A DNA stretch of 64,000 nt from Mugil cephalus (taxonomy: Eukaryota; Chordata; Actinopteri; Mugiliformes; Mugilidae). The notes below the pieces were generated by a model, which saw nothing but the letters and a program-made list of their open reading frames with translations, had not been told where the DNA came from and made no database searches. The DNA lies in NCBI RefSeq assembly GCF_022458985.1, contig NC_061772.1:3335501-3399500 (forward strand), written 5' to 3'. Positions 1-64,000 of this stretch are shown here, one piece after another (positions within the stretch are counted from its first letter, which is position 1; each line of letters opens with the position of its first letter). Both the position numbers and the translations under genes were made by a program.

Positions 1-46
1 TATACTGTAAATGCGTCTCTCATTGCAACTCATAATGCATCTTTAG

Positions 47-821
<775 letters not shown>

Positions 822-940
822 AACTGATGCGGGCTGAAAGGGTGATAAGTCCCTCCCTAGATGTTACACTATATTATGAATATACAACTGCACACACTCA
901 CGAGAACTCACAAAATATTATCCTCTAGGCCAGGAATGAA

Positions 941-2100
941 AATAAATGTCAAGAGAGCTAAAAGAACTCAGTCCTTCATGTTATTGTTCATTTCTCTGTA
1001 TCATTTCCTCTCTGTCCCTCACTTGCAGAACTGTTTTTCTGCAACAGGGTGGACACATTAAAGAAGCATGTGTCAGCAATACTGCACGTAACTTCAGTGT
1101 GCTCTTGTGGCAAGTCCTAGGCACCATTCCTTTATGAATTGACTCTTGAGCAGTCTGTATCTTGCCTCATTTTCCTGTTGATAGTAGACCTACCGGCTGT
1201 GATCAGTGTATCCACTGAGTCATCCACCCCTCACTTGTTCATATCTGTCGTATTGAGAACTCAACAGATTAGCTGAGCGGATAAAGGCTGCAGAATCTTG
1301 TTGTGGTCTTACAGCTTTGTTGCATACAACCTAGTCTCCAAACATGACTGATCAGAAACTCTGCTGTGTGTAGCGAGTTGTACGCAGGTTGTGCCAAACC
1401 AAACTGTAGACCAGACCAACTGAAGAACACAATGTGGTTCCCTTTAAAATCTGATGAATGTTTTAGAATCTTGTCAGACTGTCTGTGGGAGCGTAGGGCA
1501 GTTAATAACATTTAGCTTTGCCCCCAATACTTGTGACATCTAGCTTGGTTACAAAGACAATACAAGTAACCTTGCATATCCAGTGGTTTGTATATGGGAA
1601 ATTGTCCTATTTTTCAAAAGATCCTATCCCCTCACACTCAAGAAGTGCTTCTCTGTAATGACATCAGATATGTCTCTCCACCTCTATGGATTCGTTCTTG
1701 TCTTATTTCTGGACTTCTTACTAATTGATAGATCTGAGTGTACGTCTCCCAAAAGGCCCGGTTTTCAGTTTACTCTGCATCGATCTCATGAACTACAGTG
1801 TCTGAATTGCTTCCTTTTTTTTGGATCAATGAAACCCTGTTGGTCAGTGACCATTTCCTTTTTGGACTAATATGCTGAACAGATGCAGCAATTCCTCAGG
1901 ATTGTCTGTTGATTGACAGGTTGCTATACAGAATATCTAATGATGTACCAGAATTTGGGAATTGTTTGCCGGGGCATCTGTTGATTTATTTTTTTTTTCT
2001 CTCTCTCTTGCCTATTGTTGATTTGTTGGAGGCAGTATTGACCAGTTCCTTTTTGCTTTTAAATATGTGTTTAAACCCACTTGTAAATCAGATAAATAAA
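941..2100 (+). promoter_or_regulatory. vps35: Candidate vps35 polyadenylation signals and 3' UTR
   Basis: AATAAA hexamers lie at 941-946 and 2095-2100 downstream of the vps35 stop at 821. Either could define the 3' end, giving a UTR of about 0.15 or 1.3 kb. No ORF in this stretch resembles a known protein. The assignment is inference from hexamer position only. Confidence 0.4.
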
Positions 2101-3861
2101 AATGCAGATTAAATAGAAATTATCATTGTCATTTACTGAAATAAAATTGAGATTAACAAAAAAAAACATTTGCATTTTGTTAACTTTACACACATTAATG
2201 AAATAAATACTAAACTTAATATAGTGAGGTACTCTCATATCATGGGTTTATGTTAAGAATATTAAGTACATCTGATCTTTTTATCTACCAGCTTATTCAA
2301 CAAGAAGGTACTGGAACTGGTGTATGCAGAGACATGGCATCATAATGCGCCTTCTTCATCGCCCACTTCAAGAAGATACCAACTAATCCATCTTGCATAA
2401 ACTATATATTTAAGAACTCATTATACAGGAATTGGAAAACAACAACGTAAAGAGACTCAGTTACACATTCCAGTTATTAACAACAATCCAGCCTTGGTTA
2501 CCCTTTAAAGCAACAGTGAGTTTGTATTGCTAGAAAAGAAAAAAAAATGTTTGGGCATCTACAAAAACAAACAGAAATAGGAGCAGAAACTAGAGCAACT
2601 GGGCTTGTAGAGTTTCTTGAAGATGTTTCTCCACTCGTCCAAGTCCAAGCTTCTTCAGTTCTAAAGGACTAGTGGGGAATTGATGTTTAAATAGGAGCAC
2701 TGGGGTGCTCATCAGAAACTTGCATGACTATGATCTATAACTATACACTTGGAGTTGGAGAAAACAGTTGTGATCCTCTTTTCCTTCCCCAATATGTGGT
2801 ACTCTAATAATCCATTATCGGCCAGATAGTCCAGACTTTGAATCGAGGCAAAACGTCTCGGGGACAGATATTAAGGCGGTCCTGTGGCAGATTATATCTC
2901 AGCCCATCACAAATTTGACATAGATGAGACATAAAATGTAACCTATTTGAGTTTGTATTTTGAATATACAATGGCAGGATAGTTTATTTTTAAGTCCCAC
3001 ACCACACAGTTGTGTATTGACAGTTACCATAGCTGCCATGTTGGGCTCTACACAAATGCAATAAAGCGTTAAAGTAATGACTTAACAGAAGCATTAATTG
3101 TTCCAGAGTTTCATCTCAAACTCATCACAGCCAGCTTGCAGCACAGTCGTCAGACAGCAGACCAGACTGTGATTTTAATACAAGAGAATGGGACTTACGG
3201 TGACATATTTAGTGACATGTACTGATATCAAAGGAAATGAAACAGCGAGCAACATAATAATCATACTGATGTTGCAGTTAGGAGCAACGATGGCATAATG
3301 GAAAGGAACGCCAGAGCATACTCAAGGTAAATGAGTAGCACAACTCATGTTGTAGTCCGGAAATTCTGATCGATCCTCCCTACCAGTTGGTGGCGGTATT
3401 GCAGAAATTCGTTATAGCAACCACCCATGAACCTCTGAAGAAGAAGGGGAGGAGGAGAAGGAGGAAGAGGAGGAGGAGGAGGAGAAGAAGAAGAAGAAGA
3501 AGAAGAAGAAGTGCAATGGCAAATAATATATAAATATTATTAATAAACACCCCGATGGACAATGTGAGTGTGGAACAAAATGAAGAAGCTGCTGCAGTTC
3601 CTGCACTTCACTGGAAATTACAACAGAATATGATCAAGCACTAACAGAAATCGCATGGAAACAGTAGAGGGCAGTAATACGCCTCGGATGCGTCTGAACT
3701 GCTGCTGGAACCAAAGAAGAAGTGCATTGGCAAACATGGCAGCGTCCTGTGTCGGCGCCTCTGATAGGGCAACAAGACTCTAAACACTGAAACTTTTCCC
3801 GTGCCAGCACTGACCCTTCGTACACATGGTGTTTTGAGCTGCAGCGAGAGCCTCTTTCAAT
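2101..3861. other. Intergenic region between vps35 and mtfmt, with the mtfmt promoter side
   Basis: No supportable gene is seen. The stretch is AT-rich, with a purine-only microsatellite at 3437-3511. The last few hundred bases before 3862 should hold the mtfmt promoter, but no clear TATA box or CpG cluster was identified. Confidence 0.5.
3437..3511 (+). repeat. Purine-only (GGA/GAA)n microsatellite
   Basis: About 75 bases made only of purines, first GGA-rich and then a pure GAA run, roughly 350 bp upstream of the mtfmt start. Long polypurine tracts can form triplex DNA and are often polymorphic. They also create spurious Leu/Ser-rich ORFs on the opposite strand. Confidence 0.9.
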
Positions 3862-6800
3862 ATGTGGACGAAGAGCAGAGCAGCAGGAGCTTACCTGACA
3901 ACCCTCCAGCACGTCCGGTGCTGCTGCAAACAGACGATATGGAAGAGGTCCGGTGAGATGCGCCAGCGGCGGCTCTGTAGACTCATGTCATCAGCATCAG
4001 CACCTCCATGGAGAGTCCTCTTCTTTGGCACTGATCAGTTTGCTGTGGAGTCTCTGCAATTCCTCGCATCCAACCGGTACGAATCCTACCACACACGGCA
4101 CTGTGTTACACTAACGTGTGTATATATATATAATATATTATATATATATAAATATAGTATATATTATATATATATAAATAGTATCACACATGGTAGGTAA
4201 AATATCATGATAATAATCACAAAAAAGTGATGAGAATAAACGGACAGTCTGTCAAACTCATTGTAGTTCAGGAGCCTCATATAACCCAGGGGCCGGACTA
4301 GTAACACAATAGCGTATTTACCTATAACGACAACTGCAAATATTTCCCTTTGTTTTACAGCAAAGAAGCACATTATAAAAATGTTTCACATTTAATGAAC
4401 CGCACTATTACATAGCATGTAAGCAAGGACATTTCTTAAGAAAAGGAAGTTTAATTTCTAGGTCTAGGTCTCAGTGTTGTATTGTGTTCACAACTAAAAC
4501 TGTGTGAAATCTGGAATAGCAATAGAAGGTATTATTGAAATACAATCATGAAGTGCAATCATTTTTGCACTTTGCAAATTCATCCCGTGTCCAAATAGAC
4601 CCTCTGGCGGGTTGCATTTGGCAAGTGTATGTTCTGTGATGTAGGGACGGGGCTGTGTTAAGTGGTTCAGGAAGCAATGTCGGGACCATCTAAGGTCACA
4701 TGTCTGCTTCCACCTTTGTCTGTGGTTGAGGTATTGTGAGCAGACACCGGCCCCAAACACCACTTGGAGTGAATACACCACCATTTGAAGGAATAGATGG
4801 GTTACATGCATAGAGGGAATTTTATCATTTAGCCTCAATTAAAAAAAAAAAAAAACTTTGATTGATGGACAGTCCATCCATCAGGTGTTGTTTGTTCATG
4901 GACATGTTTGCATTATTTTTACATCTAGTCAAGGGTTTGGGGTGGATTATTAGGCTGCTAAAACAAAACAAGCCTATCAGAGCGATTAGGACGTCAGAGG
5001 TGGATGATTGCAGGATCCTTTCCCCAGTGAAGTAAAACCCTTCCACAACATCTTGACAAGAGAGGAACACTCTGCGGGAGGTGGACCATTACCACATTCA
5101 CCTTAAAGGGAAGACTTCACAAAAAGAGCTGGATAGATAGAGACTGAAAATCATGGGTGTAGTACACGAGACAGGGGAGAAGAAGTGGTGAATGGAGATG
5201 CAGAGGCAAGAAGGCATGCAGCACTACTGGTATGTCTGGTGAGCAGGTTAAGATTTGTTTGACAAGAGCATCCCATCAGTCAGACCCAGAGGTGACTCTG
5301 TCCTGTTGTGGCAGTAATCTGTTTCTGGATCAAACGATCAACTTAACGTGATGTCAGTGTCAATACAAAATTTACTCTAATAATCCCATTTACAACAGTA
5401 GTGCTGTTCCTCTGTTCTTTTAAACCGTTCAAGTCTAGTCACATAATGAGTACCATTCTGTTGCAGGAGCTCCAGTGAAAGGGTAGTGGAGAAACTTGAA
5501 GTCGTTACATTGCCCGGCAACGTCCCTGTGAAGAGGTTTGCCCAGGAGAACCAGCTTCCACTGCACAGCTGGCCCCCTGACAATGTGGATGGACAATTTG
5601 ATGTTGGGGTGGTCGTGTCTTTTGGATGTTTACTCCACGAGAGCCTGATCAACAAGTTTCCATAGTGAGCATTCCTTATCAGTCAGTGACATGTTAAAAC
5701 CAGTGGACTATTGCTCTGCTCTAGAGATCCATAGGAAGTCATGCTCTGTTCTCTGTTGGCATTGTACTTGCTATCCACTGTACCCAGTGGTAGTTTAGTA
5801 GAAATTTTATTCCTGTCAATATCACACACAGCTGCCCTGCATTGATGGTATCAATTATGACATTTGACTATTCTCACCAAAGCAGTCATAGTAAATAGTG
5901 TACACACAATCTAATCTACACATAAAGCATTAAATTAGGAACTGTGTGTAAATTGTTTCTGGACACATGATCTATTGTTGCAGCGGGATTTTGAATGTTC
6001 ACCCCAGCCTGCTGCCGAGGTGGCGAGGTTCCGCACCAATCTTCCACACCATACTGCACGGTGACGCTGTGACGGGGGTCACCATCATCCAGATCCGCCC
6101 TCATAAGTAAACTCATCAAAAATCTCTCAGTATCCTTCCTTTCTGTTTCCTGAATGCAAACATAAATTCAAAATGTATTCATGTCCCAGGTTTGATGTGG
6201 GTCCTATCCTCAACCAAGCGCTCCATCAGGTCCCTGAGAACTGTACAGCAGATGAGCTTGGAGTTGTCCTAGCTACCAAAGGAGCGCGCCTAGTGAGTTG
6301 TTGAACAGGCTGCTTATTTTGTCCCCTCACTAACAGCATGGTAACATAGCTGCTGTGTTTGTATTCTTGATTGCAGCTGATTGATACACTGATGACACTG
6401 TCTGAGAGAATAGCAAATAGAAGGGATCAGGGCCAGACAGGTGCAACATTTGGTAAGTACACAGAGTCATTTTGAATATAAATGAGGAGGTGGTCTTTCA
6501 GCTTACGCCCTGATTTCTTCCAACAGCCCCTAAAATCAAGGCATCCATGAGCTGGGTGGTGTGGGAGGAACAGACTTGCGAGCAAATCGATCGGCTTTAT
6601 CGCGCCATTGGATCCCGGGTAAGGGGTAATGACCTGGGGCTATGTTTATAAACTACTGCTTAGGATCTGTACTAAAAGCAAATGTGAACATGAAAACCAG
6701 AAATGGAGTGCATCAAAAGATAACTAGATTTATTAAAACGTGTGTACTGGCACCTGAAGAGAATGTTCCGTTTATATGTCAAGGTACACCCATGTACCAC

Positions 6801-9800
6801 ATCTTATTCTCTACATGCCCACATTGACACATGGTCAATGAAAAACATCTCATAGATGTGGATACTTCACACAGTAGTGGCATGATCATCGTGAAAACAA
6901 CTAAGTGGAAGTGTTTGTTGATATCATCTGATGTTGTCCTTGTAAACTGTGTCTCTGATGCCTGCTGCATAAATGAATTTCTTTCAGGATATCAATAAAC
7001 CTGAACTGAAGAGCAGAAAGATTATTTTTTAGAACACACTTGTGGCTGAGAGGGAAGCAAAAAAAGCTAAATCTTTTGCGTAGTGGTCACAAACAAAAGA
7101 AGATGCAAGGACAGGCAACATGTTGGACATCAATTCATTTCCAGTCTTTGCTTGTTTACTCAGTCCATGTGTGCAGGGGGAGGTGACCAGAGAAGACACA
7201 GTGTCTCTACTTTTTACTGCAGCAGTGAAATATGCAGAAACTGCTTTCATACTCGGTGATGCATGTAGCATGAAGTATCAGCAGATTAGCGGATATCTTT
7301 AGGGGGTTTGTTCAGCTATTTTTTAATGCTGTGTTCTTGTTATTTCTATAAACACTGATTTTCATTTTATCACTTGGCCAGTTTCTGTTGCCTTTTTACC
7401 TCATGGTTGAGGTAACTGTCATGTGCTTTCCTTTTTGTGTGTTTTCCTTCTGTGTGTTCTGTTTTGTTTTGTCCTTTAAGCTACTGTCAGGCCCTTTTAA
7501 ATAAAGTGATTTGAATTGAACGGCATTAAATATCCTCCCGCCAAGATTATTTGTAGAGACTGCAACCTTTGTGTGCAAAAGTGTGCATATTTAACGGTTA
7601 TGAATGAAGCCACTGGATTTTGGCTCAGTTTTGATTATGCAAGACAGTTGAATATCATTACAATGATCCTTCTCTCTCACTCTGTCCTCATCAGATACCT
7701 TTGATGACTACATGGATGGGCAGGACAATAAAACTTCTGGATTTTGTAGGAAAAATGCACATTTCATTATCAGGTACATTTGTTGAGATCAGTTCACTTC
7801 TTTGGCATATCCAGTCAGAGTGTTTGTGAATGTTAAATCATTCTGGTCTGGGTGCAGAAAATGTGAACTCCTCATCCTCGGCCCCAAAATCAGAATGAAT
7901 CAGAATACTACTGTGGTTGTCAGTATAGGTGGAACAGAGTAATAATGTAGCTAGTTAATATGTGGTGACCTGGCTTCTTTGCAGGGAGCCAAGTAACTGC
8001 TTTTTAATAGTAATTCAGCAAACCCTTAAAAACCATAGAGGAAGGAGCCATATGTTACTGCAGCGGCCTGAACGTCTGGGACGTTTTTTCATAGTTCCAT
8101 ATGTCACTATGAAATAGAAGTCGAAGCATTGCTGCTATAATAAACCATACTGGATCATTAAATAGTATAGAAAACAGCCATGTGTCTGTGTGAAGGGACA
8201 CAGAGTTCTTTGTTAAAGGTAAACAATGATTTTTAGAAGCAGAGGCTGCACCTCAGATACATCATACAGTCATGGCGTCATCATCATGGCAACCACGTAG
8301 CTTTTAGATTTAGTATGTAGCTTTTAGGTTAAATATGCATGTGTGTTCATCTGTGTGTGTTTTTGCTGTCACTAGCCTGAGTCCATGACTCAAGTTGTCA
8401 TTTATCTCTTGCATGTTTGCAGATGAAAGGAGGAAACCGATCCCTGGCTCAGTGAGCTATCAGAAGGAGTCCAATACTCTGGCTGTCTACTGTAAGGTCT
8501 GTAAAAAAAAATAAATAATAATAATGATAATTCTACTAACAGTGACCTTAACCTGCACATTTGATCTTCTTTACTCTATGCCAAAAACGCTAAATGTCAT
8601 TAATTTAAATTTGTGTATTGTGTCGAATATGGCCATGGTGGTAATGCATCATACATATTCAGGAAAGGGACTACAAGCCCACTCAATGGTCCATCCTCAT
8701 CAACAGAGAAAGCACTGGAGTATAGTTTAGCAACGGTGGCCCTGAAAGAAAAAGTGTCTATGTGAGGACAGTAATTCCATTTACAATAGGAACAGTCTTT
8801 TAATAAAGACCATGAGCCAAGTATAGATTCAGTGTTGCAATAACTCATGAGCCACATAGATAAAAGATAAGACCTTGTGCCTTATTTGTGGACAACCCTA
8901 TATTACCACGTTTACTACATATTGCTATTACTGCTTTTAAATCATTGTGTAATTGTGTGATCTAGGGACAAAAAAGCTACTCGAACTTCCTTTTGCATTT
9001 ACTCTGAGTTGTATCACCTCTATGAGAGTTGTTGCACCCTTAGCAGTGGCGCCTCTTGATCAGTTGTGCACCATTGCATTTATAAAGATAACCAGGACAT
9101 GATCCCTGTCACTGCCTGCTGTGGACATAGCGTGTCTCTTGGAACAGACTGTAGGTGTGATTGTGGCTGCAGCCCATAGCTGTGCTTCGACTGTTACAAT
9201 TCTGGCTGTTTATAGATAACTACGGTATAAGTACATGCAGCGGCTGTGCGTGAGCATTGTGTTGGTGTATTAATAAGAGGCCTGAAGCACTGCAAGTTCA
9301 AACAGTAACAGCTGCAACCACAAATGCATCTGAAGTCTGAGCAGTAACCATATCCAGCCTGAGCTTCATCATAATAATAATAACAATATAATAATAACTG
9401 TAGTGGACCAAAGCACCAACTGGATTAGTAAGAAAGCAAAAAGCATTGTGAGGAAAAGCAAAATATATATTACACGCTGCATGGAATGACTTTGAATAGT
9501 CTTAACCACAAACAGCATCAATGTGAAGTAGTGGAACAAATAAAGCCTAGTCTTGTTGAAAGGAAATAAAAGAATCCAGGGAAAAATAATGTCTCACAAA
9601 AGCCTGTTTGAAATAAGGGCCTGGTTGTAACAAAGTAATGTAGCGACCGTTGTTTTTTTTGTGGTACAAACATTTGTTTCCATGTGTTTCCTGTTCCAGG
9701 ATGGCTGGGTGGGATTCAGGACAGTGGTCTTAAAAAAAAGACTGACAGCAACTGATTTCTATAACGGCTACCTGCATCAGACACTGCAGAAGACTGCACT

Positions 9801-9879
9801 CTCTGGGACAGCTGAAGGACAGTTTATCAGTATAAAAGGAGGACGTAAAGCACAACAGAGAGGGAACTCAAAGTTGTGA
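3862..9879 (+). CDS. mtfmt: Mitochondrial methionyl-tRNA formyltransferase, complete, nine exons
   Basis: Exons 3862-4076, 5467-5664, 5984-6106, 6190-6292, 6377-6452, 6527-6618, 7695-7773, 8423-8496 and 9700-9879 have GT/AG borders and sum to 1,140 nt (379 aa plus stop). The enzyme transfers a formyl group from 10-formyl-THF to Met-tRNA(Met), making the mitochondrial initiator. Visible features: an Arg-rich N-terminal targeting region; the substrate-fold start [18 protein letters not shown]; the core [18 protein letters not shown] with the conserved Asn/His pair; [14 protein letters not shown]; and the C-terminal tRNA-binding domain ending near [12 protein letters not shown]. The start at 3862 is the first in-frame ATG. 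Another in-frame ATG (3985) would shorten the leader, so the exact start is less sure. Length is close to the human protein. Confidence 0.95.
4121..4180. repeat. (TA)n-rich simple repeat
   Basis: Imperfect TATATA runs in mtfmt intron 1, interrupted by single A or G steps. Simple-sequence repeat only; no gene content. Confidence 0.85.
4920..5140 (+). mobile_element. Tc1-like transposon fragment (5' transposase part), degenerate
   Basis: The stretch with a ctagtcaagggtttgg-like segment, then an (atgattgcaggatccttt)-like segment and 'aacatcttgacaag...gaacactctgcgggagg', resembles the N-terminal half of a dispersed teleost Tc1-like transposase gene. A shorter relative of the last motif recurs at about 11105-11145. 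Stops and small indels break the frame, so it is inactive. It lies in mtfmt intron 1. Family assignment is from memory of the repeat. Confidence 0.5.
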
Positions 9880-10012
9880 TTTTCTTACTCCATGGGAACA
9901 CTGCAAGCATGACGCCATCTAAAGAAATTTGCAGTTAATGTGTCATACTTGTCTGTTTTAAGACATCTGAATGTACAGCGCATTTATTGCATCACTGTAT
10001 TGGTACTCAGTA

Positions 10013-10018
10013 AATAAA
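10013..10018 (+). promoter_or_regulatory. mtfmt: mtfmt polyadenylation signal
   Basis: A canonical AATAAA sits 134 bases after the mtfmt stop codon and is the first such hexamer downstream. A short 3' UTR is implied. Confidence 0.6.
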
Positions 10019-10899
10019 AGTGCTGTTGACTGTCAGATATTAATATAAACAGTCATAAATGCTTTTTCTTTTATTGATTTCTTTTAAATTTTACACAAAA
10101 CGACTTGTGTATGCTTAAGTGATCTGTCAAAACTGACTGGGTTATTATCAAATCATATTGACATGCTAAACCAAGGCTGGCTGTTTGGGTTTAGTTGATC
10201 ATCTACATAAAACCTGTGATGAAAATGATTTCCATTCATGATGTTGTGTGATTCTTTTGTCTTCAACTCATCCTGAAACACTACATCAGAACTTCTATTA
10301 TAGTACTTTCTTGGCAGAAATACAGTAGTAGTAGTACAATAGGAGCATAGAACATTCTTGGCACATCCCTCTACATATCAAATGTTGTAATGCTTGGCAC
10401 TTGATCACTAAATGGTTTTAATTTAATTTAGACAAACAAACTCTAGTCAGGTCAAGGCCTTAATGACAACCTTGAGACTTCAATCCCAGTGAACTGTGAA
10501 CAAATCAGTCAGCTCAGGCTGAGATCACGTGGGTTATCAGGTTTTGCATAAAATTTCAATCTCTGATGTCAATGGGTTCAAATTAGAAGTAAAGATCGTG
10601 GCAGTCAGCACCCCACCAATCTCAAGCCAGACAGAATGTAGGAGGAAATATGAGACGAGTAACCTCCTCGGGAGTGGTTGACTCACAAAGATCAGGCTAA
10701 GAGCAGAGTGTGTAACAGTTCTTGAGGTCACAAGGGAACCCAGGGTTAGTTTACAGCCAGGATGAGGGATGCGATCAAGATACCTTTTAGGTTTAAATAA
10801 AAAGCGTGATATCTTGGAGTAGGAAAGCACTGCATTTAAACAAATGCACTTAATACTATAAGTGAAATAAAGTGGCATATTTTTGGGTCTGAATCTCAA

Positions 10900-11650
10900 G
10901 ATAAAGTGGGTCAGATGCAGCCAGACAACGATCTTAAGACATAAGCTGTTCTATCAAAGAATGGTTAATGTTTTGAAATGTCCTTGTCAAAAACTGGATT
11001 TTAAATTCACAAACATCCTAGAAGTTGATATTATTCTGTATGGAGGAATGAGCTATGAGATTCCTCCAAGTCGAAGGAGATAAAGAAGAAAATGGATGGA
11101 TGAACGCCAGATCTTGACAAGTGAAGAATACACTCCAAGAAGTGGATACAATATATCATCCAAATATACCGTACAGAAGAAATGTCATAAAAGCAATTTA
11201 CAGAGGGTTCACCAAAATGTGCATATCTCTCAAGGATAGAAAGAACATATTAGACTTTGCCAAAAGATATATAAGAAAGACAAATCTTATCTGAGACTGC
11301 ATCTTTGTAGAGATGAAACAATGAGAATAATCTGTACACGAATAATGGGAAGAAGAAAGTATGGAAAAGACTGACTCAGGGTCTAAGCAAACAACACCGT
11401 GTGTAACGCACACAGGAGAAGCAGTGTAATGTTGAATGTGCATTGCACTCAGTGGAAGTGGGTTATCATCAGTGATGGTGTGACAGAGGACAGAAGCAGC
11501 CAAATGAATTCTGAAGTGTACAGGGGTACTCTCAGCTCAAATGAAGCAAAGTTGATTGGATGATACTTCACAGAAGAGATGAACAATGACTCAGAACATA
11601 CTGTGAGAGTAACCCAGGAGTAATGAGATAGAATATTCTGCAATGGCTGT
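10900..11650 (+). mobile_element. Degenerate Tc1-like transposon (second family)
   Basis: From about 11130 the DNA follows a teleost Tc1-like transposase gene in order: a segment about fish-typical 'aaatgtcataaaagcaat', then 'agaaagaacatattagactttgccaaaag', then 'cagtggaagtgggtta', 'gaagcagccaaatgaattctgaagtgtacagg', and finally 'gaatattctgcaatggc' at about 11630. Many stops and deletions remove any usable ORF, including the catalytic region with the first aspartate. The left limit is uncertain. It lies between mtfmt and celf1, on the + strand. Confidence 0.75.
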
Positions 11651-12023
11651 GTGTGTGTGCAATCTAATCCATTTTACTCTCAGATTTACTTTGTGACACA
11701 CTCTGTGATTAGCCCTGAGATGTTACAGCCTTTAATATGAAGTCATGCAAAGGCTTTGTGTCATATTGTTAACTTATTTTTAAATCAAAATATTTTGTTT
11801 GTTTGTTTCTGAAAACGTGAAGATAATTTGCACCCTATAGTTCATTGTAGTGTAATGGGATTTCATGCTTCTTTTGTTCAGTATTGTAGTGGGAGTAGTT
11901 TCCGAACTTACTGGAAACAGAAATAAAACCTAAGCGATTTTGCATAAAATGAATTTAAAAAAAACAAAACAATATTTATTAATAATAATAACAAAAAACT
12001 TGGAGCTTGTAGAGAAGTAGGAA

Positions 12024-12302
12024 ATGATAGTCCCTGATAGGGTTACTGTCTGCGGACCGTACCACGTTACACCTCAAATAAGGGAACTGTCACGTGCACT
12101 TTTACAACGTTTCCAAAAGCAACAAATACTAAAGACCTCTGCTAAAGAAAAGGTTTTCCATTTAAACTCTGAATTCTACCTAAAGCTATCTAAATATAAC
12201 TTTGAGGAAATATCGCACTTATATGATGGCTCATCACCCCCCCTCCACCCACTCGGCCCCTCTTCAGTTGCGGAGTGGGAACGATTCAGCAGGATAGACT
12301 AG
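12024..12302 (+). other. Unassigned 92-codon open frame, function unknown
   Basis: An ORF with ordinary-looking amino-acid composition (Leu, Lys, Glu, Phe and Ser mixed, no low-complexity run) and a C-terminal Pro-rich stretch before its stop. I do not recognise it. It could be a leftover exon or repeat-derived peptide, or chance. It lies just upstream of the region where celf1 transcription probably begins. Confidence 0.15.
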
Positions 12303-12493
12303 GGGGCCATTTTACACGGCGGCTGCTGCTAGCTCAACCTCTAAAGTGACAGATAACAACTTCTTCACATATGTAGTTGACAGCCTGCTCTCCCGGTGGC
12401 ACAGCAGAAATAACGCTACATTATTAGCAATCACCCAAAACGACATTTTGTTTTTAAGCACAAGTCCATTTAACAGTGGCGTAAGAAACACCG
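12303..12493 (+). promoter_or_regulatory. celf1: Possible celf1 promoter and non-coding first exon
   Basis: A locally GC-richer stretch (ggcggctgctgctagc) runs into AAACACCG|gtaagttg, a strong donor at 12493/12494, with no coding frame. This is what a 5' UTR exon upstream of a large intron would look like. CELF1 genes usually have non-coding upstream exons. No transcript evidence is available, so the call is weak. Confidence 0.25.
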
Positions 12494-12850
12494 GTAAGTT
12501 GTTCATCATTTGAAGTTATGAGACGCTAGTGTAGCAAGCTAATGTTAACACAACACCCCAGCTGCACCGAAGCTCTCTGAGCGATGTTGTCCTGGTCATT
12601 TAGCTGCAGCTACTCACCGCCAGAGCTGTTGTACAGTCTACTTTTTTGGGTTGAGCGATAGTTCGACAACATAACAGGAGTACTTTGATAAAATTTCTTC
12701 ATAATAGAGTTGGTTAGTGTAAGTGAGCTGTTATGCCTGTTTCGGATGTTGTGTAGCGGCGCAACTATGGGGCGTTCCCTCTACGCAGATAAAGGTCTGT
12801 AGGTAATATATATGTATGTATACGTATACATATCTATATATAGAGAGAGA

Positions 12851-12851
12851 G

Positions 12852-12879
<28 letters not shown>
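12851..12879. repeat. (CA)n microsatellite
   Basis: About 14 CA units following a GAGA run and a TATA-rich stretch. Simple repeat. Confidence 0.9.
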
Positions 12880-12883
<4 letters not shown>

Positions 12884-14304
12884 CCCAGAAAGTGGGCACG
12901 CACGTGATGTCACCAAACACGGAAGTTGGTGCTGTCACTCCTACCTGTCAAATTAACGTTGATATCAAAAAGGCACTTGACCACTTTGACTGATTCAATG
13001 GACTTAAAGCACATGTCATGCATACTGCCAAGTGAAAAGTCTGTAAGTCAGTTAAACTGAATGTTATTTGTACAGTGCCAAATAAGGTAGGCCACCTTGG
13101 GGCATTTTACATAGTAATGGCAAGTCCTTTTTTCCATATGAAGTTTTTTTTAAAGCTCATGTGTATTTAATGTTAGTCATGCTCACATTCACCTGAATTT
13201 AAACATGCAATAATCGATGTCAGGAAAGCTTTATGAGTTGTGCAAATCCCACTGTGTGGGGTATATAGGTTGTCTTGAGATTTGTTTGGGGTGAGCATCT
13301 CCAACACACAGCATTTGTTACCAGATTATTATTTTATGGTTGCCATGTTTTTAAAAAGAACAACAATAACAGTAGGGTGTGGGGTGCAGTACCCCAATCT
13401 GGTATACTGAAACTTTGTGATTCTAGAAAGCAACCAGTGTCATGCAACACCTTCCAGTGGCTCATACAGACACAGGTTACTTTGCTTGGTGACACTGTAT
13501 GACGCTCCTGTCTCCTCGTACTCTCTCTGGGCACCCCTATTGTGTTAAATTCACCCATATTTATAGTTTGGTTTATTATTTTTCTGTTTTGGACGTCAAA
13601 TCTCTGAATGTGCTGTGGTGGTTAAGTCTACTGTGCTCATATATTTAGACCTCTAGTATTTGTACCATTCAGCATTTTCTACATTTCTGCATAGAAATTA
13701 TTTAGAAGATCAATGGATTTTCACAGACGTCCTGAGATTTGACAGACAGCCCATCATCAGTATCATCAAACAGATGAATCTGAAATGTTATACTTGCGTA
13801 TTATTCTGGAAAATTAGCTATCTAGGAAACGTCTGCTTAATGTCTAGGAAAGTCCACTGATGTTTGAAATAATGTTTTTGCAAAAAATTCTGAAGTGTGC
13901 AAAGGTTTTAAGCAGCACTGCATTTGTATTCTATTTCTAACTGGCTTTTAACATGAATCATCACAGAGAAAGTAAGAGGTGAACTAACGTATCCTTCTTA
14001 AATGTAATTCTGACTCTCACTAGGTCGGCTTATGGCATTGTTTTGGGAAAGCTCAGTTTACCCTGTACACACTAGCACACCAAGCCAGGTTTTAGATGTG
14101 ATTAGAGGTTGTCTCGTTTTGGCTAAAAGTTGTGGCCTGTTGTGGGTTTACCAGATGTTTCACTGGTTTGTCACCTAGAATGTTTAGTTCATTATATGTA
14201 ACAATGGCAAGATTACCAGTGTTCACTGTAATTTTGTTTATTTAAAAACAATCAAAAAAATAAGTAGGCATCACCATGTTGTACAGTTATGTGGTTATAT
14301 TACA

Positions 14305-14324
14305 CACACACACACACACACACA
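14305..14324. repeat. Short (AC)n microsatellite
   Basis: About ten AC units, between mtfmt and the first celf1 coding exon. Confidence 0.85.
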
Positions 14325-14884
14325 TGTAGCTATATTTAAAACCTGTTTTAAAAACTTTTTTTTGAAAAATGTCTTTGTATCACTATGATGATACTATGAG
14401 ATAAATGAAATAAGTTGTTTTCACTAACCTTTGGATTGCTCGTAAACTTCACGGTAATGTAGTTCGTAGTTCTAACAGAGCTTTTTCAGGGAATAAATAA
14501 TGAATGGGTAAGTGTTGTTGTAAAATCTATCCTATAGTTTAATGATTGTATTTGAAAGTTACTTGAAATTGCTGTTATTGTAAACAGTGACAACTGTACT
14601 CAAAGGCCGTTATGCTTGATAATAACCACTTCCTGTCTCCTAAAATGAAAAATAAAACAGGCCTTTTTTGATATTCAAAATAGATGAAAGTCAGTTCATG
14701 ATTTCATATTTTGTCCATCACTTTCTACCATGAAGTAGATTTTAATAAATTTAGGGGTGATCATTAGCCAGTTGGCAGCAGAAATGCTAATTCTAATACA
14801 GTTTAAACCAAAAATCAAATCAAATGACACAATAACACAGTTAAAGCCTCATACTGTTATACTAGTTGAAAGCCTTTAGATTTA

Positions 14885-14965
14885 AATTTAGACAGACTTT
14901 ATTGTCATTTTGTATGCACAAGGTGTATACAGAATGAAATTTCATTGCACACGGCTCAGGACAGT
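14885..14965 (-). repeat. Dispersed fish retroelement tail, probable
   Basis: The stretch 'agacagactttattgtcatttt...gaatgaaatttcattgca' resembles the 3' end of a common teleost LINE/SINE-type repeat, seen here in reverse orientation. Only the tail is recognisable and no coding part is found. Recognition is from memory of the motif. Confidence 0.4.
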
Positions 14966-17901
14966 GTAATAAAATTACAAACAAAATAAGATAAAATACA
15001 AATACAATATAAATACCAATATAAAGTGCGCAGCGATATAGGTGGACAGGATGTCTTTGTTGTTTTTCTGGGTCTTGTGTCACTGTTTCTTACTTTAAGG
15101 CAGTATTGGACAGCATGTCATCACAGCTTGTGACGTTGTGACTAAATCCAACCAGCCACAGACCCATGCGAGAATGGATACTTATTTGTGATACAATCCC
15201 AAGATCTGACTTTATTAGACGTGTATGTCTTGGATGTTGATGTCAAATTCTCTGCTCTCCACTTAAACTTAGCTGTAGCTTATTCGTGCATGTGGTGAGT
15301 GTGTTTACTGCGTCGAGTGTCTTGTTAAATGTCTAAGTATTTGTTATTCATTCGTAGTGTATTTGTAAATGTGTAAATATTTGTGATGTGTTTGTAATTG
15401 TTTTGTGTGTCATGTTCTGGTGTGTTGTGGGTCTTGTGTTTTTATCTGTTAGCGGTTGTAGTATCTTTAGGCCCTGGATGGATAGCCTCGACCCTGAAAC
15501 CCTGTATGTGTCTCCAGAGCAGACTGGACAGCCCACACTCCCCCTCCCTACCTCGGAAGTCTCCAACTTGGCACTAGGGGGGTAAGCAGCCTTCATCCCA
15601 TTCTGAACTCTGATCACAGTGTTGGAAACAATAGAACTCAATACCCAGTAATCCACTGAACACGTCAACCATATGTCTTTTCATGCAATCAGTCCACCAT
15701 TGCAAAAGTATCAACAAAGAAAGTACATCTACGCTATAGTACAGTTTGGCCTAACTGCAAATGTAAATAAAAACATACAGGGCATTCAAAGTTTTCTCAG
15801 ATGGTAGTATCATGTAAATCATGTAAAGTATAAGAATTATGTGTATTATATGATGAAAAGATGTTTGAATTACTTTCATATCAGATATGTCAGTATAGAG
15901 AAGTATTATGTAACGCATGTAATACGCATATGCATATGTACAGTATAGTGCAACACTCATAAACATGTGAAGTTTAGGAAACTAACTTGTAGATAGAGTT
16001 TAGTGAAATGCATTGCCTTTTGTCCATTGTTTTGGGTCTTTAGGTCAAAATCATACTGAAGGACATGTTGACATGTATATATATTCACATATAGTGAGAG
16101 GTGGATCAAATCCAAATTTGTTTGGGTTTCCACATTTGAACAGGAACTACTAGTGGTTATCCTGCACATTTGCCACATTGTAAACACATAAAATGTAGTT
16201 GTTCCAACATTCAACTTGGTTAATCATAAAAAGACTTTTTCAGTTTTCACCAGAGTTTAGGGAAATACAAGGTAAAGCTTGACTGATACCACATAGTGCT
16301 TTGATTTGCGTGTGATGCCATATTGAAGCTTGACACATGTATGAGAACAACCTTAAATACTCTTTTATTTTTCAGTATATGATGTGGCACTATTATGGCT
16401 CACTTAATGTTGTAAGGATGTTACAGTTCTTGTCCTGAACCATTCAGTGTGCATTTGGTTTGTGACTTCACTTCCCAAATTTAATATGCTATATAGTCCA
16501 CGTTATCCATCTACTGGCACCTGAAGATCAAAATTAAGAGCGCAAGTTCCATCTAGAACATTTCTGCAGGATGTTATGCCATGTTAAGTGGCCATGTTGC
16601 ATGGCAAGTTTTCTCCTCGCGAAGTGTGCTTGAATTGGTCGGCCACCATGTGGGCCTCACATGGATTGTAAGCAGTGTGACAGTTTGAACATGCCTCATT
16701 CTAACAAGAAGGCTGTGTTTTCAGTGTTGATACACACTCTTACTCTGTGCACTTGCTGAAAGTCTGCCATTAGTGGGTACGTAATTTAAGTTGATTGTCA
16801 ATGCGTTGATCTCTTCTTCATGGACTTTTTATTTAATGATAAACTGTTTGCAATTTAGTGTTCACAAAGCATATATGATATTGGCTGTAACTCAGACTCC
16901 TACTTTTTTTTTTTGCATATAAACTGGACAGTGTGGCACTTAATGAATTCACTCTTGGTCATGACTTGTGTCACAGTTTTGAAACAGCTGAGCTAATCAC
17001 AGTGATTCATGTCTCTTTTCAGTTTTTAGTTTGCAAGGTTTTTCTAACAAACAAAACCTTGTTGACAAGTTGACAAAAAACGTGCTTAGTGTTATCTTAC
17101 AAATATCCCGGGAGCTCATCTGTAATCATGTGTAGGTATCTGTGTGCATGTCAGTTTGTGTGTGCACTGTGGACTGCACAAAGGCCAATTAGAAATGGGC
17201 TCACTTCTGTTTTTACACACACTAACCACACACAAACCAGTGCAGCATGCAGGACAACAGGGCAAACACAGCCCCCCTCAGGCCGGAACCTAATTGTTAG
17301 CCCCTGGTGTGGCTAGTCCAGGGATTAGCTACTGGCTGGGGAATACTATTCACTCCCTCTTTCATTCCCTCTGCCCACTGGGCCTTATCACCATCAATCT
17401 GACACCCTGTTTATCTGACGCTGCAACCAGATCTGCTGGCCTAGGAGAAATGTTCACAAAGGCCGTGGATCATCAGCACTTTGATTGTGGTGGTCCCAAA
17501 TGGCCATTACTCTCTCTGGCCCCAGTTATCCCAGCATCCCTCTGTCTCCATGATCCCCATGCCGTGTTCAGTCCCAGTCCTAGAACCCGGAAAGCCAACC
17601 TGAAGGCCTGTCACTTTTTGTCTGTCATTTGTGCGCCTCTTCCATCTGAAACGAAGGTGTTTCCTTTGCCAGGTTGAGTATTTTGTATTTGTGTTCCAGT
17701 GGACAGGTTTTCCATGTGGATTGTTTTTTTTTGTTTTTTTTTTTTGGCAAGCTGGTTTTCCTCCGTGTTTTGCGCACTGTTGCCTTATTATACCAATCGC
17801 CAGGGACAATCTGGACTTTACCACTGACATCTGATCACTGTGTAAGTTTGGCTTCACTGTGTTAAAAGAAGAAGAAAGAAAAATATCCAGATTTTGTCAG
17901 C

Positions 17902-20900
17902 ATGGCTTCTTTTAAGCTGGATTTTCTCCCTGAGATGATGGTGGACCATTGCTCTTTGAATTCCAGTCCTGTGTAAGTATCTCCTTCCAGACAACTTTTT
18001 TTATTTTATGTTTGGCAAGGTTGCTCTGAAATCAGCTAGAATGAGCTGGTCTGTAAATGAATTCTTTAATTTGATGTCTTGTACCATTGGTACACCAAGT
18101 GCAACTGTGCTGTAGTGTGAGGGTGAAAGGCCTGAATGAGAAGGGCCTCTTACGTGTGTTGTCTCTGTGGTTCAGCCTTTCTAAAAGACTCCTGGTGAAA
18201 AGTATGTAGTGAGTAAGTCAGTAATATGTGTTTAATATGTACAATTGACTTTTTATTTAGTCAAAGCCTAAACCCAAAGCTTTTAGGTCAGAATGGGATC
18301 ACTTGCATCCTGTACCACGCCTGTCAGTGGTAATTGAATGCAATGACTACAAAACCATTTTCTGTTCCTCATGAGTTCATAGCACTCCAGTGTATTAAGA
18401 ATGTATAGAACACTGGATACTGCATTTAGTATTTGTGGTGTAAACAAAGTGATTCAGTTAGTATTCAGTTTTGGGGGATCCACATCCAACATTGTGAATG
18501 AACTCTTAGTGATTAGGGCATAGTTAATGTAATTCATTATCAAACAGTGTTTATCACACATCTACTTTACTTAGGCCTGTCACTCAGGTAGATTAACAGC
18601 TGCCAAAGCTATATTGGCTAACATATTTCCAGAAGAATGTTCTGATTGAGCATGTAGTAGACAGTCTCTCCTCCTTCTACCCCTCATTTAGGGTGGACGA
18701 TGTGGACCAAAAGTCATATCTTGCTATTCTTTAGTTCAAAGGCAATATATATTTCTTAATATTTTTTTTCCATTACATAATAACAAAGATAGTTCCTAAT
18801 CAAAGCTACACTTATCAGCAGACACTCTTATTAAGACACTTGTATATACGTTTTTGTCATATTTAAAATGCCCTTTGAATGCAATGAAAATAAAACAGAC
18901 GAAGACTACTCTTTCTCTGCATAACAGCAGAAAAGACAGCAAAAATAACAAAAGTTCAGTTCTTTGAAAAAGTCTCTTTGTCACTGATGTCGATATGTAT
19001 TAAGTCGTGTAGTTCCATAGTTGAGATAAGGGCCATGTCTTTGGCGATGTGATAGGATAGGTCACTGCTTTAGTAATATTCACCTCCCTCACTCTTTCTT
19101 TCATTGGGCGCAGCGTCAGGGTTTGAGTTTTGCACCATGGTTTGTTTCAGGGCAGGATGATGCTGGGGGCCCTTCCTGTTTGGGTTGCAGTGTGCAGTTG
19201 AACTCACTCTTCGTACTGCTCTTTATAGCACAGTCTGCCTATATCCTTGTAAATGATACCCCTTCATCATATATGTAGTTTTAAAAAAAAAACTGATATG
19301 TCATCCAGCCCTATTACACCTGTGTGTTCTGCTAGTGCCAAAAGGCCCTACAAGACAAATTGCTCAGAGAGCAAAGGACCAGTTAAAACAACTAGTTGAT
19401 ATTAATATTGACTGTTTATCAAACTCAACTCATACTCAATACTCTCCCAACCCACATGTATACTAAAAGATATTTTCCAAGTCTCCAAAGGGCTTGTATT
19501 GAGGGCAAATGTGCATATAATTTCGACCATTAGCTTTGTTTGGAACCATGGCGTCAAAGCATTTGCTAAGTCAAAGTAACACACTTAATATCTCTACTTC
19601 CTCCAGTCATTTTGCTGTTGAAAAGGAGCTTTGCTGGTTGCACATCAGCTGTCACTTATCTTAACTGTGAGTGATTTGAGGACTGGATAAAAAGAAACGG
19701 TGCTATTTAGGCAGGCTGATGTGTGTTTTTTGCAGTCTGTACTCTCGGAGTGCAATTATGCATGGCCAATGACTGGTTTTGCTGTGGTTGTATCGCATCT
19801 ACAGAAATCAAATGTGTCATTCCTGTTTGCAAAGACCCAATAACCATCACTCACAGGCAAGTTTTGGCATGTGTGGCTGCTGGAAGCACTTCCATCAAGA
19901 TGCATTGGACCTTTTCAGATCAAATGTTATGAATTATCAAAATAACAGTGTGCACATCATGCTTTATTTTTAAAAATTCAGTTTCAACCCTAAAACTATT
20001 TAAACACTTAAGAATTGTTATTCCACATTTTGCTCACTAGAGGGTACTCTGATACTGTGTAATACAGAGCGTATATTAGAGAGTCTGTCCAACTCAAATC
20101 ATGGCCACCATGTTTGATACAAGGGAGGGAAGATTCTACAGTGTAACCCTGTGAGGCGGATGTGCTATGCTGAAATTAATCTCTTATTTTTACCATTAAC
20201 ATGGCTCTAAATGTTATCGCCAACATCTCTCAATATTTAAGACGGCCTCACTTAAATATCCCAGCATCTACTTACTTTAAATATACTTACTTTATATCTT
20301 AAATGTGTCTGTAAATGCTTTGTAACCCAATTATTTCATCAGTGACAGAGCTGTGTTTCCGTTCCCCTCAGTCTCCCGTGTTCATCCATTGCTGTTAAAA
20401 GGTTGAAATTACTCAGAAAAATACCCAGAAGTATAATAACTTAGTAGTAACTGAGGCACAGTTACGTGTCATTTAAATTTAACTATCTACATGGACATAA
20501 ATGACATGCACACATGAATTTCACAGTATATATGATGGTAGCTGCTATTTTTCTAAGCCTTTAGTCTAGATAACTAGCACAAGGCTTGGTTAACTTCAAA
20601 CTTCAATCATTTTCATATATTTTCCTATATAAAATCTTAACAAACGTCAAAGAAAGACATTGACATTTACCTCACATGAGAAATCAGTTGACATCCTGCA
20701 AGTTCACTATTCTATACTTCATTGCACTACTTGAACCAAAACAGCAGGTGTGCTTGGAGACACTTATGTAGTTGGTGCATCTCAGACCTATGGTGTTGCA
20801 CAGTGATGCCCAGAGTGTCATTTAGTGTCCTTGGTATTATGTTGCACAAGTTCAGAGAGTTCCAGTCATGGGCCAATGTTTTTAATTGACTTTCATCCGT

Positions 20901-23900
20901 CACTGTGACATGTGTATATCTGTGCCATGGGTAGGATTTATGGTCATTTTTACATCTTTGTTGTCGTCAGTGAAATTTTAAGTGATTTGATCAATCACTT
21001 GTGTTTGTGTTTTAAGACATTTGCATACTTAGGTAGACTCGGAGAGGAAGACTCCTGATTATTAGCACAAATACCCTCAGCACCCGACGCTTCACTTCAA
21101 ACTGAATGCTGTGGCAGCTGAAATAGTGTCTCAAATGTAACTTGGGGTCGTTGATAAATGCCCCTCTTCAATGAAACATTGCAGTTATAAAATGTTATGT
21201 GGTTTGTGGCAAGCTTAACAGATAATATCTAGCCTGGAAAGCAGACCATCTTCCTCACCCCCTATTTATTTTCCCCAGTTAGTCTTGAACCCCTCTGTTT
21301 GGAACTGATTATTCTCCTTCAGAGATCTGCCTGGCCCATCAGATTGACAGAAAGTAACACAGATGTAGACATACACATCATCTGAGCACTGTGGAGTTGA
21401 ATTTCTTGACAATAAAATGACTTTGATTGGTTGTAGAACTATCCAGTTATATACAGAAACATAGTTTTTACTGTTTCGACCGAAAGACAAGATCATTTAT
21501 TTTGTCATTTAAAAAAATTACCTTAAGCGTGATATCTTTCTGTTTTGTAATCATAGAAAAAAAGGAAATTACTTTTTTATGGTATGATTTTTGGCAGTGC
21601 AGCACAATTCACAATGTGAACTGGGGTCAAAACTGTGAAACCTATACCCTGATGTGAACTGCACAGTTTTGAATTTGACAGTGATTACTTGAAGTCCGCA
21701 TGCTTTGTTGGACAGTGGATCTTTCTCTTCTTTACACTAAGTATTTGTGACTTTTCAGTGGTCTTTTGGCATCAAAAAGTGATGCTGATGTTGTGGATAT
21801 CAAGCAGAAACAAACCTTCCTGACCAGTAATGGATTTAAAAATATATATAGTTTGGTGAATTCAGCTTCAAAGTCCTGCCACACAGTTTTCTCAACAGTT
21901 TCCTTTTATCGGTTGATCTGAGTTGAGTTACCACCAGAGTATGTTGAGTTTCAAATACAGCTGATGCATATTGCCTTCCTTTACTTCACCTAAGGCAGAC
22001 CATACTGGATAGTTTGCAATGTATATGCAGCATTTTGTTTAATTATTTTTTACATGCAGTACCTTTGAGTTAATTCTGGAGCATTTTCAGGGTGTATTTG
22101 TCAGTCTTTTGGACTTCTGCAAACATATTTTCATAAAACAAGGATATTTGTGTGTATTTGTGTGCATGTTCATACAAGGATTAAACATGAATTTAATTTG
22201 ATTAATCGTAAATTCACTATGGATGCAATTAATTGCATTTGACCCGATTGACAACCCAAGTTCTGTATATATGTTGTCAGAACTCATCAGTAGAACATGT
22301 GATTTATTGTTTGGTGGTTTATTATGTCATGTGGCTGACCAACATTATAAATCCTGCTGACTGGTTACACTTTAGTTTGTTTCTGTCCTCCATCTAATCC
22401 ACTTGTATTTGTCTTTATAGTGGGAAGAAGATGAATGGGTCTCTGGACCACCCCGACCAGCCAGATGTTGATGCCATTAAGATGTTTGTGGGACAGATTC
22501 CACGGTCCTGGTCTGAGGAGCAGCTCCGTGAGCTGTTTGAGCCTTATGGAGCAGTCTATGAGATTAATGTCCTCCGAGACCGCAGCCAGAATCCACCACA
22601 GAGTAAAGGTCAGTGTGTAGTAACAAACACATGGGAACATAATGTTTTGTATGTCATTTACATATAACACAATCTAGTATTTGTTTTAAACTTGGTACAT
22701 GCTCTCTAAATCTTTTTTTTATTATTATTTAAAATTTTGTAATTATTATTTATTCATTTTTTATTTATTTTAATAAAAAATATATTTTGTAGATGAAAAG
22801 AAATGGCTAATATGGTATTATCTCTGTTTCATCAATTACTGAATCTTGTAGATGACATTAAGAGCCAGCTTCCATAGTCTTTACATACAGTTGTATGAAA
22901 AAATCACATCAACATAGTTGATGTCTATAACAAAAATCAGCAAAGACTTGATCCTCTCATAACATTACCTACAGGTAATTTACTGCACTATATAGAAAGA
23001 CAGACAGGGCAGTTTTAGGCTGTAAGATGTCAAGGTATGCATATCTGATGCCGTTGAGTGCAGTGTGTTGAATGAAGGCTAAGTCCCTCAGTCACATTAC
23101 CTTCTCCTTTCATGTTTCACCAAACAGTTAGTGAATGTCCAGCTGGGGCATATATGTCAAATATTGCATTAAGAATCACTCTTAGGTCTTCAAGTGCAGT
23201 TTCTTTTATTATAGTCTCACACAAAATTCTAAGCAAATCCTAAAAAATGGTATTACAAACTTAAAATTCATTGGTTTCATATAAATACATAAGAAATTTT
23301 GACTATTGGGCCATTCTGGTACCAGTGATCCACTAAGGAAGGCTGTGCTTTTTATTAAAAGTACTATATAAAGCCAGCACATTTGCAGATGCAGTCGTTC
23401 AGCAGTTGGATAGAATTCACAGAAATACAGATGAACCAACAGCTTGGAAGATAAACCGCATGTGTAGGGAAAACCGCCAAACAGGAGCTTTAGCAGCAGG
23501 TGCTGGACCAAACTGGTTTGAGGGTACGCAGAAGGCCAGACAAAGCATTATCTCCAGCATGTACACTACCTACTGTCAGAAATGGTGGAGGCTGTATCAT
23601 GGTTTGGGGAGGCGTGAGTGCTGCTGGTGTTGGTCATCTCTCTGTGTGATGGCACATTGAACTGTTGTGTTCTCTAAATATGTAGTCAGTCATCTTCAGA
23701 AATATTCACACTTACTTCTCTTTCCCATTTCAGTTTTACATATGAGGTATCTCCTCTCCATATATTGTAGATATTATTCTATATTTGTTTGAATTGTAGG
23801 TTCCACTTATAGTCCTAATTATCCCATTTTTATCAACATTCACTTTGTATTTTAAGTCTTTGTCATGAAAGTCCTTTATTTGCAGATATATGTAATGATC

Positions 23901-26900
23901 TTAGTTATTTCATTTAATTACTGTTATCCCACTTGGAATCCATTGTTTAAACTTCTGGTCAAGAGAACCGGGGTGAAACATCGATCATGGGCAATCTGCC
24001 AAAGCAGACAAGCTCTTTGTCCAGTTCGCACTGTCTTACTGTATTAAACCACAGTTTGAATGTAAATTTGGTGACAGCGTCCGCACTGTTTCTTCTGTGT
24101 TTCCAATAAGGCTTTAAATTTCCCTTGTAAGAATTGTTCCAGATGTTTCCATTTGGTTCGGTTTATTTATTTTGCATTCAGCTTTGAACACATTGTTTAC
24201 TTTGAGACCAGCAATGTTGTGAACTGATACATTGAAATTGTGAAGAATTTAGTTTTGTTAATTTTTCTTGTAAACAATAAACAAAAAACTAAATCTTTTG
24301 TATTCATTTGTCTGTTTAATGCAGCCACATGTTTGAAACACAAAATAAGATTCTGCAAATATTTCCTGATAATATTAAAGATTGTGTAAAATTTTAAAGG
24401 TGTCCGAAAACTTTTTTCCACGGGATGTGAACGTGAAAGGCAGTGTCTAATTGTTATAGTTTTGTTCCTTTGTGTTGCCATATTAATGTTTTTGTCTTGC
24501 CATAGAAAATACACACCAAATCTAGTCACTAAATCAGCTGTTTAAGGCATCTTTGTCTTTTCTTTTCCTGGCAGGCTGCTGTTTTATAACGTACTACACT
24601 CGAAAATCAGCCTTAGAAGCACAGAATGCCCTGCACAACATGAAGATTCTACCAGGGGTAGGTGACAGTCTTCTAATCTGCCCTTTCAGTGCAAACTGAA
24701 TTATATTGAACTTCTTTTCTTGCCCATGTGAAACTGTACCAGAGGTCGTTACAGTTTCAGTCTAGAGCTTGATTTGATTTTAGAGTTGAACACATTTATT
24801 GAAATGTGCCATGTCAGCAAGTGCTGATGTCCTCAGTTTAACCGTTCATGTAGATGCTGGTCCTAAGCACACTAAGATCAGGTTATAGGATGGTCTAGTC
24901 AAAGCCCATGTATGAAATGTTGTCAGGGGTTTTGAAAAGGACAGTGTATGGAAGAAGTCTTGCTGTAGAGGGTATATTGCATAGAACAGTGGTCTGAATT
25001 TGTTGTAAGAGTGAAGAGAGTAGTTAGGCCACTGCTTCACATACACATGACTGTACCTGTGCAAATGTGCATATGAATATGTGTAACTATTGAGTTCAAT
25101 TCAACACAGTTACATTTTATTCATCTAGTTTGAACAATAAAAAATGTCTCAAGATTCACTCAATATTTCAGTTACAAGCTCTGATCTGTTATTTGTTGCC
25201 TTGTTTAGATGCATCACCCAATCCAGATGAAGCCAGCTGATAGTGAGAAAAACAATGGTAAGGATTTTCTAGCATTTTTGGTATTCCTTGTCCTTGGCTA
25301 CTTGCATAAAACTTTGTGTTAATTACCTTGCTAATAGTAATGTGACGACACTGTTAAAATGCCAGTGTGATGTGTGTGGGAATCTGAGACTTAATGACAT
25401 ATTTGGTGGATGGCTATGGTACAATATGTGTTGATTAACACTAGGGCTGCAGTGACTCATTAACGTCATTGATGACTTTGATTATGTAAATTTGCCTATG
25501 TGTCAAATATGTCAATGTCAAAAATGTGGAAATTCTTTTTTCAAAAAAAAAAAAAAAAATCTTTTATTGCTCCCATTACACTCGCTTTATTGCAGGAAGT
25601 TAACCAGTACAGGCACAGTGAATTATTATGGCTAACCATCAAAAGTTTGTGTTAAAGCTCATGTGTAACTGGCTTATTTTAAGAAAGTTTTTAGAAAGAC
25701 TAAAAATGTGAACCTGTACTTAAGGCATCACGAATTTCTGCTGTTGGAACATATTGTCCTAAATTTACCTTCTGTCTCTATGGTGACATTATAAGCTGCG
25801 AAAGAAACATGGGTATATATGTACGCTTGCTGAATTTTGTAAAACGTCATGTATCTTAACACAATGCAGGTCTGTTTAATGTTGTGTTAAATACAGCAGT
25901 GGAGGACAGAAAGCTGTTTATTGGAATGATCTCCAAGAAGTGTAACGAGAATGACATCCGACTGATGTTTTCGCCATATGGACAGATAGAGGAGTGTCGG
26001 ATACTTCGAGGCCCTGATGGACTGAGCCGTGGTATGGCTTCATAATGAACATTCTTAGAAGAGAGCATTGAATGGATAGTTTCATTGTTGTCTGCTGTTT
26101 TCTACTGTTTAAGTTTACAAGAAGATTTGATGTATGCAGTAGCAAAAGTTAGTAGGTCCAGGCTATAAGAAGAACACTAAACAAGAAACGACACAGCATT
26201 ACAGTGAATAAAGTATAAATACAGTTCTGGGTTCATATGATGACGTCTGAGGGCAGTATATGTAGAATAAAATAGCCATAGTTATGGGTATGTACTATGA
26301 AGGCATTTTCATTAAGGTTGAGACCAAAAAAGAAGCTAGTAGTTATACAGATCCACGCACCCAACTCTCCCCCATGAGGTCTGGAGAAGGAGAATGAATA
26401 CTTAATGTACACAGGTTTCAGTTCTTAAACAGGAGGGCATCACTTGCTCCACAGTAAAACTCTGGAAGGCTAGCCATTTTTAAGCTGTCAGCTAAATGAC
26501 CTTAGTAATAGTGAAATGGAAGAAGGTTAAAAGCTGATGGACTATACGTAGGTTCTGTCTGGCTAAACAGCAACCAAGCAAATCGGTTCTCAGACATTCA
26601 TAGGAGCCTTTCTTATTAATTTATGTTCCAAGAGCTAAAGGGACCATAACTTTGCCCGGCCCCTTTCATTTGACAGAATAGACCATAAAAGGTTGCCAGC
26701 TATTGTAAATTTTCTTGTGTTGTTTTTTCAGAGAGTTCAGTCAGAAAGAGCTTGAGTGTTGGCCATCATTATATATAATCATTGGGTCTGTGCAAAATGT
26801 TTGACAAAATAATATGACTTAATGATGGTGGAGGTCGGTTATGTCACGGTATCTAGTATGACATTATCTTCAAACTACTTTCCCAATTATAGTTTGATGT

Positions 26901-29900
26901 TTGCCAATCATAATCCTTTTTTGTATTCACTCTGAATTATTTATTAATTCTATTGGACTGTGAAAGAATCATTTCTTATTGCATAGCTTTCTCTTTCAGG
27001 TTGTGCGTTTGTGACATTCACAGCTAGACAAATGGCCCAGTCAGCCATCAAGTCAATGCATCAGTCCCAGACTATGGAGGTGAATTTCTAACTAAAAACA
27101 AATTGTGATGCTGTGTATAGCCTTGATTTCAAACTTGATAAATAACATGTTCAGTTCAGGTTCATTTTAACTGAACTGAACTTAAGTTACAATAATATAT
27201 TGCTTGGTATTTATTGCCAGAAAGTGTCACAGTGCACTGATATTCTTTTGTCTGTGTTTAGGGCTGTTCATCACCCATCGTAGTGAAGTTTGCCGACACT
27301 CAGAAAGACAAGGAGCAGAAGCGCATGGCCCAACAGCTGCAGCAACAGATGCAGCAGCTCAGTGCTGCTTCCATGTGGGGGAATCTCACTGGACTCAACA
27401 GTCTCGGTCCACAGTACCTTGCAGTGAGTGTGTGTTTGGAGAGCATCTGTGTGCTTATCCACAATGTAATAATTAGCCTTTTGACAATCAATTTCATAAA
27501 GTTTAAAGTTAACCGTCACTTCCTTATTCTTTCTCTGGCCTTAGCTTTACTTACAGTTGCTGCAACAGTCAGCCTCTACAGGGAATGCACTGAACAACCT
27601 GCACCCTGTTTCAGGTAGATATGCACTCAGTTCTGTATTTCTGACATATCCTCTGGGTTCAAATCATCCCTCTGCATTTGAGGTTGGAATTCTGTTCAGG
27701 CTAACATCAGTCTTCTATGCTGGAACACTCTAAAAGAGAAAATGTCCTGACATACTGTCTTTATGTAATTGTAAATGTAATGTAATTTGACTATGCATTT
27801 GTTTCTCAGGTCTTAATGCCATGCAGAACTTGGCTGCTTTAGCAGCAGCAGCAACTGCTACCCAGGCCACACCTACGGCTTCCAGTGCCATGACGACATC
27901 CAGTAGCCCCCTCAGTGCACTAACAAGCTCAGGTAAAAATTCTGATTACAGCACTGATCGCATATTGTGCCATTCACATGACTCCACACATGTTATTAAA
28001 CATCTGTACAACATGTTCCAATCATTGACTGTATCATTTAAATGTAAACTAGAAAGTAACACATAAACAGTAAAACTATTTCTCTGCAGACTTGACTTCA
28101 CACAATGGGGAAAACATCCCCTGCAGCAGGGGAATACAGATATTCTTTATACAGCCATGCTTTCCCTAATGACTAATGGAGATGTCTGCAGCGAAATAGA
28201 TCTACTATTATCTGGCTTCCATCCACCCATCGTAGTTTGTTTTCTAGATTTTATTCTCCCCAGACACAACAGCTTTACATCATCACCCAACATAAAAGTA
28301 GAGATACTCTTTCATGTGGTGCTGGTGCTGTACAGTAGTGTGTTTGTCACCATTTGTTTTCCACTGATCAGTCGGTGTGTTTACATGCAGAGCTTAATCG
28401 ACCTATGCTCAAAATTCGACTTTCTGACTACAGTCCTTGTCCCAGTTTACATGTAGTGCAAGAAAATCGAATAACTGTTCTCCTCTTGCACACTAGGTGA
28501 CGATACGTATCTTTTCCGCGGGATAATACCACGTAAATACAGCCAGTTGACCAGTTGACCTGTTGAGTCATATAATAAACAAGAGTTGTTCATGCGGCAG
28601 ACAACATTTCAAACAACAACCAGACAGATAATAGTACATTTTTTAATCTCGTATGTAGTGTTCTCGTTACCTCTGGTTGCAGGTAAGATCCGCACTCAGA
28701 TCCCTCAGTCGATTCTTCTAGCGGATCCATTTATCTTCTTCTTCTTCTTCTTCTTCTTCTTCTACGACTGACTTTCTTTGATGTTTTTGTTCCTGGGCAG
28801 TGGTTGTGGAGCATGCGCAATCACATTATCTGGGTGTCTCAATCGGATAATGAGAACTCCGATTTTAATCAGAGTAACGTGTTTACATGCTCTTAAGTTC
28901 TCCTGTTGTAATCCGATTAAGGCAATAATTGTTTTTTTCATGTGCATGTAAACGCACTGAGTGATACAGTGCACCTCCAGGCTCAGAGGGAGAGTGATAT
29001 AGTGCATTAGATAGCCTCATTGCCACAATCACACCCCTAAACCCAGCTGAAATGGTTTGATAGTAGATCCACTGCAGAGTGAAGAAAAGGCAGCCAACAT
29101 ATATAGTATATGTGGGAACAGCATATGATTATGCTGTTTGAGAGAATACCAAGGATCTGCAAAGTTGTTGTCACAACAAGATCTTTATTCTTTTAGTCTT
29201 GACACTATTTTATATTTTTGATGTCTTTTTTTATTACCTTTGACTAAACTAATAGGACATGTCTCCCCAGCAGGCTCCTCTCCCACGTCCAGCAGCAACT
29301 CTTCAGTGAACCCCATGGCTTCTTTGGGGGCCCTGCAATCACTGGCTGCTAGCGCTGGAGCTGGACTCAACATGGGTTCCCTTGCAGGTAACAACTGCAT
29401 TTGTTATCTACACAAACTTGCATGTGTCGATTTGTTTTCAGAATTTGTCATAATGTCAACTTATTTCTGCTCTTGGTTTGTTGTTTTCTATCTGTGCAAC
29501 AGCAATAATCCAAATAGAGCTTTCTTCACAGTATTTGTAAACTAGGTGATCAGCGTTGATTTGGTTTTTCAGTGCAATGCTATAGTTGCAGGGGCTTCAT
29601 GCACATTTACTGTACTAAAATTAAAACCCAGTCACTGTGTAAAACTTGTTCGTTACAATACTTTGTTCAGACCTGATAATGTGCAATAACTCATGTTCAC
29701 TTCATGTCATATACTAGTACATATAACCTATAAAATTGTACACACACACAGACATATATATATATATATTTCTTATATTTTTTAACATTCTCTTACTTAT
29801 TGTTATTGCCTTTGAGTAGGAGCTGCTGTAACGAAAAGTAATTTCCCCCTGGGATCAATAAAGTGATTCTGATTCAATGCTTACCTTGTATAGTTTTCTC

Positions 29901-32716
29901 AGTTTCTCGTATGCCAGGAGGTAAATCAAGTTGTCCTCTGATTCTTCTTTTCTCAGTATTACTTTGTGAGCTATTTTGTCTCTTTTCTTTTACCTGATGC
30001 AGGTATGGCAGCGCTGAATGGCAGCCTTGGTTCTGGAGGACTATCTAATGGCTCAGGAAATACAATGGAAGCACTGAGCCAGGCCTACTCAGGCATCCAG
30101 CAGTATGCTGCTGCTACACTCCCCAGCCTTTACAACCAGAGCCTGCTGTCCCAGCAGAACGTCTCAGCCGCAGGCAGCCAAAAGGAAGGTGGGTTCCATA
30201 GGCTGGGAGTAGAAGACAGGAGATGACATGTGGTAGAAAGTTGTCATAGCCACCACAGACGGTCATAGAATTTCTTTTTTTGAGGGAAACCTATTGTACA
30301 GAGATCCATTGTTTGATTATCTGGTGAACGGTGTCTTTCTTCAGTTCTGACAACTGCAGTTTGCAGGATTGAATGTGATTTTAGAATAATGCTATTAATA
30401 ATATTAGGCCACTATAGGTTGCAGATAAAAGCAAACTTTACCTCTTGCTGTTTCAAATGATGAAAATGTGTTCTACTCATAGGTGATTTTATCTCATAGT
30501 TCACAGGTTGCTAGATTGTAATAAAATCAGGGTACAACCAGAACAAAACCACAAAAATAATTATGTCATACTTTGTGTATTAAATTATTTTAATAATGTA
30601 TGCATACACATAAAAAATAATACATTTATATATTCTATTCTTTACTAAGACCATATTCATACCTTTCAATCCCATAATGGTAAGCATAGTTGTGACTAGT
30701 CAGTTGCTTGCTTGTGATTGTGTCAACATGCATGTTGCCCATGCCACATCACAGATAAAGGCTCACAGATGTCACAGAGAGTATATCCCGTAATTTTTTA
30801 ATGGAGGGAGATTTGATTCTAAATAGTCAAAATCCAGTTAGATCAACCATATGACTTTAGAAACTATTAATTCTTTCATCAGGGTCAAAGCTGCTGAATA
30901 CCAGTATTTTCCAGGAGGGTGTAGGTCTGTGACATCTTTTGACCCCCCCTAGTTGTACATGTGCCCTAAAATACTACTTTGCATTTGCAGGAGCAGTGTT
31001 ATCGCAGTAGATAAATAGGAGTCCCACCTATGTTCATCATACTGTTGTTTTATTGACATGCAAGATAGTAATTCTTTATCACTATATCTATATTTAGCCT
31101 GTGTGTCTGTCTGATAACAATACCAACATAGCTTTGCATAGCATAGCCCTGTATACATTCATCCATCATCCTTTATTTTATTTTATTTAGAAAACTGGTC
31201 ATTATACCTCAGGTTGTTATCCCCAGGTACACTTTTCAGACAAAAAATAAAACAATGTTTTTATATTTAAAAAAAAAAATCATAATAAATAATGATTACC
31301 TTTCAACACTGTTTTAAGAATACCACAGAGTTTGGTATCCAGTTGAAATGAAAGTTTACAGATGATTTAATGTGGTCTTTGGTTGCTAACAACATGAGGT
31401 ATACATTGCAATACCTTTCTTTTACTTGGGTGTTAGAGATGTATATGCCGTGTTTTAATCTTACCTTCTGCTAAGGATTCCGTCTTGTTTTAAATCTGCT
31501 GCATCAGCCAGCAACAGACGCAGCACCGGTAAGATGTCACACCTTCTCTCTGACATGGCCTCAGATCATCATGTCAACAGCTCCTCTTTAAAACAAGTTC
31601 AAGTCCATAACAGAAGGCTTGTCCCTGTCCATGTGTTAATGTTAGCCACACTCCTCAGATAAGGCCACTCCACTCCACCTGTATGATGTAATGTTAATTT
31701 TTTCTTAATATAAACACTGTCTTGTTTAGCAGTGAAGTGCCAGTACAGGTGTCATTTGGTAGAAAGATAAAAATAAATGAAAAGCCAGAATATCACTGTT
31801 TAATATTTGTATAGTTGGTAAAACAAATTCATTCATTCACAGGTCCAGAAGGCGCAAACTTGTTCATCTACCACCTGCCCCAGGAGTTTGGAGACCAGGA
31901 TCTGCTCCAGATGTTTATGCCGTTTGGAAATGTCATCTCTGCAAAAGTCTTCATTGACAAACAGACAAACCTCAGCAAGTGTTTTGGTGAGTTCATGCTA
32001 ACCACAAGTTAAAATATACCAACAGGAAACTTAGTAATGACTCACATGACTATTACATCAATATGTTGTTATGTGTGGATGTTTCATTATATAATATAAA
32101 AATAAATGTGTAAATCAGTTCTGTATAAAGACTCTGGATCATGTATTTCACCCTGGATGTTTTTGAAAAGGGGTATAATCCTGGAAGAAGTCTTGTGTAT
32201 TTTCAGCCAAGTAAGAATACAGTGATCAAGCATAACATTATGACCTGATATTGTGTCGGTCTCCCCTGTGCCTCCAAAACAGTTGTGACTCATCAGTGAA
32301 TGGACATGAGTCTTCTGAGGGTGTCCTGTGGTGTCTGGTAACAGAATGATGTTAGTGGGGTCTTTGGGCCCTATAGGTTGAGGGGAGGGGCCTTTGTGGA
32401 TCATCCCACAGATACTTATACATATTATTTGTACCCATCTGTGAGAAAAGTAAATGCACTTTGAGTAAAGGATATTTTGTCCATTACTTAAAATGCTGTA
32501 AGCAAGGTGCAGCCATTTGCAGTCATTCTTTTTACCATATGGCAAATCTGTCTTTTAACTATTTGAGTGTTTCTTTTTTCCACTCCAGGCTTTGTGAGCT
32601 ACGACAACCCTGTGTCATCACAGGCAGCCATCCAGTCAATGAATGGTTTCCAGATCGGTATGAAAAGACTGAAGGTGCAGCTGAAGCGCTCAAAGAATGA
32701 CAGCAAGCCCTACTGA
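17902..32716 (+). CDS. celf1: CUGBP Elav-like family member 1, complete, thirteen coding exons
   Basis: Exons 17902-17972, 22421-22608, 24575-24657, 25209-25257, 25897-26031, 27000-27079, 27262-27423, 27545-27614, 27810-27932, 29271-29387, 30003-30188, 31843-31986 and 32589-32716 sum to 1,536 nt (511 aa). CELF1 binds GU-rich RNA and controls alternative splicing, translation and deadenylation. RRM1 lies at about residues 44-125 (RNP2 MFVGQI), RRM2 at about 133-212 (LFIGMISKK), a Gln/Ala/Ser/Thr-rich divergent linker follows, and RRM3 lies near the C-terminus ([19 protein letters not shown]), ending [10 protein letters not shown]. The N-terminus [19 protein letters not shown] and the [11 protein letters not shown] segment point to CELF1 rather than CELF2. 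An internal ATG in exon 2 (22432) is the known alternative start in this family. Introns carry Tc1 fragments and a MITE. Confidence 0.97.
23395..23680 (+). mobile_element. Tc1/mariner-like transposase remnant in celf1 intron
   Basis: In one frame the segment at about 23578-23650 reads [20 protein letters not shown], the catalytic-core signature GGG-x-(I/V)-MVWG of Tc1/mariner transposases. Upstream bases (acagatgaaccaacagcttgg) look like decayed coding DNA with frameshifts. No intact ORF or terminal repeats were found. It sits between celf1 exons 2 and 3 and is of a different family from the other Tc1-like pieces. Confidence 0.6.
28372..28960. mobile_element. MITE-like non-autonomous DNA element with terminal inverted repeats
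   Basis: The left end reads TCGGTGTGTTTACATGCA (28372 on) and the right end, reversed, TCAGTGCGTTTACATGCA (to 28960): 16 of 18 positions match. Interior ends carry further palindromic pieces (cgattaa/ttaatcg type). There is no ORF. It contains a (TTC)n microsatellite near 28735-28763. It lies in a celf1 intron. The size, about 590 bp, and the lack of coding capacity fit a MITE. Superfamily is uncertain because no clear target duplication was found. Confidence 0.6.
28735..28763. repeat. (TTC)n microsatellite
   Basis: About nine TTC units inside the MITE-like element of the celf1 intron. Confidence 0.9.
29271..29273 (+). promoter_or_regulatory. celf1: Tandem NAGNAG splice acceptor of a celf1 exon
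   Basis: The acceptor reads ccccagcag|GCTCC, offering two AGs three bases apart. Using the first gives Ser-Ala-Gly-Ser-Ser, as in one human CELF1 form; using the second drops the alanine. Both keep the frame. Confidence 0.7.
29805..29880 (+). repeat. Probable LINE/SINE 3' tail
   Basis: The string 'aagtaatttccccctgggatcaataaagtgattctgattc' matches the well-known 3' end of teleost L2-like retroelements, after a (TA)n/(AC)n run. Only the tail is visible. It lies in a celf1 intron. Confidence 0.45.
31508..31528 (+). CDS. celf1: Candidate celf1 21-nt microexon
   Basis: Between exons 30003-30188 and 31843-31986, a pyrimidine-containing acceptor (tttaaatctgctgcatcag) precedes the 21-nt segment 31508-31528, which ends ACCG|gtaaga. 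Inserted after the G of the preceding exon it stays in frame and adds seven residues, turning KEG-PEG into [13 protein letters not shown]. The insert contains an R-R-S-T motif just before RRM3. This is a prediction from splice signals and frame only, with no transcript evidence, so it may be chance. Confidence 0.35.
32222..32420 (-). mobile_element. Tc1-like transposon end fragment (third family)
   Basis: The segment 'agcataacattatgacctgatattgtgtcggtc' followed by '...ccaaaacagttgtgactcatc' and 'gtgtcctgtggtgtctggta' matches the end of a common teleost Tc1-like element: its inverted repeat and the C-terminal transposase coding part, read in reverse. Only about 200 bp remain. It sits in the last celf1 intron. 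Confidence 0.7.
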
Positions 32717-35094
32717 AGGTGCTGAGGCACTGCAGACTTAGTTAGGCAGGGTGGTGTTATGGTAAGTGGAGTATGAATAACCAGCTGAGACTGGTCCACT
32801 CAGACACATGTCTGTGCATTACAGGGCTGCTGCACTGCCTCTCCTGGTCATTATAACATGGCCAGTCAAAGAGACACATGCAAGAGTTTTCAGTATAGAC
32901 TGGATTCTCCCTGTGTTTTTTGTGGTTTATGCACTTTGTTTTCCTTTTAACAAATAAGAGAAACAGGTGTATTTTAATTTAAGTTAAATGGTGTCAGTTT
33001 GCTGTGGTAGTTGATACAAATATGAGTTGATTGTTAAGATATTTTGCACGTTGACCATGAGGTGCCAAAACCGCTGTTCTCACTTCCTGTTCACTTTCTG
33101 CTCCACCACCCAGACTCAGCAAAAAGCTGATCAAAGCAGCTGAAAAACACATTTAGGTTTGATTTGGAAACCCAATTCATTCATTCATTGAAGTCTTCAC
33201 AAATCCTGCATGCATGATTTCCACTACTTCTGAATGAGGTCTGTGTGTCATCTCATGATATGGACCATTGATTTGATAGATACCTTAATTAGATTGGACA
33301 CAAAGTAACGTACAGAAGCTCAGATTGTTTAAAAGGCAGAGCTCCATCAAAGCATGTGAATGGCATTTAGACATATATTGTATTTGTAAAATGTGTGGTT
33401 GTGTTTGTGATAGTTAAGACGCCTCTTTGTGCCATGGACATCTTTTTTTCTGTTCTCTGGTTTTTCAAATCAGAGTTTAAGTCAGTGAGGTTAGCTTAAG
33501 CCACTAACTCACATCCTCCCATTATTTCCGTGATAGGGAACGGCTGTTGTCCACAGATTGTTATGTCACCAGTGTCACCTTGTTTCTGAGCTAAATCTAA
33601 TGGCGTTTCATTAATGTGTGATTGTGTTTGGTTTGTAGTCTGGGTGGAGCAGCTGTTGCATGGCTAACACTAATTAAGTGGCCGTGGGTGGGTGGCATTT
33701 GCATATGGTTTGTTTGGAATTCTGTATGACGTGAATATTATACTTCCGTCAAGCAGTGGACACATTTCTTGTGCTTTTCTTTATCTGGTCATCAATAAGA
33801 TCATTTGGAATTCTGTTGAAATAAAATACATTTCTAGACTTTCTTCTTGAATGACAGGTCAAAGGGCAGGCTGGTGTGGGCTGTGAAGCCAAACTGTTAG
33901 CTGTCGTTCAGAAATACGGTAACCTCTGGCAATAAAACCAAACTTCGTAGGCTTATTCCACTCCCCCATCAGTCTTGTCTGTTGCTTTATATCAATACTT
34001 TTTATGGTTTTAGTTTGCCTCTGAATTAAGGCATATTGTAAGAATCCATCAACAAATCCTCAGCTACTTTTCCACTAGTTAGTAGCTAGCTCATCTACAC
34101 CACTATGTCTCGCACTGAAGATCTGCTGTTATTGGAGAATTTATATCAAATTGCAAAGACAAACCTGGCTGTTGCTTTGGCATCCAGGAAATCATGTTTT
34201 TTATATAGAGCTAGGAAGCAAGACAAATGTTGAGATGTATATTTAAACTATTATGCTTTTTCTATTTTTATATAGGTTTTATACTGCCCCTGTGTGTTGG
34301 GGAGCTATTTATTGCCTAAATTATTTATCTGAATTGAAATTACTTTGAAAGAAAAATGTGAAGTCTGCAGCTCCATTGAATCTCCTGGTGTGTGTCCCCT
34401 TTACTCCTGTTAAGTGTTGCTTCCTTTGGGTGATGTTTACTACCAGTCAGCCTGTGTATGTAGGATCCTTGAGTGCCACTACAGACTCTGTCATACATGC
34501 CTTCATCTAAATAAATCGCAAAAAAATTCCAAAAACATAGGGGGCACAGCTTATTATAGAAGTGAGTTTTAATATGTGCCTGTCGGTCTGGTCTTTCTGT
34601 ATGAATTAATAATTACTGTCTCATGCTCCAGGCCAAATAGTGAGCAACCCTATGCTATTTCTAATATTGGACATAATTTAAACAGTGATTACAGGTCCAA
34701 ATCCAAAGATTGATTTTCCTGCTGTACAGTCACATACAACAGTGTGATATGAGTATGTACAGTTTCCCATTGCTAAATGGTCTTTCATCAAAAAAGAAAT
34801 TGAAGGTCACTGTGTATTGTGTAATATTATTTTGTTTACATAATGTTATGCTACCTTTGTGCTTGATATATTGAATGCAAAGGCATTCTTTACAAAATCC
34901 AAATGAGTCAGGAACTTGTGGTCTTGTAATATATGAAGACACACTTTAAAGACAAAAGAAAAACTGCCTTTATTCACAGTAGGAGGATTTACTTCATGGG
35001 CAATTTTTGACTTCTTCCGGCTGAGTGCTGTAAAGTTAAATAATAGATACTACAAAGTGCCAAATCTCAGTGAGATGTTTTTACTTTGATTTTA

Positions 35095-35127
<33 letters not shown>

Positions 35128-35908
35128 GAAAGTTTACATAAAAAACTGAAAGATCTGTGTGTGAAAGTTTGCCCTTAGTGCCCAAAAACAAGAATAGAAA
35201 ATAAATTAGGTGGATGGCTGCTAAATTTCAACATTGTGCATTAAAGTACACTGTGGTGGAGACATCTGTGAAGGTGGGGAATAGAAAGGTCCAGTTGCCT
35301 TTTCTTGTGCTTTCTTTTAAATGAACCGAGATTTGACTACATACAGTGTGTAGGCGGCTCCACAGGAAAACTTGAACACAGCAAACAATCTGGCAACAAA
35401 AACGGAGCACATTTGGGTCATTTGGAAGACTGGAAAGTAACTCTTAAGTAAGTTAATGACTATCTTGTCTATGATCAAGAGAAAAACATGTGACTGTAAC
35501 CTCAGAATATTAACCACCAACCATCAAGTCTCAACTAGTATTCAGTTTTAAGCTTGCAAAAGTGGAGTTCATCTGGACTAAAGAAACAATAACAATGTCA
35601 GGATGAGACTACACTATTTAAAAGAGAGATGCAGATTTTCACACATAACAGAAAAAGTGAGATTTGCACAAAGATTCTTTCACAGGCAGATGAAGTAGCT
35701 ATGCACTATGGAGTTTTTACATCTTTATTTAATAGTATAATATACAGTCAGTTACTGGTTACAACAAATCAGGATCAAAACAGTAATTGTCCCAGTGTTT
35801 TTTAGATTTTAGATACTCTACTAGACTGTTGCTGCTTTTCCAAAACCCTGTAGGCCTGTTGTTCACCTGCATGTTGTCACTGATTATGTGCTAGCATTGT
35901 GTTTAGGT

Positions 35909-35969
<61 letters not shown>

Positions 35970-38951
35970 CATCTACTCCAATTTCCATTAGCATGTGGCT
36001 TGTCCTCACTGTTCAGTGTTTAGACTGTAGTATCCCCCACGCAAAAATGCTCATTCTTGGTTTCTCTCTCCTGTCTGTGTTCCATTGCTGTTTAACCCAG
36101 GTGTGTCTCCCTGTTGTGTTTTTCTTTTTGTTTTTTCTAGATCTCTTCCTGTTTGCCCTAGCATGTTGATGTGGCGTCACAGTTCATCGTCCAGTCCTTG
36201 TCTTCTGCGCTTCTCTGATGCTTCCAATTTCACATTTGACCTTGTGTTTGGCATTGATTACCAGGAGGTTTTGTTTTGTTGTTTCCCATATGTCCTGTGT
36301 GCTGCCAACGCGGGCACTAGAAAGGCTGCCACTGAGCACATTTCAGAGTTACATTAAAACTATTTCAAGCAAAAGAGAAAATCTATTTTTCTAGAACTGA
36401 CTGATGTAACCACTAGACTTCTGAAAAATCCCTTTGAATCAAGTCTAACTTTGTTTTTATCTACTGTATTGTGGAGCAGTCCTTCCAGTGCCCTAATCCT
36501 CTGGTTTTGTTGTATTGTTGTGGGAGAGCAGCAGATCTATCTTTAGGTAACGTGTGTGAGTGCTGGTGTGTGTGTGTCTCTCATAAGTTAAACAAATTTC
36601 AAGCAAGTTGGAGATCTCATGTTGTTGGACATTGTACTTTAATGCTAGGCTGGCAAAGGGCCAATCCTTGGGAGGAGGTAACATTTGCTATCAGTGTACA
36701 AATCAGTTTTTACTTGAGCCTGTTGGCTCAAAGAACATGATGCTGTTCTGCTCTCAGAATCCACAGGAGAGTCTTTTGTCACAGTATATTTAGTATGCAT
36801 GTTGTGTTTTTTTATATCTGCACTGAACTTCTTGGCAAAATGTGATCTAGTTTGTGTTAAGTTAAAATTAATTAATAAACTTGTGCCAAATGTTTTGCAC
36901 AATCACTATCCCCCTTTTTATTGGACTTGCTTTCCTGGTCAGACTAATGATGGAAACAGGGGTTGGTGGTGTGGCATCATATACAACAGGCTTTACTGAA
37001 GAATTCATGTCAGCTGGTTGCAAAATTAGTTTAGTGTGTTAGCAAACCAGTATCCAACACAAGTGGCTTACTCTGAAACTGGTGAGTATTGCGTTTGAGT
37101 GTATTTCTTGAAGATAATCAGAGACCCTACTGACCCACACTCATTTGGAGTCTGTTCCTCTGACCAGTGGAACCATTCAGTAAAACTCAGTAAAACTTCA
37201 GTAAAACTTTATTTTACTCAGCTCATGGTTCTCTCCAGTAAATTCAGTTGTTAGTGTGAAGTTTAGTTTTTTTTTACACTGTCTGTGAAGTGCTACTGCA
37301 ATCCACAAAATCACTTAGTTCAAGGCAGGGTAGCGGAGTATTAAAACTGAAATTCATTCATAGACTACAGTTCAATATGAAACGGATGGAGATTATTATT
37401 TTTCATTTGTTCATATTTCACATGAGTCTTGTTTGAGGGGGAAACTTAAAGGAATAATTTTGACATCGGTGCATTTATGGACCCACACACATTTGGTGGA
37501 CTTTATTAATAACGTAGATGCCAAAGAGGCTAAGCTTTAGCCACCATGTTATGTCATTTAAATTAAACAGACCAGACACCATTGTTAAGAAGGAATGCTC
37601 CCGTTAACTTAATGTCACTGTCACCTTTTCAGTGATGATGGTAATTAAGCCAAAGTTGTAATATTTAGGAGTCCCAGAAAAGTTGAGGTTTGTAGTTACA
37701 CATTTGATCCGGTGCTACCTCCTACACACTCCTGGCTGCAGTTTCTCAATTTATAACGTGCAGCACAAACAGAGAGTCTCATTTCAAGTTTATTTTGGGC
37801 AGAAAAGACACCAGACAAAAAGAGCAGCAAAGTTACTGCAGTTAGTAACACGCTGTATGGAAAAAAATCCAACTCACTGTTTGTCCCATGTTTCTGATAT
37901 AATATCTAACGTAGAGCGAGCCAGTGTATTGGTCAGGCTTTATTTGACTAGACAGACAAAGATGCAAGATCACTGTAACAGTTTCCTCATTACACGTTTA
38001 ATGTTACAGTGGAATATGCCCCATCCCTTACATCTTTTGGTCACAATAATTTTTTAGCCACATTTATATGGAATATATTAAAAACTTCAAAATTGAACTT
38101 TTCTTTGAATGGCATTTCTTAGCTTGTCTTTGACTGCTACAAGTTGAACAATAGTAGGCATGGAGGTGATATCAGACAGTGGTTGTGTTGATGAATAAAA
38201 ACATCTAAAGGACTTTTATTGTCACTTTTCAGTTGTGCTTTAATTGATAATTGCCCTGCTATTTAAATAGCCATGTAGTCTCTAACTAGTGAGCCACAGC
38301 TGTCCTGTAATTTGGAGCGTCAAATCATCACGAAGAGGATCTGGTTTGTAATAAACAAGTATAACTTTATTGCTAATGCCAGGTGAAGCAGACGTCTATG
38401 TTCCCTGCTGTGAAGCTGGAACAAAAGCTGGAGCAAAAAGTATTGAGATGATGTAACAGGTTTGCATAGTATTTCTTCCAGGTGTAACTTGAGTGACCAT
38501 GTTTCATTTTTTGGTAACTATATGTTGTGTTTTGCAACCAGCAGCCATCCTTCTCAATACTGTGACATAAATTGTTTCAAGGTGAAAAACCTGACCAAAC
38601 TCTGCTCAAATGGGCAGAGTGTGAACTGGTGAAGCCTTTCTAAGTATTTCTGTGTAGGTGCCCTTTATCACTGAGTTAAATGGATTTTTTGAGTATTACC
38701 TTGTTGTGGTTTAAAACCAGACATTGCTGAATCACTAGAACTAACCCCTTGTTGGTTGTTTATTTTTTATTTTTATTTATTTTTTTTTTCTTTGGGTTGG
38801 ACCTGTGTCTCCAGTGTTTGGATTGTTTTTGAGATTTGGATCTTTGCTTTCTGTCCCAAATGAAGCTGCAGTGCAGTCCAGCTGTCATTTCTGTTTACTG
38901 ACTGTGTGATCCCTATCGCTTGGTTGATTGTTCGGTTTCTGTAAAAATAAA
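32717..38951 (+). other. celf1: celf1 3' UTR and downstream region, possibly up to 6.2 kb long
   Basis: No supportable ORF lies between the celf1 stop and about 38.95 kb. The region is T-rich, with many ATTTA/TGTTT-type elements, as in the long 3' UTRs of RNA-binding protein genes. The candidate final signal is AATAAA at 38946-38951; others occur earlier, for example near 33930 and 34510. Human CELF1 also has a multi-kilobase 3' UTR. The exact end is inference. A (TG)n tract lies at 35910-35968. Confidence 0.45.
35910..35968. repeat. (TG)n microsatellite
   Basis: Nearly uninterrupted TG repeats, about 28 units. If the celf1 3' UTR extends this far, the transcript carries a UG repeat, the preferred binding target of CELF proteins. 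Confidence 0.95.
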
Positions 38952-39039
38952 ATGTTTGAAAAACCATCACATCTTTTTTTTGTGTTTCTTTAACTGAGGC
39001 ATTTCCTGATAGATGGATTAATCATCCTTCCTAGTTTTT

Positions 39040-39231
39040 CTATCTTTGAAAGAGGAACCTCTTCACTGTCGCAGTTAGCCAGGGCAACAAGCCAAAAAGC
39101 AAACACTTTCCTGGGAGCCCTGACCGGTCTATGCTTGAAATGCCTTGAATCATTTCCTGCCTCAGCTCTTCAAACTGCACTTTATCATTAAGACTTGCAT
39201 CATACCATCTTCCCAAACTCTTCACTGGCAT
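39040..39231 (-). mobile_element. LINE-type retroelement coding fragment
   Basis: A 63-codon open frame reading MPVKSLGRWYDASLNDKVQF at its start resembles a segment common in teleost non-LTR reverse-transcriptase polyproteins (the 'VKSLGRWYDASL' region). It is flanked by non-coding DNA, so it is a short remnant. Recognition is from memory of the motif. Confidence 0.5.
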
Positions 39232-39369
39232 AAAGTACGTCCTTTCTGGATCATGTAAAAAGTCTATGAGCTTAAGATGTTAAAAGTTCAACTATACCAG
39301 TAAATTTGAAGTTTTGGTTCAGTTTTTTATTCCCCTGGGAATCAAGATACAGTGGATACTTTAATCTGA

Positions 39370-39441
39370 ATTAAAAGCCTAGCTTCGATCCATCGACCTC
39401 TGGGTTATGGGCCCAGCACACTTCTGCTGCGCTACTCTACT
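39370..39441 (-). pseudogene. Decayed initiator tRNA-Met (CAT) sequence
   Basis: On the - strand the segment AGTAGAGTAGCGCAGCAGAA then GTGCTGGGCCCATAACCCAG and AGGTCGATGGATCGAA matches eukaryotic initiator tRNA-Met closely, including the CAT anticodon in the GGGCCCATAACCC arm. The 3' half of the T arm and the acceptor strand are lost or changed (expected CCATCCTCTGCT is absent), so the cloverleaf cannot close. Likely a pseudogene or tRNA-derived repeat. Confidence 0.75.
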
Positions 39442-39448
39442 AGAAAGC

Positions 39449-39520
39449 ACCCCAGATGATACTCAAACCCACAATCCCTGGCTTAGGAGGCCAGTGCCTT
39501 ATCCTTTAGGCCACTCAGGT
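39449..39520 (-). pseudogene. Decayed tRNA-Arg (CCT) sequence
   Basis: The - strand reads ACCTGAGTGGCCTAAAGGAT, then AAGGCACTGGCCTCCTAAGC with anticodon CCT, then CAGGGATTGTGGGTTTGAGT and CTGGGGT. It matches vertebrate tRNA-Arg-CCT apart from two mismatches in the acceptor stem and changes in the T arm (GGTTTGAGTAT instead of GGTTCGAGTCC). It may be weakly functional or a pseudogene. It lies seven bases from the Met-like sequence, same strand. Confidence 0.7.
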
Positions 39521-39589
39521 GTGACAAGATCCTAAAGACAACACAGTGGACTCACTGGATCCTTGGGTAGGACAATTTAATAAGGCAGG

Positions 39590-39740
39590 GTATAAATAAG
39601 GCATAAATAAAAATATAGAAGCCAGTCTTGGTTTAGTGTATAGCCCACACTTAAGCTAGTAATGCGTTGAAAAATAACATGAGTAAAAGACAGGAGCCTG
39701 CCTTGGTTTAGTGTATAATGCACACTTAAGCCCCCAGTCT
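39590..39740. repeat. Imperfect tandem duplication, about 85 bp
   Basis: 'agccagtcttggtttagtgtatagcccacacttaagc' near 39622 recurs as 'agcctgccttggtttagtgtataatgcacacttaagc' near 39695. Two degenerate copies between the tRNA-like pair and tollip. Confidence 0.6.
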
Positions 39741-40325
39741 TTTAGAATAGAATAAGCTACTTAGACAGAGTTGAGAAACATTTTCAAGAAAACCCACAAG
39801 TCCAGTTGATATTGTTTCATCTTGTTTTGCTTGTACTTTGTCTGGATGATGAGAAAACTGTATTATCTAGTAAGATAAAATAGAAAATGTAGTAAACAAA
39901 ATATGCATAGAATTATTATTATGAAAAACAATTACAGAAATAGTGGACAAAACAATGTCCACGGTTGTACTGTTGCATGGCAACACGGGCGTGGATCTTG
40001 TCACAGGCTGTCGTCTTATCTGCCGAGGGAGGGATGTAAAATTGAATTTATATATTATCTATCCAATATCAGTACAAATACCAATGTGTTTGCTAAAAAA
40101 ATGTCATTTCAAATATGACTTGGATTTAGACTGCGGGGGGCGCCAAATCACCATATCTGCGTCTGATCTGCCACACACAGGAAGTAGAGCAGTAGAAGAA
40201 GAGTAGCAACACTTCCGGGGCCAAACTCTAATCCAAGCAGTTGTTGTTGTTGATTTGCTAAAACGCAGGCGATTTAAGAAGACTAAAGAGTCGAAGATTG
40301 AGTACCCAGACACAGAAGAGACGAC

Positions 40326-46332
<6,007 letters not shown>

Positions 46333-47945
46333 CTGCAGAGGGCAGTCTGAACGTGGACTTACCAACACATATGCATGCATGCACAGAGACATAAAAATAT
46401 TCTTAACTCACAGAGAACCATCTTTACAAACGCACACACACTGTTCCCTACTCTGTGGCTCACATATACTGTGCAGTCACATCTGCTCATGCTAGCTCCA
46501 CCAGTTGGTAGTCACAAGTATACATTTTCCTTTACTGAGTCCTTATTAGCCAAACAGTACAAAGGAAGCTTGGACACACTGCTTTCTCTCTCAGCAGAGA
46601 CTGGCATCACAGATAGGATTTCCATCTTTGGTTTTAAGAAGTCACTGGTTATATTTGTTTCAGATGTAATTTGGGAAATTGTGTAAGTGCTGACAGGATC
46701 ATTAAGGGTTGTGTCGGGATTCAAACTCATTATTGGATTGATGCTTCATGGATATTGTAAATCTTCCTGGCCTGGATAGTTTTGCGTTGAAAGTTTCATT
46801 TCCACAGTATTTTACTGTAGCCCCTCACCATCCGGTGTTTGGCCATCTTCCATTTGTGATGTGTTTTTTTTTTAATTAATAATGGTTTTTTTTTGCACTT
46901 GTCTGTAGTAAGTTGCAGTGAACTAGTTCAGTTTCATATATGGCTGTAAAATGTTCATTGCGTTCAAATTCTAATGAATCATTGTGGACGTGTTAAATTA
47001 TATAAAGAATTATATAGCAACAAGAGAATTAAGAATGAATGAATGAATGAATGACCCAGTTAGAAGAAATACCCCTTCTGAACACCACACGACTCTGAGT
47101 CGTCTTTCACAGTGAGAACAACATTCCTTTGCAATGCTTTAATGTTATTACCTTTCAGTCAATAATTAAGGGTGTAAAGATGATGTGAAATTAACTGTGA
47201 TGTTTCAGCGCTCAACAGGATGCCAAGACTTTGTTGCCTGCACAGTGATTAAGGTAAAGTGAAGACCCGAGCAGAATAATTGAGGAGCTACGTCTCCCGA
47301 AATTGAGAAAACACTGATTTGGGGTCTTTGCAGCTATAGTATTTGTATGTATGCTTTCTATTTACATTTATAGGTTGCAAAGCTTGTTGTTTATTTGCTG
47401 TCTGCCAAAGGTCTCATTTAAGAGAGGATTTGTCGGCTTGTGATTTTTCCTTTTTCACTCTAAAACAAATGATGTTGAGATTTTTAAAACGTCATGCCAT
47501 ATGATTCTGTTCTTTTGTTGTTCTCATACAGCATCTTAATGTTCTGGCACTTTGTTGTTAAATTCAGTTCCCAAATTTTAAGTTAATTTTAATTTATTCA
47601 ATTTCTGACACAAGCGACATTTTAGGACCCGTGTGGCCGCTGCAGGCGTGGGAATGGAAAGCTTTTCTGAGAGGTTGTGCCCTCCAAAATGTCAGACTGT
47701 CGTCAAAGTGTTTGTGAAACAAGATGTTTTGCCATTCGCTTAGAATACACTGATGTTCCTCAGAGAGCTAAGTTTCATGTTCATTCATTCCCCTCAAACA
47801 TCACAAAGAACGCTGACACAAATGTTTATAATGCAGACATATTTTTAATCATTATCACCAGGAAAAGGTAAGTTTAAAAGAGTTTAAATCACAGAGGTAT
47901 ATTGTGAAACTGAAAAAGAGTTCATGTCGGGCTGTAAATAATAAA
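46333..47945 (+). other. tollip: tollip 3' UTR and convergent intergenic space
   Basis: No ORF with a recognisable product. A (GAAT)n tract lies at about 47032-47053. The + strand AATAAA at 47940-47945 ends only about 55 bases before the mucin stop codon on the opposite strand, so the tollip transcript could reach into the mucin 3' end. Minus-strand signals for the mucin (TTTATT or TTTAAT on +) occur near 47390, 47592 and 47846. Confidence 0.5.
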
Positions 47946-47998
47946 GCCTGACGAGAATAAGGTTACATCTAGCCATGTGTCAAACGATCAGTAAGTGA

Positions 47999-50332
47999 TC
48001 AGCGTCTCCTGCGCCTCTTTGGTGCAGATGTTGCCCCCGGCACACATTCTGTTGGGCTGCAGCTGCAGGTCTCCACTGAAGTGTAGCTGTGCTGGACCGT
48101 GGTTCCATCAGCGCAGGTCAGCTCTACTTGCTTCTGACTGGTGGTGGCCTCCCGGCAACACTCACACTGGTGTATCATGCTGTTGGCAGCGGCAGAATAT
48201 CTATATAGACAAAGACACAAAGACAGCTTTTATCTTCGCAACTGGTCGCGACAACAGTGGAAGTACATAAATGAGGAGTTTCAAGTCGCGTTAACATTTG
48301 AACATTTATTCCATATTGCGCTCTTACGGTTCTTCTTGCTTATCAAAATTCCTCAGCCAATTTCAAACTGGATGATCATTCTTATGGAAGCCTAGTGTTC
48401 ATAGTATGGTTTGACCTGATCAGCCTAATATCATCAGTCCACTGGTTTTCTGCCAACTGACACTATCCCTAGCCATATGGATGGTAGCAGAGTGCTGTAT
48501 CTTGTTCACAGGTAAGAAAGCTGAATTTCACCTGAGATGACTAAAACTACTGTGAAAGCTAGTGTTAAAAAAGTGTTCTTCCCTTCCTGATTTTTTTGTG
48601 TGCTCGAGTCGTCACACTTAAATGTTTCAGATCATCAAACAAATTTAAATTTTAGTCAAAGATAACAGAAGTAAACATAAAATTCAGTTCTTAAATGAAG
48701 GTTTTTATTATTAAGGGAAAACTAAATCCAAACCTACATGGTCCTGTGTGAAAAAAGTGATTGCCTCCTAAACCTAATAACTTGTTGTTTCATCCTTCGC
48801 AGCAACAACTGTAATCATGCGTTTGCAATAACTTTCAATTAGTCTTTTCCAGCACTGTAGAGGAATTATTTCCCACTCATCTTTACAGAATTGTTGTAAT
48901 TCAGGCTCATTGGAGGGGTTTCCAGCATGAACAAACTTTTTAAGGTCATGCCACAGGACCCAGGTCAGGACTTTGACTAGGCCACTCCCAAGTCTTCATT
49001 TAGTCTTTCTTCAGCCACTCAGAGGTGGACTTGCTGGTGTGTTTTGAATCAATATGCTGCCACAGAACCCAAGTTCTCTTCAGCTTGAAGCGATGAACAG
49101 ATTGCTGGATATTCTCCTTCAGGAATTGTTTCGGTAGACACTAGAATTCATGGTTCCATTTATCACAGCAAGTCTTCCAGGTCTTGAAGCGGCAAAACAG
49201 CCCCAGACCATCACACTACCACCACCAGATTTTACTCCAGGTATGGTGTTCTTTTTCTGAAACGTTGTGTTACGTTTACACCAGATGTAAAATGATGTCC
49301 ACAGAGTATTTTCCCAAGGGTCCCAAAGATCATCAAGATGTTTTATCTGGCAAAACTGAGATGAGATTTTATGTTCTATTTGCTCAGCAGTCTTGAATTC
49401 TGCCATGCAGGCCATTTTAACCCAGTCTATTTCTTATGATGGATTCAAGAACACTGAGACCTCTTGGGTGAGTTGTCAGAGAAGGTTCACCACGGTTCCA
49501 CGTTTTCTCCATTTGTGGATAATGGCTCTCATTGGGGTTCACTGGAGTGCGAAACCTTTAGAAATGGGTTTCTAACCTTATGCAGACTGAATTACTTTCT
49601 CATTTGTTCCTGAATATCTTTGGATCTTTGCATGACATCTAGCTTTTGAGGATCTTTTTTTCTACTTCTCTTTGTCAGGCAGATCCCATTTAAATGATTT
49701 CTTGATAGAGAACAGGTGTGGCTAGAGAAATTGAACTCAAGTGTGATAAACTACAATTTATGTTTTAACAGGGGGAACAACCACTTTTTCACACAGGGCC
49801 ATATAGGTTTGGATTTTTTCCCTTTAATAATAAAAACCTTAAAAACTGTATTTTGTGTTTAATTGTGTTACTTTGTCTTCTATTTAAATTTGTTTGATGA
49901 TCTGAAACATTTAAGTGTGACAAAATTGCAAAAACTAGGAAATCAGGAAGGGGCAATTCCTACAACACTTTTTCACAACACTGTATACAATATATTTCTT
50001 ATTTATATTTGTATTTCAAATGTGATGCTACATAGACTCACATGGACGAGCTCCCACAGTGCCCAGCACAGGATGTTATGTTGACCGGTTGTAGGCTCTT
50101 GCAGTTGTTCACATCGATGACCGTCTGCGTACTCTGGACCTCACAGACACTCTTTACCTTACCTGGAACACACGACAGCTGTTACACACCGACACAGGCA
50201 TACACACACACACTAACGCTTTACCGAACTGAACTTTCCATTCTTAAAAATTATTCATGTCCTAGGATTTAGCCATTGTTCATATAACTTACAGGATTTG
50301 CAGCATCCGTTAGCATCAGTTGTTTCAGTACC
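47999..50332 (-). CDS. Mucin exons: C-terminal cystine knot (CTCK) with poly-arginine end
   Basis: Exons 50332-50293, 50162-50042 and 48200-47999. The translation contains CKVKSVCEVQSTQTVIDVNN, then CAGHCGSSSIYSAAANSM, then IHQCECCREATTSQKQVELT and HSYTSVETCSCSPTEC: the cysteine spacing and the C-x-C-C motif of the CTCK domain that forms the disulfide dimer of MUC2, MUC5AC, MUC5B and VWF. The chain ends APKRRRRR followed by TGA; human MUC2 also ends basic (RRARRS) but continues further. Confidence 0.92.
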
Positions 50333-53300
50333 CTGGAGGAAGAGGACATGTTTAAAGTTGAGTGTTAGATTATGGTCAGTGGACCTGCTGTTGTCTGTGG
50401 AGATTTGATAAACTCACAGGTTCACAATCCAAGGGGTTAAAAGCAGGACAAGAAGTCTTTGTTTCCTTGGTGACAGGCAGTCCACCAATCTTCTCACAAG
50501 TATATTCCACACATCTGTCGCCAGGGTCTATATATGTGCTGTTGACCTGTACCAACATGGGCAGAGTTACGTTAGCTATTCATCAAACATAAAATGATAC
50601 ATCTTACAAACACAGCATGCCTGAATACCATTAGTAGATAAAGTCAGCCAGAATAAACTAGAACACCTTGATGCGGCTATGAATAATACGTTCTTGTACT
50701 TTATACCTTTTTAAAATGTTCATTCATGTTTCTTATGAGCTTTGAATCAAATGACATGTTTAATTGCAGATCATATGCCTTTTCTAAATGCCTTGGCTGT
50801 TGTGAGGTAAAATGCAGCTGCAGTACTGACCTCAATATATATTGTCCCATTGTTAGGTGAGGAGAAAATACAGCTCTTCTGAACACACATCCCACAGCAC
50901 TTGTCAGGCACAGTCTGGTACTCATAACCCTGCAGGGCAAGAGACGGGGAAAATTATAACAATAAAAACAACTTTGTTGGCTTGAAAGGAAATGAGTATC
51001 AACACTTGAGCATGCTGGAATGTGTTGCATAAATGTATATCTCCTTAATGTGAATGTGGATTTATCTTTTTCTTGTTTTCAAACTGTATTATTGTCACCT
51101 GATCCTTCACATCACACATGAGCCCAGCAATCGGGGTTAGCTTGAACAGTCTTCCAAATCAGAGGCCACTAAGGCTCCCTGTATCCTCAACGTGCAGGTT
51201 TGTTCCCAGAGTGACGCTTAAGGGTATTTGCCAGATGTGTGTGTGTGTGTTGCTTACTTCAGAGCAGTTTGTGTTGCAGACCACAGGTTTGCAGGTAATG
51301 ATGTTCAGCTGAGTGACAGGATCGACTTTGGGGCCACAGTAACATTCCTGGCAGGGCCCAGGTTTGAAAGTCTCCCCTGATGTAAATCCCACTGTTGTTT
51401 CTGAAAGTTGTTCTGATCCCAATGGTGCTGTTGTTGTTTTTGAAGGTTGTCCCGCTCCTGATGGTGCTGCTGTTGTTGTTGTTGTTTTTGAAGGTTGTTC
51501 CACTCCTGATGGTGCTGTTGTTGTTGTTGTTGTTTTTGAAGGTTGTTCCACTCCTGATGGTGCTGTTGTTGTTGTTGTTTTTGAAGGTTGTTCCACTCCT
51601 GATGGTGCTGTTGTTGTTTCTGACGGTTGTCCTGATCCTGATGGTGCTGTTGTTGTTGTTGTTTTTGAAGGTTGTTCCACTCCTGATGGTGTTGTTGTTG
51701 TTGTTGTTTCTGACGGTTGTCCCGCTCCTGATGGTGCTGCTGTAGTTGTTGTTGTTTCTGATGGTTGTCCTGCTCCTGATGGTGCTGCTGTTGTTGTTGT
51801 TGCTTTTGAAGGTTGTTCCACTCCTGATGGTGCTGTTGTTGTTGTTGTTTTTGACGGTTGTCCCGCTCCTGATGGTGTTGTTGTTGTTGTTGTTTCTGAC
51901 GGTTGTCCCGCTCCTGATGGTGCTGTTGTTGTTGTTTCTGACGGTTGTCCCGCTCCTGATGGTGCTGCTGTTGTTGTTGTTGCTTTTGAAGGTTGTTCCA
52001 CTCCTGATGGTGTTGTTGTTGTTGTTGTTTCTGACGGTTGTCCCGCTCCTGATGGTGCTGCTGTTGTTGTTGTTGTTTCTGACGGTTGTCCTGCTCCTGA
52101 TGGTGCTGCTGTTGTTGTTGTTGCTTTTGAAGGTTGTTCCACTCCTGATGGTGCTGTTGTTGTTGTTGTTTTTGACGGTTGTCCCGCTCCTGATGGTGTT
52201 GTTGTTGTTGTTGTTTCTGACGGTTGTCCTGCTCCTGATGGTGCTGCTGCTGTTGTTGTTGCTTTTGAAGGTTTTTCCACTCCTGATGGTTCTGTTGTTG
52301 TTGTTGTTTTTGACGGTTGTCCCGCTCCTGATGGTGCTGTTGTTGTTGTTTCTGACGGTTGTCCCGCTCCTGATGGTGCTGTTGTTGTTGTTTCTGACGG
52401 TTGTCCCACTCCTGATGGTGCTTTTGTTGTTTTTCTTGTTGTTTCTGACGGTTGTCCCGCTCCTGATGGTGGTGCTGTTGTTGTTGTTGTTTCTGACGGT
52501 TGTTCCACTCCTGATGGTGCTGCTGTTGTTGTTTCTGACGGTTGTCCCGCTCCTGATGGTGCTGTTGTTGTTTTTCTTGTTGTTTCTGATGGTTGTTCCA
52601 CTCCTGATGGTGCTGTTGTTGTTTTTCTTGTTGTTTCTGACGGTTGTCCCGCTCCTGAGGGTCCTGCTGTTGTTGTTTCTGATGGTTGTCCCGCTCCCAA
52701 TGGTGCTGTTGTTGTTGTTGTTTCTGATGGTTGTTCCGCTCCTGATGGTGCTGTTGTTGTTTTTCTTGTTGTTTCTGACGGTTGTTGCACTCCTGATGGT
52801 GCTGTTGTTGTTTTTCTTGTTGTTTCTGACGGTTGTGCCGCTCCTGAGGGTGCTGCTGTTGTTGTTTCTGATGGTTGTCCCGCTCCCGATGGTGCTGTTG
52901 TTGTTGTTGTTGTTTCTGATGGTTGTTCCACTCCTGATTGTGCTGTTGTTGTTGTTCTTGTTGTTTTTGATGGTTGTCCCGCTCCTGAGGGTGCTGCTGT
53001 TGCTGTTTCTGATGGTTGTCCCGCTCCCGATGGTGCTGTCGTTGTTGTTGTTGTTTCTGATGGTTGTTCCGCTCCTGATGGTGCTGTTGTTGTTTTTCTT
53101 GTTGTTTCTGATGGTTGTCCCGCTCCTGATGGTGCTGTTTGTTGTTTTCTTGTTGTTTCTGACGGTTGTTCCACTCCTGATGGTGCTGTTGTTGTTTTTG
53201 TTGTTGTTTCTGATGGTTGTCCCGCTCCCGATGGTGCTGTTGTTGTTGTTGTTGTTTCTGATGGTTGTTCCGCTCCTGATGGTGCTGTTGTTGTTTTTCT

Positions 53301-55066
53301 TGTTGTTTCTGATGGTTGTCCCGCTCCTGAGGGTGCTGCTGTTGTTGTTTCTGATGGTTGTCCCGCTCCTGATGGTGCTGTTGTTGTTTTTCTTGTTGTT
53401 TCTGATGGTTGTCCCGCTCCTGAGGGTGCTGCTGTTGTTGTTTCTGATGGTTGTCCCGCTCCTGATGGTGCTGTCGTTGTTGTTGTTGTTTCTGATGGTT
53501 GTTCCGCTCCTGATGGTGCTGTTGTTGTTTTTCTTGTTGTTTCTGATGGTTGTCCCGCTCCTGATGGTGCTGTTGTTGTTTTTCTTGTTGTTTCTGACGA
53601 TTGTTCCACTCCTGATGGTGCTGTTGTTGTTGTTGTTGTTGTTTCTGATGGTTGTCCCGCTCCTGATGGTGCTGTTGTTGTTTTTCTTGTTGTTTCTGAC
53701 GGTTGTCCCACTCCTGATGGTGCTGTTGTTGTTTTTGTTGTTGTTTCTGATGGTTGTCCCGCTCCCGATGGTGCTGTTGTTGTTGTTGTTGTTTCTGATG
53801 GTTGTTCCGCTCCCGATGGTGTTATCATTGTTGGCGGTTGTCCCGCTCCTAATGGTGCTGTTGTTGCTTCTGTTTTAATCGGTGTTTCTATTGGTGGTTC
53901 TGATGTTGTATCTGTTGTTGGTATCTTGGCACCAGGCTATAAAATTATATACATTCAATGTTATGATTATAATTAATACTCCCAAGCATCAATATCCGTA
54001 TTTTAAAAACAATTAATTTCTTCTGAGGGCAGGAACACTTAGATACATTGGTGTCTTGTAGCCTTGAGTGGCCCTAACTGTGCAAACATAGCTGGAGGTG
54101 TCACACTGGCTGACAAGTAACTAATTATGGACAATATTTCAGTTATTCTGTGCCATCAACACTTAACGCTACAGTATAGTTTATTCTGATCAGTGACTGT
54201 AGGTCAAACAGCAACTCACAAACATTCATGTAATCATACCTAATGTTCTGGCATAATTATGTCACCCATATAGATGCAGGGAGCCAGAGTTGCTGCCTAT
54301 ATGCTTACCTTGTACTCAGTCATGTTGTAGACACAGACACCTTTAGGAACTGCAGAGGCAAAAGAAAGAGACATGACTAAAGTTACCACTGTTTGAATTA
54401 ATAAAGAGATGTGTTCTAAGATCCTCTGTTAGTGTACCTTTAGACATCATTGTTTAGAAAAGCCCTTAACACAAGTTAGTTTTAATTTTCTACGAACCCT
54501 GGACAAAATCTGAATTACTTTCATTTTCTTTTTTGTGTTCTTCTGACGACTCTACACAGCAGGATTAGGATTGTTTCCGAGCTACCTTACCATAAATAGA
54601 AATTTCTTTGTATAATTCTATGCACGTTTGTGATGTTGCTTATACTTTGGGTCATATGTAAAGCTATTTTTTCTAACCGGGAAGAGGAGCTTGATGGACT
54701 GAGATAAATGTTACAACACTTGATAACACGTGATAAGTTCCCTCGGGACATATGCAGTGCTTCTTATCTCAGCACATACAAGTAGATAGGATAGGTTAAT
54801 AGTCACGTACCACACTCATAGGACTGGCAGCAGATACCGTTGGTGATGTTAAGTTGGAAGCCCAACGAGCAGTTGGAAGAAGAAGGACAAGTGTTTCTAT
54901 TGCACTCTAAATAGGAGAAAAATATGAGGTGATTATCAGCATACATATATGGAGGTTTTCCCTTCAGTATTAATAATTTAAAGAACCTATCTATTGCAAG
55001 GTGTCAAGAGACTTAATTGAGGAGTTACTGTTTAATGGTCTTGTAGTAGTTGTAGTTGTAGTTGTT

Positions 55067-55097
<31 letters not shown>

Positions 55098-58000
55098 CAG
55101 TAGTGCCAAGCACCAGGATTAACTCAGGGTTCAATGTCCTGCTCTAGAACACTTCAGCAGTACATGGCCCATGTACTGGGGATCAAACCCTGTGGTTGGT
55201 GGACTAACTTTGTAAATTGATAAATTCATCAGGCTAGAATGGTTTGAAAAGACAGACGAGGGAAAGCAGCAAGCTTGGTTTTCCTCTGCCTTTCTCTGAG
55301 CTTGTCTGTAGCTTTTTGACAGCAGATAGAAGGAAAGCATGTCAGCAAGATGGAAGAACTTTTTTCTTAAATAAATGGTTTAATAATTTTGAGAAATACT
55401 TTTGTGGCAGAAATCCCATTGCTGAGTTTTTTTTCACATTATTAAAATACATCATATACAGTGTGCTGAATCTGATTGTGTCTTCTGTCACTGGTCCCAG
55501 CTCACCACATAATTGTGTTGTGCAGCAGCCTTCTGTTTTGTTGACCAGCTCGTAGCCAGGAGTGCTGCAGGTTGGGACTGATGCTGATGTTGGGCATTCC
55601 ACAGGCCGACACACGATGCCCATGGAATCCACGTCACACGTGCAGTTCTCACAGTTACTTTCCCACGTGTCACCAGGCTGGTTAAGAGAAAGCAGTCATT
55701 TCAGACACACGACTCACGCTTTATTAGCATATATGTGCATGGATATACTGTCAGGAATGGCTCTCACATTTTTGGGATCCCCATCGGGTCCAACACATTC
55801 TGAAATTCAAACACACACAGTACTTGTACATATCTGCATAGATGTGACAGCTAATGTTTTTCTGGCAAAATATTTCCTGTATATAATATATGACTCAGTA
55901 GATCTTGTCTTACCACAGTCAGGAACACATGTCTTATAGACTGTGTTGAATAAGGTGGTGCCCTCTGGACAGAAGCAACCCTCCGTGGTGTTGCTAGTAG
56001 ATCCATCTTCCTCTGTCTGGAACTTCTGGTTGTATCTGAAGTGAAAAATGGAAGAAGAAGTAATATATCTTTATCTTTCTAATCAAGACTTGTGATAGTC
56101 TTGTGTTAAATGATTCACTGATCAAAGCTTGTTTAATGCCAAACATCCATTCAATCTTAGGGGCATTTTACATGTTATAAGTTGATGCTTCATCTACAAC
56201 AGATGGAACAATACAAATGGAAAACATTACACTCCCGAGAAACACTTCACCTGTTGTTACATGTGGGCTCTACAGAGGGGCCACAGGCTCGGTACACTTT
56301 GTTGCCTTGACACTTGTGTTCTGTAAAATGAAAAGAAAAAAAGATTTAGGTATATTAAGTATTTAAGTATATTAAAATGCTTAGCACTCTATAGTATAAT
56401 CTGCATATCTCACCACACAGCCCATCAGTATAATTCCTCCAGTCAATGCAGACTCCTTCAAGAGAGCACTCAGTGGCATAGGCCTCCAAGCTGGAGCAGG
56501 TTTTATTGTTACCGTTGCAAATATCGTCCCTACATGATGTCACAAATCGTCCAGGGGGTATGATCGAGTGGCATGGTGCAAATACACTAGATGGGGGACA
56601 GTATATCAGGAAAATGATCAGAGAACTTTCCACAAACAGTGTTTGAACACAAAAGCTACACTTATTGTGTTCATCACAAACTGGTGCAAAATTCATGCTG
56701 TTCCAGCATAAAATGCTCTGTTGTGTGTTGGTAAATTTATGGAACTGTCCTTTTATGAAAGAAAGAAGAACAGAAAGACAGGTTTTTGACTATATTGTGG
56801 TTCCTTCTACCTTTCCATTAGGAGATCACAGATGGGAGGTTTGCAAGGGGGCTGCGTTGTGTATGGTTCTGTAGTGGTCGTGGATACTGTTGTAGTTGTG
56901 GTGGTAGTGGTGGTGGTAGGGGTGGTGGTAGGGGTGACAGCACATGGTATATCAAGGACTTTCCACTGACTTGCAGAATCCGAGCAGCTTTCCACCTGGC
57001 CATTTGGAGAACGGCAGTCATTGGTCTGGGAGTTGTCACAGGTCCCTGGAAAAGGAGAGGAAACAGAATTAAACCAGAGCAATGTAACTCATGCTAGAAC
57101 CAGCTCTGCTCTGAACTGATTTAAGCGTCTTGAGACGATTTGTATTGTTATTGGCGCTATATAAATAAAACTGAAATGAATTGAACTGATTTGTTGCTAA
57201 GAAATACATAAGCTTAATGGAATTTGTGGCTTTCAACCATTTCCTTTAGAATTTAGGTTGTGCTTTAAGGTATGAATTAAATCCACATCTACAAATCAAT
57301 ATTCCTTCCCATGGGGGAAAACATATCGACTTTACTTTCAAAAACATACCATTCAAAAACGTAAGAACCCCCAAAACCTGAAGGATTATACAGCTATCAC
57401 TATCATACTTCTAGGTTGAAGAAAAATTAACAGAAATTCAAAATTTGAAAATAAACTGTACTGCTCCGAAAGACTTGCAGAAGGCAGGACAGTATCACTA
57501 TATTTATTAGTATAGACAGAGAGATGGAAGTGAAGACTTTATGCTGTAAATCCTCAACAAGCTCCATCCCATGATTAAAAAACACATAAAAAGTGCACTA
57601 TGATAAAAATAATTAAATGCCTTTACAGACCTGGGAATCTCGATTTTGGTTCATTTAGAACAGGCATGTCAAACTCAGTTTGGCTCTGGGGCCGGATCCA
57701 GACTTTCTGTTCTCAGGTGGGCCGGATCAGTAAAAGAATGTCAACTCCAAATATTTAGCTTTGTTTTTCAGTACTATGCTTTATCATTCAGCCTACATTT
57801 GTAGCCTACCCTACATATTATAATCACGGATGACAAGGGATCTTTTCTAAGCACAACACATTTATTCAAAAACAATGGGAAAAAAATGATTTTTCATGTT
57901 TGGCCGTGAATGTGTTAACAACTGGTTTATTTTAACAGTTGAGTGAATGCAGTTTTACACCTGAACCAACTCACCACACTAAACAAACTCAAGTGGGAGC

Positions 58001-61000
58001 TATGAAAAAAAATATTTTCGCCCTTATTGTCATACTGCTTTGAAATAAATGAAAAAAGAAATACAAAATAAAATAAAATAAATAAATAAGTTATAGTAGT
58101 GCATGGGCGATAGGATTAGACTACATCAGATCAAACTACTAGGCTGGGCCTACTGAAGTTGAGAATATACTGCACAATATTAATTGTCTTTAATATGACA
58201 TACTTGTCTTTATGATGAGTGGCGCCGAATATTAAACTCTTTGAACACTGCAACTTGCTGATTACATACCAAGCACACTGTTTTTGCATGCACTTCTGTG
58301 AATAAATACTTCTCGGTCCATTTCTCCTGGAAAACTCTGCACTCCGTGTCCACTCTTCTTTTTTTTGACAGTGCCATTTTGGGAAGGGTGTGTTGACCGA
58401 TAACTTGTTTAGTAGTGGTGAATGGTGAAGCAAGATTGCCGGTTTATTTTTACTTGGACGCATCACGTTGCGAATGTTTATTTCCTGTGACTAACTCGTG
58501 TCAGTGCCGCATGCTTGACGTGAGCGCTTTTACACATTTACTGCCCTCTAGCGGCCGGAGGGAGCATTTGGTTTGTATTTATTTTAAAAAATAACAACTT
58601 TTAATAGAAATTAGCTAGAGACTCGCTTCTTTTTTTGACATACTCAGAAATTTATGCCGGGCCGGATTAAATGATCCAACGGGCCGGGTCCGGCCCGCGG
58701 GCCGTATGTTTGACATGCCTGATTTAGAACGATACGATCCGAGACGATTCAGTAACTTGAAACCGATTCAGTAACCTTTTAGCCAAAAAATAAACTAGTG
58801 TGACTGAAATAAATACCTACTCAGTGTTTTCTCTACATTCATTTAGGAGTGGTGGGCCGCCAACAGATAATATAATGCTCAGTATCTACTCTTTGGGGTT
58901 CTTAATCTACAGGTCCTCTTTTAAACTTCCTCAAGTGTTTATCAATAAAGAACGAGGTTATTATAGCTCAGAAGTTTAACACCACATGACCGACGCTGCA
59001 CGTTGAATTATTCAACGTTTCATCGAGTTGTTTTCTTTTTGCTCACGTCACTGTGTGTGGGACGAGTCGGAGAGGCGAGGCGATGTGAAGGCGAATGTTA
59101 GCATTAGCATATACATTCATTTTGCCATTAATGTTAGCCGTAAGCTAACGCATATTTGTATAACAGTGTTTTCGGTATATAAAACTAATTTGTAAATTTA
59201 GTTTGTCCAGTTTTACAGTGTTTCTCAAGTAAATACTCTAAGCGGATCCTCTGACATCATAATCCAACGCCTAATCTCCTAGTATCGATACAATCGATTG
59301 ATTGCCTTTTAAATCAATATTAGATCGATGTATGTCGCCCGGAAGGCCAACTTGCCGAGCACAGATCGATGTAGTTGGATCGTAGGAAAATAAATCGATT
59401 TATCGATGTAGTGGATGAATCGTTACACCCCTACTGTTTAATGTAAGAATATTCAGTATCAGGTAATCTGCAGCTATCATGCGTGGAGGTAAATTCATTC
59501 TGCTGTTTGGGTGTCATGCTGCTGCGCAAACAATCTAAATTAACAGTGTAACTGGCAACACAAAAATATGAGTTATCTGGAAGCACATAAGGGATGGGCA
59601 AAGAGTCTTGAAGAGAGGTAGGTGCAAGTGGAAGCTCTGAAATGGCGCCTGGTTAGAAGTGACAGTCAAATATTTCTCCCACTCTATCGTTTGGTTTACT
59701 AACTCATTAGGGTTTATTGTAAAGATCAGCGAGGTAAGTATTTTGGTAACTCACCACACTGTCCTTCTGTGTTTCCCCCGAAGAGGGAATTAGGAATGCT
59801 GATGGTAAATGAGGTGCCCCTGTAGATCACTTTTGTGCTGATCTCGGGTATCTCCAATGTAATCAACATATCTGTACTAGTGAGGCGCAGGACATCGTTG
59901 CTATAGGCAGGATAGATACGTTTCTGATTCACGTACGCCTGTAGGACAAGGAGACAATAGACATTAGAGAACCTAACAAAGCACCAGTTATGATACTATG
60001 TATGATACTACATGCGATGAGATAATGACACTAAAACGGCTTTTTGTTTTTCTCACTCTGAGCCACTGCTTACCGCATTGGTGATTCCTGAAACCGCCAG
60101 TTGGGTCAAGATTACCTCGAAGGATTGGTATGTTACATTGAGAGCTTGGGGACAGAATGTGCTGTCTAACGGGTCGCAGTAATGATTGTTTACTATTATT
60201 GTCAGATTATATTTTCTGATAATCTCTTTGACCAAGTAGTAAGTGCAGGTCTCATTGAAAGTATATGAGCTTCCATCAAATGTCATGTAGTGGGATCCAC
60301 CCCAGACAGCACAAACACCTGTAGGATGAGAACGACATAAGTATAAAAATGAAAGGAGCTGACAGAGAGCAACTACCATTTTCATACACCCTTTTTATGT
60401 GTGGCCTGCATTTTTAATTCACAGTGCAACAATGATTTATTTAATGAACAGTAGAGACACTAACACAGTGAAGTCATGTTATCACACATTTTTCGACTTA
60501 CATTCACACTCGTACTGGAAGCAACAGCCGTCATCATCATAGACCTTGACAACTTTGTGTCCATTGGCGCAGATAGGTTGAGGAGGCGTGGTACAGGGAC
60601 TACGTGCCACTGTGATATTGCCATTGATGCATGTAGCTGTGGTGCAGTTGCCATTGTTCCAGGACTGTCCATTCTAAATAGGGTTTAAAAAGCAAGCCAG
60701 TCAACTGGTGAATCTTTACATTACTGGATATACTAATAATCCAGCAGTGACAATGTGTACAATTACATCATTATTTGCGGCATTATAAATCTCTGAAAAG
60801 CAAGATTCTGCAGTTACATAATGTGTCATCATAACAGTGCCTTACTGTACTGTCCAGTTTGAAAGTTTGAACATTGAATGAGCGTTTTGTTTAAAATCTA
60901 AAAAATAAAACGTGAGCTTTTCAGTTAGGCACATTTAGGTTTGAAACACAATCTCTGTCACATCATGTAGCTCATCTGTGTATAGACAGACTGGAAGAGA

Positions 61001-63659
61001 GTTTAACGATCAGCAGAGAAGAGTGAATGTTTAAATGGTGATTTCTGGGTTAAATTTACAGTTTGTGGTGTTTCAACAAAATGTAATTAGAAGGTCTGCA
61101 TGTGAATTTGTGCTCTGACAGTGTGCACAATCATTTTAACAGAGACCGTTCCACGAACAGATGCTTTAAGATGAAGAGTGAATAAACTATCTGACGTAGA
61201 TGACAAATTCCTCTGATTGTCTCTTCTTTTTTCTATAGGATCACATCAGCTAACCCTTACCCTCACCTAAAATGGGCTTTGTTTGATTTTGTCTTTTTTG
61301 TGTGATGCTTGATTTCTACTATACTGGGTGGCATCACTAAATAAAGATCTAAACAAACTGATACATTGGCATTGGGATGTGGAGAGAATAAGTGTATTCA
61401 TTTTAAATATATCTTACCTTTCTTGATGGATCCACATCTGTGCAGTCCAGGTTAGTTGTAGATGAAGGGGAAGTAGAGGTGGGAATAGATGTGGTCGGAG
61501 GAACTGAGCTTGAAACTGTGGCCTTTGTGGTACTGAACGTTGTAGTAATAGTGGGTGTTGGTGTTGTGGGACATGGACTGGATTGTGTTTCAACTTTACA
61601 AGATGCATTGCAATATGCAACGTAACACCAGCCTAAACCATCAGTGGCGTTGTACACCAAGTCCCCTGTAAAAACAGATGATTGGTAATGGTTAAGTGCA
61701 CAAAATTAAACTCATACTGACACAGAAACATTTTTATTTTAAGGTTCCATATTACATATTATATTATATATTTATATATTTTTGAAGTAACTGCCATACA
61801 TTCCCTGGATGGCTCTTGTTTAAGATACAAGATACAAAATACAAAGCACAGAATCATTTCATTCTATGCAACTGCTTTCAGTCCTGTTCCAATTAACTAT
61901 TTCAGTGTCTCCAGCTAACAACACAAATGAGCTGCTGTTGGCAACAAAACACACTTGCTGAGGACTTGCTGAGGTAATGCTTGTCCTCTTATGACTTCTA
62001 TGCAGATCTAATTGGCTTGTTCTGATTCACTCTTTTTTTAATCAACTGAGAAAAGAAAGTGAAGAAAGGATAATATTTTTCCAAATTCTGTGTGCCTCCA
62101 GACACACTGTAGGCCTATAAAATATTACTTTAGTGAGGAACAGCTGTGAAAACCCATAGTAATCTACCCTAGCAAAAAAAATGTATATTTTTTGTTATAA
62201 ATCACCTGACTTGAAAATTGTAAATATAGTTACTTTCTTAATGAATGTACAGTATTTTATTAGATAATAATATGTCAATGATTTATTAAAAGTCTTCAAC
62301 TTTATTTTATTTATTTGTTTGATTTATGCTCACTTGCCAAATCATTAGGTACACTAGTGAGAACAAGTGCAGTCCTGCACTAAATCTTAACTTCATCAAG
62401 GTTATGGTAGTCAGCTTTTGTTTTAAGTAAGTGAGAGAGATGTTGATTCAACTATGTTGTCATTTTGAAGTCTGCATTGTACTGTGTTTTACTGACACAT
62501 GTTTTTATTATTTGTATAGAATACTCAATGTGTCGCAATGTTTACAATAAAAGCCCTTAGCTAAAAGTTAAAATTCATTAAACTCAGACCCAGACAGTTC
62601 TTGATGTTAACGTTTTTGTCATGCAGAGGGCAGTAGCAGGACCAGAAGTTCAAACCTGCCAAAAACCTGAGTATGAATGGTGACCCTCTACAAACAGGTG
62701 AGTTTCCAATAACAATCAGTACAAGTCACAATCATATTCTGTGTTTGTTAATTAATGACAGAATATAGTGACATATTGCCTGATCATACTTAATAAAGAC
62801 AATTATAGTAGTATCATTTGATAAAACTTCAAATTTGAGATGTGTTTTTCTCATTCATGGCTAGCATGTTAAAATATGTCATCATTACGTCTAAGTAATG
62901 ACTTTAATAAGAAAATTTTCTATTATGTTTTGGTAGGTAGTTGTCAATTTATACATAAATGATTATTCAACAGATCAATTAACTGAAAAAAAATACAACT
63001 CTTTTGCACATCAATCCTAATTTATAATTTCAAAAAATCAGTTACTGCATTATTACTATTTTATGTAAGATTCTGAGTGAATTGGCATTGTCGATAACAT
63101 AACGGAGTATGAGGCACAATTTAGTACAACTGAAATACAAGATACAAATGGTTAGGTATAGGAAGACCATCTGAAGAAAGCAATCATGAATGACATCATC
63201 ATTTCAAATTATGAATTTTTTGGTATCTCCTACTGTCTCCTACTCTAGTATTTCAGAAAAATATTCAGGGATTAAGAAATATTTTCTTAACTGTTACTAC
63301 TGCAGTTAAGTGGTACTGTATGTTAAGTTGACTGTATGAATTATATGTAAATGTTTTTACTACAATAATGACAAAAAACCAAGCTGCACATGTATAGCAG
63401 GAATAAAATAGAAAAATCACTCACAAATGTATTTATCCTTGAATATACAAAAAAGAAAGAAAAATATGTTAGATGCTAAGATAAAAACAATGATCTAGAA
63501 AGTAAAAAAATAAATGAATAAACAGGAATATATTTGTTGAAGCAGAAAATAACAGTAAATAAATAATAAGTAAATAAAAAAAACAACCTACCAGGATGAA
63601 GTGAAGTTCCGTTGACAGTACAGACACATAATGTTAAGTGTGAAAAAAAGTGGTGAAAC
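47999..63659 (-). CDS. Secreted gel-forming mucin (MUC2/MUC5-type), C-terminal region; 5' part outside window
   Basis: Exons in transcript order: 63659-63592, 61665-61418, 60673-60502, 60318-60074, 59938-59755, 57045-56811, 56586-56414, 56320-56251, 56035-55914, 55799-55768, 55677-55506, 54906-54811, 54349-54309, 53936-51258, 50929-50831, 50546-50418, 50332-50293, 50162-50042 and 48200-47999. Phases agree at every junction from 61665 to the TGA, giving about 1,685 residues. The order of end-of-PTS segment, VWD (D4), C8/TIL, VWC and CTCK aligns exon by exon with human MUC2. These proteins are secreted, dimerise by the cystine knot, and form mucus gels. Conserved Cys and many N-x-S/T sites are visible. 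Position next to tollip suggests a MUC5-like orthologue, but sequence looks equally MUC2-like, so no symbol is given. VWD domains 1-3 and the main PTS region should lie beyond 64000. Confidence 0.93.
48558..49985 (-). mobile_element. Tc1-like transposon with both long inverted repeats, transposase broken
   Basis: Both ends carry inverted repeats of about 200 bp: left 48560-48770, right about 49765-49985, sharing for example 'cacacttaaatgtttcagatcatcaaac' and its reverse. The ends begin near GTGTT(A/G)..AAAAGTGTT. Between them, on the - strand, lies a decayed transposase gene; the longest open piece (49415-49119) includes WDPWENTLWT and GGGSVMVWGCFAASRPGRLA. Frameshifts and stops break the rest. 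It sits in the intron between the last two mucin exons and is the most complete transposon here. Confidence 0.9.
50418..50929 (-). CDS. Mucin exons: final VWC-like module
   Basis: Exons 50929-50831 and 50546-50418. They read GYEYQTVPDKCCGMCVQKSC, then NNGTIYIE, and after the intron VNSTYIDPGDRCVEYTCEKI through CPAFNPLDCEP. This corresponds to the MUC2 stretch GFELMEAPGECCKKCEQTHC and the following C-rich segment. It follows the PTS exon directly and supplies the last part of the VWC repeats before the cystine knot. Confidence 0.88.
51258..53936 (-). CDS. Mucin giant exon: about 52 T/P/S-rich tandem repeats inside a VWC module
   Basis: One 2,679-bp exon (893 codons, phase 0 both ends) after an attttatag acceptor. 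It starts PGAKIPTTDTTSEPPIETPI, continues with about 52 copies of a 12-17-residue unit A-P-S-G-(A/V)-(G/E)-Q-P-S-(E/K)-T-T-(T/R-K)-T-n, and ends TFKPGPCQECYCGPKVDPVT through CNTNCSE. Thr, Ser and Pro dominate, as expected for dense O-glycosylation. The preceding exon ends KGVCVYNMTEYK and the array is followed by the module's remaining cysteines, so the array interrupts one VWC domain. The N-terminal copies often carry R-K (TTRKTTT); the C-terminal third does not. No stop or frameshift is present. The repeat is also open on the + strand, which is an artefact. Confidence 0.93.
54309..55799 (-). CDS. Mucin exons: VWC modules preceding the PTS array
   Basis: Exons 55799-55768 (ECVGPDGDPKN), 55677-55506 (PGDTWESNCENCTCDVDSMG through EGCCTTQLC), 54906-54811 (ECNRNTCPSSSNCSLGFQLN through GICCQSYEC) and 54349-54309 (VPKGVCVYNMTEYK). 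They follow human MUC2 segments GCVGPDNVPREFGEHFEFDC and CKCNTSLCKEKPSVCPLGFE in order. The last 41-bp exon starts the VWC module that the giant exon interrupts. Confidence 0.9.
55030..55097. repeat. (TAG)n-type microsatellite
   Basis: Runs of GTAGTAGTAG with a few interruptions in a mucin intron. Confidence 0.85.
55914..57045 (-). CDS. Mucin exons: end of D4, C8 and TIL region with a small Thr-rich insert
   Basis: Exons 57045-56811, 56586-56414, 56320-56251 and 56035-55914. They read GTCDNSQTNDCRSPNGQVES, then a Thr run (TPTTTPTTTTTTTTTTVSTT), then PPCKPPICDLL; next FAPCHSIIPPGRFVTSCRDD and CSLEGVCIDWRNYTDGLC (C8 domain); then KVYRACGPSVEPTC and EGCFCPEGTTLFNTVYKTCV (TIL). The order equals MUC2 after D4. 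The Thr run sits where MUC2 has a short Ser/Thr/Pro linker. Confidence 0.9.
57105..57185 (+). repeat. Dispersed fish repeat tail
   Basis: 'aagcgtcttgagacgatttgtattgttattggcgctatataaataaaactgaaatgaattga' matches the common 3' tail of teleost retroposons ending in a degenerate (gaatt)n. Located in a mucin intron. Confidence 0.5.
57625..59434. repeat. Older repeat interrupted by the hAT insertion
   Basis: Text before the hAT ('gggaatctcgattttggttcatttagaa') and after it ('atttagaacgatacgatccgagacgattcag') reads on as one sequence typical of a teleost DNA repeat with 'aatctcgatt...cgatacgatcc' ends. The right part closes with 'gaatcgttacacccctac' at about 59434. Outer limits and superfamily are uncertain. 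Confidence 0.45.
57661..58721 (-). mobile_element. hAT-superfamily deletion derivative with 8-bp target duplication
   Basis: The 1,061-bp element begins CAGGCATGTCAAAC and ends in the reverse complement of the same 14 bases. It is flanked on both sides by the identical octamer ATTTAGAA (57653-57660 and 58722-58729), the 8-bp duplication expected of hAT elements. On the - strand near 58376-58190 it encodes the start of a hAT-type transposase (MALSKKRRVDTECRVFQEKW, then FTEVHAKTVCLVCNQQVAVF), resembling GTF2IRD2/EPM2AIP1-like BED proteins. A stop follows after RRHSS and the remaining catalytic part is missing. Located in a mucin intron. Confidence 0.88.
59755..60318 (-). CDS. Mucin exons: VWD (D4) domain lacking the GDPH motif
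   Basis: Exons 60318-60074 and 59938-59755. The first starts VCAVWGGSHYMTFDGSSYTF and continues to NHYCDPLDSTFCPQALNVTY; the second has ISTKVIYRGTSFTISIPNSL and ends FGGNTEGQCG. This is a von Willebrand type D domain matching MUC2 D4, where the start reads CTGWGDPHYVTFDG. Here G-G-S-H replaces G-D-P-H. Confidence 0.93.
60502..60673 (-). CDS. Mucin exon: Cys-rich segment before D4
   Basis: The exon reads NGQSWNNGNCTTATCINGNI, then VARSPCTTPPQPICANGHKV and VKVYDDDGCCFQYECE. It corresponds to MUC2 ENETWWLCDCFMATCKYNNT through DPDGCCWHWECDC. Phase 0 entry and a one-base exit match the next exon. Confidence 0.92.
61418..61665 (-). CDS. Mucin exon: Cys-rich segment with short PTS linker
   Basis: The exon reads DLVYNATDGLGWCYVAYCNA then SCKVETQSSPCPTTPTPTIT, a Ser/Thr/Pro-rich linker, and NLDCTDVDPSRK. 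It aligns with MUC2 EEVYNGTYGDTCYFVNCSLS and its following PTS-like linker ending ECPDFDPPRQ. It is preceded by the candidate exon at 63592-63659. Confidence 0.9.
61666..63591. other. Mucin intron without recognisable genes
   Basis: AT-rich DNA with no supported ORF, RNA gene or identified transposon, between the exon at 61665 and the one at 63592. Confidence 0.6.
63592..63659 (-). CDS. Mucin exon, left-most readable (upper boundary uncertain)
   Basis: On the - strand LCVCTVNGTSLHPG is followed by the donor G|gtaggttg; joined to the next exon it gives HPGDLVYNATDG, in frame. It resembles MUC2 LICCVLNDTYYAPGEEVYN. The 5' boundary is placed at the nearest upstream AG (63660/63661) but the pyrimidine tract there is weak, so the exon may be longer or differently bordered. 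Confidence 0.6.
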
Positions 63660-64000
63660 CTTAGTTTGATGAATGATAGTTAGACGAAGTTTGTAGTAAA
63701 TAAAATTTGTTCCGAAGTTGTTATTTACAATGATTAGTAGATATTTGTGAAAAGTTGAAAGATTTAAATTAATTATTAATTAAAAGTTGTATTTAAATGT
63801 GTATTTGTAAATGTTTGTAAGTCCCATAGTAGTATTATTTGTGACAACTATTTAGTGGTTTGTAAAACTGTGCTGTTATTATGAGGTTTAGTTCGACAAA
63901 CTTGTTTCCCTGAAGTTGTTTCCAGTTGTTGTTGTATCCTGTGATATTATAGTAGTTAAAATATAGTATTATTTGAGTTTTATAAAATGTGTTTTTAGTT

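Follow-up and report, generated by a model that had tools for sequence, protein, structure and literature searches.

The window, a 64,000-nucleotide stretch of Mugil cephalus DNA free of N, carries on its minus strand a phase-consistent gene model of 18 exons whose junctions show AG acceptors and GT donors. By its sequence the model reads as a gel-forming mucin of MUC2 type, of which it covers the C-terminal half. The features are:

61665-61418 (E1) and 60673-60502 (E2), minus strand: VWCN region and short PTS linker
60318-60074 (E3) and 59938-59755 (E4), minus strand: VWD4
56251-57045 (E5 to E7), minus strand: C8 region; E5 (57045-56811) includes a small Thr-rich loop
56035-55914 (E8) and 55799-55768 (E9), minus strand: TIL to VWC1
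55506-55677 (E10), minus strand: VWC1
54811-54906 (E11), minus strand: VWC' (half module)
54309-54349 (E12), minus strand: predicted exon, VPKGVCVYNMTEYK, carrying VWC3 cysteine C1
51258-53936 (E13), minus strand: predicted exon, 2679 nt long and in phase 0 at both ends, which encodes PGA, the PTS array and the C-terminal part of VWC3
51369-53927, minus strand: insertion of 853 cysteine-free codons between PGA (C1 side) and FKPGPC (C2 side) of VWC3
51429-53821, minus strand: core of the tandem repeat, in which 51 units were matched, mostly of 13-17 aa
51258-51368 (3' part of E13), minus strand: FKPGPCQECYCGPK...NTNCSE, with VWC3 cysteines C2-C7
51348-51349, minus strand: in-phase AG, a candidate cryptic acceptor whose use would delete both the array and cysteine C2 of VWC3
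50831-50929 (E14), minus strand: VWC3 end (C8-C10) and VWC4 start
50418-50546 (E15), minus strand: VWC4
50293-50332 (E16), minus strand: VWC4 end
50042-50162 (E17), minus strand: cystine knot start
47999-48200 (E18), minus strand: C-terminal cystine knot and stop codon

A D4 assembly (VWD, C8, TIL) is followed in this gene by VWC modules and a C-terminal cystine knot, with Pfam placing VWD and C8 above cut-off and VWC and TIL below it. Without its array the product aligns over residues 70-835 with 7qcu, the C-terminus of human MUC2, at 533.9 bits, the best non-MUC2 chains being FCGBP (183) and MUC5AC (138.8). Genes in the order MUC2-MUC5-TOLLIP provide a synteny test, and a plus-strand ORF at 46021-46329 matching Toll-interacting protein 1wgl (2e-19) and a CUE domain places TOLLIP accordingly. 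Like human MUC2 as presented with 7qcu/7qcl in PMC10082768, the window protein has the order VWCN-VWD4-C8-TIL-VWC1-VWC'-VWC3-VWC4-CK, a closely similar cysteine plan, a short S/T/P loop in C8 and an arginine-rich tail. In contrast to the human protein, which has C4379 (the VWCN inter-chain disulfide) and GDPH, the window protein has Gly at that position and GGSH. The C4379 column is non-Cys in all 57 fish rows that cover it and in 42 of the 42 covered insert-bearing rows (56 insert-bearing rows overall), and so the gene is classed as MUC2-type only and not as strict human MUC2. Two intron ORFs gave no match in a Pfam search; one of them looks Tc1-like.

Long glycosylated segments of gel-forming mucins are described as lying N-terminal to D4, as the first-pass annotation also stated, with a folded C-terminal stalk. 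Such a region is found as a second, larger array with a 237-bp unit (C3:3400283-3418072, same strand), and further upstream are four VWD exon matches on the minus strand (C3:3421-3435k), these being exon matches outside the 18-exon model; we infer that both belong to the same gene as the C-terminal exons of the window. A tandem neighbour mucin gene (C-terminal exons near C3:3449-3457k) has a similar C-terminus, the same E12/E13 boundary, a central region with CysD-like motifs and an array-free VWC3 exon reading R/VGDQVPMKPCEKC. An origin of the insertion by a shift of the exon boundary was rejected: the neighbour exon starts at the same point (R/VGDQV against K/PGAKI), and so the insert is internal to the exon.

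On the minus strand E12 ends GTC TGT GTC TAC AAC ATG ACT GAG TAC AAG before the intron, E13 starts CCT GGT GCC AAG ATA CCA, and the frame stays open to ACT TTC AAA CCT GGG CCC TGC CAG GAA TGT TAC TGT, with a GTAAGC donor after 51258. The coordinates that the first-pass annotation gave for exon 53936-51258 are exact, its open frame and E12/E13 layout hold, and its array of about 840 residues is counted here as 853 codons (53927-51369; labelled 848 in the tree below). Tandem Repeats Finder gives the repeat core its top score of 2722, and the 51 units share a PSGAGQPSETT-like core in a single frame throughout. The insert is 30% T, 13% P and 12.5% S. Taking as PTS more than 40% S+T with at least 5% P per 100-aa window (PMC5728529), 623 windows out of 1587 in the 1686-aa product qualify, and every one of them falls within residues 601-1459; inside the array the S+T count ranges from 37 to 49 per window, hence some fail the 40% threshold. 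From 53870 to 51400 three of the six frames are stop-free and two more have 1 or 3 stops, so the open frame of E13 is by itself weak evidence of coding. Better backing comes from flanks that join one 18-exon model and from two opposite-sense single-base changes near 53159-53124 that compensate each other, turning TTRKTTTA into TTRKQQTA. Unit spacing in multiples of three was set aside as coding evidence, being computed from the translated frame and equally expected from trinucleotide slippage.

The array falls between cysteines 1 and 2 of VWC3, at the 7qcu position EYQPGSPVYSS-KCQDC. Human MUC2 has no insertion there and reads GVCVHGNAEYQPGSPVYSS-KCQDCVC straight through, as had been claimed, and the exon model and the 7qcu position agree in placing a large PTS segment within a VWC module, on the C-terminal side of D4/C8. 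C1 is the sole VWC3 cysteine ahead of the array and the other nine follow it in frame, so that all ten are retained outside the insert with VWC spacing; Pfam scores the module at 24.7 bits with the array removed (cut-off 27.6) and E13 alone at 14.6. The human PTS3 (between PTS2 and VWCN; PMC12775068) is likewise an extra small mucin segment of the C-terminal region, but is in line and N-terminal to VWCN/D4, whereas the window array is C-terminal to D4 and within a VWC module. In keeping with the first-pass annotation, no description of such a layout was found in the literature searched, which for the sea bream mucins (PMC3680472) took in the text. Figure 1 of that paper shows where these mucins have PTS domains, and the gel-forming mucins that its text excludes are Muc2-like and Muc19 only.

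Other fish carry insertions at the same site. The homologue matches listed (120 of 208, 47 of 47 and 120 of 264) give 190 distinct proteins, 162 of them with both anchors, and the tree has 84 rows, namely 83 of 138 proteins plus the window. Among these matches an insert of at least 20 aa occupies the VWC3 site in 56 of the 59 rows of one fish clade and one of at least 100 aa in 17; all 24 rows outside the clade have 1-2 residues there and the sister row, Centroberyx, has 4. By parsimony the tree requires 4 changes to explain presence of the insert and 10 to explain a length of at least 100. Left out of the tree were 55 proteins: 11 without an anchor, three with a negative gap (P0030, P0040, P0060), seven with gaps of at least 20, and 34, birds and further salmonids among them, with gaps of 1-3. 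The seven comprise frame-mixed Dissostichus (P0047, P0054) and Larimichthys (P0126) records, second records of a tree genus or cichlid (P0042, P0075, P0137) and Danio P0103, whose gap of 215 was judged to come from anchoring on a different module. The remaining 52 proteins have gaps of 1 or 2 aa in 35 cases and no anchor in 17; one of the 35, P0182 from Oryzias sinensis, may be a further near-loss in the insert clade. Within the clade Tetraodon (1), Oryzias javanicus (3) and Odontesthes (5) have almost no insert, and so the insert is dispensable.

Clade inserts average 30% S+T and 17% P, against 18% and 6% in the flanks, contain cysteine in only 2 of 56 cases and begin KIPT in 36 of 59 rows. 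The window protein, whose top identity in the tree alignment is 74% to Centropristis over 399 columns, has the longest insert of the 59 clade rows, followed by Knipowitschia with 497 aa; 774 aa is reached by the frame-mixed Larimichthys record, which is not in the tree. Fish records named intestinal mucin-like or MUC2-like (Labrus bergylta, Centropristis striata, Knipowitschia caucasica, Larimichthys crocea) use the same site, often in tandem form, with inserts that are shorter among the 59 tree rows and repeat units that are partly different. A GxGQP-like unit is common to 11 of the 17 long inserts and absent from 6, and so growth of the array looks, at the sequence level, to have been repeated and partly from a common repeat seed. 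The invention by one lineage proposed at first pass thus gives way to an insertion that, by sequence comparison, is clade-wide in one fish MUC2-type gene and lengthened in several lineages.

That the locus is misassembled or a pseudogene is hardly credible. The main upstream PTS array has frame breaks in this assembly and some relatives' gene models mix frames inside the array, but here none of the 18 exons is broken and a single frame runs the length of the array, the insertion recurs in records of relatives that come from other genomes, and a DNA search of the own genome with the array finds one full match and no second. Its 56 weaker matches (one inside the array itself) reach 65% for the next best and 64-81% for the others, all those above 73% being under 300 bases; a dispersed repeat was rejected on these grounds, and CAA-rich composition can explain the short matches. 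It also seems very unlikely that the array is spliced out, or its exon skipped, to leave VWC3 truncated or array-free in the mature mRNA. The acceptor near 51370 raised as a concern is real. The best one is at 51348, with 12 pyrimidines in the 20 bases tested against 11 for the annotated acceptor, and Collichthys model P0040 reads TKFK/ECYCGPE across the corresponding junction; Scomber model P0030 skips the E13-equivalent exon, and Cynoglossus isoforms have inserts of 144 and 251 aa. Yet use of 51348 would cost VWC3 its C2 and skipping of E13 six cysteines, E13 has no GTRAG donor, the array sense strand is only 5.7% T, and seven cDNA-like matches (P0014, P0028, P0037-39, P0055, P0056; uninterrupted, on contigs of 1.9-3.3 kb) keep an insert, a short one of 28-50 aa. 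The models without the array are automatic and may be avoiding masked repeats.

Quite how the array is disposed turns on one disulfide. In CV2 VWC1 the bonds are Cys9-Cys31 ("first and fourth cysteine"), 26-60, 29-38, 43-61 and 50-64, and many VWC modules of BMP modulators have insertions of 2-10 residues in the beta1-beta2 loop (both in PMC6270503); by analogy this is apparently also the site of the array, with hundreds of residues. Since the VWC pattern would set C1-C4 across the array, a side loop is likelier than a spacer, unless that bond opens. The long spacer near the dimerisation end envisaged at first pass, with the array sitting in line, D4 on one side and the cystine knot on the other, and lengthening the dimerisation arm, is accordingly not the likeliest geometry, and we consider it unlikely. 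PTS segments are extended in general, and C1-C4 would be the only disulfide bridging the array; as its counterpart in VWF C2 is reported to be mostly reduced, about 75% (PMC6270503, citing Ganderton), closure of the loop is not certain. Against a spacer, every one of the 59 clade rows has C1 and C4, which it would not need (58 have the full ten cysteines, Gouania lacking one), and an AF2 model of Etheostoma cragini P0006 (56-aa insert), modest overall (pLDDT 68.5, pTM 0.31), is confident on both VWC3 parts flanking the insert (pLDDT about 82-91), with the insert (447-495) below 50, suggesting a disordered stretch leaving an otherwise confident module.

Neutral minisatellite growth, in which a frame-tolerant repeat drifts in length at a permissive loop and has no function, is compatible with the loop topology and so is a rival on function and not on structure; it is a serious possibility, albeit one that falls well short of even. 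The array shows few signs of constraint at the amino-acid level: among distinct core variants 5 of 17 are synonymous against 4.9 expected, and the raw count of 47 of 106 against 36.6, which leans the other way, comes from copies that are not independent, so no clear purifying selection was found. Lengths differ widely between close relatives (Etheostoma cragini 56 and E. spectabile 133; Gasterosteus 43 and Pungitius 92), and the six long arrays without the GxGQP-like unit and the three near-losses point the same way. Retention of at least 20 aa in 56 of 59 rows, S/T/P-rich on average, speaks against mere drift.

Overall we hold it somewhat better than an even chance that the window encodes a MUC2-type C-terminal half whose VWC3 is split between C1 and C2 by an 853-residue PTS array forming an O-glycosylated side loop and not a linear spacer. 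The array, O-glycosylated as its composition predicts, would be a stiff bottle-brush, and if C1-C4 forms as in other VWC modules it would close across the array, which would hang as a loop. Load would then pass via C1-C4, with the array projecting from the stalk at the level of the human VWC3 N-leaf pairing (that N-leaf being a dimer interface in PMC10082768). The two loops of a cystine-knot dimer would hold neighbouring molecules off the stalk, protect it against proteases and alter packing and mesh size. As to origin, a short Pro-rich loop segment probably arose near the percomorph base, followed by repeated minisatellite expansion, partly from a shared seed. Since the fish rows tested lack human C4379, no covalent path other than the stalk is known at their C-terminal end, and opening of C1-C4 would add several hundred residues of length. 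A disulfide-gated hidden length in percomorph fish, in which the glycosylated VWC3 loop is latched by C1-C4 alone and load or reduction frees up to about 850 residues, is quite unlikely in our estimate; if true, release would toughen or fluidise mucus, and repeat copy number would set the released length across species, perhaps alleles.

For those handling fish MUC2-type genes there is a caution that automatic models can mishandle an exon of the E13 type. For the biology of these fish, a clade has a mucin-like segment within a stalk module whose cysteines are retained, giving a natural series of lengths, from about 20 up to 850 residues, with the site held constant. Two questions become testable: does the C-terminal stalk bear load in proteins that lack the extra human disulfide, and is mucus mechanics tuned by coding minisatellites? 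A sugar-coated closed loop of this kind would likely alter how the mucus chains pack and stretch.

The repeat array lies within a single large exon, E13 of the predicted MUC2-type gene, and its limits (53936-51258, minus strand; 2,679 nt, phase 0 at both ends), as read from the sequence, stand as the first-pass annotation gave them. In the minus-strand reading E13 opens with PGA, FKPGPCQECYCGPKVD follows the array, and the VWC3 insertion is 853 codons long. The tandem nature of this PTS-rich array is beyond doubt; 51 of its units show a PSGAGQPSETT-like core, all in the same reading frame. An open frame alone is weak evidence for coding here, since over most of the array stops are absent in three of the six frames and very few in two more; the phase-consistent gene on both flanks is the better argument. 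From 53870 to 51400 the coding repeat is frame-tolerant, two sense frames being stop-free and the third having three stops only. The 18-exon model, running from 61665 to 47999, has AG acceptors, and GT donors at all 17 exons having one. Its array-free product scores 533.9 bits against the human MUC2 C-terminus (7qcu), aligned over nearly the whole length, with VWD and C8 above the Pfam cut-off and VWC and TIL below it.

The module holding the insert is VWC3 in the nomenclature used in the available text of PMC10082768. Its cysteines run C1 (GVC), array, C2 (GPC), C3 (QEC), C4 (CYC) and C5-C7, with C8-C10 encoded by the exon that follows. In CV2 VWC1 the first cysteine pairs with the fourth, and the second with the eighth, third with fifth, sixth with ninth and seventh with tenth (available text of PMC6270503; the last four ordinal pairs derive from residue numbers printed there). 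If VWC3 follows this plan, C1-C4 would be the sole bond across the array, and the array would form a loop closed by this predicted disulfide, taken to be in the beta1-beta2 region of the VWC fold. Of the 59 rows of the insert-bearing clade, 58 retain the full set of ten cysteines, and it is the VWC disulfide plan, together with retention of C1 and C4 in 59/59, that brings the main correction to the earlier picture of a linear spacer near the dimerisation end: the array is better read as a putative side loop via C1-C4. In the AF2 model for Etheostoma cragini (56-aa insert) VWC3 is confident on both sides and the insert is of low confidence.

Nor is the insertion one lineage's invention, as had been proposed. 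Protein searches gave 190 distinct homologues among the matches listed, and in an 84-row tree, built from the flanks alone and partly unresolved, all 56 rows with an insertion of at least 20 aa fall in one starred clade of 59 fish rows (SH-aLRT 98), to which Centroberyx is sister (SH-aLRT 99 for the 60 rows). Taxonomy look-up assigns Centroberyx to Berycimorphaceae and three clade members, Thalassophryne, Knipowitschia and Larimichthys, to Percomorphaceae; the remaining clade members we take to be percomorph. The other 24 rows of the tree, which include salmonids, pike, characins, Amia, two birds and a snake, as well as paralogues from Anabas, Amphiprion and Centropristis, fish also having an insert-bearing gene, have one or two residues at the insert site. 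The same holds for 35 of 35 later homologues with both flanking anchors found (of 52) among the matches listed. Inserts of at least 100 aa occur in 17 of the 59 clade rows, and because a GxGQP-like unit is common to 11 of these, the window included, part of the array growth may be traceable to one ancestral seed. The other six lack it, for example Centropristis (APSGGGSPSGTTA), Knipowitschia (SPTNGFPSSG) and Cynoglossus (Gly-rich), in contrast to the Labrus unit GAGQPSGTTA. Parsimony on the partly unresolved tree gives four changes for presence and ten for length of at least 100. Two Larimichthys crocea records, P0121 and P0126, differ in insert length (155 vs 774 aa), through either assembly error or allele-length polymorphism.

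Whether the array might be spliced out, by an acceptor near 51370, was an earlier worry which keeps some substance. The best alternative E13 acceptor, 51348, is in phase with a pyrimidine content about equal to that of the annotated one, and in the Collichthys model P0040 the stretch ...TKFKECYCGPE matches what splicing to a 51348-like acceptor would give. E13 is skipped in the Scomber model P0030, and the Genypterus model P0060 is without the portion following the insert. Against this the shortened forms lose VWC3 cysteines, and so are likely annotation artefacts. Seven homologues among the matches listed lie on 1.9-3.3 kb contigs, each with an uninterrupted product of 613-902 aa; given that the C-terminal exons of the window gene span 13.7 kb, we infer these contigs to be cDNA. 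All seven carry the insert, at 28-50 aa, and no cDNA-like contig with a long array is among the homologue matches listed. The array is partly in another frame in Dissostichus, Pleuronectes, Sander, Semicossyphus and one Larimichthys record, and Q-rich and N-rich frames are mixed within it in the relatives' gene models P0031, P0047, P0054, P0123, P0124 and P0126. In sea bream, Muc2/Muc2-like expression is reported for intestine, muc2 and muc2a are reported among those expressed in gill, and two muc2 genes lie in tandem (available texts of PMC3680472 and PMC11035888).

The assembly containing the window (C3:3335501-3399500) comprises 635 Mb in 24 contigs. Upstream of the window lies a further PTS array (C3:3400283-3418072, minus strand; loci L009-L011) with a 237-bp unit, different from that of the VWC3 array, over 17,790 bases (about 75 copies by length). 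Together with four VWD exon matches upstream, on the same strand as E1-E18, this means that the gene very probably also carries a conventional main PTS region. Several frame switches occur in the assembly across the upstream array. One further feature adjoins the mucin gene:

Window 46021-46329, plus strand: TOLLIP-like CUE-domain ORF, matching the TOLLIP CUE domain

This neighbour serves as a synteny marker for the MUC2/MUC5 cluster and agrees with the gene order MUC2-MUC5-TOLLIP. A tandem neighbour mucin gene in the same genome has an exon boundary identical to E12/E13 and no insert; at C3:3457450-3471157 (minus strand; loci L015, L016) it holds 27 CysD-like (CxWSxW) motifs, nearly identical and most about 474-492 bp apart. 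Within the window gene, a Thr-rich tract, CAVTPTTTPTTTTTTTTTTVSTTTTEPYTTQPPC, stands in the C8 region (56898-56936, E5), at the place of a short S/T/P loop in human MUC2. In E3 (60318-60074) the VWD4 site of the human GDPH self-cleavage motif is GGSH, the commonest reading among insert-bearing rows (8/42); GDPH is absent among the eight commonest readings, covering 25 of the 42. ORFs near 27-30 kb (plus strand) may be CELF-like, and Pfam found nothing on the one tested; those at 49122-49433 (minus) and 41635-41922 (plus), which we took to resemble Tc1/mariner transposase remnants, gave no Pfam match to that transposase.

The layout had been thought undescribed, and in the open-licence literature, as text without figures (including PMC1552070, PMC5728529, PMC11765562, PMC3680472, PMC11035888, PMC12775068 and PMC11207715), no PTS array was found described as lying C-terminal to D4 or as part of a VWC module. 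The nearest printed case found is PTS3 of human MUC2, which is N-terminal to VWCN (available text of PMC12775068), whereas the window array is inside VWC3 and C-terminal to D4.

In human MUC2 the chains are joined by an extra disulfide at C4379, and the authors of PMC10082768 suggest, in its available text, that the parts beyond are possibly not required for polymer integrity. At this column cysteine occurs in none of the 57 fish rows covering it (42 insert-bearing, 15 without insert), the sole cysteine besides the human being in one bird row, and because of this the stalk of these fish, with its presumably glycosylated loop, sits on the only known C-terminal covalent path; the loop may have a mechanical role there. 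In VWF C2 the bond that corresponds to C1-C4 is reported to be largely reduced (available text of PMC6270503, citing Ganderton et al.), which weakens the case for loop closure and at the same time makes gating conceivable: in a bolder version of the loop reading, opening of C1-C4 would release the length of the array from VWC3 in a disulfide-gated manner.
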